Below, piece by piece: positions 1 through 45,020 of a DNA stretch of 45,020 nt. The position numbers and the translations under genes are program-made. Source of the stretch: Nanobdellota archaeon (lineage in GTDB: Archaea; Nanobdellota; Nanobdellia; CSSed11-243R1). A model generated the notes under the pieces. It did not search any database, had not been told where the DNA came from, and worked only from the letters and a program-made list of their open reading frames with translations. Location: positions 1-45,020 of the forward strand of contig JAGGYW010000015.1 of assembly GCA_021162365.1 (NCBI GenBank), written 5' to 3'. How positions within the stretch are numbered: the stretch's first letter is position 1; the number at the start of each line of letters is the position of its first letter.

Positions 1-41
1 ATGCTACAATAGGAATAACATTGGGTTTTTTTCCAATTTTA

Positions 42-155
42 AAGTTGTACAACTTGTTGGGGTATGTCTTTGGATTTCTCAAAATTATCCTATAAAGCTT
101 GAGTAACTTTAACCTGCAAAAAAATGACATAACTTACTAGATATCATTGTGATAT
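42..155. promoter_or_regulatory. AT-rich region upstream of orc1/cdc6 with inverted repeats; candidate replication origin
   Basis: Perfect 14-bp palindrome AAGTTGTACAACTT (42-55); inverted repeat ATATCA-TTG-TGATAT (141-155); ATTGG-N7-CCAAT just upstream; next to an Orc1/Cdc6 ORF. Confidence 0.35.
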
Positions 156-225
156 TTATATTTAACCATAGAAACGATTATAAACAAGGAGGTTGTCCAG
201 TAATATATAACTAAAGGGGACGACG

Positions 226-1269
226 ATGGGAATATTTGACATTGACAAAACTGCTAATATAATTAAAAATGAAGAAATCTTAAGCTATGACTATGTCCCT
301 AAGGTTTTGCCCTATCGTGAGAATCAAATACAGGAGATTGCGAATTCCATAAAGCCAATGTTGTATGAAAGAAGTGGAAGGAATCTATTTATCTATGGTG
401 CCCCAGGAATTGGAAAAACGGCTTCGATAAAATGGGTGCTTAGGGAGCTATCCGAGAATACTGATGAGGTTATTCCGATTTACGTTAATTGTTGGAATTT
501 AAAGACAAAATATTTCATCTTTTCTGAAATGGCAAATCAGCTAAAGATATCGTTTACCGCAGGAAAAAGTGCAGAGCACATTCTACAACAGATAATATAC
601 AAACTGAAAAATAAGAGAGCAGTTTTTGTGTTTGATGAAATTGATAAAATTGATGATTCCGACTTTTTGTACCAGATTGTGTCAACATTTCCAACATCTT
701 CAATACATCTTATAAGCAATAATTTTGAGTATGTGACTAAAATAGATTCTAGGATTCGTTCTCGCCTCATGCTTAAGCACATAGAATTTAAGCCATACTC
801 TCTAAACGAGATATATGGAATTTTGAAAGAAAGAGTTAGATTGGCTTTAAGAAAAGATGCAATAGATACATCTCTTCTTAAACAGATTGCTAACATAACC
901 TACAACAAAGGAGATGTAAGAGTTGGGCTTTATCTAATAAGGGAATCTGCAAAACTTGCAGAACAAGAAGGGAAAAGGAAAGTTAGCAAGGAACACATTA
1001 AGAAAGCGATGGAAAATGTTCTTGACAAGACACTTGAAGAAGAGAAACTCAACAAAGATGAAATGTTAATAGTTGAGATTGTAAAGGAACACGATGGAGA
1101 AGTTTCTGGAAAGCTATACGAGATTTATAAGAAAAAAGGCGGTGAACTCTCATATAAGAGCTTTAAGAGATATACCAAAAACTTAGAAAAACTTGGACTT
1201 CTTCGTCTTGAGCTAACTGCTGGTGGATTTAAAGGCAAATCAACAAGAATCTATCTAAACACCCATTAG
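226..1269 (+). CDS. cdc6: Orc1/Cdc6-type AAA+ replication initiator
   Basis: Walker A GAPGIGKTAS, Walker B VFVFDEID, sensor-like SNN and RSR; C-terminal winged-helix-like segment. Confidence 0.88.
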   Translation: MGIFDIDKTANIIKNEEILSYDYVPKVLPYRENQIQEIANSIKPMLYERSGRNLFIYGAPGIGKTASIKWVLRELSENTDEVIPIYVNCWNLKTKYFIFSEMANQLKISFTAGKSAEHILQQIIYKLKNKRAVFVFDEIDKIDDSDFLYQIVSTFPTSSIHLISNNFEYVTKIDSRIRSRLMLKHIEFKPYSLNEIYGILKERVRLALRKDAIDTSLLKQIANITYNKGDVRVGLYLIRESAKLAEQEGKRKVSKEHIKKAMENVLDKTLEEEKLNKDEMLIVEIVKEHDGEVSGKLYEIYKKKGGELSYKSFKRYTKNLEKLGLLRLELTAGGFKGKSTRIYLNTH

Positions 1270-1986
1270 TAATCTAAGTGTGTCTCTAAGAGCAGGCGCC
1301 AACCCAATTGCGAAAACTGCAAGCAATAAAAATCTTCTAAGTTCTTCATCATCAGAGTATTTGTTTATTGCATAAACCACAGGTATTACAAATACTATCT
1401 TTAAAGCAAACATTGCAAATGGTCCAAATACATTGATAAGGAATGTGGGTAAAACATGTTGTTCGCTGTAGCCATAGAAAGTTAGTGCAGTAAATGTTGC
1501 TGAGGCATCAAACATGTGTGCCCAAAATGCAAGGTATGAAAACACATCAACTTTTAGAAACTTATTCAATATAGCCATTATACCTGCTATAGAAACAGCA
1601 AGAAAGAGGATAATTAATGCCCCACTAATGTTTACATATTTCATGTAGGGAATATGAAATGCGGTTGGGATAATTGCGGTAACTACCAGTGTTTTCCACA
1701 ATTCTATTTTTTTCTTCTTCTCAATCCAAATGCCTACAAGCACGACTGGGATAAAAATTGCGGCAAACAGGATTATAATCCCGGGAGAAGTTGTAAAGAA
1801 ACTATTTGGATATATCTTTGCATCCTCAAACACGCGCACGAACGCTGCTAATAATACCCATAAAGACAAACCAAGGATTAAATTTTTATCTACTTTTAAT
1901 TTCATCTTCCTAAAGAAAAAATAAACAAACAGCGTTAGCGAAACCAGTACAACACCAAGCAAAAAGGTTTTCTCAACAGTGTACAC
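1255..1986 (-). CDS. Multi-pass membrane protein, DUF63-like
   Basis: Several hydrophobic helices; motif R.FEDA..YPN.FF..SPGI typical of archaeal DUF63. Confidence 0.7.
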   Translation of the reverse strand: MYTVEKTFLLGVVLVSLTLFVYFFFRKMKLKVDKNLILGLSLWVLLAAFVRVFEDAKIYPNSFFTTSPGIIILFAAIFIPVVLVGIWIEKKKKIELWKTLVVTAIIPTAFHIPYMKYVNISGALIILFLAVSIAGIMAILNKFLKVDVFSYLAFWAHMFDASATFTALTFYGYSEQHVLPTFLINVFGPFAMFALKIVFVIPVVYAINKYSDDEELRRFLLLAVFAIGLAPALRDTLRLLMGV

Positions 1987-1990
1987 TAAA

Positions 1991-2419
1991 TCATCGCCTC
2001 AATAAATATCTCTCAATGTAATCAAGCTTTTCATTTATTCTATCTATTGCTGCTTTTAATGAGTCAATTTTCGATGAAAGCACATCAATTCTGCTGCTCA
2101 TTATCTGTGTGTCGTTCCTGGCTGCCGGCTGTGGTGGTTGTGGTGCTTCACCAAACCTAATTGGTGTTGGTGAGATTGGTGGAGGTGCTGCTGGGGAAGG
2201 TAGTGGTGGCGCAGGTGGTGTTTCCGGTGCACCGAACACAGGTGGCCTTGTTGCTGGTACGCCAGGCGCAGGTGGTGTTCCCATTCCAGGCATTGGTGGT
2301 GCTCCTGCTCCAGGTCCAGATGGAGTTGCTGGTAAATTTGCTCCCTCAATATCTCCTCCTAAATCACCTAAGTCACCTAAGTCTTCATCTTTCTTTTTAA
2401 ACAAGTCAAATAATCCCAT
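1991..2419 (-). CDS. Pro-rich low-complexity protein with C-terminal coiled coil
   Basis: MGLFDLFKKKDE start (ATG at 2419), long Pro/Gly/Ala tract, C-terminal heptad-like SRIDVLSSKIDSLKAAIDRINEKLDYIERYLL. Confidence 0.7.
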   Translation of the reverse strand: MGLFDLFKKKDEDLGDLGDLGGDIEGANLPATPSGPGAGAPPMPGMGTPPAPGVPATRPPVFGAPETPPAPPLPSPAAPPPISPTPIRFGEAPQPPQPAARNDTQIMSSRIDVLSSKIDSLKAAIDRINEKLDYIERYLLRR

Positions 2420-2498
2420 GGATTTATTTAATTCAGATTTAGTTATTAACTTTTCTATAAAAGACAATTTTATATATACTCAGCTGTTACTTTTTATC

Positions 2499-4001
2499 AT
2501 GGCTGATGATGACACCCGCGAGAAAATTAGGGCAATACTCGCACGTTCATTTGTCAATAAGTATGAAATGGAGATTCACAGTTTTACAAGTAGCATAGAA
2601 CAATATTATTTTTGGCTCGTGGATTTCTTAGGTAAATTGGGGTACAAGATAGAAAAAGACAAAGAGCAAATGGCGGCAAGTGTGGTTTCACAATTTTTCG
2701 GCGAGATGTCTGCCCGCAGGCAGCACCTTGAAAGAAGGGGAATGGAAATCCTTGCCACAATTAATACTGTTATAAAATCTATAGTTAATCTCCTTTATGA
2801 TCTGCGAGAATTTGACAGACGACTTGCAGTATACAAAGACCTACACAGCAGCGATCCGAAGAAAAGAGAAGCCGCGAGATTAACATTGAAGAGAATTTGG
2901 ATGGATGAAGTTGATGTTAGGAAAGGTGGCGCATCAATTAATGCAATGACCGCGCAAAGAGGCCTAGAGTTTACTACTCTAAGAGATGCCTTCATGATTG
3001 CTAACAGCATTGAAGAAGTAGATAAAATGGATCTAAATGACAGAGTGAAAAGAATACTTAAAGGGAGGTTAGAAGAGTACTTCAAGTGGGAGAAAGAAAG
3101 TGAGAAGGAATTAACTCAAAGGAGAAAAATCGAACTCGCATACCTAAAATCACAGGTAGAAGCATTAAGATTATATTCAATTTGGGCAAAACCGTATCTA
3201 AAAGCAGCCCAAATGTTAAGTTTTAAAGAACCTAAGATAGATGATCCCCAACTTATACAAGCATTTGACCAAAGTGTAATAGAAATTGTAATTAGAGGAA
3301 TTAAAAAGTATTACCTGCATGACTTCCTAAAACCAAAAGGATTACCAGCGAAGTATTCTCCACCTTTAATGAAGAAGCCATTAATCCCGTTGTTAAGCGA
3401 GCCAAAAGTATATACCTCCAAAGAACAAGCAGAAATGAAGGCAAAAAGAGGCGGACCATATGCATACTCCATCATTGAGCTAAGATTTACGTGGAGAACA
3501 AGGCCTGCTTTAGTTTCACAGGCACAAACCGGTGGGGCATATAGACAACTTGGTAAGTTAAACATTGAATTTATAGGGTATGCAATGACACCCGACGAGT
3601 ACAAAGCTCTGAGGAAGCAAGAAGAACATGAAGCTATGAAGTTCATAGAAGGACTAACTACAGAGAGCTTAGAAGCAATGCGAGAAGATTTAGAGAAATA
3701 TCTTAAAGAAGCAGAGCTTTTAGAAAAGAAAAAGGAAGAAAAGAAGTTTGTTCCTCTTCTTGACAGGCTTTCCAAGAAGAAATCTGGATCTAAAGGGGGT
3801 CTTCTTGATTCACTATTTTCCACGAACAAAATATTGGAAAGAAAGGTAAAAGAATTAGTTATGATAGAAACAGCGGACAGATTATTCACGATATATGACA
3901 TATTCAAAAAGGCGCATAGATTCAAATCGTTCCCATACCCACCAGAGATGAAACCAACAGAAAAATCTGTCATAAAACCACCTGAACCAGTTGAATTTTA
4001 A
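2499..4001 (+). CDS. Uncharacterised ~500-aa helical protein
   Basis: Start set to ATG 2499 (MADDDTREK); the upstream ORF extension is the antisense of the Pro-rich gene. No recognised catalytic motif. Confidence 0.75.
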   Translation: MADDDTREKIRAILARSFVNKYEMEIHSFTSSIEQYYFWLVDFLGKLGYKIEKDKEQMAASVVSQFFGEMSARRQHLERRGMEILATINTVIKSIVNLLYDLREFDRRLAVYKDLHSSDPKKREAARLTLKRIWMDEVDVRKGGASINAMTAQRGLEFTTLRDAFMIANSIEEVDKMDLNDRVKRILKGRLEEYFKWEKESEKELTQRRKIELAYLKSQVEALRLYSIWAKPYLKAAQMLSFKEPKIDDPQLIQAFDQSVIEIVIRGIKKYYLHDFLKPKGLPAKYSPPLMKKPLIPLLSEPKVYTSKEQAEMKAKRGGPYAYSIIELRFTWRTRPALVSQAQTGGAYRQLGKLNIEFIGYAMTPDEYKALRKQEEHEAMKFIEGLTTESLEAMREDLEKYLKEAELLEKKKEEKKFVPLLDRLSKKKSGSKGGLLDSLFSTNKILERKVKELVMIETADRLFTIYDIFKKAHRFKSFPYPPEMKPTEKSVIKPPEPVEF

Positions 4002-4036
4002 ACAATTTTAAAAGTAACAATTGCATTATTCTACTT

Positions 4037-4702
4037 ATGGATGTAAAGCTAAAGCTTATCATAGAGGAGCTTAATAAAATTGAAAGTGTTAAGGGGAAGT
4101 TGAAATACTTAGAGGGAATAATCTTCAAAACTAAAGATAAATCCTTAAAGGAGAAATTAATCCGACTGCTTGAATTAATTCAGAAAAGCGGCAAGAAACG
4201 ATTGTCTTTTGAAGAGATACACTCTAATGAAAAAAGTAAGGTAAAAAGCAAACCTCTTGAAGAAATGGTCCTTCACAGGGGGGAAAGTTTTGATGAGTCA
4301 AAGCTTGAACTCAAAGATTACATTGTAGAACCCGGTGAGGAAGTTGTTAGAGTTACCCCTGTTAACTTACTCGAAGAAGAGAATTTAGATAAAACATATT
4401 TGAAATTAGATACTTACAAACTTGCTGAGAAGAAAGATTACATCCCTCAGGAAGTTGATACAGGATACGAGAGAAGAACTCTTGAAAGTGTAGGATTCGA
4501 AGAAGAGTTTCGGCCTTTAGGACCTGCAGGCGAAGTTCGTGGGATGGAATTTGAGCCCGCGTTTGGTATGGAAGAACAAAAGCCACTTGTTGAAGCAACC
4601 ATGGGAGAATATAAAAGGAATGAAATCATTAGTAAAGCTGTAGATGAAATGAAAAAGAAGGAAGAAGAGTATAAACGTAAACTCGAAAAGGGAATCTTTT
4701 AG
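4037..4702 (+). CDS. Uncharacterised 221-aa charged protein
   Basis: Complete ORF between two co-directional genes with short spacers. Confidence 0.7.
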   Translation: MDVKLKLIIEELNKIESVKGKLKYLEGIIFKTKDKSLKEKLIRLLELIQKSGKKRLSFEEIHSNEKSKVKSKPLEEMVLHRGESFDESKLELKDYIVEPGEEVVRVTPVNLLEEENLDKTYLKLDTYKLAEKKDYIPQEVDTGYERRTLESVGFEEEFRPLGPAGEVRGMEFEPAFGMEEQKPLVEATMGEYKRNEIISKAVDEMKKKEEEYKRKLEKGIF

Positions 4703-4712
4703 GTGAATAAAA

Positions 4713-6401
4713 ATGTATGACAATCTTCGATTCGAATATGCACACTTTAATTCTATGGATTTTGGTAGCTACGGCCTTGGAGCAAGCGTGACGCCTATGG
4801 GTTCGCAGTTAATGACAACAAATACCGCTATAAATTGGGGACTCCAAAATCTAGAAATTAACTTAGGGACTCAGATGAACTACCAGCAGGCAGGACACCT
4901 TGCACAACTGGGAAAAGTAGAACGGGATGAACTAATAAGGTTGGCTAAATTAAATAGAGTAAATCTTTCTGTCCACGCTCCATTATTAAGTCCGGAAGGA
5001 CTTCAAGGCAATCAGATTAGCGAAGCTGCCAGAATAAGAAATGTGAAGGAATTTGAGCAGACCATTGATTTCGTAGATCAAATTGGAAGACAAACTGGAA
5101 AGAAACATATCCCTGTTACATTTCATGCGAGCGGGGCTCCAATTGGAAACCCGATGCCAAATGAGATGTTATATGCAGTTGACCAGGAATCAGGTCAAGT
5201 CATCCCAATTGAGAAAAGAGAAGTTGCATATCCCCCAGAATACTTTAAGAGGTATGGCTTAAAAGAAGGAGAGGATTATGCACCTGTAGAAGGAAAGCCG
5301 GGATTCTACTACCTATATCCAAAAGGAGAATTAAAAATATATGGTAAAAGTCAGCTCCAGAGATTAAAATATGAAGAAGCGCATACTGATTATTGGCTTA
5401 GACATTATAAAGAGCAGATGAAAAGAGTAATTCCTGCAGCAGCTTCTATAGGGGAAATCAACGAAAAAAATCTTGATGAAGTTATGAGAAGAGCAAGGGA
5501 AATAGGCGGGCAAGCAGTAGAAATTGCAGAAAACTACAGAGCACTATTAGAGGAGAAGAAACAACTGGAAGCAAAGGCACAAAACTTAAGAATGAAATAC
5601 AAGAAGGAAGGTCAGATAATGCAGCTTGTTCCGAGTGACGACTATGTAAAAGAAAAAATGAAGAAAACTTTTGTTGAGTTGGGATTAAAAGCGTATGAAA
5701 AACCATCCAAGCCAATGATAGTTATTGAAAACTTTTATCCAGAATTTACGCTTAGTGAGCCAACCAAACTTGCTAAAACAATTGAGGAAATCAGACAAGA
5801 ATTAGCGGATAGATTAGTTAAAGAAAAGGGACTCTCCCGAAGCAGAGCTATAAAAGAAGCTCAAGAGCTTGTTGGTATGAATGTAGATGTCGGCCACCTA
5901 AACTTGTGGAAGAAGTATATAAATCCAAAAACAGGAAAACCATATACGGACAAGGAGATTCTTGAATGGGTCAATAAAGTTTATCCATATATAAAGCATG
6001 TGCACATCACTGACAACTTCGGAGATTATGATGCACACCTTCCTGTCGGATGGGGAAATGCACCAATTAATCAATTAATTGACACACTAAGGAAAAAAGG
6101 TTGGAAAGGAAGAGCAATTTTAGAAACCTTTGGAGCTATGCAATATGGCGGACAAGGTTTTGGAGTTGCTCAATCTATGTACCACTTAGGTATACCCCTT
6201 GTACCAGGGGGTCCGGGCTGGGAAATGGCAGAAGGTACCTACTTCCAAGCAGGATATGCTTTCACAACAGGACCAATACTACCCGATGTTAACTTCCAAA
6301 CATATGGTGTCGGGTTTTCAGGGTTGCCTTATGCCACTGGTGCACAAATAGGTGGGAGTCAAAAGCCAGGACAGAAGTTTTCAGGAACACCTATGAGTTA
6401 A
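4713..6401 (+). CDS. Xylose-isomerase/endonuclease IV-like TIM-barrel protein with long C-terminal tail
   Basis: Barrel-like segments VHAPLLSPEG, VTFHASG, IVIENFYPE, NVDVGHLNLW, HVHITDNFGDYDAHLPVGWG, AILETFG; Gly/Pro-rich tail. Confidence 0.78.
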   Translation: MYDNLRFEYAHFNSMDFGSYGLGASVTPMGSQLMTTNTAINWGLQNLEINLGTQMNYQQAGHLAQLGKVERDELIRLAKLNRVNLSVHAPLLSPEGLQGNQISEAARIRNVKEFEQTIDFVDQIGRQTGKKHIPVTFHASGAPIGNPMPNEMLYAVDQESGQVIPIEKREVAYPPEYFKRYGLKEGEDYAPVEGKPGFYYLYPKGELKIYGKSQLQRLKYEEAHTDYWLRHYKEQMKRVIPAAASIGEINEKNLDEVMRRAREIGGQAVEIAENYRALLEEKKQLEAKAQNLRMKYKKEGQIMQLVPSDDYVKEKMKKTFVELGLKAYEKPSKPMIVIENFYPEFTLSEPTKLAKTIEEIRQELADRLVKEKGLSRSRAIKEAQELVGMNVDVGHLNLWKKYINPKTGKPYTDKEILEWVNKVYPYIKHVHITDNFGDYDAHLPVGWGNAPINQLIDTLRKKGWKGRAILETFGAMQYGGQGFGVAQSMYHLGIPLVPGGPGWEMAEGTYFQAGYAFTTGPILPDVNFQTYGVGFSGLPYATGAQIGGSQKPGQKFSGTPMS

Positions 6402-6442
6402 ATTAATAATAACTAAGTTGTTTAAAATCAAAGGTGAGGTGT

Positions 6443-7261
6443 ATGAATAGACCAAAAAAATTAACTCACGAAGAAAAAGAGAAGCTTCTTGGCGAAGCAT
6501 ATAAAATAGGATATAGTTTTGCTAGGAATGTATTCGAGCTTTTCCCCGGACTTATTAAATCGGTTGTTCTTTTTGGCTCAATAGCCAAAGCAACTCCTTC
6601 AAAAGGGAGCGATATAGACATTTTAATCATTGTTGATGACACTTCCATAACTCCTGATAGAAAGTTTATAGATTGGTACAACTTAGAGCTTGCAAACTTA
6701 ATAAGGAAAAGTGATCCACGCCTCCATGTAACTACTGTAACTTTAACTACATTCTGGGAGAATATACTCATCGGCGAGCCTGTTGCGATTAATGTTTTGA
6801 GATATGGTGTTCCACTTATAGATACTGGCTACTTTGAACCACTTCAGTTTTTACTTGCAGCCGGGAGGATACGCCCAACAAAAGAAGCGATTTATAATGC
6901 ACTTACAAGGGCGCCATGGCACCTTACGAGGGCAAACTCGAGGATCCTTGCAGGAATCGTTGATTTGTATTGGGTGATGATTGACTCTGCCCATGCAGCC
7001 CTTATGGCGTATGGCAAAGTTCCACCATCTCCAGAGCACATAGAAGGAATGTTGCTTGATACTTTTGTGAAGAACAAGCTGTTGCCCAAGAAATATGTAA
7101 ATTACTACAGAGAAATTTGGAAAACGTCCAAAGCAATTGTTCACGGTGAAATTCTCAGAGGGAATGGCATTGACTTCGACAGATATAGAGAAATGGCAGA
7201 AGATTTTGAAGGAAAGATGAAAGAATTAGTGAAAAGAAAAGAAAAGAAAGAATCACGCTAG
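6443..7261 (+). CDS. Pol-beta-fold (MNT-type) nucleotidyltransferase with C-terminal HEPN-like helical region
   Basis: LFGSIAKATPSKGSDIDILIIVDD (GS...DID); helical region with DSAHAALMAYGKVPPSPEHI; paralogous to 8195-9343; ATG 6443 after AGGTGAGGTG. Confidence 0.8.
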   Translation: MNRPKKLTHEEKEKLLGEAYKIGYSFARNVFELFPGLIKSVVLFGSIAKATPSKGSDIDILIIVDDTSITPDRKFIDWYNLELANLIRKSDPRLHVTTVTLTTFWENILIGEPVAINVLRYGVPLIDTGYFEPLQFLLAAGRIRPTKEAIYNALTRAPWHLTRANSRILAGIVDLYWVMIDSAHAALMAYGKVPPSPEHIEGMLLDTFVKNKLLPKKYVNYYREIWKTSKAIVHGEILRGNGIDFDRYREMAEDFEGKMKELVKRKEKKESR

Positions 7262-8083
7262 GGCTGCTTCTGGCTCAGTTGAATAGAGATCATCCATTGT
7301 CATTCCATTTTTCTCTAATTCCTCTCCTACTTTTTTCTGTATTCCATATATTCCACTCACATATTCTTTCATACGCTTATACATCTCAAACTCTTTTGCT
7401 TTCCCGTTCGCAAGAGCTGTTTGCTTTATATTATTTGCATAAGCAATCACATCATCTTTTCTCTCTTTTAAGAACGGCCTCAATTCTGTTTCACCAAGCA
7501 TTATTTGATAATTTGCTTTTGATAGCTTGCTCCCCAAGTCACTTGACCACACTTCAGCATACAATTCAATTAAATCCTCTACATCTTCCTTCTCTGCAAC
7601 CTTCTCTTCAAATGCTTTTCTTAAATATTTATTCGCAAAGTTTTTTGCAATCTCTTCTGCCTTTTCCTTAGGCAACTTACCTTCCTCAATTTGTTTAAGC
7701 AATTCTGAATATCCATCTATCCTTTCAGTCACACCAACATATGCTCCAATCTCCTCTAACCCTTCAACGAATAACTTGTATGCTATTGTTGGATTCAATG
7801 AAAGTAACATGTCGTAGGATTCTTTGACTATGTCCGGCAGCTTTCTTGTAAGATGTTTCCCCTCAAGGATACCAATAATCTTTTTAGCAGCCTCAATCTC
7901 ATTTACACCATCTGGAATTTCGTTACCAATTGCAGGATAACTAACAAGCTGGCCAACATACTGCTTAAGTGCCTTTCTTGCCTCACCTTTTTGTAAAGAA
8001 TCATCTGATTCAGCATGGTTAATTAACTCCTCTAATTTGGAGTATGCTTGGATTCTTTCCATTTCATTTTGGAGTATGCTCAT
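7253..8083 (-). CDS. Uncharacterised helical protein
   Basis: Complete ORF, ATG 8083 preceded by GAGGTGGT on the minus strand; convergent with the upstream NTase. Confidence 0.7.
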   Translation of the reverse strand: MSILQNEMERIQAYSKLEELINHAESDDSLQKGEARKALKQYVGQLVSYPAIGNEIPDGVNEIEAAKKIIGILEGKHLTRKLPDIVKESYDMLLSLNPTIAYKLFVEGLEEIGAYVGVTERIDGYSELLKQIEEGKLPKEKAEEIAKNFANKYLRKAFEEKVAEKEDVEDLIELYAEVWSSDLGSKLSKANYQIMLGETELRPFLKERKDDVIAYANNIKQTALANGKAKEFEMYKRMKEYVSGIYGIQKKVGEELEKNGMTMDDLYSTEPEAALA

Positions 8084-8100
8084 TTTTATTACCACCTCAT

Positions 8101-8119
8101 AGTAATAAATACTATTACT
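8101..8119. promoter_or_regulatory. Inverted repeat AGTAATA-N5-TATTACT between divergent genes
   Basis: Perfect 7-bp arms in the intergenic region, next to TTTATAAA. Confidence 0.4.
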
Positions 8120-8194
8120 TATTTATAAATGTTTCGGTCACGCTATTACAATAAGATTATAAATAATGTAGCTTTTGATAGAGTTGGTGAAAAA

Positions 8195-9343
8195 ATGGCA
8201 AAGAAAGTGAAAAAAACAAAATCCAAGAAAAATAATGATAAATCTTCCAAGGACAAGGAGGCCCTAATAAAAAAAGCGAGAGAACAAATAGTCGAAAGAT
8301 TGATTAAAGAAAAAGGAATGTCAAAAGAAGAAGCTGAAAAAATTGCAGATAAACTAATTTCTGAGAAACTACCAACTGAAACTCCAACCTTGAAGATACT
8401 TGAACAATTTTTAGATAAGAAAGATGCAAAGGCAGTTGACCAATATGTAGCCGCAGTAGTTGGTAAGTTTGGCAAATACATTAAATCCATCGTATTGTGG
8501 GGTAGCACAAAGACAAAGAAAACACTTTCCAAGAAAAAGAAAATACATGATATTGATATTGCAATAATAGTCGATGACACAGATGTAAGGAGAATGACAA
8601 GGCCTGAGTTGAAGGACAAATTATTCCAGAGGCTTCTTGAAATGGGGTATCCAATCTCTAAGAAAATTCATCCACAGCCATACTTGTTGACAGAATTCTG
8701 GCAATATGTTTTAGAAGGGAATCCTGTTTTGTACAATGTCTTGAGAGATGGTGTTATCTTATACGATACTGGCTTTTTCTTGCCAGTACAAATGTTAATG
8801 AAAATGGGCAACATTAAGCCGAGCAAAGAAGCAATAGACAAACACATATATGTTGCGAATGAACTCCTGAAACTAGCAGAGAATACAATGCTAACAAAAC
8901 TTTCATATGACTTAGAGCAAGCAATTGTTTCAAGCGCGCAGGCGGTTTTAATGGAACTCGGATATCGTCCACCAACCCCAAGTGAAACACCAAAATTTGT
9001 TAGGGATAAATTGGTCAAAGAAAATAAGCTTGTTCCCGAGAAGTATGCAAAAATTGCAGAAACAATTGTGAAAAACTACAAGGATATCGAGCACAAGGAT
9101 AAAAAGGTTTACACAGGTAAAGAGTGGGATAAACATCTTGAGATGACAAAAGACTTCGTTAAGAAGATGACAGAAGTGCTAAAGAAAATTAGAAAAGAAA
9201 AAGGAGAAACGTTCCTTTATGAAGCAGTTGAAAAGAAGAAAAACCTAAAGGTAAAGCGACCAACGGACATTGAGCTCGACAGAGGAGAAAAACCGCTTGA
9301 AAAAGCAGATGAAATAATTAAAAAGGAACTAGGACAACGCTAG
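8195..9343 (+). CDS. Second nucleotidyltransferase with Lys-rich N-terminal extension and HEPN-like helical region
   Basis: LWGSTKTKK...HDIDIAIIVDD; C-terminal half aligns with the 6443-7261 product; ATG 8195 after TTGGTGA. Confidence 0.8.
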   Translation: MAKKVKKTKSKKNNDKSSKDKEALIKKAREQIVERLIKEKGMSKEEAEKIADKLISEKLPTETPTLKILEQFLDKKDAKAVDQYVAAVVGKFGKYIKSIVLWGSTKTKKTLSKKKKIHDIDIAIIVDDTDVRRMTRPELKDKLFQRLLEMGYPISKKIHPQPYLLTEFWQYVLEGNPVLYNVLRDGVILYDTGFFLPVQMLMKMGNIKPSKEAIDKHIYVANELLKLAENTMLTKLSYDLEQAIVSSAQAVLMELGYRPPTPSETPKFVRDKLVKENKLVPEKYAKIAETIVKNYKDIEHKDKKVYTGKEWDKHLEMTKDFVKKMTEVLKKIRKEKGETFLYEAVEKKKNLKVKRPTDIELDRGEKPLEKADEIIKKELGQR

Positions 9344-9397
9344 TCTTTTTTCTTTTTTCCAAAACCTTTTTAAATGAACACTTTTTGGGTTGAAGTT

Positions 9398-9652
9398 ATG
9401 GAAGCACTTGTGACAAGTTACAGGCGAAGTAGACACAAACAATATCCAAACCAAATTTTGATAAAAGCAGAAGGGGTTGGCTATGCTAAAGCCCACGAAC
9501 TCCTTGGCAAGAAAGTAGCTGTTACTGTTTCTAAAAAGAAGAAACTTTTTGGCAAAATAGTTGCTCTTCACGGAAAGAAAGGTATAATGAGGGCAAGATT
9601 CCCAAAAGGGCTTCCAGGTCAGATAATAGGAAAAAAATGCGAAATTCTTTAG
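9398..9652 (+). CDS. rpl35ae: Ribosomal protein eL33 (L35Ae)
   Basis: MEALVTSYRRSRHKQYPNQILIKAEGV...KLFGKIVALHGKKGIMRARFPKGLPGQIIG. Confidence 0.85.
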   Translation: MEALVTSYRRSRHKQYPNQILIKAEGVGYAKAHELLGKKVAVTVSKKKKLFGKIVALHGKKGIMRARFPKGLPGQIIGKKCEIL

Positions 9653-9978
9653 CCGAAGTATTTACCTACCTCAACTTCAATGTCATAATCTCCTAAATTT
9701 ATCAGTGCATCTGCGATTTCTCTTGGCGTATATCCTTCTAAAAACTTAATTGAAACTTTACCTGTCTTTTTTTCATCCTTATATCTCTTTTGAAGTTCTT
9801 CTAAGATTAGGGGTAACCCACCTTCTTTTGGGGTTCCTTCAACTAATATCCAAAATCCAGATGCTTTTCTAGCTTCAATTTCATTCAATCCTTGCTCAAA
9901 GATTTTATAGATCTCTGCAATTTCCCCTCTCCTAAAGTACCCCATATTATTGTACTTAACCTCAACTCTTTTAGCCAC
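9649..9978 (-). CDS. Uncharacterised protein
   Basis: Complete 109-aa ORF. Confidence 0.6.
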   Translation of the reverse strand: MAKRVEVKYNNMGYFRRGEIAEIYKIFEQGLNEIEARKASGFWILVEGTPKEGGLPLILEELQKRYKDEKKTGKVSIKFLEGYTPREIADALINLGDYDIEVEVGKYFG

Positions 9979-9990
9979 AATTTCAACCCC

Positions 9991-10893
9991 CTACATCATT
10001 TTTTTCTTTAAATACCAGTAAAACGCAATCCAAATGAAAATTATCAATACTAAGATATACCAAAATGCAAGTGGATTATGTTGTAATGGTAATGCAATAT
10101 TCATGCCATAAATACCAGAAATTGCTGCTGGGATACTAATAAAAATCGTTACGAGCGTAAGAATTGTAATAACTCTATTAAGTTTATTTGAAAGTAAAAT
10201 CATGTAGTGGTCACGAATATTTGAAATCGTCTTCAAAGAAGACTTACACAAATTAAACCCTTCATTTGCTTCTACCACCAAATCCTCAATTATTTCCTTG
10301 TCCTTTTCATAAAACTTAATGCGCTTCAACATTCTGTTGTATAAAATAAGCATATGATAATAGTAGTAGATAAAGTTGTTCAAAATTTCCTCATACTCAA
10401 GTAATGCAGTTACATCTCTGTCGCTTAACTCTCTAATGTTTTTTCTTCTCGACCTGACTTCTCTAACCACTTCCAATGTTGCTTTCTCAAATGATTTATT
10501 AAGCTGTGAAAGAATTTTTATCAAACTTTTTAGCTTCTGAGTGGTGTAAATCTTAATTCTTCCTTCGACAATTTTCCTTACGACATTTGTTTCTTCTCTC
10601 GACAGAGTTAATATGAATTCATTTGTAACCACAATAAGTAAAGTCTCTAATTCCTTGTTTGGGGCAATATCCTTAACGAATAGATAAACCTTGCCATCAA
10701 CGATCTCGATTCTTGGCGTCTCATTTGGATCCAACCCAGCAATTAAATTTTGCTTGTCAAGCTTAAACTCCTCTTCAAGAGATTTTATCTCCTCCTTCGT
10801 CGGATTGACTGCATTAATCCAGCAACCAACCCTAAAGTTGTTTAGCTTCCTCAGCGACTCATCCTTAATTGCTCTTTTAAAATAAGTAATCAT
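9991..10893 (-). CDS. corA: CorA-family magnesium transporter
   Basis: C-terminal YGMN motif between two TM helices and long helical N-terminal domain. Confidence 0.87.
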   Translation of the reverse strand: MITYFKRAIKDESLRKLNNFRVGCWINAVNPTKEEIKSLEEEFKLDKQNLIAGLDPNETPRIEIVDGKVYLFVKDIAPNKELETLLIVVTNEFILTLSREETNVVRKIVEGRIKIYTTQKLKSLIKILSQLNKSFEKATLEVVREVRSRRKNIRELSDRDVTALLEYEEILNNFIYYYYHMLILYNRMLKRIKFYEKDKEIIEDLVVEANEGFNLCKSSLKTISNIRDHYMILLSNKLNRVITILTLVTIFISIPAAISGIYGMNIALPLQHNPLAFWYILVLIIFIWIAFYWYLKKKMM

Positions 10894-10964
10894 ACAATAA
10901 AACTTACAGGCATTCTTTAAAAAAGTTATTAAACACAGAAGACATCAAAGATAGGGGTGATAAA

Positions 10965-11249
10965 ATGATGTCAAAAATACCAATTGATTTGGAGAAAATT
11001 GAAAAGGAAAAAATTGACGAGGAAATCCTTCGTGTTGGAATAATCGCTGAATTAGATGCAATTAACCTATATGAACAACTCGCAGCAATGGCGCAAAGTG
11101 AGGACATCAAGAAAATTTTGCTTGACATAGCTAAAGAAGAAAAAACCCATGTCGGTGAATTTCAGGCACTATTATTAAAAATTGATAAAGAGCAAGTAAA
11201 CGAACTAGAAGCTGGAAAGAAAGAAGTGGAGGAGGAGCTGTCAAAGTAA
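10965..11249 (+). CDS. Short ferritin-like protein (single two-helix E..ExxH unit)
   Basis: ELDAINLYEQLA...AKEEKTHVGEFQALL carboxylate/His motifs; 94 aa. Confidence 0.65.
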   Translation: MMSKIPIDLEKIEKEKIDEEILRVGIIAELDAINLYEQLAAMAQSEDIKKILLDIAKEEKTHVGEFQALLLKIDKEQVNELEAGKKEVEEELSK

Positions 11250-11292
11250 AGATTACTTTAACTTTTTGGAGAGGACAAATTGGTGAAGACGG

Positions 11293-11394
11293 GTGATTAT
11301 TCCACCATCATCAGACGAAAAGACAGCAGCAAAGCGCACAAAAGAATACAATTGCTTCGACTGGTGGTTCTGCCACAAGAAACTAAAGAAGTAA
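11293..11394 (+). CDS. Candidate 33-aa microprotein, CFDWWFC motif
   Basis: GTG start preceded by TTGGTGA; reads [34 protein letters not shown]-rich tract after the stop; not in supplied ORF track. Confidence 0.4.
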
Positions 11395-11408
11395 TCTCTT
11401 TTTCTCTT

Positions 11409-12005
11409 TTATTTCAATATTTTTCCTGTTTCTAAATACCAAAGATACAAGTCAAGCTCTGCCAAAGTGAGATTTAATTTCTTCGCAAGCTTCCGCAAAA
11501 CATCTTCTATCTCCAAATAGCGTTTTTTGGTTAGCGTTTTAGGTCTCTTTATCAACCCACTCCTTTCAAGAATGTCAATGATGTGAAAATCAATTATAGC
11601 AAAGTCATCAAAGCCAATATTTCTCAAAAAGTGACTTGATTCTTTCATACCCAATCCTCTTATATTTTTCACAAGCCAATCTCTATCTAACTTTAACCCC
11701 GAAAGCTTTTTTCGTGCTTCAATAATATATCTTGCTCTTGTGTTGGGAAAACGATGTCCCAACTCTTTCAATCTTTTAGCAAGCTGCTTTTCTGTAAGAG
11801 TTAGAAAGTCATCACCAATCTCCCTTTGAATCCTAATTCCCCCGGCAGCACTGTAGTTCGCTGTGAGAATGCAAAAACAAAGCTCCTTAAAAATTTCTTT
11901 CTTTGATTTTTTACCAAGCGACTTAAACTCCCTAATTCTCTCATTAACAATTTCTTTCACTTTAGCTTTATTTAGCTCTCTAACTCGATCTAATAAATAT
12001 CTCAT
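11409..12005 (-). CDS. ogg: N-glycosylase/DNA lyase, Ogg2-type HhH 8-oxoguanine glycosylase
   Basis: ILTANYSAAGG, HhH IRGLGMKESSHFLRNIGFDDFAIIDFHI, C-terminal LAELDLYLWYLETGKILK. Confidence 0.85.
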   Translation of the reverse strand: MRYLLDRVRELNKAKVKEIVNERIREFKSLGKKSKKEIFKELCFCILTANYSAAGGIRIQREIGDDFLTLTEKQLAKRLKELGHRFPNTRARYIIEARKKLSGLKLDRDWLVKNIRGLGMKESSHFLRNIGFDDFAIIDFHIIDILERSGLIKRPKTLTKKRYLEIEDVLRKLAKKLNLTLAELDLYLWYLETGKILK

Positions 12006-12045
12006 TTTCAGCAACATTAAAAAGCTAATTACATTTTTTAATATT

Positions 12046-13119
12046 ATGCTAAAATATGAAATTACCACGGAAGGAACAACAAAGCTTTATGTTTCCTTGG
12101 GTAAAATATCTAAAAAACTACCCGTATTTTACAACCCAGCAAAGAAATTTGATAGAGATATCTCTGTTTTATTTCTTAGGACAACCAGAAAGAAGAAAGT
12201 TCTTGACTTGCTTGCTGCAAGTGGAGCGCGCGGACTCCGACTTGCAAAAGAAGCCAACGCAAAGGTTTGGTTCAACGACATAAACAAGGAAGCAGTGAAG
12301 CTGATAAAAAAGAATGTAAAACTAAACAACATAAAGCCACTCGGCATTTCAAACAAGAGAGCCGATGAATTTCTTGTCACAACAAAAGAAAAGTTTGATT
12401 TCATAGACATCGATCCCTTTGGCTCACCTATCACATATGTTTATCAGGCAATTCCACGCCTTGCAAAGGATGGGACCCTTGCAGTCACAGCTACAGATAC
12501 AGCCCCCCTCTTTGGTGTTTATCCGTGGACTTGTTTTAGAAAGTACGGAAGCTTTTCACTAAAAACAAAATTTTCCCACGAAATTGGAGTTAGAATCTTA
12601 GCAAAGGCAGTAATTGAAATCGCGGCAAAGCACAACATATCATTAAAACCAATTTTTGCCCACGCGACACAGCATTACTACAGAATATACTTCCAGTCAC
12701 GAAGGAGTCACTTAAAAGAAGTTTTACAAGATATTGGTTTCATTTACTATTGCAGCAAATGTAAGAAGAGATTCGCTACGAAATTCGAGATGCACGAAAA
12801 ATGCAAATGCGGAAACAAGCTTTCATTTGCGGGACCGCTTTACATAGGCAACTTATGGAACACAAAACTAATTGAGAAAATGCTGTCCTTGAATTCGCCA
12901 AGATACATAAAAAAACTGAAAAAAAAGCACGAAAAGTTTCTCAATCGCCTACTTGAAGAATCAAAAGTTAACATTCCTTACTATTATGAAGCTGAAGAGC
13001 TTGGCTGGGAAGGAAAAAAACTTGATGAGATTGTTAAATACTTAAGAAAAAAGGGTTTTAAATCATCTCGCACACACTTTAGCGGGAAGGGGGTTAGAAC
13101 AGAATATAACGTTAAATAA
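12046..13119 (+). CDS. trm1: tRNA (guanine26-N2)-dimethyltransferase Trm1
   Basis: VFYNP, LDLLAASGARGLRLAKE, IDIDPFGSP, ATDTAPLFG, Cys cluster CSKCKKRF..HEKCKCG. Confidence 0.92.
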   Translation: MLKYEITTEGTTKLYVSLGKISKKLPVFYNPAKKFDRDISVLFLRTTRKKKVLDLLAASGARGLRLAKEANAKVWFNDINKEAVKLIKKNVKLNNIKPLGISNKRADEFLVTTKEKFDFIDIDPFGSPITYVYQAIPRLAKDGTLAVTATDTAPLFGVYPWTCFRKYGSFSLKTKFSHEIGVRILAKAVIEIAAKHNISLKPIFAHATQHYYRIYFQSRRSHLKEVLQDIGFIYYCSKCKKRFATKFEMHEKCKCGNKLSFAGPLYIGNLWNTKLIEKMLSLNSPRYIKKLKKKHEKFLNRLLEESKVNIPYYYEAEELGWEGKKLDEIVKYLRKKGFKSSRTHFSGKGVRTEYNVK

Positions 13120-13136
13120 ATTACAAAAAGAAAAAA

Positions 13137-14060
13137 CTATGCCTTTTCGCGTATTTTCTTTATTTGGTCCTCAAGCTTCAACTTTTCAAGCAACTCTTTG
13201 TAGCGATTCCTAATTGTAACTTCTGTAACTCCAGCTACGTCTGCAACATCTCTCTGGGTTTTCTTCTCGCCGCAGAGCAAAGCTGCTACATACAAAGCCG
13301 CCGCTGCAATTCCCATAGGTCCTTTCCCGCTTGTTATTTCTAATTTATTCGCCTTCTTAATTATTTCAACTGCCTTAGAAACTGTCTTTGGCTTCAAGTG
13401 CAGCTCCGAAGCAAACCTCTGTACATAATCTTGTGGGGATGTCGGCAGAATTCTAATTCTTAATTCTCTGCATATAAATCTGTAAGTCTTACCAATCTCC
13501 TTCTTGTCAAGTGGAAATGCATTTGAAATTTCATCCAACGTTCGTGGAACACCATGCCTTCTACAAGCTGCATATAACGCTCCTGCGACAACGGACTCCA
13601 TACTTCGTCCCCTAACAAGTCCCTTTTCTGCCGCCATCCTATAAATCATAGCGGCATCCTCTTCTGCAATTTTAGGCACGTCAAGAAAACTGGCAACCCT
13701 CTTTAATTCTGCTAAAGCAAACTTCAAATTTCTCTCTATTGGTGTTGAAATTCTTGTTTGCCATTTTTTCATCCTGTAATACATCCTCTTTTCGGAAGGG
13801 GACATCTTAGATAAATCACCAGACTTACCTATTTTCGTTGAGAGACCTTTGTCATGTTTTGTGTATGTTAAAGGCGAACCAACCCTTCTTCTGGATTCTC
13901 CCTGCTCAGAGTCAAACTCTCTCCATTCCTGTGAGAAATCAATGACTCTGTCCTCGATAACTAATCCACAAGCCTTACAAATAACCTCTCCTCGTTTTCT
14001 ATCCCAATACAAATTTTTAGAACCACAGTTTGGACACTTAGTTATTCTACCTGTTTTCAT
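13137..14060 (-). CDS. tfb: Transcription initiation factor IIB (TFB)
   Basis: Zn ribbon CPNCGSKNLYWDRKRGEVICKACGLVIEDRVID, two cyclin repeats; no intein. Confidence 0.95.
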   Translation of the reverse strand: MKTGRITKCPNCGSKNLYWDRKRGEVICKACGLVIEDRVIDFSQEWREFDSEQGESRRRVGSPLTYTKHDKGLSTKIGKSGDLSKMSPSEKRMYYRMKKWQTRISTPIERNLKFALAELKRVASFLDVPKIAEEDAAMIYRMAAEKGLVRGRSMESVVAGALYAACRRHGVPRTLDEISNAFPLDKKEIGKTYRFICRELRIRILPTSPQDYVQRFASELHLKPKTVSKAVEIIKKANKLEITSGKGPMGIAAAALYVAALLCGEKKTQRDVADVAGVTEVTIRNRYKELLEKLKLEDQIKKIREKA

Positions 14061-14197
14061 ACGAAGCCCTCCCCAAGCGAAATATTTAAAAACCTTAGCT
14101 TAAATTCATTTATAAAGGTTTCGATTGACCTTTTCACTACTTCAGCATAAAAAAGAATATAAACCACTAATTAGGTATGTGTAATGGTGGTGAAAGC

Positions 14198-15679
14198 ATG
14201 GAAGACATCTCTATCATTCCAGGTATTGGAGAAGCACGAAAAAAAATCCTTGAAGAAAATGGGTATATCTCTATCTCAGACATAGCTACTGCAGATCCCG
14301 AAGAACTTGTAGAGTTAGGTATCCCACCAAAGACGGCAGAAGAAGTAATTGAGACAGCATATGAATTACTTATCTCGAATATGAGTGGTATGGGTATATC
14401 AGAAGAAGTAGACGGGTTTGATGAATTTGATGAACCCGAGTGGACACAATCGGAGAGATATAAACATGCGACTCAACTAGCCTTCCACTCACTTAATAAT
14501 TTGGAGCTTTCATTCTATGATAATAATGTAACTAACCTAAGAACACTTGCATCAAGGACGGATGAAGAAGTAGCTGGACCCCTTCTTAGTTTTTATGCGG
14601 CAATGGAATCCGGAGCAAGAGAAGCTATTGACATAGTAAAGAAACAGTGGGAAGAAAAAATAGATGAAAGCAGATACATTGTTGGTATATCTCCACTAAT
14701 CTCATCAGAAGAAGAAATTCCACTCGATATGTTGGCGGTAGATATCTTAATGGGGTATGCGAAAGATGTAAGCATATTACTAGAAGAATTTTGTAGATTA
14801 TATGAAAAGGTGGCGGAAAGAGAAAAAGATGAAACCGCACATCTAATGTATCTACTTGATGAATTTGTCGACTTCAACGAATTAATAAAACATTATATCC
14901 AGTTACTTGGAAATAATGAGGCAGGTGTTACATATAGGGTTGTTAAGGAACTATCAACAGCAAGCGCAGAAGAGTTAAGCGCTATTGGGATTAACAAAAT
15001 AATAGCGGAAGAGTTAATAGAAGCAAGTAAAGATTTCTTAAACCAAGATTGGAGAGTTCTCCTCCAGAAAATGATTGACAAGCAAGAAACTTTTAAGTAT
15101 ATAAGCACGTTCGAAAGCAACAAAATCAAAACAGCAGAGGACATAGCAAGATTGAATCCTCAACAACTTGTAGGTATGGGAGTAAGCTATGAAATCGCAG
15201 AAGAGATGATAGATTATGCAAAACAACTACCTAAGGTAAGTGGTGTAGTAGATGTTATTCTACCATTTGCAATTGACGTGGAAAACGAAATCCCATCAAA
15301 AAGAGAATTGGAAAACATGTGTATATCAGATATAGCAGAATACACTCCAAAAGAATTAGTAAGGGACTTTGGATTTGACAGGCTATTTGCAGAAAACTTC
15401 ATTAAAGCAGCTAAGAAATTTGGAAGTTACACTCCAATAACTGAAATTGGAGATATAGTGCTTAAGGAAAGGAGATTACAAGAGAGATATGCACGAGAAT
15501 TGTACAACAACGGATTCAAATCTATATCTGACATCGTTGATGGAACAAAAGTTGACACAAGGAAAAAGCCTATTACTCGAGTTGGACCGCACGAGATATC
15601 AAGGAGGACTGGCTTAGATTTCACAGCAGCTACACAACTTCACGACAAGGCAATTGATTATGCAAGGAGAAATTGTTAA
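14198..15679 (+). CDS. Protein with multiple divergent RadA/Rad51-N-terminal-like HhH repeats, no ATPase core
   Basis: DISIIPGIGEARKKILEENGYISISDIATADPEELVELGIPPKTAEEVI plus at least three similar segments; no Walker motifs; ATG 14198 after GGTGGTGA. Confidence 0.7.
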   Translation: MEDISIIPGIGEARKKILEENGYISISDIATADPEELVELGIPPKTAEEVIETAYELLISNMSGMGISEEVDGFDEFDEPEWTQSERYKHATQLAFHSLNNLELSFYDNNVTNLRTLASRTDEEVAGPLLSFYAAMESGAREAIDIVKKQWEEKIDESRYIVGISPLISSEEEIPLDMLAVDILMGYAKDVSILLEEFCRLYEKVAEREKDETAHLMYLLDEFVDFNELIKHYIQLLGNNEAGVTYRVVKELSTASAEELSAIGINKIIAEELIEASKDFLNQDWRVLLQKMIDKQETFKYISTFESNKIKTAEDIARLNPQQLVGMGVSYEIAEEMIDYAKQLPKVSGVVDVILPFAIDVENEIPSKRELENMCISDIAEYTPKELVRDFGFDRLFAENFIKAAKKFGSYTPITEIGDIVLKERRLQERYARELYNNGFKSISDIVDGTKVDTRKKPITRVGPHEISRRTGLDFTAATQLHDKAIDYARRNC

Positions 15680-15688
15680 TATACATTA

Positions 15689-15856
15689 TTACTTCTTTTT
15701 TTGCCAAGCGTAGCTTCTTATCTTAGAACTCCTGCCATATCCACAGTAGGAACAATATCCCTTCCTAACGTTAAAAGAATGATGACCACACCTTCTACAG
15801 ATTATATGTGTCTTTCCTTTACTATGCTTACCTCTTGCAGGAGTACCTTTACCCAT
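15689..15856 (-). CDS. rpl37e: Ribosomal protein eL37
   Basis: Reverse complement reads [55 protein letters not shown] (55 aa); absent from ORF track because it is short. Confidence 0.93.
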
Positions 15857-15866
15857 AAGAATCTCC

Positions 15867-16094
15867 TCACTCGGATGGTGCTATTAAGATTATTGTGTCT
15901 CCTCTCAAAAAGAGTTTTCCAATCTTTCTTTTTGTTTCTCCATTCTCAAGCTCTTCTGCATCATCTAGGACACAATTTATGTGGATGTCAAATGCCAAAA
16001 GCTTACCTATAAACTGCTTGCCATTCTTTAATTCAACCATTACTCTTTTGTCTTTTGATGCATTCAACAAATCCAAAGGCCTTGTTATTTCCAT
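15867..16094 (-). CDS. Sm/LSM-like small nuclear ribonucleoprotein
   Basis: [44 protein letters not shown]...[11 protein letters not shown]; next to eL37, a common archaeal pairing. Confidence 0.92.
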
Positions 16095-16215
16095 TTTCAA
16101 ACCTCTCCTAAGTTAAAACAAACAATAAAGATAACACTATGCTATTACCTTTTAAACTTTTCCATTAAGAAAGCTCGGGAAAAAATTTAAATACCATTAC
16201 AAGTATTACCACTTT

Positions 16216-16635
16216 ATGGAAGCTAATTTTCTAAAGATTAAAACAGCCCCATACAAAAGTCTCCTAGACATAGTTAGAGAACCCGTATTTGATATCAGCT
16301 TGTGGATAGAAAATCCAGAAAATAAAGAAGTTGATAAACTCGAGGCAACCCTAAGAATTAGTGTACACAAATATACATGGGAAACAAAAGAAGTAGTACA
16401 TAACGATAGCATAACCCTCACAGGGAAAACCTCAAGGATTTTGGGCAGAGATTATATTGTAATGCTCTCAAAAGGAGAGGGGGGCTGCGAGATTGCAATT
16501 AACGCCCCAGCCAACTTGGCGTATGCAATCCTAAAGGATTTATCTAGCGTAGTAAACATCGACAGAAAAAAACTAGAAGAAGTATGTCCACTATCACATT
16601 ATGCTCTTCAACAAGAGGTATACTTATGGAATTAG
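16216..16635 (+). CDS. Uncharacterised protein
   Basis: Complete 139-aa ORF overlapping the next start. Confidence 0.6.
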   Translation: MEANFLKIKTAPYKSLLDIVREPVFDISLWIENPENKEVDKLEATLRISVHKYTWETKEVVHNDSITLTGKTSRILGRDYIVMLSKGEGGCEIAINAPANLAYAILKDLSSVVNIDRKKLEEVCPLSHYALQQEVYLWN

Positions 16636-16901
16636 TAAATGTGTATTTCTCCAGAGGTGGCTTCCTTAAAAGGTATAATATATTCATAGTATTAGATAGA
16701 TACAATAAAAAAGAAATAGAAGAAACCTTCAAAGGAACAAAGATAAAATATTCAACCCACAAGTCGTACGGTGAAACCGCAGAAATAATTTTCCACACAA
16801 ATAAAAAAGGTGCAAAACAAATCGTGAAAAGATTAAGCATATTGGAGAAGTCCGCACTTGGAGAAGAAGAATTTAGTAGACTCGTAAAAGCCATAGAGTA
16901 A
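16626..16901 (+). CDS. Uncharacterised protein
   Basis: 91 aa from ATG 16626, overlapping the stop of the previous ORF. Confidence 0.6.
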   Translation: MELVNVYFSRGGFLKRYNIFIVLDRYNKKEIEETFKGTKIKYSTHKSYGETAEIIFHTNKKGAKQIVKRLSILEKSALGEEEFSRLVKAIE

Positions 16902-16933
16902 AGTTTAAAAAGAGATTTCTTGTTGTGATAGGC

Positions 16934-17323
16934 ATGGTCATATGGCACGCAGAAAGAAAAAGAAAAGTAAGCGGCAGCAAATACAAAAAGCTTAGAGATA
17001 AAAGAAAGAGGGAGTTGGGAAGAAACCCGGCACACACAAAAGTTGACGAGAAAAGGAAAGTAGTAAAAGTGAGAACACAAGGTGCAAACGAAAAAATAAA
17101 AGTTTTGAGAACAAATGTCGCAAACGTATTAAATCCAAAAACAAATAAGTATCGGAAAGTAAAGATACTCAAAGTTCTTGAGAACAAAGCAAACAGGCAC
17201 TTCGCAAGGAGAAGTATAATAACAAAAGGTGCAATAATAGAAACTGAAGCAGGAAAAGCAAAAGTAACTAACAGACCAGGCCAAGACGGAACAATAAACG
17301 CGGTTCTTATTTCTAATTCTTAA
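16934..17323 (+). CDS. rps8e: Ribosomal protein eS8
   Basis: WHAERKRKVSGSKYKKLRDKRKRELGRNPAHT...NRHFARRSIITKGAIIETEAGKAKVTNRPGQDGTINAVLI. Confidence 0.92.
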   Translation: MVIWHAERKRKVSGSKYKKLRDKRKRELGRNPAHTKVDEKRKVVKVRTQGANEKIKVLRTNVANVLNPKTNKYRKVKILKVLENKANRHFARRSIITKGAIIETEAGKAKVTNRPGQDGTINAVLISNS

Positions 17324-17368
17324 TTTAAAAGAAACATTTTTAAAATCTAATAAAAACAAATAGTGTGT

Positions 17369-17488
17369 GGGCCTGTAGCTCAGTCTGGTCAGAGCGACTG
17401 GCTCTTAGCACTTTTCTTTGGGAGAAAGCTGCACCAAAGAAAGGAAGGTGAGACCAGTAGGTCGGGGGTTCAAATCCCCTCAGGCCCT
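17369..17488 (+). tRNA. tRNA-Lys(CTT), intron approx. 17408-17452 (position 37/38)
   Basis: Acceptor GGGCCTG/CAGGCCC, D stem GCTC/GAGC, anticodon stem ACTGG/CCAGT, T arm GGGGGTTCAAATCCCC; discriminator reads T. Confidence 0.88.
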
Positions 17489-17500
17489 TTCTTAAGTAGT

Positions 17501-17679
17501 GGGCCCGTGGCGCAATTGGTAGCGCACTCGCTTGGCACAACCTTTTCTTAGAAAGAAAAGCCTGACCAAAAGAAGAGGTTCCTGATTGCGAGAGGTTTCG
17601 GGTTCAAAGGCACCCTTTCTTAGAAAGAAAGCGTGCACGGAAAGAAATCCGTGGGTGCTCGGAATTCCCGACGGGTCCA
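17501..17679 (+). tRNA. tRNA-Ala(GGC) with two introns: approx. 17538-17586 (37/38) and 17609-17665 (T-loop, 58/59 or 59/60)
   Basis: Acceptor GGGCCCG/CGGGTCC, D stem GCGC/GCGC, anticodon stem CTCGC/GCGAG, T stem TCGGG/CCCGA rejoined only after removing the second insert. Confidence 0.85.
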
Positions 17680-18066
17680 CTATTCATTTCTGTAAACTTC
17701 CCGATAACTTGGTTTACCTTCATTATCATCAATCTCACAGACACGATAAGAGAATTCATTTACATCTATTAGAAGCGGCTCCCTCAAAGGATATCTTCTT
17801 CCATCAAAATAAATTTCCTCTGTCGAGCTCGTTGAGGAGATTGTGAACGGACCAATCGCCGCAGAGAAAATAGTACTCCCCGAAACAGGTAAGGAAACAA
17901 TGTTATCAATCTTATCAGTTAGCACTTCGTCCTTTTCACCGACAAGAATTAGCTTTGGATGCTTCTCTCTTACAATCCTCTCTAACAATCCCTCACTTTC
18001 CGAGAATATCTCCCTATTAAATATTAAAGCAACATACTTATCACTAATTTCTTCATAGTCATCCAT
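17680..18066 (-). CDS. Uncharacterised protein
   Basis: Complete 128-aa ORF; stop abuts the tRNA-Ala 3' end. Confidence 0.6.
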   Translation of the reverse strand: MDDYEEISDKYVALIFNREIFSESEGLLERIVREKHPKLILVGEKDEVLTDKIDNIVSLPVSGSTIFSAAIGPFTISSTSSTEEIYFDGRRYPLREPLLIDVNEFSYRVCEIDDNEGKPSYREVYRNE

Positions 18067-18098
18067 GTTCTTTAATTATCATTCTTTATTTATAAATG

Positions 18099-18118
18099 TT
18101 ACTATCTACAAGTAGTAA
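18099..18118. promoter_or_regulatory. Inverted repeat TTACTA-N8-TAGTAA between divergent genes
   Basis: Perfect 6-bp arms next to TTTATAAA; shares TAGTAATAAA with the 8.1-kb divergent promoter. Confidence 0.35.
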
Positions 18119-18165
18119 TAAACATTAAAATAATACAATTCGTTGAATTTCAGTAGGTGATGTTT

Positions 18166-18651
18166 ATGGAAACAAAAGTTGTGAAAATTGACACTCCAAA
18201 AGATGCCAACTTAATCCTTGGGCAAACCCACTTTATAAAGTCTGTGGAAGATCTGTATGAAGCAATTGTCAACTCAAATCCAAACATAAAGTTTGGAATT
18301 GGATTTGTAGAAGCGTCTGGCGATTGTTTAATTAGACATACCGGAAATGATGAAGAACTAGAGAAAGCCGCAGCAGAACAAGCATACAAAATCGGGGCTG
18401 GACACACATTTATAATCTTCTTGCGAAATGGATACCCAATAAATGTGTTAAATGCAATTAAAATGGTCCCGGAGGTTTGCAGAATTTTTACAGCAACTGC
18501 AAATCCGACTGAAGTAATAATTGCAGAGACGGATCAAGGGAAAGGACTTCTTGGAGTAATAGATGGTAGCAAGCCAAAAGGAATTGAAGACGAAAATAAA
18601 ATTAAAGAGCGCAAAGAGTTCCTAAGGAAGATTGGTTATAAGCAGGGATAA
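18166..18651 (+). CDS. Adenosine-specific kinase-like family (PF04008)
   Basis: [21 protein letters not shown]...[49 protein letters not shown]. Confidence 0.88.
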
Positions 18652-18652
18652 A

Positions 18653-19198
18653 TTGGAAGTAGAAGTAAAAGTAAAAGTTGGGAATCTTGAAGAAACAAAA
18701 AAGAAATTGTTAGAAATGGGTGTCAAGTTTGATAAAGAGAAGAAGCAAGTTGATGATTACTACAAAAAGAAAGGAGAGGAGATGGCACCACAAAAAGCAG
18801 GTTCGTTTCTCTTGAGAATTCGCAGCGAGGGAGATAAACATTTCTTCACCATGAAAATCCTTACAGGAAAACAAGGAGTTTGGGAAGAATACGAAACCAA
18901 AATTTCAAACAAGGAAGATATGGAAAAAATTCTTGAAAAACTAGGCTTTGTGAAAATAATCTCAAAAGTTAAAACCAGAGAGCAAGGTAAGCTTGACGAT
19001 TTTGAAATCAACCTTGATAAAATTGAAGGGCTTGGCAATTTTGTAGAATTCGAACTAATATCAGACGATGGCAAAGAAGCAAAAAAGAAAATCCTTGAAC
19101 TAATAGAAAAACTTGACTTACCAAAAGAAAACATAATCCACAAAGGATATGCAAGATTGCTTTTTGAGAAGATGGGGGTAATGTATGAAGATAATTGA
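18653..19198 (+). CDS. CYTH-domain protein (class IV adenylate cyclase / ThTPase-like)
   Basis: N-terminal EVEVKVKV (ExExK), FLLRIR, KTREQGKLDDFEINLDKIEGLGNFVEFE; probable TTG start at 18653. Confidence 0.85.
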   Translation: MEVEVKVKVGNLEETKKKLLEMGVKFDKEKKQVDDYYKKKGEEMAPQKAGSFLLRIRSEGDKHFFTMKILTGKQGVWEEYETKISNKEDMEKILEKLGFVKIISKVKTREQGKLDDFEINLDKIEGLGNFVEFELISDDGKEAKKKILELIEKLDLPKENIIHKGYARLLFEKMGVMYEDN

Positions 19199-19829
19199 CC
19201 ACCTTAAAAGTGTATTCAAAATAACAACCATCGATGATGTTATCGAAGAGGAAGAAGAGAAATACATAAACTTATTAGCAAGAACTAATCCAAGAAAGCG
19301 TGCAAGAGATACAATCGGATGGTGGATGGCACACCATTATGGAAAAATGAATGAATTAATTGAAACCCTCTCAGAAGACATGGCAGCAAAAGAGCGCATA
19401 CCCCCAGAGGCAATGAAAAAAGAAGCAATCCCCTACTTGCTAAAAGCAGCAGAGTACCACAACCTTGCTGAGAAGGAAGGAATTTCGAAAGAAGAAGAAA
19501 AAATGTACTGGCAACTCGCCGAAGAAGCATTAATAGAATACTACACTACCGTCAAAAAGTTAAGGTGGGAATACTGGAAAGACGCATTCGTTGCATATGT
19601 AACCCCTGGAGTTTATATGATGATGTTCGGACTCGCCGGCGCCCTCGCAGTGAAGTTACACGACCCTATTTTGTCTCCACTTTTATCACTCACACCTCTG
19701 GCTTTCTCAGTACATTATTTAAAAGCGACGCATCAACTTGATAGATGGTGGCTTCCAGAAGAAAAAATAAACTGTAAATTTGCTGACAAAGGGCCAATAG
19801 TAAAAAAGGAAAAAGCAGGGGGGTACTGA
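19185..19829 (+). CDS. Uncharacterised protein with C-terminal TM segments
   Basis: Complete ORF; hydrophobic stretch YVTPGVYMMMFGLAGALAVKL. Confidence 0.6.
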   Translation: MKIIDHLKSVFKITTIDDVIEEEEEKYINLLARTNPRKRARDTIGWWMAHHYGKMNELIETLSEDMAAKERIPPEAMKKEAIPYLLKAAEYHNLAEKEGISKEEEKMYWQLAEEALIEYYTTVKKLRWEYWKDAFVAYVTPGVYMMMFGLAGALAVKLHDPILSPLLSLTPLAFSVHYLKATHQLDRWWLPEEKINCKFADKGPIVKKEKAGGY

Positions 19830-19830
19830 A

Positions 19831-20226
19831 ATGGAATGCCCATTTTGCAAAATCGTCAGCGGAGAGCTAAACGCCTACAAAGTTTATGAGGATGAAAACT
19901 TCCTCGCCTTTCTTTCAATTCGCCCAGTTACAGACGGACACGTTTTAGTAATTCCAAAGGAACATATTCGGTGGGTCTGGGATGTCCCAAACATAGATGA
20001 GTACTATAAAGTCGTCCAAAAAATTGCGAAGGCACTAAGAAAGGCGTTTGGCACCGAGCAAATTCTTTCCTATGTTCTGGGAGACGAAGTCCCACATGCT
20101 CACGTCTGGCTCCTTCCAAAACTTGAAAGTGACTCTCTTGAGGATTTAATGAATATAAGAAAAACAAAAAAATACACATCAGAAAAATTCAAAGAAATCG
20201 TCGAGAAAATTAAAAGATACCTTTAG
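19831..20226 (+). CDS. HIT-family hydrolase
   Basis: CPFCKIVSGE..AYKVYED..FLAFLSIRPVTDGHVLVIPKEH; PHAHVWLLP. Confidence 0.92.
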   Translation: MECPFCKIVSGELNAYKVYEDENFLAFLSIRPVTDGHVLVIPKEHIRWVWDVPNIDEYYKVVQKIAKALRKAFGTEQILSYVLGDEVPHAHVWLLPKLESDSLEDLMNIRKTKKYTSEKFKEIVEKIKRYL

Positions 20227-20291
20227 GTAAATTCTCTTTTCTTTCAACAACTTTTATAAATCCAAATTCTTTCCTTCTGATAGTCGGGGAA

Positions 20292-20393
20292 GTCGGGGTA
20301 TTCCTCTCCACAGGGAAGGAACCCGATAGTTTAGTCTGGTAGAATGCCTGGCTCATGACCAGGTGATCGTGGGTTCAAATCCCACCCCCGACA
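20292..20393 (+). tRNA. tRNA-Met(CAT), elongator-like, with a non-canonical intron approx. 20300-20327 (8/9)
   Basis: GTCGGGG...CCCCGAC acceptor; CCTGG-CTCATGA-CCAGG; GTGGG-TTCAAAT-CCCAC; 28-nt insert flanked by a BHB-like motif (AAGT-CGGG-GTA-TTCC...GGAA-CCCG-ATA-GTTT). Confidence 0.8.
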
Positions 20394-20434
20394 CTTTCTA
20401 AATGTTTATAAAAATTAATTTGTTAGATTAATCC

Positions 20435-21355
20435 ATGAATAAATATACCATAATCCCGATTTTGATACTCATTTCAATATCATTCGCCTTTGGTGAGGTG
20501 ATTGTTGATAGAGAAATGCCAAGCTCCACAGAAGTAGGAAGCTTAGTTAATATTTCTCTTAAACTAAAATCAACAACAAACATAGATGCTTTTGATGTAG
20601 TTGAATTCGTTCCACACGGCTGGGAATTGGTTGACTGGAAAGTGTATGGATATGATAAAACATATGTCATCCTTGAGGAAATCCCAACATACACATATAA
20701 AGGAAAAATAAGAACCGCATATCACTGGAGTTTTAAGAATGGATTAGGTCCTTCAGAAGTATTACTTGTTTATACTTTAAAAGTCGAAGAACCGGGGAGC
20801 CAAGAATTTATAACTGTAACTACATATCCTGGTGGATTTAACACAAATACAACCATCATGAGTGTAGTCCCAAGTAAGGGGGTTGTCTTCTGCGGGAACG
20901 GTGTCTGTGAACTTGGGGAAACCTTTTCCACGTGTCCGCAAGATTGCCCAAAAGTAAAGGTAGAGGTCTTTGACATAACTCCTTTCTTGATAGTTATTGC
21001 TGTTGCGGCAATAGTAATAGCAATCCTGTATTTATACACAAAATACACGAAAAAGATGATTAAACGCCATACTGCGGTAGAGGATTTAAGAGCATTCCTA
21101 AAGCTTGGTCTCGCAAGGGGATACACTCTAAGAGAAATGGTAAATGCCTTGAAGGGTGCTGGAATTGACACACTAATGATAGAAGAGATTGCAAAAGATC
21201 TAAAGAGTTTGGAAACTGGAACGAAAAGACTACCCCCTGAGGCAAAGGTAATTGAAGAAATTAAAAAAGTTGTAGAAAACTTGTCAAAGGAAGATATTGA
21301 TGCATTATACAAAGAGCTTGGAATTAAAAAAATAGGTGGCAAAGATGAATCTTAA
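20435..21355 (+). CDS. Secreted or membrane-anchored protein with signal peptide, Cys-rich CGNGVCELGETFSTCPQDC motif, TM helix and cytosolic tail
   Basis: N-terminal hydrophobic signal, Cys motif, TM FLIVIAVAAIVIAILYLY. Confidence 0.75.
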   Translation: MNKYTIIPILILISISFAFGEVIVDREMPSSTEVGSLVNISLKLKSTTNIDAFDVVEFVPHGWELVDWKVYGYDKTYVILEEIPTYTYKGKIRTAYHWSFKNGLGPSEVLLVYTLKVEEPGSQEFITVTTYPGGFNTNTTIMSVVPSKGVVFCGNGVCELGETFSTCPQDCPKVKVEVFDITPFLIVIAVAAIVIAILYLYTKYTKKMIKRHTAVEDLRAFLKLGLARGYTLREMVNALKGAGIDTLMIEEIAKDLKSLETGTKRLPPEAKVIEEIKKVVENLSKEDIDALYKELGIKKIGGKDES

Positions 21356-21506
21356 TACAATTGGGACAATTTCCATGGGAATATTATCTTCATTTTCGCT
21401 ATTTAACTTACACTCTTTTTTCTCCCTCGGAGTCTTTCAAAAAATTTTCATCCTCTCTACTATTGGTATTACAATTCTAATATTGTGGGGGGAGAACTAC
21501 TTTTGA
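21345..21506 (+). CDS. Small (53 aa) hydrophobic membrane protein
   Basis: Reads MNLNTIGTISMGILSSFSLFNLHSFFSLGVFQKIFILSTIGITILILWGENYF*; overlaps upstream CDS end and downstream ATG; not in ORF track. Confidence 0.5.
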   Translation: MNLNTIGTISMGILSSFSLFNLHSFFSLGVFQKIFILSTIGITILILWGENYF

Positions 21507-21832
21507 TGGAAATAAAATTCCTCTCAATAAAGAAGATAGAATCAAACCCAGATGTGAGTAGGAACAGCTATGAAGCCGCAAAGAGGATGTGGAAGGATGT
21601 AAAGGTAGATTACATAACTTCAAGGCATATTGGATTTACAGCAACTGACAAATTATACAACACAAAGCACTCCATAATTTACTTCAGCGAGAGAAAATTC
21701 CCAAAATCGTGGAATTGCGATTGCAGGTGGCATACTCTAAAGGGAAAATTCTGCAAGCATATACTTGCAGTTTTTTTGAGACTAAATAAAGACCCATTTT
21801 TTCTAAAAACAATAAAGAAAACACCACTATAA
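21506..21832 (+). CDS. SWIM zinc-finger protein
   Basis: CDCRWHTLKGKFCKHILAVFLRL (CxC..CxH). Confidence 0.85.
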   Translation: MEIKFLSIKKIESNPDVSRNSYEAAKRMWKDVKVDYITSRHIGFTATDKLYNTKHSIIYFSERKFPKSWNCDCRWHTLKGKFCKHILAVFLRLNKDPFFLKTIKKTPL

Positions 21833-22318
21833 GTGATCCAATAAGATGTGCGAAGAAAATCCTAAAACCGCAAACAAAGTTATTGTTATCACATTAACAA
21901 AGCTAAGCCCAGCGACAAAGGACATAGAAACTGAGAGTGCAACCATAGTTGCCATCCCCGGCCATTTATGAGTTGCTCCCCTATGTCTTGGGATAAAATA
22001 CTCATAAAACATTATTATCAAAAGAGGTGCTGCAAAAAACAGAGAAATTTCGAAAAGTCCATGCGTCCAGATCCTCCAAGAGAAAAACAAGTAAATGAAT
22101 GTGAAAATAACTATTGCTGGCATAATCCCCCTCAGAACTTTTCTTGGGAGGGACTTTGGGTGATCTATATCTGGAAACTCAGAAGAAATAATTCCAACTA
22201 TAATTCCGAGAATAACTACCAACAGTCCAACATGCAGAAGGTTATACAATACAAAAGCTAACGACAAAGAAACTAATGTGCCAGCAATAAGATGCCCCTG
22301 TGCATTAGACATATCCAT
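21827..22318 (-). CDS. Membrane-bound metal-dependent hydrolase, DUF457/YdjM-like
   Basis: FPDIDHPKS, HRGATHKW, SHILLDHL within a multi-TM protein. Confidence 0.85.
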   Translation of the reverse strand: MDMSNAQGHLIAGTLVSLSLAFVLYNLLHVGLLVVILGIIVGIISSEFPDIDHPKSLPRKVLRGIMPAIVIFTFIYLFFSWRIWTHGLFEISLFFAAPLLIIMFYEYFIPRHRGATHKWPGMATMVALSVSMSFVAGLSFVNVITITLFAVLGFSSHILLDHL

Positions 22319-22366
22319 AGAAAAGCATTTAAACTATTTTAAGTTTCCCTTTGATGGGGACACCTA

Positions 22367-22558
22367 ATGGAAGAAAAAGAAGATAAAGAACTGAAAGTTG
22401 TTAAAATTATTCCACGCTGTCCAGGATGTGGACGACACGCACAGTATATGGCCATCAACAAAAAAACAGGTGAAACAAAATATTTCTGTGAAGTTTGTTG
22501 TACAATTCATCTATTTAATTTAAGAGATAATGGATGGGAGATAATTAGAATCGGATAG
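22367..22558 (+). CDS. Small zinc-ribbon protein
   Basis: CPGCGRHAQYMAINKKTGETKYFCEVCC. Confidence 0.65.
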   Translation: MEEKEDKELKVVKIIPRCPGCGRHAQYMAINKKTGETKYFCEVCCTIHLFNLRDNGWEIIRIG

Positions 22559-22766
22559 TTGCAATTTCAAACTTCTCCTTCCTAAGCTCTTTTAAGCCAA
22601 GATAGAACTTAATAAATTCTAAAATGAGGGTGTATATAAGCAAACCAAGCGCACCCAACACAATGTAAGGAGAGTAAGGAGTAACAAAGATTACAACTAG
22701 TACAACAACAATAAAAGTAATCAAGATTCTTACAACGTCCCAGCCACCAAAAGGCTTAAGCTTCAT
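22545..22766 (-). CDS. Small membrane protein
   Basis: 73 aa, two hydrophobic segments. Confidence 0.55.
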   Translation of the reverse strand: MKLKPFGGWDVVRILITFIVVVLVVIFVTPYSPYIVLGALGLLIYTLILEFIKFYLGLKELRKEKFEIATIRF

Positions 22767-22825
22767 ATCCTTTCTAAAGCAAGCAAAATATTTAAATAAT
22801 GTTAAAATTCTTTTGAAGTTGAAAA

Positions 22826-22985
22826 GCCTCGGTAGCTCAGCCGGTAGAGCACCAGCCGACCTTTTTGGAAAAAAGCTCGACCAAAAAGCCGGGTGAACCT
22901 TGTAAGCACCCTTTTAGAAAAAGCGTGCACGGAAAAGGGTGCGCAGGCGAGCTGGGGGTCGAGGGTTCGATCCCCTCCCGAGGCT
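22826..22985 (+). tRNA. tRNA-Thr(TGT) with two introns: approx. 22857-22898 (30/31 or 31/32) and 22905-22949 (37/38)
   Basis: Acceptor GCCTCGG/CCGAGGC, D stem GCTC/GAGC, anticodon stem CCAGC/GCTGG, loop CTTGTAA isolated between two inserts; T arm GAGGGTTCGATCCCCTC. Confidence 0.85.
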
Positions 22986-23038
22986 TTATCCCTTTCAAGG
23001 AGATAATTTAATATACTCCTTCTACATTTCAAAAGAAT

Positions 23039-23761
23039 ATGTGCGAAGAAGACGAAGAATACAAAAAGAAAGTAACGTTAATTGGATTGAATGCCGTCGG
23101 GAAAACATCTCTTATCAATCAATTTGTTAATAAATCATTTAGCACGAGTTATAAATCTACCTTAAAGACAGACATATACACAAAATATGTGGAAACGACA
23201 GTGAAGGACGAGACATACAAAGTTAAGTTGATCATATTAGATACCGCAGGCACGATAAAGGACAGCCTACTAAAAAAGTATTCTAAGGGCTCAGACGGAG
23301 TCATGCTTGTATTTGATTTAACCCGAGGATACACTCTAAACATACTCAGAGACAGAATAGTGGAATCAAACCTTAGTGATGTTCCAACAATAGTTATCGG
23401 AAATAAAACAGATTTAATAGATGCGTTTGTAGAGGAATACAAAATAGAGGATATTTCAGAAGCCCATATAAATCCGCATCTAAAAATGGAGTTTAACCTG
23501 TGGATGCATAAACGACACAAAGAGGTAATCGAATTCTACGAGAGAAAAGATGGGATTATTCCTCAATTTGATCCATTTTTAGTAAAGAAGGTGGATGAAA
23601 AATATGTCGGCCCTCTTGATGAAATGGTGAATACAATTTACACAAGTGCAAAAGAAGACCAAAATGTAGACCTAGCTTTTTCGACAATCGCTAGAAAAAT
23701 CATAAGAAGAGACATGAAATATAATGCTCTAGAAGAAAAGCTAGCAGAGATGCTAGAGTAA
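23039..23761 (+). CDS. Ras/Rab-like small GTPase with insertion between G4 and G5
   Basis: GLNAVGKTS (G1), LDTAG (G3), GNKTD (G4), TSAKE (G5). Confidence 0.85.
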   Translation: MCEEDEEYKKKVTLIGLNAVGKTSLINQFVNKSFSTSYKSTLKTDIYTKYVETTVKDETYKVKLIILDTAGTIKDSLLKKYSKGSDGVMLVFDLTRGYTLNILRDRIVESNLSDVPTIVIGNKTDLIDAFVEEYKIEDISEAHINPHLKMEFNLWMHKRHKEVIEFYERKDGIIPQFDPFLVKKVDEKYVGPLDEMVNTIYTSAKEDQNVDLAFSTIARKIIRRDMKYNALEEKLAEMLE

Positions 23762-23797
23762 CCCAAAGCTTTTAAAAGGGTATTTCTTAGTCGCTTT

Positions 23798-24982
23798 ATG
23801 GAAAATAAATTTGAAAAGTTAAAAATAAGTAAAGAGCTCAAAAGAGCAATAGAAGATATGGGTATTCTAGAAATGTTCCCAATTCAATTAGAAGCTATTC
23901 CAAAAATCCTCAAGGGAGTAGATATAATTGGACAAGCGCAGACAGGGACAGGAAAAACTCTTGCATTTGCAATCCCAATTGTTGAAAGAGTGAATCCTTC
24001 AGAGAAAAGCGTGCAGGCAATTGTTATAACACCAACAAGGGAACTAGCAGTCCAAGTGAGCAACGAGATCAAAAAATTAAGCAAATACAAAAAACTTAAT
24101 GTGCTCTCAGTATATGGAGGAGTAAGCATAGATAAACAAGCTGAAGCCCTTAGGAGAGGTGTTCATGTAGTCGTCGGAACACCAGGTAGAATAATTGACC
24201 AAATAAACAGAGGGAATCTAAAGTTAAACAAAATCAAAATCCTTGTCCTAGATGAAGCAGATAGAATGCTAGATATGGGATTCATAGACGATATACGTAC
24301 AATTCTACAGGACATCCCAAAAGATAGACAAACTCTTCTGTTTTCTGCAACAATGCCGGAAATAATTCTCAACCTTGCAAAAGATTACATGCATAATCCA
24401 GAAGTAATTAAAGTAAGCGAAGATGAATTAACTGTCAAAGACATAAAACAATTCTATTGTGAAGTGGATTACAGAAGCAAGATTGATGCGCTTAAAAACA
24501 TTCTAACAAAGCAAAATATAAAATCAGCAATCATATTTTGCAATACTAAAATTAGTGTAGACAAGCTCGTCAATGCCCTTAGGAAAATGCACTTCAAGGT
24601 GGATGCACTCCATGGAAACTTTTCTCAGGCAAGAAGAAATAAAGTGCTCTCAAACTTTCGCCAAGGAAAATTTAACATCCTTGTTGCTACAGATGTTGCA
24701 GCCCGCGGATTAGACATAAAAGGAGTAAGTCACGTAATCAATTACAACGTCCCGAGGGACCCAAAAGATTATGTGCATCGTATTGGAAGAACAGGTAGAG
24801 CAGGAAAGGGTGGAGTCGCAATCACTCTCGTAACAGAAAGAGACATGGAATACTTTAGAAGCATCGAATGGCTCATAGATGAAAAAATACCAAAGATGGA
24901 GTGCCTCCCTAAAGGGCATAAAATAAAGAAAGGCTCCTTTCAAAAAAGATCTCCGAATAGATATGCTCTTGGAAACTATTAG
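23798..24982 (+). CDS. DEAD-box RNA helicase
   Basis: AQTGTGKT, PTRELAVQ, TPGRIID, DEAD, SAT, ARGLDI, HRIGRTGR. Confidence 0.95.
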   Translation: MENKFEKLKISKELKRAIEDMGILEMFPIQLEAIPKILKGVDIIGQAQTGTGKTLAFAIPIVERVNPSEKSVQAIVITPTRELAVQVSNEIKKLSKYKKLNVLSVYGGVSIDKQAEALRRGVHVVVGTPGRIIDQINRGNLKLNKIKILVLDEADRMLDMGFIDDIRTILQDIPKDRQTLLFSATMPEIILNLAKDYMHNPEVIKVSEDELTVKDIKQFYCEVDYRSKIDALKNILTKQNIKSAIIFCNTKISVDKLVNALRKMHFKVDALHGNFSQARRNKVLSNFRQGKFNILVATDVAARGLDIKGVSHVINYNVPRDPKDYVHRIGRTGRAGKGGVAITLVTERDMEYFRSIEWLIDEKIPKMECLPKGHKIKKGSFQKRSPNRYALGNY

Positions 24983-25022
24983 TGCAGAAACAATTAAAAA
25001 GTCGTAATTAATTAATGATAAC

Positions 25023-25751
25023 ATGTCAAATGCAAGAGTTCTAGATTGCGACGGAACAATAGTTGAAAAGGTAGAAGGGACCCTCCTTGAGAGGCTAATG
25101 CGCGATTTCTACAAAGAACAGGGATTAAAGAGAAAAATGGACTTCTTACTAAGGTATGCCATAATAAAATCATACAAGTCCCTTTCTTCCAGCCTTGGGA
25201 AGATTTTCGGAGATGACCAGATAACTGGCGAAACAACATCGTTAGAGCTATTCGACGTGCTGATGTTAAGGAGGGTAGAAATGCCATTTTCTTTCGTAGA
25301 GAAACGTGCAAAAGAGTATTCAAAACTCATTAAGCCACATCACATAGACGCAATTAGGCAATGTAAGGACGACATCTATATCGTTTCTGCAGAGCCAGTT
25401 CAGCTCCTCGAGGCAATAGTAAGGGAGGCAGGCATCTCCAAAAATATCAAAAAGATATACGGCACCAAATTCAAAATTGAAGATGGAGTAATACAAGGTT
25501 TCGAAAGGATTAATTTATTTGCAGGTATAAGAGGTAAACACCTCGCCATGGCAGAAATTCTATCTAAAGGATATTCAAAAGTATATGCAATCGGTGACTC
25601 AACAGCAGACATGGGTCTATTTCATGCCTATGAGGAGGTCACCCCATTCACATTCCATGACTCCCCCGGCGAATTGAAGAAGTATGTTTTAAGTCGTGGT
25701 GGGAAAGTAGTTATGGACCTCAAAGAATTCTTCACACATTATAATTTATAA
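25023..25751 (+). CDS. HAD-superfamily phosphatase (SerB-like)
   Basis: DCDGT motif I, VSAEP motif II, GDSTADMGLF motif IV. Confidence 0.8.
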   Translation: MSNARVLDCDGTIVEKVEGTLLERLMRDFYKEQGLKRKMDFLLRYAIIKSYKSLSSSLGKIFGDDQITGETTSLELFDVLMLRRVEMPFSFVEKRAKEYSKLIKPHHIDAIRQCKDDIYIVSAEPVQLLEAIVREAGISKNIKKIYGTKFKIEDGVIQGFERINLFAGIRGKHLAMAEILSKGYSKVYAIGDSTADMGLFHAYEEVTPFTFHDSPGELKKYVLSRGGKVVMDLKEFFTHYNL

Positions 25752-25771
25752 ATGAATATAACTTTGAATTA

Positions 25772-26197
25772 ATGATGGAAACAATCCAGTTAGCACTTAT
25801 ATTTAATCTAAAAGATCAATTCTTGGTACTAAAGTACTCAAACGTGTATGGGAAGGAAACACGAGGTAAATGGACATTCCCGGGTGGGAAATTAGAAAGT
25901 AATGAAAACTTTGAAGACTCCCTAAAAAGAGAGGTTAAAGAAGAAATAGGGTTAGACATAGACATTGTCTATCAATTCTTCTCAGGAATTATTAAAACAG
26001 TTGACAAAAAAGAAGCAATGGTTGTTGCTTATCTTTGCCGTCCAAAAGGGAAAAAAGTTAAACTGTCTAAGGAACACACAGAATATAAATGGGTATCACC
26101 AAAAGATTTGAAAAAAATGAAATTAATTAATCCAATCCTTATCGAAATTGCTGAAAAAGCAAAAATACTCTTGGGTGGTGGCGGAAATGAAGCTTAA
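25772..26197 (+). CDS. NUDIX hydrolase
   Basis: GGKLESNENFEDSLKREVKEEIGL Nudix box. Confidence 0.93.
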   Translation: MMETIQLALIFNLKDQFLVLKYSNVYGKETRGKWTFPGGKLESNENFEDSLKREVKEEIGLDIDIVYQFFSGIIKTVDKKEAMVVAYLCRPKGKKVKLSKEHTEYKWVSPKDLKKMKLINPILIEIAEKAKILLGGGGNEA

Positions 26198-26666
26198 GAA
26201 GATTGTTGAAAAGCCGGTTAAGAAAAAGGATATTGAAAAACTAAAGTGGCTTTATTCCGGTATTGTGGCTCTTGAAGAAAAATCGCGAAAGGCGGCTTTG
26301 GAAAATGATTTGGAGTTTATGGAGAGGAAAGGTAAATTCTTAACTCCGGAAGAATTTCACGAAATTTTATTCAAGAAAAAAATAAAGAAAGATTTAATCC
26401 CGAAGGTTTATCGCAACGAGCTTGAAAGATATCATAATATGTTTTTATCAAGCGTTGCAGATATACTTAATTTTGATGATCTAAAAGATGTAGAGATAGG
26501 AAAGATGATAGGGCTCCCAGCAGCAAAGGAAAAACTATTCGAACTAAAAAGAAAAGGGAAAACAATAGGATTTGTGCACTTCAACGAAAAAGAAAAGACA
26601 ATCGACTTCATAGCAGATGTAAAAGACCTACCAAAAGAATTTAAGAAAAAGCTGAAGAAGAAATGA
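26187..26666 (+). CDS. Uncharacterised protein
   Basis: 160 aa from ATG 26187; overlaps the following ATG (ATGA). Confidence 0.6.
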   Translation: MKLKKIVEKPVKKKDIEKLKWLYSGIVALEEKSRKAALENDLEFMERKGKFLTPEEFHEILFKKKIKKDLIPKVYRNELERYHNMFLSSVADILNFDDLKDVEIGKMIGLPAAKEKLFELKRKGKTIGFVHFNEKEKTIDFIADVKDLPKEFKKKLKKK

Positions 26667-27394
26667 AAACGAACATCAAAAAATTCTATAGGATATCTGA
26701 GGACCTCGAGAGGTATTTAGTAAGCGACAAAAAGAGAGTTAACTCCCTCAAGAAAGTATATGTCTCAAATAAAAAATTCTTTGGCAAGAGAGTGTTAGAC
26801 ATTGCTTGCGGTGGTGGAGTTTTAGGGTTTATAATCGAACCAAAAGGACATTCTTATACTGGAATTGACATTAATCCAGACATGATAAAAAATGCGAAAA
26901 AGTATTCAAAAGAAGTAAAATCAAAAAATAAATTTATTCTTGGAGATGCAACTAAGAAAAAGATTACTGGCAAGTTTGACACAATTACTCTTCTCGGAAA
27001 CAGCTTGGGACATCTTACAACATCTGACTTTGTAAAACTGCTGAAAAATATTGAAAAGAATATTCATAAGGGGACTTATTTCATAATAGATTATAGAGAT
27101 GTAGTCACGCTCCTATTTGAGAAAAAGTGGAAAGACAAGATGATTGAAAGGAAAAGAAACGAAAAAGTTATCAGCATAACGAAAGCATTTGATACCAAAA
27201 GGGGAGAAATAATTAAAGAAGCATTCAATGAAACTCTTAAGAAAAAAGTCACATTTGCCCATGCAGTTTGGGCGCCTTTCATACTTGAACCAATTATGAG
27301 CTTATCTGGCTGGAAACTCGTGAAAAGAAAACCTGCCTCTTATTGGCAGGGCTGGCTTGACGTTTATCGACTCGTATCCTTCCCTAAGCGATAA
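26663..27394 (+). CDS. SAM-dependent class I methyltransferase
   Basis: RVLDIACGGGVLGFIIEPKGHSYTGIDINPDMIKNAKK. Confidence 0.9.
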   Translation: MKTNIKKFYRISEDLERYLVSDKKRVNSLKKVYVSNKKFFGKRVLDIACGGGVLGFIIEPKGHSYTGIDINPDMIKNAKKYSKEVKSKNKFILGDATKKKITGKFDTITLLGNSLGHLTTSDFVKLLKNIEKNIHKGTYFIIDYRDVVTLLFEKKWKDKMIERKRNEKVISITKAFDTKRGEIIKEAFNETLKKKVTFAHAVWAPFILEPIMSLSGWKLVKRKPASYWQGWLDVYRLVSFPKR

Positions 27395-27408
27395 CTTTAA
27401 ATATCGGT

Positions 27409-27426
27409 TGATAATTTATATTATCA
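27409..27426. promoter_or_regulatory. Inverted repeat TGATAAT-TTAT-ATTATCA at the MNT/HEPN promoter
   Basis: Perfect 7-bp arms directly before the ATG and after a TTTAAATAT box. Confidence 0.5.
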
Positions 27427-27427
27427 T

Positions 27428-27961
27428 ATGATATCTAAAAATATCAAGGATAAGATAAAAGAATATTTTTTCTTAAATCCGACTGCAAAAATGAGGGTTA
27501 GGCATATAGAAAGAAAACTCGGATTGCCACTGCCTTCTGTTATTCGTTATTGCAAGGAATTAAGTGCTGAGGGTATCTTGAAAAAAGTTGTTATTGATGG
27601 AGTTGTTTTTTATACTGCGGAGAGGAGCAGTGAGGTTTTCTTGCTTGAAAAGAGACTATTCAATATAAGGCAAATCTATTCATCTGGATTGGTTAGGTAC
27701 TTGCGGGAGGAATTTAGCAATCCAACGATTGTGTTGTTTGGTTCATATGCAAGAGGAGAGGATGTTGAAGAAAGTGATATTGACATTTACTTAGAGTCGC
27801 CATCTAAAAAAAAGGTGGATGTTTCTAAGTTTGAGCGAGTTCTGCAGCGTAGAGTACAATTATTTAAATTTAAGAGTATTAAAAAGGTTGGTAACAAAAG
27901 GTTAGCAGATAATATAATAAACGGAATTACCCTAAATGGTTTTTTGAAGGTGTTTGAATGA
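27428..27961 (+). CDS. Winged-helix + MNT nucleotidyltransferase (antitoxin-type)
   Basis: N-terminal wHTH; VLFGSYARGEDVEESDIDIYLE. Confidence 0.88.
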   Translation: MISKNIKDKIKEYFFLNPTAKMRVRHIERKLGLPLPSVIRYCKELSAEGILKKVVIDGVVFYTAERSSEVFLLEKRLFNIRQIYSSGLVRYLREEFSNPTIVLFGSYARGEDVEESDIDIYLESPSKKKVDVSKFERVLQRRVQLFKFKSIKKVGNKRLADNIINGITLNGFLKVFE

Positions 27962-28374
27962 AGGAGTCATCTTGGAAGGAATGTATTGAAAGTGGAAACA
28001 GCAGAACTATCACTCCTGACATACTAAGAGCTGAATCTCTTATAGAAGTATCTGCTGATAGAATAAAATCAGCGTCTGCTATAAATGGGAAAAATTGCAA
28101 TTTTGTTTTCGAGGATTACTATACATCGACACTTGAATTAATCCAAGCATTGGCGCTTATTAACGGGTTTAAAGTTTCTAACCATCTGTGCTTGGGATTC
28201 TTTCTCAGAGACTTTTTAAAAAGAGAAGATTTATTTCGTATATTTGATGATTTAAGATATAAGCGAAACATGTTGACTTACTATGGAAAGAGAATGGAGT
28301 TTGAGGTATGCAGAGAGGCTATAAATAAATGCAAAGATTTGATAAAAAAATTAAAAGAATTATTAAAGAGGTGA
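27958..28374 (+). CDS. HEPN-domain protein (toxin-type partner)
   Basis: Overlapping start with the MNT gene; helical protein with DLRYKRNMLTYYGKR. Confidence 0.75.
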   Translation: MKESSWKECIESGNSRTITPDILRAESLIEVSADRIKSASAINGKNCNFVFEDYYTSTLELIQALALINGFKVSNHLCLGFFLRDFLKREDLFRIFDDLRYKRNMLTYYGKRMEFEVCREAINKCKDLIKKLKELLKR

Positions 28375-28378
28375 AAAA

Positions 28379-28873
28379 ATGAGTGTTTGGATTGGTGAGG
28401 AAGTAGCAAAATATATCGAACAACCGCCGGAGGTAAAAATTAATCCTAATGGTGTTGACCTGAAGGTTTCTGAGATTTGGAAACTACCGGAAGAAGGCAT
28501 AGTTACAATTCATGGCAAGGAAAGAACTATTACTCCAGAAAAGATGAAGATGGAGCCAATGGACGACGGATTTTACTATCTGCCAAAGGGCACTTACGAA
28601 ATCAGGATTGCAAACAAAGTCACCATCCCCAAAAATGCAGTTGGGTTCCTATTCCCAAGGACAACATTCAATAGATTCGGTGTAATAAAATCAGAAACAG
28701 GCATATGGGATTCTGGTTACTCTGGATATGGCACTCAAACAGTTAGGATAACCGTCCAAGAGCTCCGTGTCCACAAAGATGAATACTGGTTCCAGTTGAC
28801 ATTTATGGACACAAAAGGAGAAGTTAATCAACTATATGAAGGCCACTGGCAAGGCGAGAAACCGAGGGAATAA
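28379..28873 (+). CDS. dCTP deaminase / dUTPase family
   Basis: FLFPRTTFNRFGV, ETGIWDSGYSGYGTQTVRITV. Confidence 0.82.
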   Translation: MSVWIGEEVAKYIEQPPEVKINPNGVDLKVSEIWKLPEEGIVTIHGKERTITPEKMKMEPMDDGFYYLPKGTYEIRIANKVTIPKNAVGFLFPRTTFNRFGVIKSETGIWDSGYSGYGTQTVRITVQELRVHKDEYWFQLTFMDTKGEVNQLYEGHWQGEKPRE

Positions 28874-28876
28874 GCT

Positions 28877-28966
28877 ATGGGAAAAACCTGGGAGCAGGCA
28901 ATAAAAGAAGATTGGAGGAAGAAAGGCGAATGGAAGCCGGGCTGGGAGTATATTTACAACACCTAA
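28877..28966 (+). CDS. Candidate 29-aa Trp-rich microprotein
   Basis: MGKTWEQAIKEDWRKKGEWKPGWEYIYNT*; 3 bp after the upstream stop, AGGGA upstream; not in ORF track. Confidence 0.45.
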   Translation: MGKTWEQAIKEDWRKKGEWKPGWEYIYNT

Positions 28967-29006
28967 ATTCGAAAGTTTATTAATTAAAAGTTGTTAGGGA
29001 AAACTA

Positions 29007-29561
29007 ATGAAAGTGCTTGGAATTTGCGGTAAAGTTGGAGCAGGAAAGGACACCCTTGCAGATTACTTAGTTAGAAAGCACGGGTTTGTAAAAATAACTA
29101 TGAGTGATATCATAAAAAAAGAAATGGAATCGCAAGGAATTAAAGAGATAGATAGATTCCAACTCCAGCAATTCTCGAAAGAAATGAAAGAAAAATACGG
29201 AGAGGATATATGGGCAAAAGCTTGCATAGAATTCGCCAGAAGAAACCACCTACGTAGGGTTGTTATTTCAGGAATACGGAACAGTGCCGAACTAAAATTC
29301 TTTAGAACTCTTGGAGACGACTTTAAATTAGTCTGCGTAAAAGCAGAAAGGGATGTGAGATTCGAAAGAATAAAGAGAAGGGGAAGCATAAAAGATGTAG
29401 AAACTTATGCGGATTTCATAAAGCAAGAGGTTGACGAAAGCAAGTTATTTGATTTATACGACAGATGCGAGGAAGAAGCAGACTTTGTAATTAATAATAA
29501 CACAATTTTAATTGGACTTTATTCTGCCACTGAAGCAATGCTCAAAGAGCTAGGATGGTAG
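29007..29561 (+). CDS. P-loop NMP-kinase/dephospho-CoA-kinase-like protein (UPF0200-like)
   Basis: GICGKVGAGKDTLADYL, VVISGIRNSAELKFF. Confidence 0.8.
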   Translation: MKVLGICGKVGAGKDTLADYLVRKHGFVKITMSDIIKKEMESQGIKEIDRFQLQQFSKEMKEKYGEDIWAKACIEFARRNHLRRVVISGIRNSAELKFFRTLGDDFKLVCVKAERDVRFERIKRRGSIKDVETYADFIKQEVDESKLFDLYDRCEEEADFVINNNTILIGLYSATEAMLKELGW

Positions 29562-29969
29562 TCAATAATCATATCCCTCTCTTTCGCTTTTATTACACCT
29601 AGGGCACTTATATATAACGAGATCATCTTCATCCCCCCACCTCGGAGGAATTCTAGTCTCCACCATCTGTGGATTACCACAATAAGGGCAAGTACGCTTA
29701 ACCAAGTTAGGGTGATCATTATCAGAAATAACTGCTATCTCACCTTTGCCACGTGCCTTTTCTACTATTACTCTACTATCTGTTCTCTTACGAAGATAAT
29801 AAGTATCACACTTTCTACAATACGCAAGAGGTACTCCATCGATCTCTTGCGGGTACAGAAGAGACTTACAATCCGGGCAAAAAAGACTACCATCTAACTC
29901 CTTTAATCTCCCGCTCTCAGCCAATTCCTCAAGAGAGGGAATTTGAACCTTGTCCTTTTTACTAGTCAC
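29562..29969 (-). CDS. RPB9/TFIIS-like double zinc ribbon (TFS-like)
   Basis: N ribbon CPDCKSLLYPQ..YCRKC, C ribbon CPYCGNP...GDEDDLVIYKCPRC. Confidence 0.8.
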   Translation of the reverse strand: MTSKKDKVQIPSLEELAESGRLKELDGSLFCPDCKSLLYPQEIDGVPLAYCRKCDTYYLRKRTDSRVIVEKARGKGEIAVISDNDHPNLVKRTCPYCGNPQMVETRIPPRWGDEDDLVIYKCPRCNKSEREGYDY

Positions 29970-30006
29970 TCAAATCACCCTCGTTGTTATTTAAAAGTTA
30001 TAAAAG

Positions 30007-30016
30007 TTTATAAATA
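30007..30016 (+). promoter_or_regulatory. TATA-box-like TTTATAAATA upstream of the 30-32.7 kb cassette
   Basis: Box sits about 21-30 nt before ATG 30037, consistent with a leaderless transcript. Confidence 0.5.
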
Positions 30017-30036
30017 TTCCTTCCCTTTAATTGCAC

Positions 30037-30390
30037 ATGAGGATAAACAGAAAACGTCTGCAAGAAGCATATATGAGATCAACATCACCACCATATATTG
30101 TTGGAAACTATCTAGCCTACATTTACATGTTTAAGGGTGATAAATACATGGTTTCATGGGATACCCGCAACGACAAAGTAGAAGATGTTCTGGGAAGATT
30201 TTTAGGACTGGAATATACCGAGCGCCTAGGATTTACTGTTAGGGAAGTACATGTAGCACCCATACATGAGTATACTAAAAAGGAAATCCTGGAGGATATA
30301 CTCAATAAAGGTTGGTCTCCGATAAAAAAAGACATTAGGAAAAAAGTTTCATATAGGCACGGTAATAAAAAGGTATCATCAAAATATTAG
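30037..30390 (+). CDS. Uncharacterised small protein; possible internal start at 30148
   Basis: First gene of a three-gene set; internal GGGTGAT then ATG at 30148. Confidence 0.55.
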   Translation: MRINRKRLQEAYMRSTSPPYIVGNYLAYIYMFKGDKYMVSWDTRNDKVEDVLGRFLGLEYTERLGFTVREVHVAPIHEYTKKEILEDILNKGWSPIKKDIRKKVSYRHGNKKVSSKY

Positions 30391-30401
30391 GTGTGGTACG
30401 A

Positions 30402-31625
30402 ATGCCTCAAAAAAATGATATACTCGAGACAAAGCTCGAGGTATTAACTCGGGGGATTAATGTAGATACCGTATCCCTGCAAGAAATTCTGGGAAATGAT
30501 TTAGATAAAGGATTCAAATGTAACACACTTAAGGTATCCGATAGACATTTTATCTCCCCACATGCGAACAAGAGAAATTCAATTCCAGATGAGATAATAT
30601 TACATGGTAAAGAATTTGATAGTATTGCGAAAGTGTATTATTCTCCAACATCAGATATACAGCTCACAGCAAAAGACGGGAGAGTAGTTATAAAAAAAAG
30701 AGATGAGATTATACAGGATGACATATCTCTTGCGAAACTACCAAATTTTATTATTAACGGAAGAAGGGATGGAATAAAAGACATAGATAAGTTTCTTAGT
30801 ATAATAGGAAAAGATAAGATTAGCATAGTCCCTTATGATGGATGTTATCTTTGGAAAGAGGGGCACCCATGCAAATTCTGTGGAGGAAACCCAAAGAGGA
30901 TAGGTATAAACGAGGATATCTCAGCATTTAATCTTTACAGCGAGACTGAGTGGGAAACAAGAAAAAGCAATTTATTCTCAAGCTTAGAAATTGCTATTAG
31001 ATACATGAAAAAGTACGACCTCCCACTCTCACCTCACACACACCTAATGTTTATTGCAGGGAACCTACAAGATTTAGACTTTATGTGGCAAATAGTCAAC
31101 GAGATAATAGAAAAAGTTAGCAATATGATAGACATACACAACACTGACTCATATGTCACTCTCATGCCCCCACACAAGACAGCCCTACTCGAAGAAACCA
31201 AAAAGCTAGGTATTAAACAAGTAATGTTTAACTTAGAAGTTTATGGAGAGGTTGTCTTCAAGGAAGTCTGCCCTGGTAAGGAAAAACAGTATGGGTACAA
31301 AAACATGATAAAAACACTTGAGGAAGCAGTTGATATATTTGGGTTCGGAAAGGCTAGGACAAATATGGTATTGGGTGTACAAAGAATCGATGATTTATTA
31401 AACGGTGCACAAGATCTTGCAAGAAAAGGAATTGTGGTGGATTACAGTATATTTTTCCCAAGACCAGGATCAATATGGGCGCAAAAAAAACCACCAAATA
31501 AAAAAGACGTACTTTATTTTACAAAAGAATTAGTAAAAATATATAATGAATATTCCTTATTACCATATGGATGTACTCTAAGCTCGAGGTCAAGTGTAAT
31601 TAATGAAGTATTCAGGTTGATATAA
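30402..31625 (+). CDS. Atypical radical-SAM-like enzyme
   Basis: YDGCYLWKEGHPCKFCGG = CX8CX2C; distal NLEVYGEVVFKEVCPGK, barrel-like C-terminal half. Confidence 0.7.
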   Translation: MPQKNDILETKLEVLTRGINVDTVSLQEILGNDLDKGFKCNTLKVSDRHFISPHANKRNSIPDEIILHGKEFDSIAKVYYSPTSDIQLTAKDGRVVIKKRDEIIQDDISLAKLPNFIINGRRDGIKDIDKFLSIIGKDKISIVPYDGCYLWKEGHPCKFCGGNPKRIGINEDISAFNLYSETEWETRKSNLFSSLEIAIRYMKKYDLPLSPHTHLMFIAGNLQDLDFMWQIVNEIIEKVSNMIDIHNTDSYVTLMPPHKTALLEETKKLGIKQVMFNLEVYGEVVFKEVCPGKEKQYGYKNMIKTLEEAVDIFGFGKARTNMVLGVQRIDDLLNGAQDLARKGIVVDYSIFFPRPGSIWAQKKPPNKKDVLYFTKELVKIYNEYSLLPYGCTLSSRSSVINEVFRLI

Positions 31626-32744
31626 ATGGAAGAAGGAACACTCCTAGAATATGAAAGTAACAACAAACTCTTAGTAGAAAGGGATGTGGGATTTGGATTC
31701 TTAGTATACAACACCTTTCACGAAAAAAGAAACGTATGTATAACTTCAAATGATATAGATGTGATACGTGAAAAGTTATGGAGAGGATGGAAACATTATC
31801 CTGGCATAAATAAATGGATACTACAAGCACCAGAAATAACTCTCTCTGATCTGAGCGAGCCTTATAATAATCCTGTGCTAAACACAAAAGGGATTTATGT
31901 GTACCACTATGTTCTTCAAAGGATAGACCTGGAAAAAGAAATTGAAGGAATAATAAAAGACAACGATAAATTTGATGGATTATCCATAGTAATGCTATCG
32001 GGGAAATACAACAACGTCGAACATAGAATAGCTGTATCAGACCTACGCGGTAAAAAAATACCTTATCTCCTATACGAAAGAGTAAAAACCAAATATGAGG
32101 AAGAATTTAAAGATGTCATCGACTCGTTAGATGAACAAAAACTAAACGCCCTCGAGAGAGAATTAGATATAAAAAGAATAGAGGCAGAGAGAGGATCAGT
32201 ACAAACACAATCAATATACAATCTACTAATAGGCCTGTACACACGTCTTGGGATTGATTTAGATACAAGAGAACATGGATGGATAATTAGTGGTATATGG
32301 GATGCTGTCCCAGCCGCTGATGTATATATATTCGTACCCAAATCAGGTATAAAGTTCGGATTAGGATTTATAGAGGACAGACAAACAATCGACAACATCA
32401 TGTTTTGGGAATATCATATTGGGATGGATATGATGAAGGATGTAATCTTCCTTAAAAAGGAGCTAGAAAGAAAAGAAGTATTAATCATAGATAAAAGCTA
32501 CTCAGGAAAAACACTAACCTACTTAAAACATCAAGTAAATACGTGTGGTGGAAATGCGCGTACAGTGGCCATGTTCCCAAAATCAGTAGAAGGGATAAGG
32601 AATATGGATTTCGTTGTTTTCTTGGACAGATTCTTAACAATTGATGAAGTACCTACAGGAAAAGAATGGTACGAAGGACTATTCTGGAAGTCTGTAAACA
32701 AAAAGAAAAACCCCACTAAAGACGATGGGGCTGAGCGGATTTGA
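31626..32744 (+). CDS. Protein with C-terminal phosphoribosyltransferase-like domain
   Basis: EVLIIDKSYSGKTLTYLKHQVNTCGGNARTVAMFPKS resembles the PRPP-binding loop; N-terminal region unassigned. Confidence 0.6.
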   Translation: MEEGTLLEYESNNKLLVERDVGFGFLVYNTFHEKRNVCITSNDIDVIREKLWRGWKHYPGINKWILQAPEITLSDLSEPYNNPVLNTKGIYVYHYVLQRIDLEKEIEGIIKDNDKFDGLSIVMLSGKYNNVEHRIAVSDLRGKKIPYLLYERVKTKYEEEFKDVIDSLDEQKLNALERELDIKRIEAERGSVQTQSIYNLLIGLYTRLGIDLDTREHGWIISGIWDAVPAADVYIFVPKSGIKFGLGFIEDRQTIDNIMFWEYHIGMDMMKDVIFLKKELERKEVLIIDKSYSGKTLTYLKHQVNTCGGNARTVAMFPKSVEGIRNMDFVVFLDRFLTIDEVPTGKEWYEGLFWKSVNKKKNPTKDDGAERI

Positions 32745-32850
32745 ACCGCTGACCTCCAGCTTTTCCGAAGCGAAATACATTTTTTGCTTAAGCTTTTTTC
32801 TAAAAAGCTTACCCGAAGCTGGCGTTCTAGCCAAGCTGAACTACAGCCCC
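32726..32850 (-). tRNA. tRNA-Pro(CGG), intron approx. 32762-32811 (37/38)
   Basis: Reverse complement GGGGCTG...CAGCCCC acceptor, CCAGC-TTCGGG.../GCTGG anticodon arm, AGCGGTTCAAATCCGCT T arm. Confidence 0.88.
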
Positions 32851-32931
32851 ACACAAACTTATGAAAACTCCGCAAAGAAAAAGTTTTCCATATCCGCAAT
32901 GCTTTTAAACCGCAAGATTTTGTGAAACTCT

Positions 32932-34392
32932 ATGGGTTATTTGAAGTATGCAAGACATGTTATTGTTCTACTATTAGTTGTATGGCTATTTTTCGTGATT
33001 CACCCATTCACAAGAGAAGGCGTAATTGTCACAAATGTTGAAGCTCCTGCATCTCTCGTCATAAAAGAAGGAGACTTACTACAATCAATAAACGGATACG
33101 AAATAAAAACAATTGACGACTTCCACAATGCAATCTCACAAATAAAACCAAACGATACCGTAAAAGTGACGGTTTTAAGAGAAACTTTTCCTTATAGCTA
33201 CACAGAAATAACCCATGTGTATGTAGCCGGAGAAAAAAATAACAGGACGAACATACACCTTGCAGTAAAAGAAACCCAATTTTCAAAGCTAAAGTTAAGC
33301 TACAAACTCTCAGGCGGCAACAAATATATAATATCTACAAACCAAACAGATGCAATTGAAATCATCAAAGAGAGACTTAAATTAAACAGAATTTATGATT
33401 TCTCAATATACGAAGAAGATGGAAAAATAATCTTGCTTACAACAGCAGGGGACGAAGTTATTCCTATAATTGAAACAAAAGGGGAATTCTATGCCAAAAT
33501 AGGTAATAACACCTTCTTTACAGTCAAAGATATAAAAAGCATATGCACCACAGGTGTAAACTGTAATTTATACACATATCAACACTATAATGAAAGCAAC
33601 CCAAACGAACGAAACATCGTATGGAAATACGGATTTGAGGTTGATATCTCCAAAGAGGCTGGAGAAAGATTTGCAAATCTCACAAAAGATCTAAGCATAG
33701 CATCATGTAAATACGACAAATGTATGCTCAATGAAACAATTGATTATTACATAGATGGAAAGAAAATCGGATCCGAGCCAATATACGCAGAAAGCAAGGG
33801 TCTCCCATATGAGAAGGTAACAGTTGGTGGGGATGTAAAAACGAAAGAAGATGCAATGAAAATGCTTTACTTTACACAATCAATCCTAAAGACAGGCGAA
33901 CTAAACGCGAAGGTTGAAAGTGTAGAAAAGTATTCAGCGCCAAAGTCAATACTTCTTTCATCATTCATATACATCTTAATTGCAATTATTATCGCAACAA
34001 TAGCAATTTCATTCCTACTGCTAAAGAAAATAAAAGTTGCAATTTTAGCCGGTGTACTAGGAGCATCAGAGCTGGTAATTGTAATTGGAATCGTAGCAGG
34101 ACTTAACATAATCGTAACTCCTGGTGTATTGCTATCCATTATCTTTACTGCACTAATCATGCTTGGGATTTACTCCTTTATTTCATATAAATTCAAAAAA
34201 GAAGGAATCATCAAAAGCAAAATAATGGAGATTTCAAAAGAGATTAACAAATGGGAAATAATTGCACTAGTGGTATTAACTATTGCAATAGTGTTCGCAC
34301 CAAGTCTCGTTGCACCGATTATGGTGTATGTAGCAACTAATATAACGCTAACAAAGCCAATTATTCTAAAAGTAATAGAAAAAAGCAAGTAA
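32932..34392 (+). CDS. PDZ-like domain + SecD-like membrane protein
   Basis: N-terminal TM, PDZ-like IKEGDLLQSINGYEIKTIDDFHNAI, P1-like TDAIEIIKERLKLNRI..FSIYEEDGKIILLTTA, several C-terminal TMs. Confidence 0.6.
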   Translation: MGYLKYARHVIVLLLVVWLFFVIHPFTREGVIVTNVEAPASLVIKEGDLLQSINGYEIKTIDDFHNAISQIKPNDTVKVTVLRETFPYSYTEITHVYVAGEKNNRTNIHLAVKETQFSKLKLSYKLSGGNKYIISTNQTDAIEIIKERLKLNRIYDFSIYEEDGKIILLTTAGDEVIPIIETKGEFYAKIGNNTFFTVKDIKSICTTGVNCNLYTYQHYNESNPNERNIVWKYGFEVDISKEAGERFANLTKDLSIASCKYDKCMLNETIDYYIDGKKIGSEPIYAESKGLPYEKVTVGGDVKTKEDAMKMLYFTQSILKTGELNAKVESVEKYSAPKSILLSSFIYILIAIIIATIAISFLLLKKIKVAILAGVLGASELVIVIGIVAGLNIIVTPGVLLSIIFTALIMLGIYSFISYKFKKEGIIKSKIMEISKEINKWEIIALVVLTIAIVFAPSLVAPIMVYVATNITLTKPIILKVIEKSK

Positions 34393-34704
34393 TTACTTAA
34401 GCTCAAGAATAGTTTTTGCTATATCCCCTTTATTTTTATCTAATGCACTTCTAACTTCTTCCTCACTTTTACCTGTCTGCTCCATGACCATCTTAACATC
34501 TTCCTCTGTATAAGGTGTCTCTTCTACCTCGTGTGCTTCCCCAACTATCTGAAAGGTTTCCTGCCCCATCAAATTAATCTTAACAACTTGGGGATTTTCA
34601 ATCACAATCTTCTTAGGGCCTTCGATGATAACTCTCTCTGCAGGGATGTTCTCCATATCTTTCATCATTTTCTTTAATTTTTTCATATCCATACCTGGAA
34701 GCAT
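34393..34704 (-). CDS. nac: Nascent polypeptide-associated complex protein (alpha-NAC)
   Basis: NAC domain KIVIENPQVVKINLMGQETFQIVGEA and C-terminal UBA-like. Confidence 0.92.
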   Translation of the reverse strand: MLPGMDMKKLKKMMKDMENIPAERVIIEGPKKIVIENPQVVKINLMGQETFQIVGEAHEVEETPYTEEDVKMVMEQTGKSEEEVRSALDKNKGDIAKTILELK

Positions 34705-34709
34705 TTCAA

Positions 34710-35228
34710 TCACTTCCTCCTAGAATTCCTTGATTTCTTGCCAGCCGATGTTAATCCTCTAAAGGCTCTTCCCCTCTGAGTAACAATCCATTTTACATCT
34801 TTGTCTTTCTTAATAGCTGGATGATTTTTATCAACTAAGATTACTTCATACCACTCGTATACACTATCATCAGCAACATAGTAACTATTCAAAACCTCTA
34901 AATTCGGAAATTTCCTATTTGCTCTTTGCTCTGCAATTGCCTGCATACTTTTAACAGGTGAGAAGTGCCTCATACCATATCTTTTTGGGCGTCTTCCCTT
35001 TGGAATAGAACGCCTACTTCTCCCACCTTTCTTTATTCTAACTCTTACAACTACAAAACCCTGCTTTGCTTTATACCCAAGTCTACGGGCTTTGTCTATT
35101 CTAGTAGGTTTGTCAACTCTAACAATTGTGGGCTGTTTTCTCCACTTAATAATTCTCTCCCTAAAAATAGGTTTTAACTTGTCTTTGGCATCCTGCCATA
35201 TCCTAGTAAGATATTTGTACATTCCCAT
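34710..35228 (-). CDS. rpl15e: Ribosomal protein eL15
   Basis: MGMYKYLTRIWQDAK...GYKAKQGFVVVRVRIKKGGRSRRSIPKGRRPKRYG...RGRAFRGLTSAGKKSR. Confidence 0.93.
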   Translation of the reverse strand: MGMYKYLTRIWQDAKDKLKPIFRERIIKWRKQPTIVRVDKPTRIDKARRLGYKAKQGFVVVRVRIKKGGRSRRSIPKGRRPKRYGMRHFSPVKSMQAIAEQRANRKFPNLEVLNSYYVADDSVYEWYEVILVDKNHPAIKKDKDVKWIVTQRGRAFRGLTSAGKKSRNSRRK

Positions 35229-35355
35229 ATACATACCTCCCATCAAGCTGTGCCTTACGGCAGCTCTATCATTGGGTAATTTAAGTGACTTTTTCGCGTT
35301 TTTTAAAGCTTTTGATATCCATATTTTTATATTATTTGACCTGCTTTGATTTCTT

Positions 35356-35772
35356 ATGGTTCGCGAGATTTCAGCAGGGGCAGTAATATTTAGGAGAGTG
35401 AATGGTGAACCGATTTACCTTTTGCTCCATTATGGCAGTGGGCACTGGGACTTCGTAAAAGGGCACATAGAAAAGGGCGAAAGCGAAATCCAAACCGTCA
35501 TACGGGAAACAAAAGAGGAAACAGGTATAGATGACCTAAAGATTATAGATGGATTTAAAGAGAGGATAAAATACTTTTTCCACAGAGGAAAAGAAATAGT
35601 GTACAAAGAAGTAATATTTTATCTTGCTGAAACCAAAAAAGAAAAAGTAAAGCTATCCTATGAACATATTGGATACATTTGGCTTCCCTACGAAGATGCC
35701 ATTAACATTCTAACCTTTGAAAATGCAAAAAATGTGCTTAGAAAAGCACACAAATACTTAAGTAATCTTTAA
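35356..35772 (+). CDS. NUDIX hydrolase (Ap4A hydrolase-like)
   Basis: GHIEKGESEIQTVIRETKEETGI. Confidence 0.93.
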   Translation: MVREISAGAVIFRRVNGEPIYLLLHYGSGHWDFVKGHIEKGESEIQTVIRETKEETGIDDLKIIDGFKERIKYFFHRGKEIVYKEVIFYLAETKKEKVKLSYEHIGYIWLPYEDAINILTFENAKNVLRKAHKYLSNL

Positions 35773-35798
35773 TAACCTGCTTCTCCTTTAATTTCATA

Positions 35799-36350
35799 AT
35801 GGTATTCGAAGAGTTATTGCAAACACAAGTTATCAGCATACTCCAATTCACAATTGTGATAGCAATAGGTGTAATAGTAACAAAAATGGTAACTGATGCA
35901 GCCACTGACTTCTTCAAAAGAAAGGATATTAAAAAGATGATAACAAAGATGGGGTATGAAGAGCCAATCATAGAACTTATAACTATGGTAATCAAATATG
36001 TGTTTTATTTCATAACTTTCATAATTGCACTTTCGCAATTTGGATTTGCAAAAGTAGTCTTAGATGCAATTATAATTTTGATTGCGCTCTTTATAATTAT
36101 TATAATACTTTTTAGCCTTAAAGATTTCGTGCCAAATGCAGCAGCAGGGATTTACCTAAGCACTTTTAAATCCATAAAAAAAGGAGATGTCCTCGCAATA
36201 GGGGGATATATGGGAAAAGTTGTGGATATCAACTTAGTTAGCATTACTCTTGAGGATGAAACTGGAAGACTCACAATAATTCCGAACTCCAATGTCGTAA
36301 AGAAAGAAATAATAAAAATACCTAAAAAAGCAAGGGGAGGCAAAAAATGA
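35799..36350 (+). CDS. Small MscS-like mechanosensitive channel protein
   Basis: TMs followed by YLSTFKSIKKGDVLAIGGYMGKVVDINLVSITLEDETGRLTIIPNSNVVK. Confidence 0.8.
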   Translation: MVFEELLQTQVISILQFTIVIAIGVIVTKMVTDAATDFFKRKDIKKMITKMGYEEPIIELITMVIKYVFYFITFIIALSQFGFAKVVLDAIIILIALFIIIIILFSLKDFVPNAAAGIYLSTFKSIKKGDVLAIGGYMGKVVDINLVSITLEDETGRLTIIPNSNVVKKEIIKIPKKARGGKK

Positions 36351-36574
36351 TAACAGCGTATATTTTTGTTGTAACAAACCCAAGCATAAAAGTAGACTGG
36401 ACAGCTAAGTTTTTAAAATCCGATAAAGTAAAGGATATTACAGAAGTGTATGGCAAATACGATTTAATCATCAAGGTTAAACTTAAAGACATAAACGAGC
36501 TTAATAAATTCATACTAAACTTAAGGAAAATAAAAGGTGTGGAAAAAACAACAACCTTAATAAGTACTAAATAA
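36347..36574 (+). CDS. Stand-alone Lrp/AsnC ligand-binding (RAM) domain protein
   Basis: VKDITEVYGKYDLIIKVKLKDINELNKFI...KGVEKTTTLIST. Confidence 0.88.
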   Translation: MITAYIFVVTNPSIKVDWTAKFLKSDKVKDITEVYGKYDLIIKVKLKDINELNKFILNLRKIKGVEKTTTLISTK

Positions 36575-36588
36575 GGAGGTGTGTCAAA

Positions 36589-36819
36589 TTGGTAACAGCA
36601 TATGTGTTGCTTATAGTAAAGCCAGGGGAAGAAAACACTGTAGCTGAAAAGCTTGCAAAAATGCCTGAAGTAAAAGATGTAAGCGTGGTATATGGAGAAT
36701 ATGACATTGTAGCAAAGATAGAAAAAGAAAGCATGGAAGCACTACAAGATTTCCTAATTAAAAAAGTGCGTGCTATGGATGAAGTAGAAAGGACATCAAC
36801 TATGATCTCACTTAAATGA
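36589..36819 (+). CDS. Second stand-alone Lrp/AsnC RAM-domain protein
   Basis: MPEVKDVSVVYGEYDIVAKIEKESMEALQDFL...VERTSTMISLK; TTG start after AGGAGGTG. Confidence 0.88.
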   Translation: MVTAYVLLIVKPGEENTVAEKLAKMPEVKDVSVVYGEYDIVAKIEKESMEALQDFLIKKVRAMDEVERTSTMISLK

Positions 36820-37352
36820 TAGATACAGCAATAGTTACAATACTGCAAAGCTTAAGGAACCCTTTTTTTGATTTTTTAGCATTAATTCTTGCATTCCTAT
36901 TTTCAACAGAAGTAATGCTAATCTTTTCTCTAATAGTGATTACAATAGCATTCCTAAAGAAAAAAACACCCGCACTCGTGCTAAGTGGGGCAATCCTTGC
37001 AAATACTGTAGTAGTAGCTGCCCTAAAGTTCATCATAAAAAGACAGAGAACAGGCATGATTTTGGATTTACCCATGCTTCCATACAGCAAGTATTCATTT
37101 CCCTCTGGCCATACTGCTATGGCTTTCTTACTTGCAACAATTCTAGCAAAAGAACATCCAAAATACACAATATACTTGTTTGCCATCGCGATTGCAACAG
37201 GCATATCTCGCCTTTACTTAGGACTACACTATTTATCGGATGTGGTTGCAGGCGCCATAATTGGAATTTTAATTGGAGCGATATTTAATTTCTATTCAGG
37301 CCAAATCAAAAAGCTTGGAGAAAAGATTATTAAACAAATAAACTCCTTCTAA
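36816..37352 (+). CDS. PAP2-family phosphatase
   Basis: KRQRTG, PSGHTAMAF, SRLYLGLHYLSDVVAG. Confidence 0.92.
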   Translation: MIDTAIVTILQSLRNPFFDFLALILAFLFSTEVMLIFSLIVITIAFLKKKTPALVLSGAILANTVVVAALKFIIKRQRTGMILDLPMLPYSKYSFPSGHTAMAFLLATILAKEHPKYTIYLFAIAIATGISRLYLGLHYLSDVVAGAIIGILIGAIFNFYSGQIKKLGEKIIKQINSF

Positions 37353-37358
37353 TTAGGT

Positions 37359-38000
37359 ATGACAACTATTGTATTTGCAGCTCATGCAGACGATGAAGTA
37401 ATCGGATGCGGAGGGACTATTGCAAAACTGGCAAAAAAGGAGAAAGTAGTAGTTGTAATCTTTTCCTATGGTTCTGGACATGCAGGAATACTAACTTCAT
37501 GGCCGCCGTTTATGACAGAAGAACAACTGCGTAAGAGGAGAATTTATGAATCCAACCGCGCTGGAGTAATTTTAGGCGTACACAAAACAATTTTTCTCGG
37601 CATCCACTCAAACATTGATGAGGAGTTCAATCAAGATCACAGAGAAAAAATAGCGGAACTCATAAATAAATATAAGCCGAATAAAATCTTTTTCCATTCA
37701 AACAAAGATGTGCATGTTGATCATATTGCAGTTAATAAAATTATCAACGATATCCTAAACGAATTAAAGTATAAGGGAGAAGTTTACACATACCAAATCA
37801 ACTTATTCGAGATAGACAAAAGAGAGCCCAAGATAATCTATGATGTATCAAAGGAATTCCCATTGAAAATAAAGGCACTTCTCTGCTTTAAATCACAAAT
37901 AATATCTTTATTAATCCTGAGCCCCTTAATATTACTAAAAGGGATTACGCAGGGGAGAAAATACGGATTCAAATTTGCCGAATACTTTTATGGAAGGTAA
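37359..38000 (+). CDS. PIG-L family deacetylase
   Basis: AAHADDEVIGCGGTIAKLAK, DVHVDHIAVNK. Confidence 0.9.
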   Translation: MTTIVFAAHADDEVIGCGGTIAKLAKKEKVVVVIFSYGSGHAGILTSWPPFMTEEQLRKRRIYESNRAGVILGVHKTIFLGIHSNIDEEFNQDHREKIAELINKYKPNKIFFHSNKDVHVDHIAVNKIINDILNELKYKGEVYTYQINLFEIDKREPKIIYDVSKEFPLKIKALLCFKSQIISLLILSPLILLKGITQGRKYGFKFAEYFYGR

Positions 38001-38006
38001 ATAAAA

Positions 38007-39128
38007 ATGAAAAAAATACTAATGTCTGTCGTTGGAATTGGATTAGGACATGCTACTAGATCAGAGGCAGTATACAGACAGATAAAAGAGAAATCAAAAG
38101 TCAAGATTCTAACATACCATGATACCTACAGATACTATAAAAAACTAAAGATCCCTGCAGAAGACTTTGGAGGATACAAATACAAAGGAAGAGGATATTC
38201 TTTTGATGTATTGCTACAGATAAATGATTTCTTCAAAAACCCAACAAAACTTCGAGCTGACTATAAGAGATTCAGAAATCTGGCAGACAAGTTTAAGCCA
38301 GACATTGTTTTTACCGACTCAGAGCCAAATGGATTTTTCTATGCCACACGAAGAGATTTACCAAACTTTACACTAACAAACCTGATAACTACATTAACAC
38401 ACTATAAGTTAGTCCCAAAAAAACTAAAAACAAGAGAGATAGCAATTCAGCATCTGTTGCTTAAGAGGCTAATCAACTTCATGCTCAAAAAGGGTGACAA
38501 GTTTTTTGTACCTTCCTTTGAAAGGAATATATTCTATGAAGAAAAGATAGAGTATACAGATTTAATCGTTAGAAAAAAGCCGGCACAGCTCCCTTCCATT
38601 TCACATTTAAAAAAGAAATTAAAAATAGATAAAGATTTCTACTATGTCCATGTCGGCGGCTCAGACATAGAAAGGGAACTTTTTCACATGCTGGAGTTAG
38701 TCCTCCCAAACTTCAAGGATGAATTCTTCATAGTTTCAAGCAATCATTCCACAAAAGAAGTAATTAAAAAAGATAACATGCTAATATTTCCATTTGTGAA
38801 AAATGCACTTGAATACGTAAAACTTTCAAAAGGAATTATATCTCCTGCAGGTCATTCAAGCATTTCAGAAGCACTTGTTTACAAAAAACCAATTCTTGTG
38901 ATACCTCTTAGAAACCATATTGAACAACTAGTAAACGGTGCACTCATTAAAAAAGAAGGACTTGGTGAAACCTGCTTCTTCGAAAGAAAACTAAGCATAA
39001 GCACACTAATAGACTCCTTAAAGAGATTTATCAGTAAATATGACATACTCACATCAAATGTAAAAGCAACCAAGTTCAAAGGGGATGGCGCAAAACAAAT
39101 TGCACGAGAAATATTAAAACAAAAGTGA
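38007..39128 (+). CDS. MurG/GT28-like glycosyltransferase
   Basis: GIGLGHATRSEAVYR, ISPAGHSSISEALVYKKPILVIPLRNHIEQLVNG. Confidence 0.85.
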   Translation: MKKILMSVVGIGLGHATRSEAVYRQIKEKSKVKILTYHDTYRYYKKLKIPAEDFGGYKYKGRGYSFDVLLQINDFFKNPTKLRADYKRFRNLADKFKPDIVFTDSEPNGFFYATRRDLPNFTLTNLITTLTHYKLVPKKLKTREIAIQHLLLKRLINFMLKKGDKFFVPSFERNIFYEEKIEYTDLIVRKKPAQLPSISHLKKKLKIDKDFYYVHVGGSDIERELFHMLELVLPNFKDEFFIVSSNHSTKEVIKKDNMLIFPFVKNALEYVKLSKGIISPAGHSSISEALVYKKPILVIPLRNHIEQLVNGALIKKEGLGETCFFERKLSISTLIDSLKRFISKYDILTSNVKATKFKGDGAKQIAREILKQK

Positions 39129-39416
39129 CCTTGTTCGCCACACTAAATCAACAATATCTTTTTTAGTTATTTTTACACTCCCTTTCTTAGAAATCCCCTT
39201 AAATATAAAACCATACTTCTTAAAGTCCATATCATTTAGAAAATCGACATATGCCTCCAATTCCTGTTTCTCTCTTGAATTGTTTGGGATTATATGGAGC
39301 ACATTACCCAAATTGTAAATAAATCTTCTAAAATCATCTTCATCCATCTCTTCAAATTTCTCGCTCAGTTTTATTATTCTCTCAACCTTTACCTTCGCAA
39401 GCTCGTACTGTTCCAT
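39114..39416 (-). CDS. Uncharacterised protein
   Basis: 100-aa ORF, paired with the overlapping upstream gene. Confidence 0.55.
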   Translation of the reverse strand: MEQYELAKVKVERIIKLSEKFEEMDEDDFRRFIYNLGNVLHIIPNNSREKQELEAYVDFLNDMDFKKYGFIFKGISKKGSVKITKKDIVDLVWRTRSLLF

Positions 39417-39877
39417 GACGGCATACCCTTTTCTATCTTGTTAATAAAACTCCTTGCTATGCTTAAATATCTTTTCATGCTTTTTTCATTAATGACAACA
39501 GTATCAAAGTTCGGCAAAAATAAAACATAATCTTCGCCGCGTTTAATCTCAGCTTGGCTTTTCCTATATGCCCTTGTAACCTGAATAATTTCATTTACAA
39601 GGTGCTTTTCACTAGTTACAATATTCAACTCTTTCATGAATTCCTCAAAAAACAACCTTCTCGTCAAATCCTCGCTTTCAGGGATAATTCTCAATTTCTT
39701 CATCTTTTTCTGCGCCAGCAAATACGCTTTCATGGCAAGCATAACACACTTATTTAGATGCTCAAGAATGCTAAGAAAAACATTTTTATCTTGAACTACA
39801 GGAAGAGCTACAAAAAAGATGTGATCTGCCAGATTAAGCTCCTTTTTTGCATCTTTAAATAACTCTAAGGCATCCAC
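39389..39877 (-). CDS. Uncharacterised helical (HEPN-like?) protein
   Basis: N-terminal helical pattern DALELFKDAKKELNLADHIFFVAL...LNKCVMLAMKAYL; family not certain. Confidence 0.55.
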   Translation of the reverse strand: MDALELFKDAKKELNLADHIFFVALPVVQDKNVFLSILEHLNKCVMLAMKAYLLAQKKMKKLRIIPESEDLTRRLFFEEFMKELNIVTSEKHLVNEIIQVTRAYRKSQAEIKRGEDYVLFLPNFDTVVINEKSMKRYLSIARSFINKIEKGMPSWNSTSLRR

Positions 39878-39961
39878 AGAATTATATATACAATTATACT
39901 CCTTAAATCTTACTAAAGGCGTAGGAAAAGATTTAAAAAGAGGAAAAATCAGGAGATAAGT

Positions 39962-40483
39962 ATGGCAAGATTAAGAAAGGCAGTATGCTACAGAAAAATA
40001 GAAAGGCCATATACGAGGAAATCAAGAAAGAGAGAAAAGTCATATGTACGCGGAGCGCCGTATCCCAAAATAGTAATGTTTGATATGGGAAATAAAAGTG
40101 CGAACTTTCCATACAGAGTTAAGCTAATTTCAAAGAACAACGTCCAAATTAGGCATAACGCCTTAGAATCTGCAAGAGTGGCTGTAAACAAACAGCTAAC
40201 TAAATTTATTGGCACAAACAACTATTACTTTAAAATAAAGCCATTTCCACACCACATTCTAAGAGAAAATCCATTAGCTGCAGGTGCTGGGGCAGACAGA
40301 TTCCAGACAGGTATGAGCCACGCATTTGGAAAGCCAATAGGACTAGCAGCACAAGTCAGAAAGGGACAAGAACTTATGTACGTGGACACAGATGAAAAGT
40401 TTGTTGAAGCCGCAAAAAAAGCAATAAAACAAGCAGCATATAAATTCCCACTAAAAGTCAAAATCGAAGTAGTTAAAAAATAA
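39962..40483 (+). CDS. rpl10e: Ribosomal protein uL16 (L10e)
   Basis: RKAVCYRKIERPYTRKSRKREKSYVRGAPYPKI...PLAAGAGADRFQTGMSHAFGKPIG. Confidence 0.95.
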   Translation: MARLRKAVCYRKIERPYTRKSRKREKSYVRGAPYPKIVMFDMGNKSANFPYRVKLISKNNVQIRHNALESARVAVNKQLTKFIGTNNYYFKIKPFPHHILRENPLAAGAGADRFQTGMSHAFGKPIGLAAQVRKGQELMYVDTDEKFVEAAKKAIKQAAYKFPLKVKIEVVKK

Positions 40484-40535
40484 ACTTTCACAACTATTAT
40501 ATACTTCTTTTAATTTCTATTAATTGGTGAGCCAC

Positions 40536-42896
40536 ATGACCGAAAAAGAAAAAGCATTAATTCTAAATTTCAAGGAGATCCACAAAGAGGATGTTCCATT
40601 AGTTGGGGGTAAGGGTGCAAACCTCGGCGAAATGTACAACTCTGGATTTCCAGTACCCCCCGGATTTTGTATAACCGCATACGCATATGAGAAGTTCCTT
40701 GAGGAAACAAGCATAAAAGACGAAATAAAAGAAATCCTTTCAAATCTCAATGTTGATGATAATGATTCCTTGCAATCTGCCTCAAAACAAATCCAAACCA
40801 TCATAGTCACCGAAGAAATCCCAAGCGAAATTGCTAATGCCATTGTAAAGGCATATGAGGGAATGTACAAAAGCCAATATGATCTTCCAAAATCAGTCGG
40901 CATGTTCATTAATGCTGCACGAGAGCCACCTTTCGTTGCAGTGAGATCAAGCGCAACAGCAGAGGACTTACCAAGTGCAAGCTTCGCCGGACAACAGGCA
41001 ACATTCTTGAATGTAAAAGGAGAGAAGGAACTCCTTGAAGCTGTAAAAAAGTGTTGGGCCTCTCTCTTTACTGCAAGGGCAATCTTTTACAGAGAGAAAA
41101 ATAACTTTGATCATTTCAAAGTCAAAATATCCGACGTTGTTCAAAAAATGGTTGACTCAACTAAGAGTGGCGTTGCATTTTCTGTTGATCCAATATCTGA
41201 AGACAGAGATAAGATTGTAATTGAAGCGGGATGGGGACTTGGAGAAGCAATTGTATCTGGAGCAATAAATCCCGATCACTATGTTGTAGATAAAAACACA
41301 TGGAAAATCATTGATAAAAAAATATCCAAAAAGGATTTCATGATTACCCGTGATCCAACCGGAAAAAACAAGAAAATATACCTTGATGAGCCAAAGAGAA
41401 GTTCCCAAGTCCTAAGTGACGAAGAAATAATTGAACTTGCAAAAATGGTAAAAAGAATAGAAGAACACTATGGAAAGCCACAAGACATAGAATGGGCTTA
41501 CGAAGGAAAGAAACTATTTATCGTTCAAAGCAGACCAATTACAACTCTGGGAAAAGAAAAACAAACATCTATGAAGAAACCCCTTGGAGAACCAATTCTA
41601 AAAGGGATGCCGGCAAGCCATGGTATTGTATCAGGACAAGTCAAAATCGTGTTTGATGTAAATAATCTTGACAAGGTCCAGCACGGGGATATACTTGTAA
41701 CCAAAATGACAGACCCAGATTTTGTTCCTGCCATGAAAAGGGCTGCAGCCATAGTAACAGATGAAGGTGGGATTACAAGCCATGCAGCAATAGTTAGCAG
41801 GGAGATGGGAATCCCCTGTATCGTTGGGACTGAAAAAGCAACACAAATCCTAAAGGACGGGGACATAATTACTGTAGATGCAATAAATGGGTATGTATAC
41901 CGTGGAGAAAAAACTGAGGAAGTAGAAGCAAAAGAAGAAAAGCATGAAGAAAAACCAAAAATTCCAATTGAGCAAATCAAGACAAAAACAAAAATTTACA
42001 TGAATCTTGGAATTCCAGAGAAGATAGACGAATATAAGGACTTACCAATTGATGGTATTGGACTCATGAGAGTCGAGTTTATAATTGCAGATGTAATAAA
42101 AGAACATCCTCTCCATATGATTGAACAAGGGAGATCGCAGGAATTTATAGACAAGCTTGCAGAAGGAATAAAAAAAGTTGCAGCAGCAATCTATCCGCGC
42201 CCAGTAGTTGTTAGATTTAGCGACTTCAAGACAAACGAATATGAAAACCTAATTGGCGGAGAAAAGTTCGAGCCAAAGGAGGACAATCCAATGATAGGAT
42301 GGCGTGGCGTATCAAGATACATCTCTGAAAAATTTGAACCCGCATTTAGATTAGAGTGCAGGGCAATCAGAAAGGTAAGGGAAGAATTTAATAATGTGTG
42401 GGTCATGTTCCCATTTGTAAGAAAGCCTGACGAAGTCAAAAAGGCGCTCGAAATCCTAAAAAGCGAAGGGCTCGAAAGAAGTGATGACTTCAAGATTTGG
42501 ATTATGTCAGAAGTGCCCGCTGTTGCAATATTACCAGAAGAATTTGCAAAGCTTGACATTGACGGAACTTCGATAGGCTCTAATGATCTAACGCAATTAA
42601 CTCTTGGGGTAGATAGGGACTCTGAAACCCTTGGAAAGATGGGATACTTTGACGAGAGAAACCCGGCTGTCCTTCACGCCATAAAAAGAATTATTGATGG
42701 ATTCCACAAGCACAGAAAAACAGTTTCATTATGCGGGCAAAGTGTAAGTGTGTATCCAGAAATCGCAGAGTTTTTAGTTAACTGTGGAATTGACTCTGTA
42801 AGTGTGAATCCGGATGCAGTCGAATCGGTAAAAAGACATGTTGCAGAAATAGAATCCAGATTAAAGTATATAGAAATGGCACACGAAGATGACTAA
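40536..42896 (+). CDS. ppsA: Phosphoenolpyruvate synthase
   Basis: GGKGANLGEM, AVRSSATAEDLPSASFAGQQ, DEGGITSHAAIVSREMGIPCIVG, GSNDLTQLTLGVDRDSE, CGQ. Confidence 0.96.
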   Translation: MTEKEKALILNFKEIHKEDVPLVGGKGANLGEMYNSGFPVPPGFCITAYAYEKFLEETSIKDEIKEILSNLNVDDNDSLQSASKQIQTIIVTEEIPSEIANAIVKAYEGMYKSQYDLPKSVGMFINAAREPPFVAVRSSATAEDLPSASFAGQQATFLNVKGEKELLEAVKKCWASLFTARAIFYREKNNFDHFKVKISDVVQKMVDSTKSGVAFSVDPISEDRDKIVIEAGWGLGEAIVSGAINPDHYVVDKNTWKIIDKKISKKDFMITRDPTGKNKKIYLDEPKRSSQVLSDEEIIELAKMVKRIEEHYGKPQDIEWAYEGKKLFIVQSRPITTLGKEKQTSMKKPLGEPILKGMPASHGIVSGQVKIVFDVNNLDKVQHGDILVTKMTDPDFVPAMKRAAAIVTDEGGITSHAAIVSREMGIPCIVGTEKATQILKDGDIITVDAINGYVYRGEKTEEVEAKEEKHEEKPKIPIEQIKTKTKIYMNLGIPEKIDEYKDLPIDGIGLMRVEFIIADVIKEHPLHMIEQGRSQEFIDKLAEGIKKVAAAIYPRPVVVRFSDFKTNEYENLIGGEKFEPKEDNPMIGWRGVSRYISEKFEPAFRLECRAIRKVREEFNNVWVMFPFVRKPDEVKKALEILKSEGLERSDDFKIWIMSEVPAVAILPEEFAKLDIDGTSIGSNDLTQLTLGVDRDSETLGKMGYFDERNPAVLHAIKRIIDGFHKHRKTVSLCGQSVSVYPEIAEFLVNCGIDSVSVNPDAVESVKRHVAEIESRLKYIEMAHEDD

Positions 42897-43594
42897 GAGA
42901 GAAGATGCACATACTCTTCTATCTCTTTAAATGAAACAGCACATCCAGAAAACCTTAGGGCGTATAACACACCTTCAAGAACATCCCTTCCACACTTCTT
43001 TTTATTTGGAAGATGGCACTTTGCAACCATCTCATCAAATATCCCAATGTCATATGCAAGAGCGGCTAAATCAACACTCCTAACAACTGAAATTCCTTCA
43101 AATACCCTATTAAAGCTGTGCAACGCCCTTTCATTAACAGTTACTCTCTCATGGAACTTTCTTTCAAGCATCTTCTTTACGAAATCGGGAGCCTCAACTA
43201 AAAGCCGAAGTGTTTTTTCATCCGTCACAATTGCATCTGCATTTATCTTTCTCGCAAGAACTGCAACTTCCGCGTCCGCTTGTTGCAATATCCTAAGAGG
43301 GTTGTGTTTAATGTAAAAGCTTGAATTAGCATAGCTTAACATCTCAGAAGCTTCACTCCTAACATCCATATCATGCTCCTCAAATATCCCATTAGAGAAA
43401 TATCGCATAACTCTTATTGCCTCGTACTTAAACTTCTTAGAACGAAGGCCACTATCAATAACTTCATCTTTTACGCCTTTTGGAACCACAAACCTAAATC
43501 CGCGTGACTTTAGCTCCTTAAAAACCCACATTAAGCAATTCATTGCACATGAGATGATTGTTGATGAATCTACAACTAAAACTGCCATTTTCAT
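42893..43594 (-). CDS. PIN-domain-like protein
   Basis: LVVDSSTII, ADAEVAVLARKINADAIVTDEKTLR acidic motifs. Confidence 0.78.
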   Translation of the reverse strand: MKMAVLVVDSSTIISCAMNCLMWVFKELKSRGFRFVVPKGVKDEVIDSGLRSKKFKYEAIRVMRYFSNGIFEEHDMDVRSEASEMLSYANSSFYIKHNPLRILQQADAEVAVLARKINADAIVTDEKTLRLLVEAPDFVKKMLERKFHERVTVNERALHSFNRVFEGISVVRSVDLAALAYDIGIFDEMVAKCHLPNKKKCGRDVLEGVLYALRFSGCAVSFKEIEEYVHLLS

Positions 43595-44190
43595 CCTTTC
43601 TCCAAAAGCTGTTTAAGTTTCCTAAATCTCTCCCGAATATCCTTAGGAGTTTGCAACTCCTCATGGAATTTTGTTTCCCCAACTTTCTTCATTAAATCCC
43701 ATTTAGATACACCAAGCATCTCAGCCACGCTTGAAAGAGAGAGACCATGTTCATACATCTTTGCTCCTTTTTGGACTTTCGCAAACTCTAAAACATCTTC
43801 TACATATCTACCAAAAGATGTATCAAACTCAGAAATCTCTTTTAGCATGCTAACTATTGCCTTTGAGAACTTCTCAAAATCACGATTCTCAAGGAATGTA
43901 ATCAATGCCCCAAAGTTTTCATCCATGCCCTTCATGAAATCCTCAAGCTCTTCGCTATGTTGCCTTTGGACTTCGCTTTTCTCTAAAATCTTGCTTAAAG
44001 AGTAAGTTATCATAGCTATGTAAATTGCTCTTTTATCTTTGTAAATTGATGAACAGTGTATGGTGTGGTCGCTAAGCTCTTTTAACTTAGGTGCATCCCT
44101 CAGCTCCAAAGCAGCCTTTATTTCCCTAAGCGTGTTGAGCAAATCTTCGCACAATTCATCACTCATCGGATTAACTTCCACTTTTGACAT
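43591..44190 (-). CDS. Partner protein with HTH-like motif (overlaps PIN gene)
   Basis: HGLSLSSVAEMLGVSKWDLMKKVGE; ATGA-type overlap with 42893-43594. Confidence 0.65.
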   Translation of the reverse strand: MSKVEVNPMSDELCEDLLNTLREIKAALELRDAPKLKELSDHTIHCSSIYKDKRAIYIAMITYSLSKILEKSEVQRQHSEELEDFMKGMDENFGALITFLENRDFEKFSKAIVSMLKEISEFDTSFGRYVEDVLEFAKVQKGAKMYEHGLSLSSVAEMLGVSKWDLMKKVGETKFHEELQTPKDIRERFRKLKQLLEKG

Positions 44191-44286
44191 AATATCTTAC
44201 AAAATGTTATATTATATATTAATTTCCAATGGGAAATAGTGGACAGCACCCCAAAAGTTAAAAACGAAATAAAGGTTAACACATTT

Positions 44287-45020
44287 ATGCAATTACTTTT
44301 TCCATTCGATAAGATAAGACCAACACAGGAAAAGATGATTAAAGACATTGAGATAGCACTAAAGAACAAAAAACACCTGGTCGCCCATGCACCAACAGGA
44401 ACCGGAAAAAGTGCGGCTGCTCTTTCGGCAGCCCTAACTTATGCTATTGAAAATGGAAAGACAATTTTATTTCTAACTCCAAAACACACACAACACCAAA
44501 TAGCTATAGAAACCCTTCAAAAGATAAAAGAAAAGTTCAATGTGAAGATAACTGCAACAGATTTCATAGGAAAAAAGTGGATGTGTAGGGTTCCTGGAGT
44601 GGATTCATTGACAAGCAGGGATTTTAATGAGTTTTGCGCTGAAATGAGAAAAGAAGAAAGATGCCCATTTTACAACAACATTTGGAAGAAAAACAAATTA
44701 ACAAATTCTGCAAAGAAACTAATTGAAAACTTAAAAGAAAAGTCGCCAATACATGTAGAAGAGCTCACATCAATTGCATCTAAGGAGGAAATGTGCCCCT
44801 ACTATATTGCAACCGAATTGGCGAAGGACTCAAAAGTAATCATAGCTGATTATTACCATATTTTCCATCCCCGTGTTAGAAATGCATTTTTGCTAAGAAC
44901 AAAAAAGGAGTTTGAGAATTGTATCATAATAGTGGATGAAGCCCAAAATCTACCAAACAGAATAAGGAGCGTTTTATCCTCAAAAATATCAAATATATCA
45001 ATAAATTTTGCTATTAAAGA
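44287..45020 (+). CDS. XPD/Rad3-like Fe-S helicase, truncated by window end
   Basis: RPTQEKMI, HAPTGTGKS, TPKHTQHQ, spaced Cys (WMC..EFC..RCPF..CPYY), IIVDEAQNL. Confidence 0.88.
   Translation, partial: MQLLFPFDKIRPTQEKMIKDIEIALKNKKHLVAHAPTGTGKSAAALSAALTYAIENGKTILFLTPKHTQHQIAIETLQKIKEKFNVKITATDFIGKKWMCRVPGVDSLTSRDFNEFCAEMRKEERCPFYNNIWKKNKLTNSAKKLIENLKEKSPIHVEELTSIASKEEMCPYYIATELAKDSKVIIADYYHIFHPRVRNAFLLRTKKEFENCIIIVDEAQNLPNRIRSVLSSKISNISINFAIK

What the first reader, a model, noticed from the sequence alone, without database searches (positions are those of the whole stretch)
20283..20393. tRNA-Met with an intron near position 8/9 and a duplicated 5' acceptor strand
AGTCGGGG occurs twice in a row (20282-20289 and 20291-20298) before the tRNA body. 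Removing 20300-20327 gives a regular tRNA GTCGGGGTAGTTTAG...CCCCGACA. The flanks fold as a full BHB (AAGT/GTTT, bulge ATA, CGGG/CCCG, bulge GTA, TTCC/GGAA). In the precursor the second acceptor copy is tied up with the intron, so the first copy could pair with the 3' CCCCGAC as a placeholder and be displaced after splicing. An intron this close to the acceptor stem is unusual.
Basis: partly seen in the sequence, partly recalled or inferred. Interest (0 to 1): 0.75.

Follow-up and report, generated by a model that had tools for sequence, protein, structure and literature searches.

The report
tRNA-Met with decoy acceptor strand
In a tiny-genome archaeon, the gene for the elongator methionine tRNA carries a 28-base intron right next to the acceptor stem plus a spare copy of the acceptor strand in its leader, which probably holds the other strand so that the splice site can fold before the real strand takes over.

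Summary
The sequence claim is right. AGTCGGGG occurs at 20282-20289 and 20291-20298; removing 20300-20327 leaves a standard 74-nt tRNA(CAT), identical over positions 1-15 to the uninterrupted start of the orthologue in same-genus genome G001. The flanks can be drawn as a 3-4-3 bulge-helix-bulge, but its outer helix (two G.U pairs) is not favoured in silico. It is not an assembly error: a second species (G002) has the same double acceptor strand and an intron at the same site whose hairpin has diverged. The two are sisters in an Rpb2 tree; the arrangement was not seen elsewhere. Folding supports the placeholder idea: with copy 1, copy 1 pairs with the 3' acceptor and copy 2 with the intron; without copy 1 the splice helix disappears, in both species. 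The genome has an RNase P RNA and one alpha-type EndA, so splice-then-trim is available. The exchange step is inferred only; for the spliced G000 RNA the model still prefers copy 1. A second gene, tRNA-iMet, has an intron at 10/11 and a leader complementary to its own exon, suggesting that leaders assist splicing of acceptor-proximal introns here. New variant of archaeal BHB tRNA introns; no experiment.

The parts
20253..20260 (+). TATA-like box (TTTATAAA), promoter of the tRNA gene
   Evidence: Sequence; identical in G002, with the same spacing to copy 1. 28 nt from TATAAA to copy 1; other tRNA genes of the genome with a clear box mostly show 28-35 nt to G1.
20283..20289 (+). Copy 1 of the 5' acceptor strand (GTCGGGG), predicted placeholder in the transcribed leader
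   Evidence: conserved in G002; pairs with 20386-20392, P 0.98 at 60 C.
20292..20299 (+). Copy 2 of the 5' acceptor strand (mature positions 1-7) and U8; exon 1
   Evidence: Pairs with the intron in the folded precursor (P 0.89 at 60 C); product equals the G001 orthologue.
20300..20327 (+). 28-nt intron between positions 8 and 9, with CGGG/CCCG splice helix and inner hairpin
   Evidence: 3-4-3 BHB geometry; G002 homologue with a diverged hairpin that still pairs, including a C-G to U-A double change; absent from G001, G003, G006.
20328..20393 (+). Exon 2 of tRNA-Met(CAT): mature positions 9-73
   Evidence: Rfam RF00005 match 20327-20385; anticodon CAT at 20354-20356; the only CAT gene besides initiator tRNA among those found in the assembled genome.
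20386..20392 (+). 3' acceptor strand CCCCGAC, the strand both copies compete for

Best explanation
The gene encodes elongator tRNA-Met(CAT) with a 28-nt BHB-type intron at 8/9. Transcription probably starts about 26-27 nt after the TATA box, so the transcript begins just before copy 1. As the RNA emerges, copy 2 folds with the intron into the splice hairpin. When the 3' end appears, copy 1 (the placeholder) pairs with CCCCGAC, closing an acceptor-like stem and stopping the 3' strand from tearing the splice helix open. EndA cuts after T20299 and after T20327 and a ligase joins the exons. Copy 2, now contiguous with the tRNA core, replaces copy 1, and RNase P removes the leader, including copy 1 (20283-20291). 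Shown: sequence, conservation in two species, product equal to the orthologue, in silico dependence of the splice helix on copy 1, presence of an RNase P RNA and an EndA gene. Inferred: start site, order of steps, strand exchange.
For: Orthologue G001 has the uninterrupted product and G002 the same double copy plus intron. 4-fold sites of neighbouring genes differ by about 0.57 between G000 and G002 (108/189) and the intron's inner hairpin differs at 7 of 13 sites, yet GATAGTCGGGGAA is identical. Folding: copy1-3' acceptor 0.98 and copy2-intron 0.89 at 60 C (G000), 0.89 and 0.80 (G002); after deleting copy 1 the splice helix falls to 0.008 and 0.005; scrambled leaders reach the observed value in 2 of 300 for each species. 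RNase P RNA present at 73.5-75.6 bits, below the curated 84 but full-length, E 2e-20. EndA 176 aa, TIGR00324 above cut-off, close to the M. jannaschii enzyme 1A79, E 6.5e-39. Rpb2 tree: G000+G002 sisters, G001 outside, support 95/97. A second leader/intron case in tRNA-iMet of the same genome.
Against: Only two species have it, so no compensatory change between the two copies can be seen. The strict outer helix is disfavoured by about 7 kcal/mol. For the spliced G000 RNA the nearest-neighbour model keeps copy 1 on the 3' strand (0.93 at 60 C), while in G002 copy 2 wins (0.92); tertiary structure would have to decide. The whole promoter-leader is fairly conserved (18 of 22 sites between TATA and copy 1), so conservation of copy 1 alone is weak evidence. 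No RNA data.
Confidence: 0.6

Rival explanations
1. The intron at 8/9 is real, but copy 1 is a passive relic of the local tandem duplication that came with intron gain; splicing would work without it.
For: Only two related genomes carry it; promoter-leader conservation is generally high; after splicing in G000 copy 1 would even compete with copy 2.
Against: Deletion or scrambling abolishes the splice helix in silico in both species; neutral sites have diverged by more than half.
Confidence: 0.28
2. Copy 1 is the mature 5' strand and a 37-nt intron 20290-20326 is removed at 7/8; the product is the same sequence.
For: Removing 20290-20326 gives exactly the same tRNA; copy 1 lies at the usual distance from the TATA box (28 nt); no second trimming step would be needed.
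Against: No BHB can be drawn with cuts after 20289 and 20326 (TCGG against ACCC does not pair fully), whereas 20299/20327 fits the 3-4-3 geometry.
Confidence: 0.08
3. Pseudogene or unspliced variant tRNA, or an assembly error.
For: The tRNA finders used here miss it or match it only in part.
Against: Same structure in an independent genome, intact body and promoter, only elongator CAT gene found in a 91% complete genome.
Confidence: 0.03

Closest known systems
Archaeal BHB tRNA introns at noncanonical positions (Thermoproteales, Nanoarchaeota)
   Same: EndA-type BHB geometry, short intron, product is a normal tRNA; lineage rich in tRNA introns.
   Different: Position 8/9 is not among the examples given in PMC4090602 (20/21 to 59/60, extreme 3/4), and I found no report of a duplicated acceptor strand in the leader.
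Split tRNAs of Nanoarchaeum equitans and Desulfurococcales
   Same: Flanking leader sequence pairs to help the splice motif form.
   Different: One continuous gene, cis-splicing; the leader mimics an exon strand instead of pairing with a separate transcript.
Circularly permuted tRNAs (Thermofilum pendens tRNA-iMet and tRNA-Tyr)
   Same: Detected there through unusually long promoter-to-tRNA spacing (PMC3218864), as seen here for the two Met genes.
   Different: The 3' half is not upstream of the 5' half here.

Membership tests
Archaeal BHB tRNA intron | Two 3-nt bulges separated by a 4-bp helix, cut after the second bulge base | tested here: met
   CGGG/CCCG with GTA and ATA bulges by inspection, same in G002; outer helix weak.
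Archaeal BHB tRNA intron | Removal restores a mature tRNA matching intronless orthologues | tested here: met
   GTCGGGGTAGTTTAG identical to G001.
Archaeal BHB tRNA intron | EndA splicing endonuclease in the genome | tested here: met
   Single 176-aa EndA, TIGR00324.
Archaeal BHB tRNA intron | Cleavage and ligation observed | not testable with these tools
   No RNA data.
Split tRNA | Halves encoded at separate loci | tested here: not met
   Both exons lie together at 20292-20393.
Circularly permuted tRNA | 3' half upstream of 5' half | tested here: not met
   Exon order is normal.
Integrase attachment duplication at a tRNA gene | Direct repeats bound an inserted element | tested here: not met
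   The copies are 2 nt apart.

The most novel reading that the evidence does not exclude
In this lineage 5' leaders act as built-in folding aids for splicing of acceptor-proximal introns: an acceptor-strand mimic with later strand exchange in tRNA-eMet, and an exon-antisense leader supplying the outer helix in tRNA-iMet.
Probability: 0.4. Interest if true: 0.75.

Novelty: new variant of a known kind. Interest (0 to 1): 0.58.

Why it matters
It would show how a pre-tRNA can carry an intron whose splice motif needs the same nucleotides as the acceptor stem, would force splicing before RNase P trimming, and gives a small cis-acting strand-exchange switch that can be tested with two enzymes in a tube.

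Tried and rejected
Assembly error: rejected, same arrangement in G002. 7/8 intron using copy 1: same product but no BHB. Attachment-site duplication, split or permuted gene: structure does not fit. Search for the double GTCGGGG in 380 genomes of the phylum gave 6 genomes, only G000 in a tRNA (G002 was not in that draw). Pattern for the same intron class in 382 genomes of the class gave 5 hits; only G000 and G002 have the Met context, the other three judged by the matched strings. Scan of viral contigs failed three times on the server side. Anticodon-loop regex over the genome was too noisy to use; replaced by acceptor plus T-arm search. A separate tRNA-Ile2(CAT) was not found; the search is not exhaustive, so the Met identity rests on the anticodon and resemblance to other Met genes.

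Full report
Observation. Rfam's tRNA model finds only positions 8-63 and ARAGORN finds no tRNA in the window, as expected for tRNAs with archaeal introns scanned under bacterial settings.

Where it lies. The window is one contig of a 722,724-base, 91% complete genome. Same-genus genomes are G001 and G002. I assembled all 22 contigs from fetched stretches; the total is 722,724 bases, as stated for the genome, and located 30 tRNA genes by acceptor plus T-arm pairing.

Comparison. G001 reads GTCGGGGTAGTTTAG without interruption, and instead has introns in the D-loop and T-loop; G003 and G006 have a T-loop intron only. G002 reads GATAGTCGGGGAAGTCGGGGTATTCC...GGAACCCGATAGTTTAG like the window, with 7 of 13 central intron bases changed but the hairpin kept, including one C-G to U-A double change. 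An Rpb2 tree groups G000 with G002 (95/97) and leaves G001 outside, so intron plus copy were most simply gained in their ancestor. Neighbouring genes differ at 57% of 4-fold sites between G000 and G002, against full identity over 13 bases of copy 1 and its edges; since the stretch between TATA box and copy 1 is itself 18/22 identical, I count this as moderate evidence only.

Folding. In the precursor copy 1 pairs with the 3' acceptor strand and copy 2 with the intron, from 37 to 80 C in G000 (0.998/0.96 at 37 C, 0.88/0.56 at 80 C) and less sharply in G002. Without copy 1 the second copy goes to the 3' strand and the splice helix probability falls below 0.02 in both. Scrambling the leader (300 per species) reaches the real value twice in each. 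Two caveats: the strict outer helix AAGU/GUUU costs about 7 kcal/mol relative to a 6-bp extension that hides the 3' bulge, and after splicing the model prefers copy 2 in G002 but copy 1 in G000. So the first half of the placeholder mechanism is supported computationally and the exchange is not.

Machinery. RNase P RNA is found full-length though below the curated score. One EndA of 176 aa resembles the M. jannaschii enzyme (homotetrameric, from established knowledge); no second subunit was seen at E <= 1. Ligase and RNase P proteins were not searched. Other tRNA genes with a clear TATA-like box mostly have it 28-35 nt before the mature start; the Met gene has 37-39 nt to copy 2 and 28-30 to copy 1, the initiator Met gene 51. 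The single-copy G001 gene has 40 nt, so a longer leader alone is not diagnostic. In N. equitans box A is 26-27 nt before the start site (PMC3491384), which would put the start at about 20279-20283; copy 1 is therefore probably transcribed.

A second case. Initiator tRNA-Met (C13:17542, minus) has an intron ATCCTCGATAAGGTTTTGTTGGGGAACCCAT at 10/11; removing it gives AGCGGGGTAGACTAGCCTGG, the same as uninterrupted G001 and, but for one acceptor base (AGCGGGATAG...), G002. Its splice helix GGGU/ACCC uses positions 5-8. Its long leader contains GCCCGGGTTTATCCAGGTAG, complementary in two blocks to exon 2 (duplex -26.7 kcal/mol, 0 of 2000 shuffles as strong), and the minimum-energy fold shows a bulge-helix-bulge-like junction at that site with the leader as outer helix, though with two extra unpaired bases. 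Both Met introns fall outside the repetitive intron family of the other tRNAs, by eye.

What is known. A review lists noncanonical archaeal tRNA introns at 20/21 to 59/60 and, as an extreme, 3/4 (PMC4090602). In what I read I found no mention of a duplicated acceptor strand in a leader; the library lacks most subscription papers, including the main intron catalogues, so absence of a report is not proven.

Verdict. The intron reading is about as certain as sequence comparison allows (my estimate above 0.9). The placeholder function is more likely than not (0.6). It is a new variant of a known kind.

Noticed in passing
G000:C13, initiator tRNA-Met gene starting at 17542 on the minus strand: Intron at 10/11 absent from G001 and G002, with a long leader complementary to exon 2 in two blocks.
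   Followed up: partly
window 17369-17488, 17501-17679, 22826-22985, 32726-32850 (minus) and most tRNA genes of G000: One to three introns per tRNA gene, many from one repetitive family (about GCACCCTTTCTT..AAGAAAGCGTGCACGGAAAGAA) in D-loop, anticodon loop and T-loop; similar stretches follow the tRNA genes in L031, L032 and L033.
   Followed up: partly
G000:C22:15144-15421 (minus), L058, L060: RNase P RNA of G000, G001 and G002 has an insertion after CGTCCACCA (in G000 resembling the tRNA intron family) that G003 lacks; possibly a BHB intron in RNase P RNA.
   Followed up: partly
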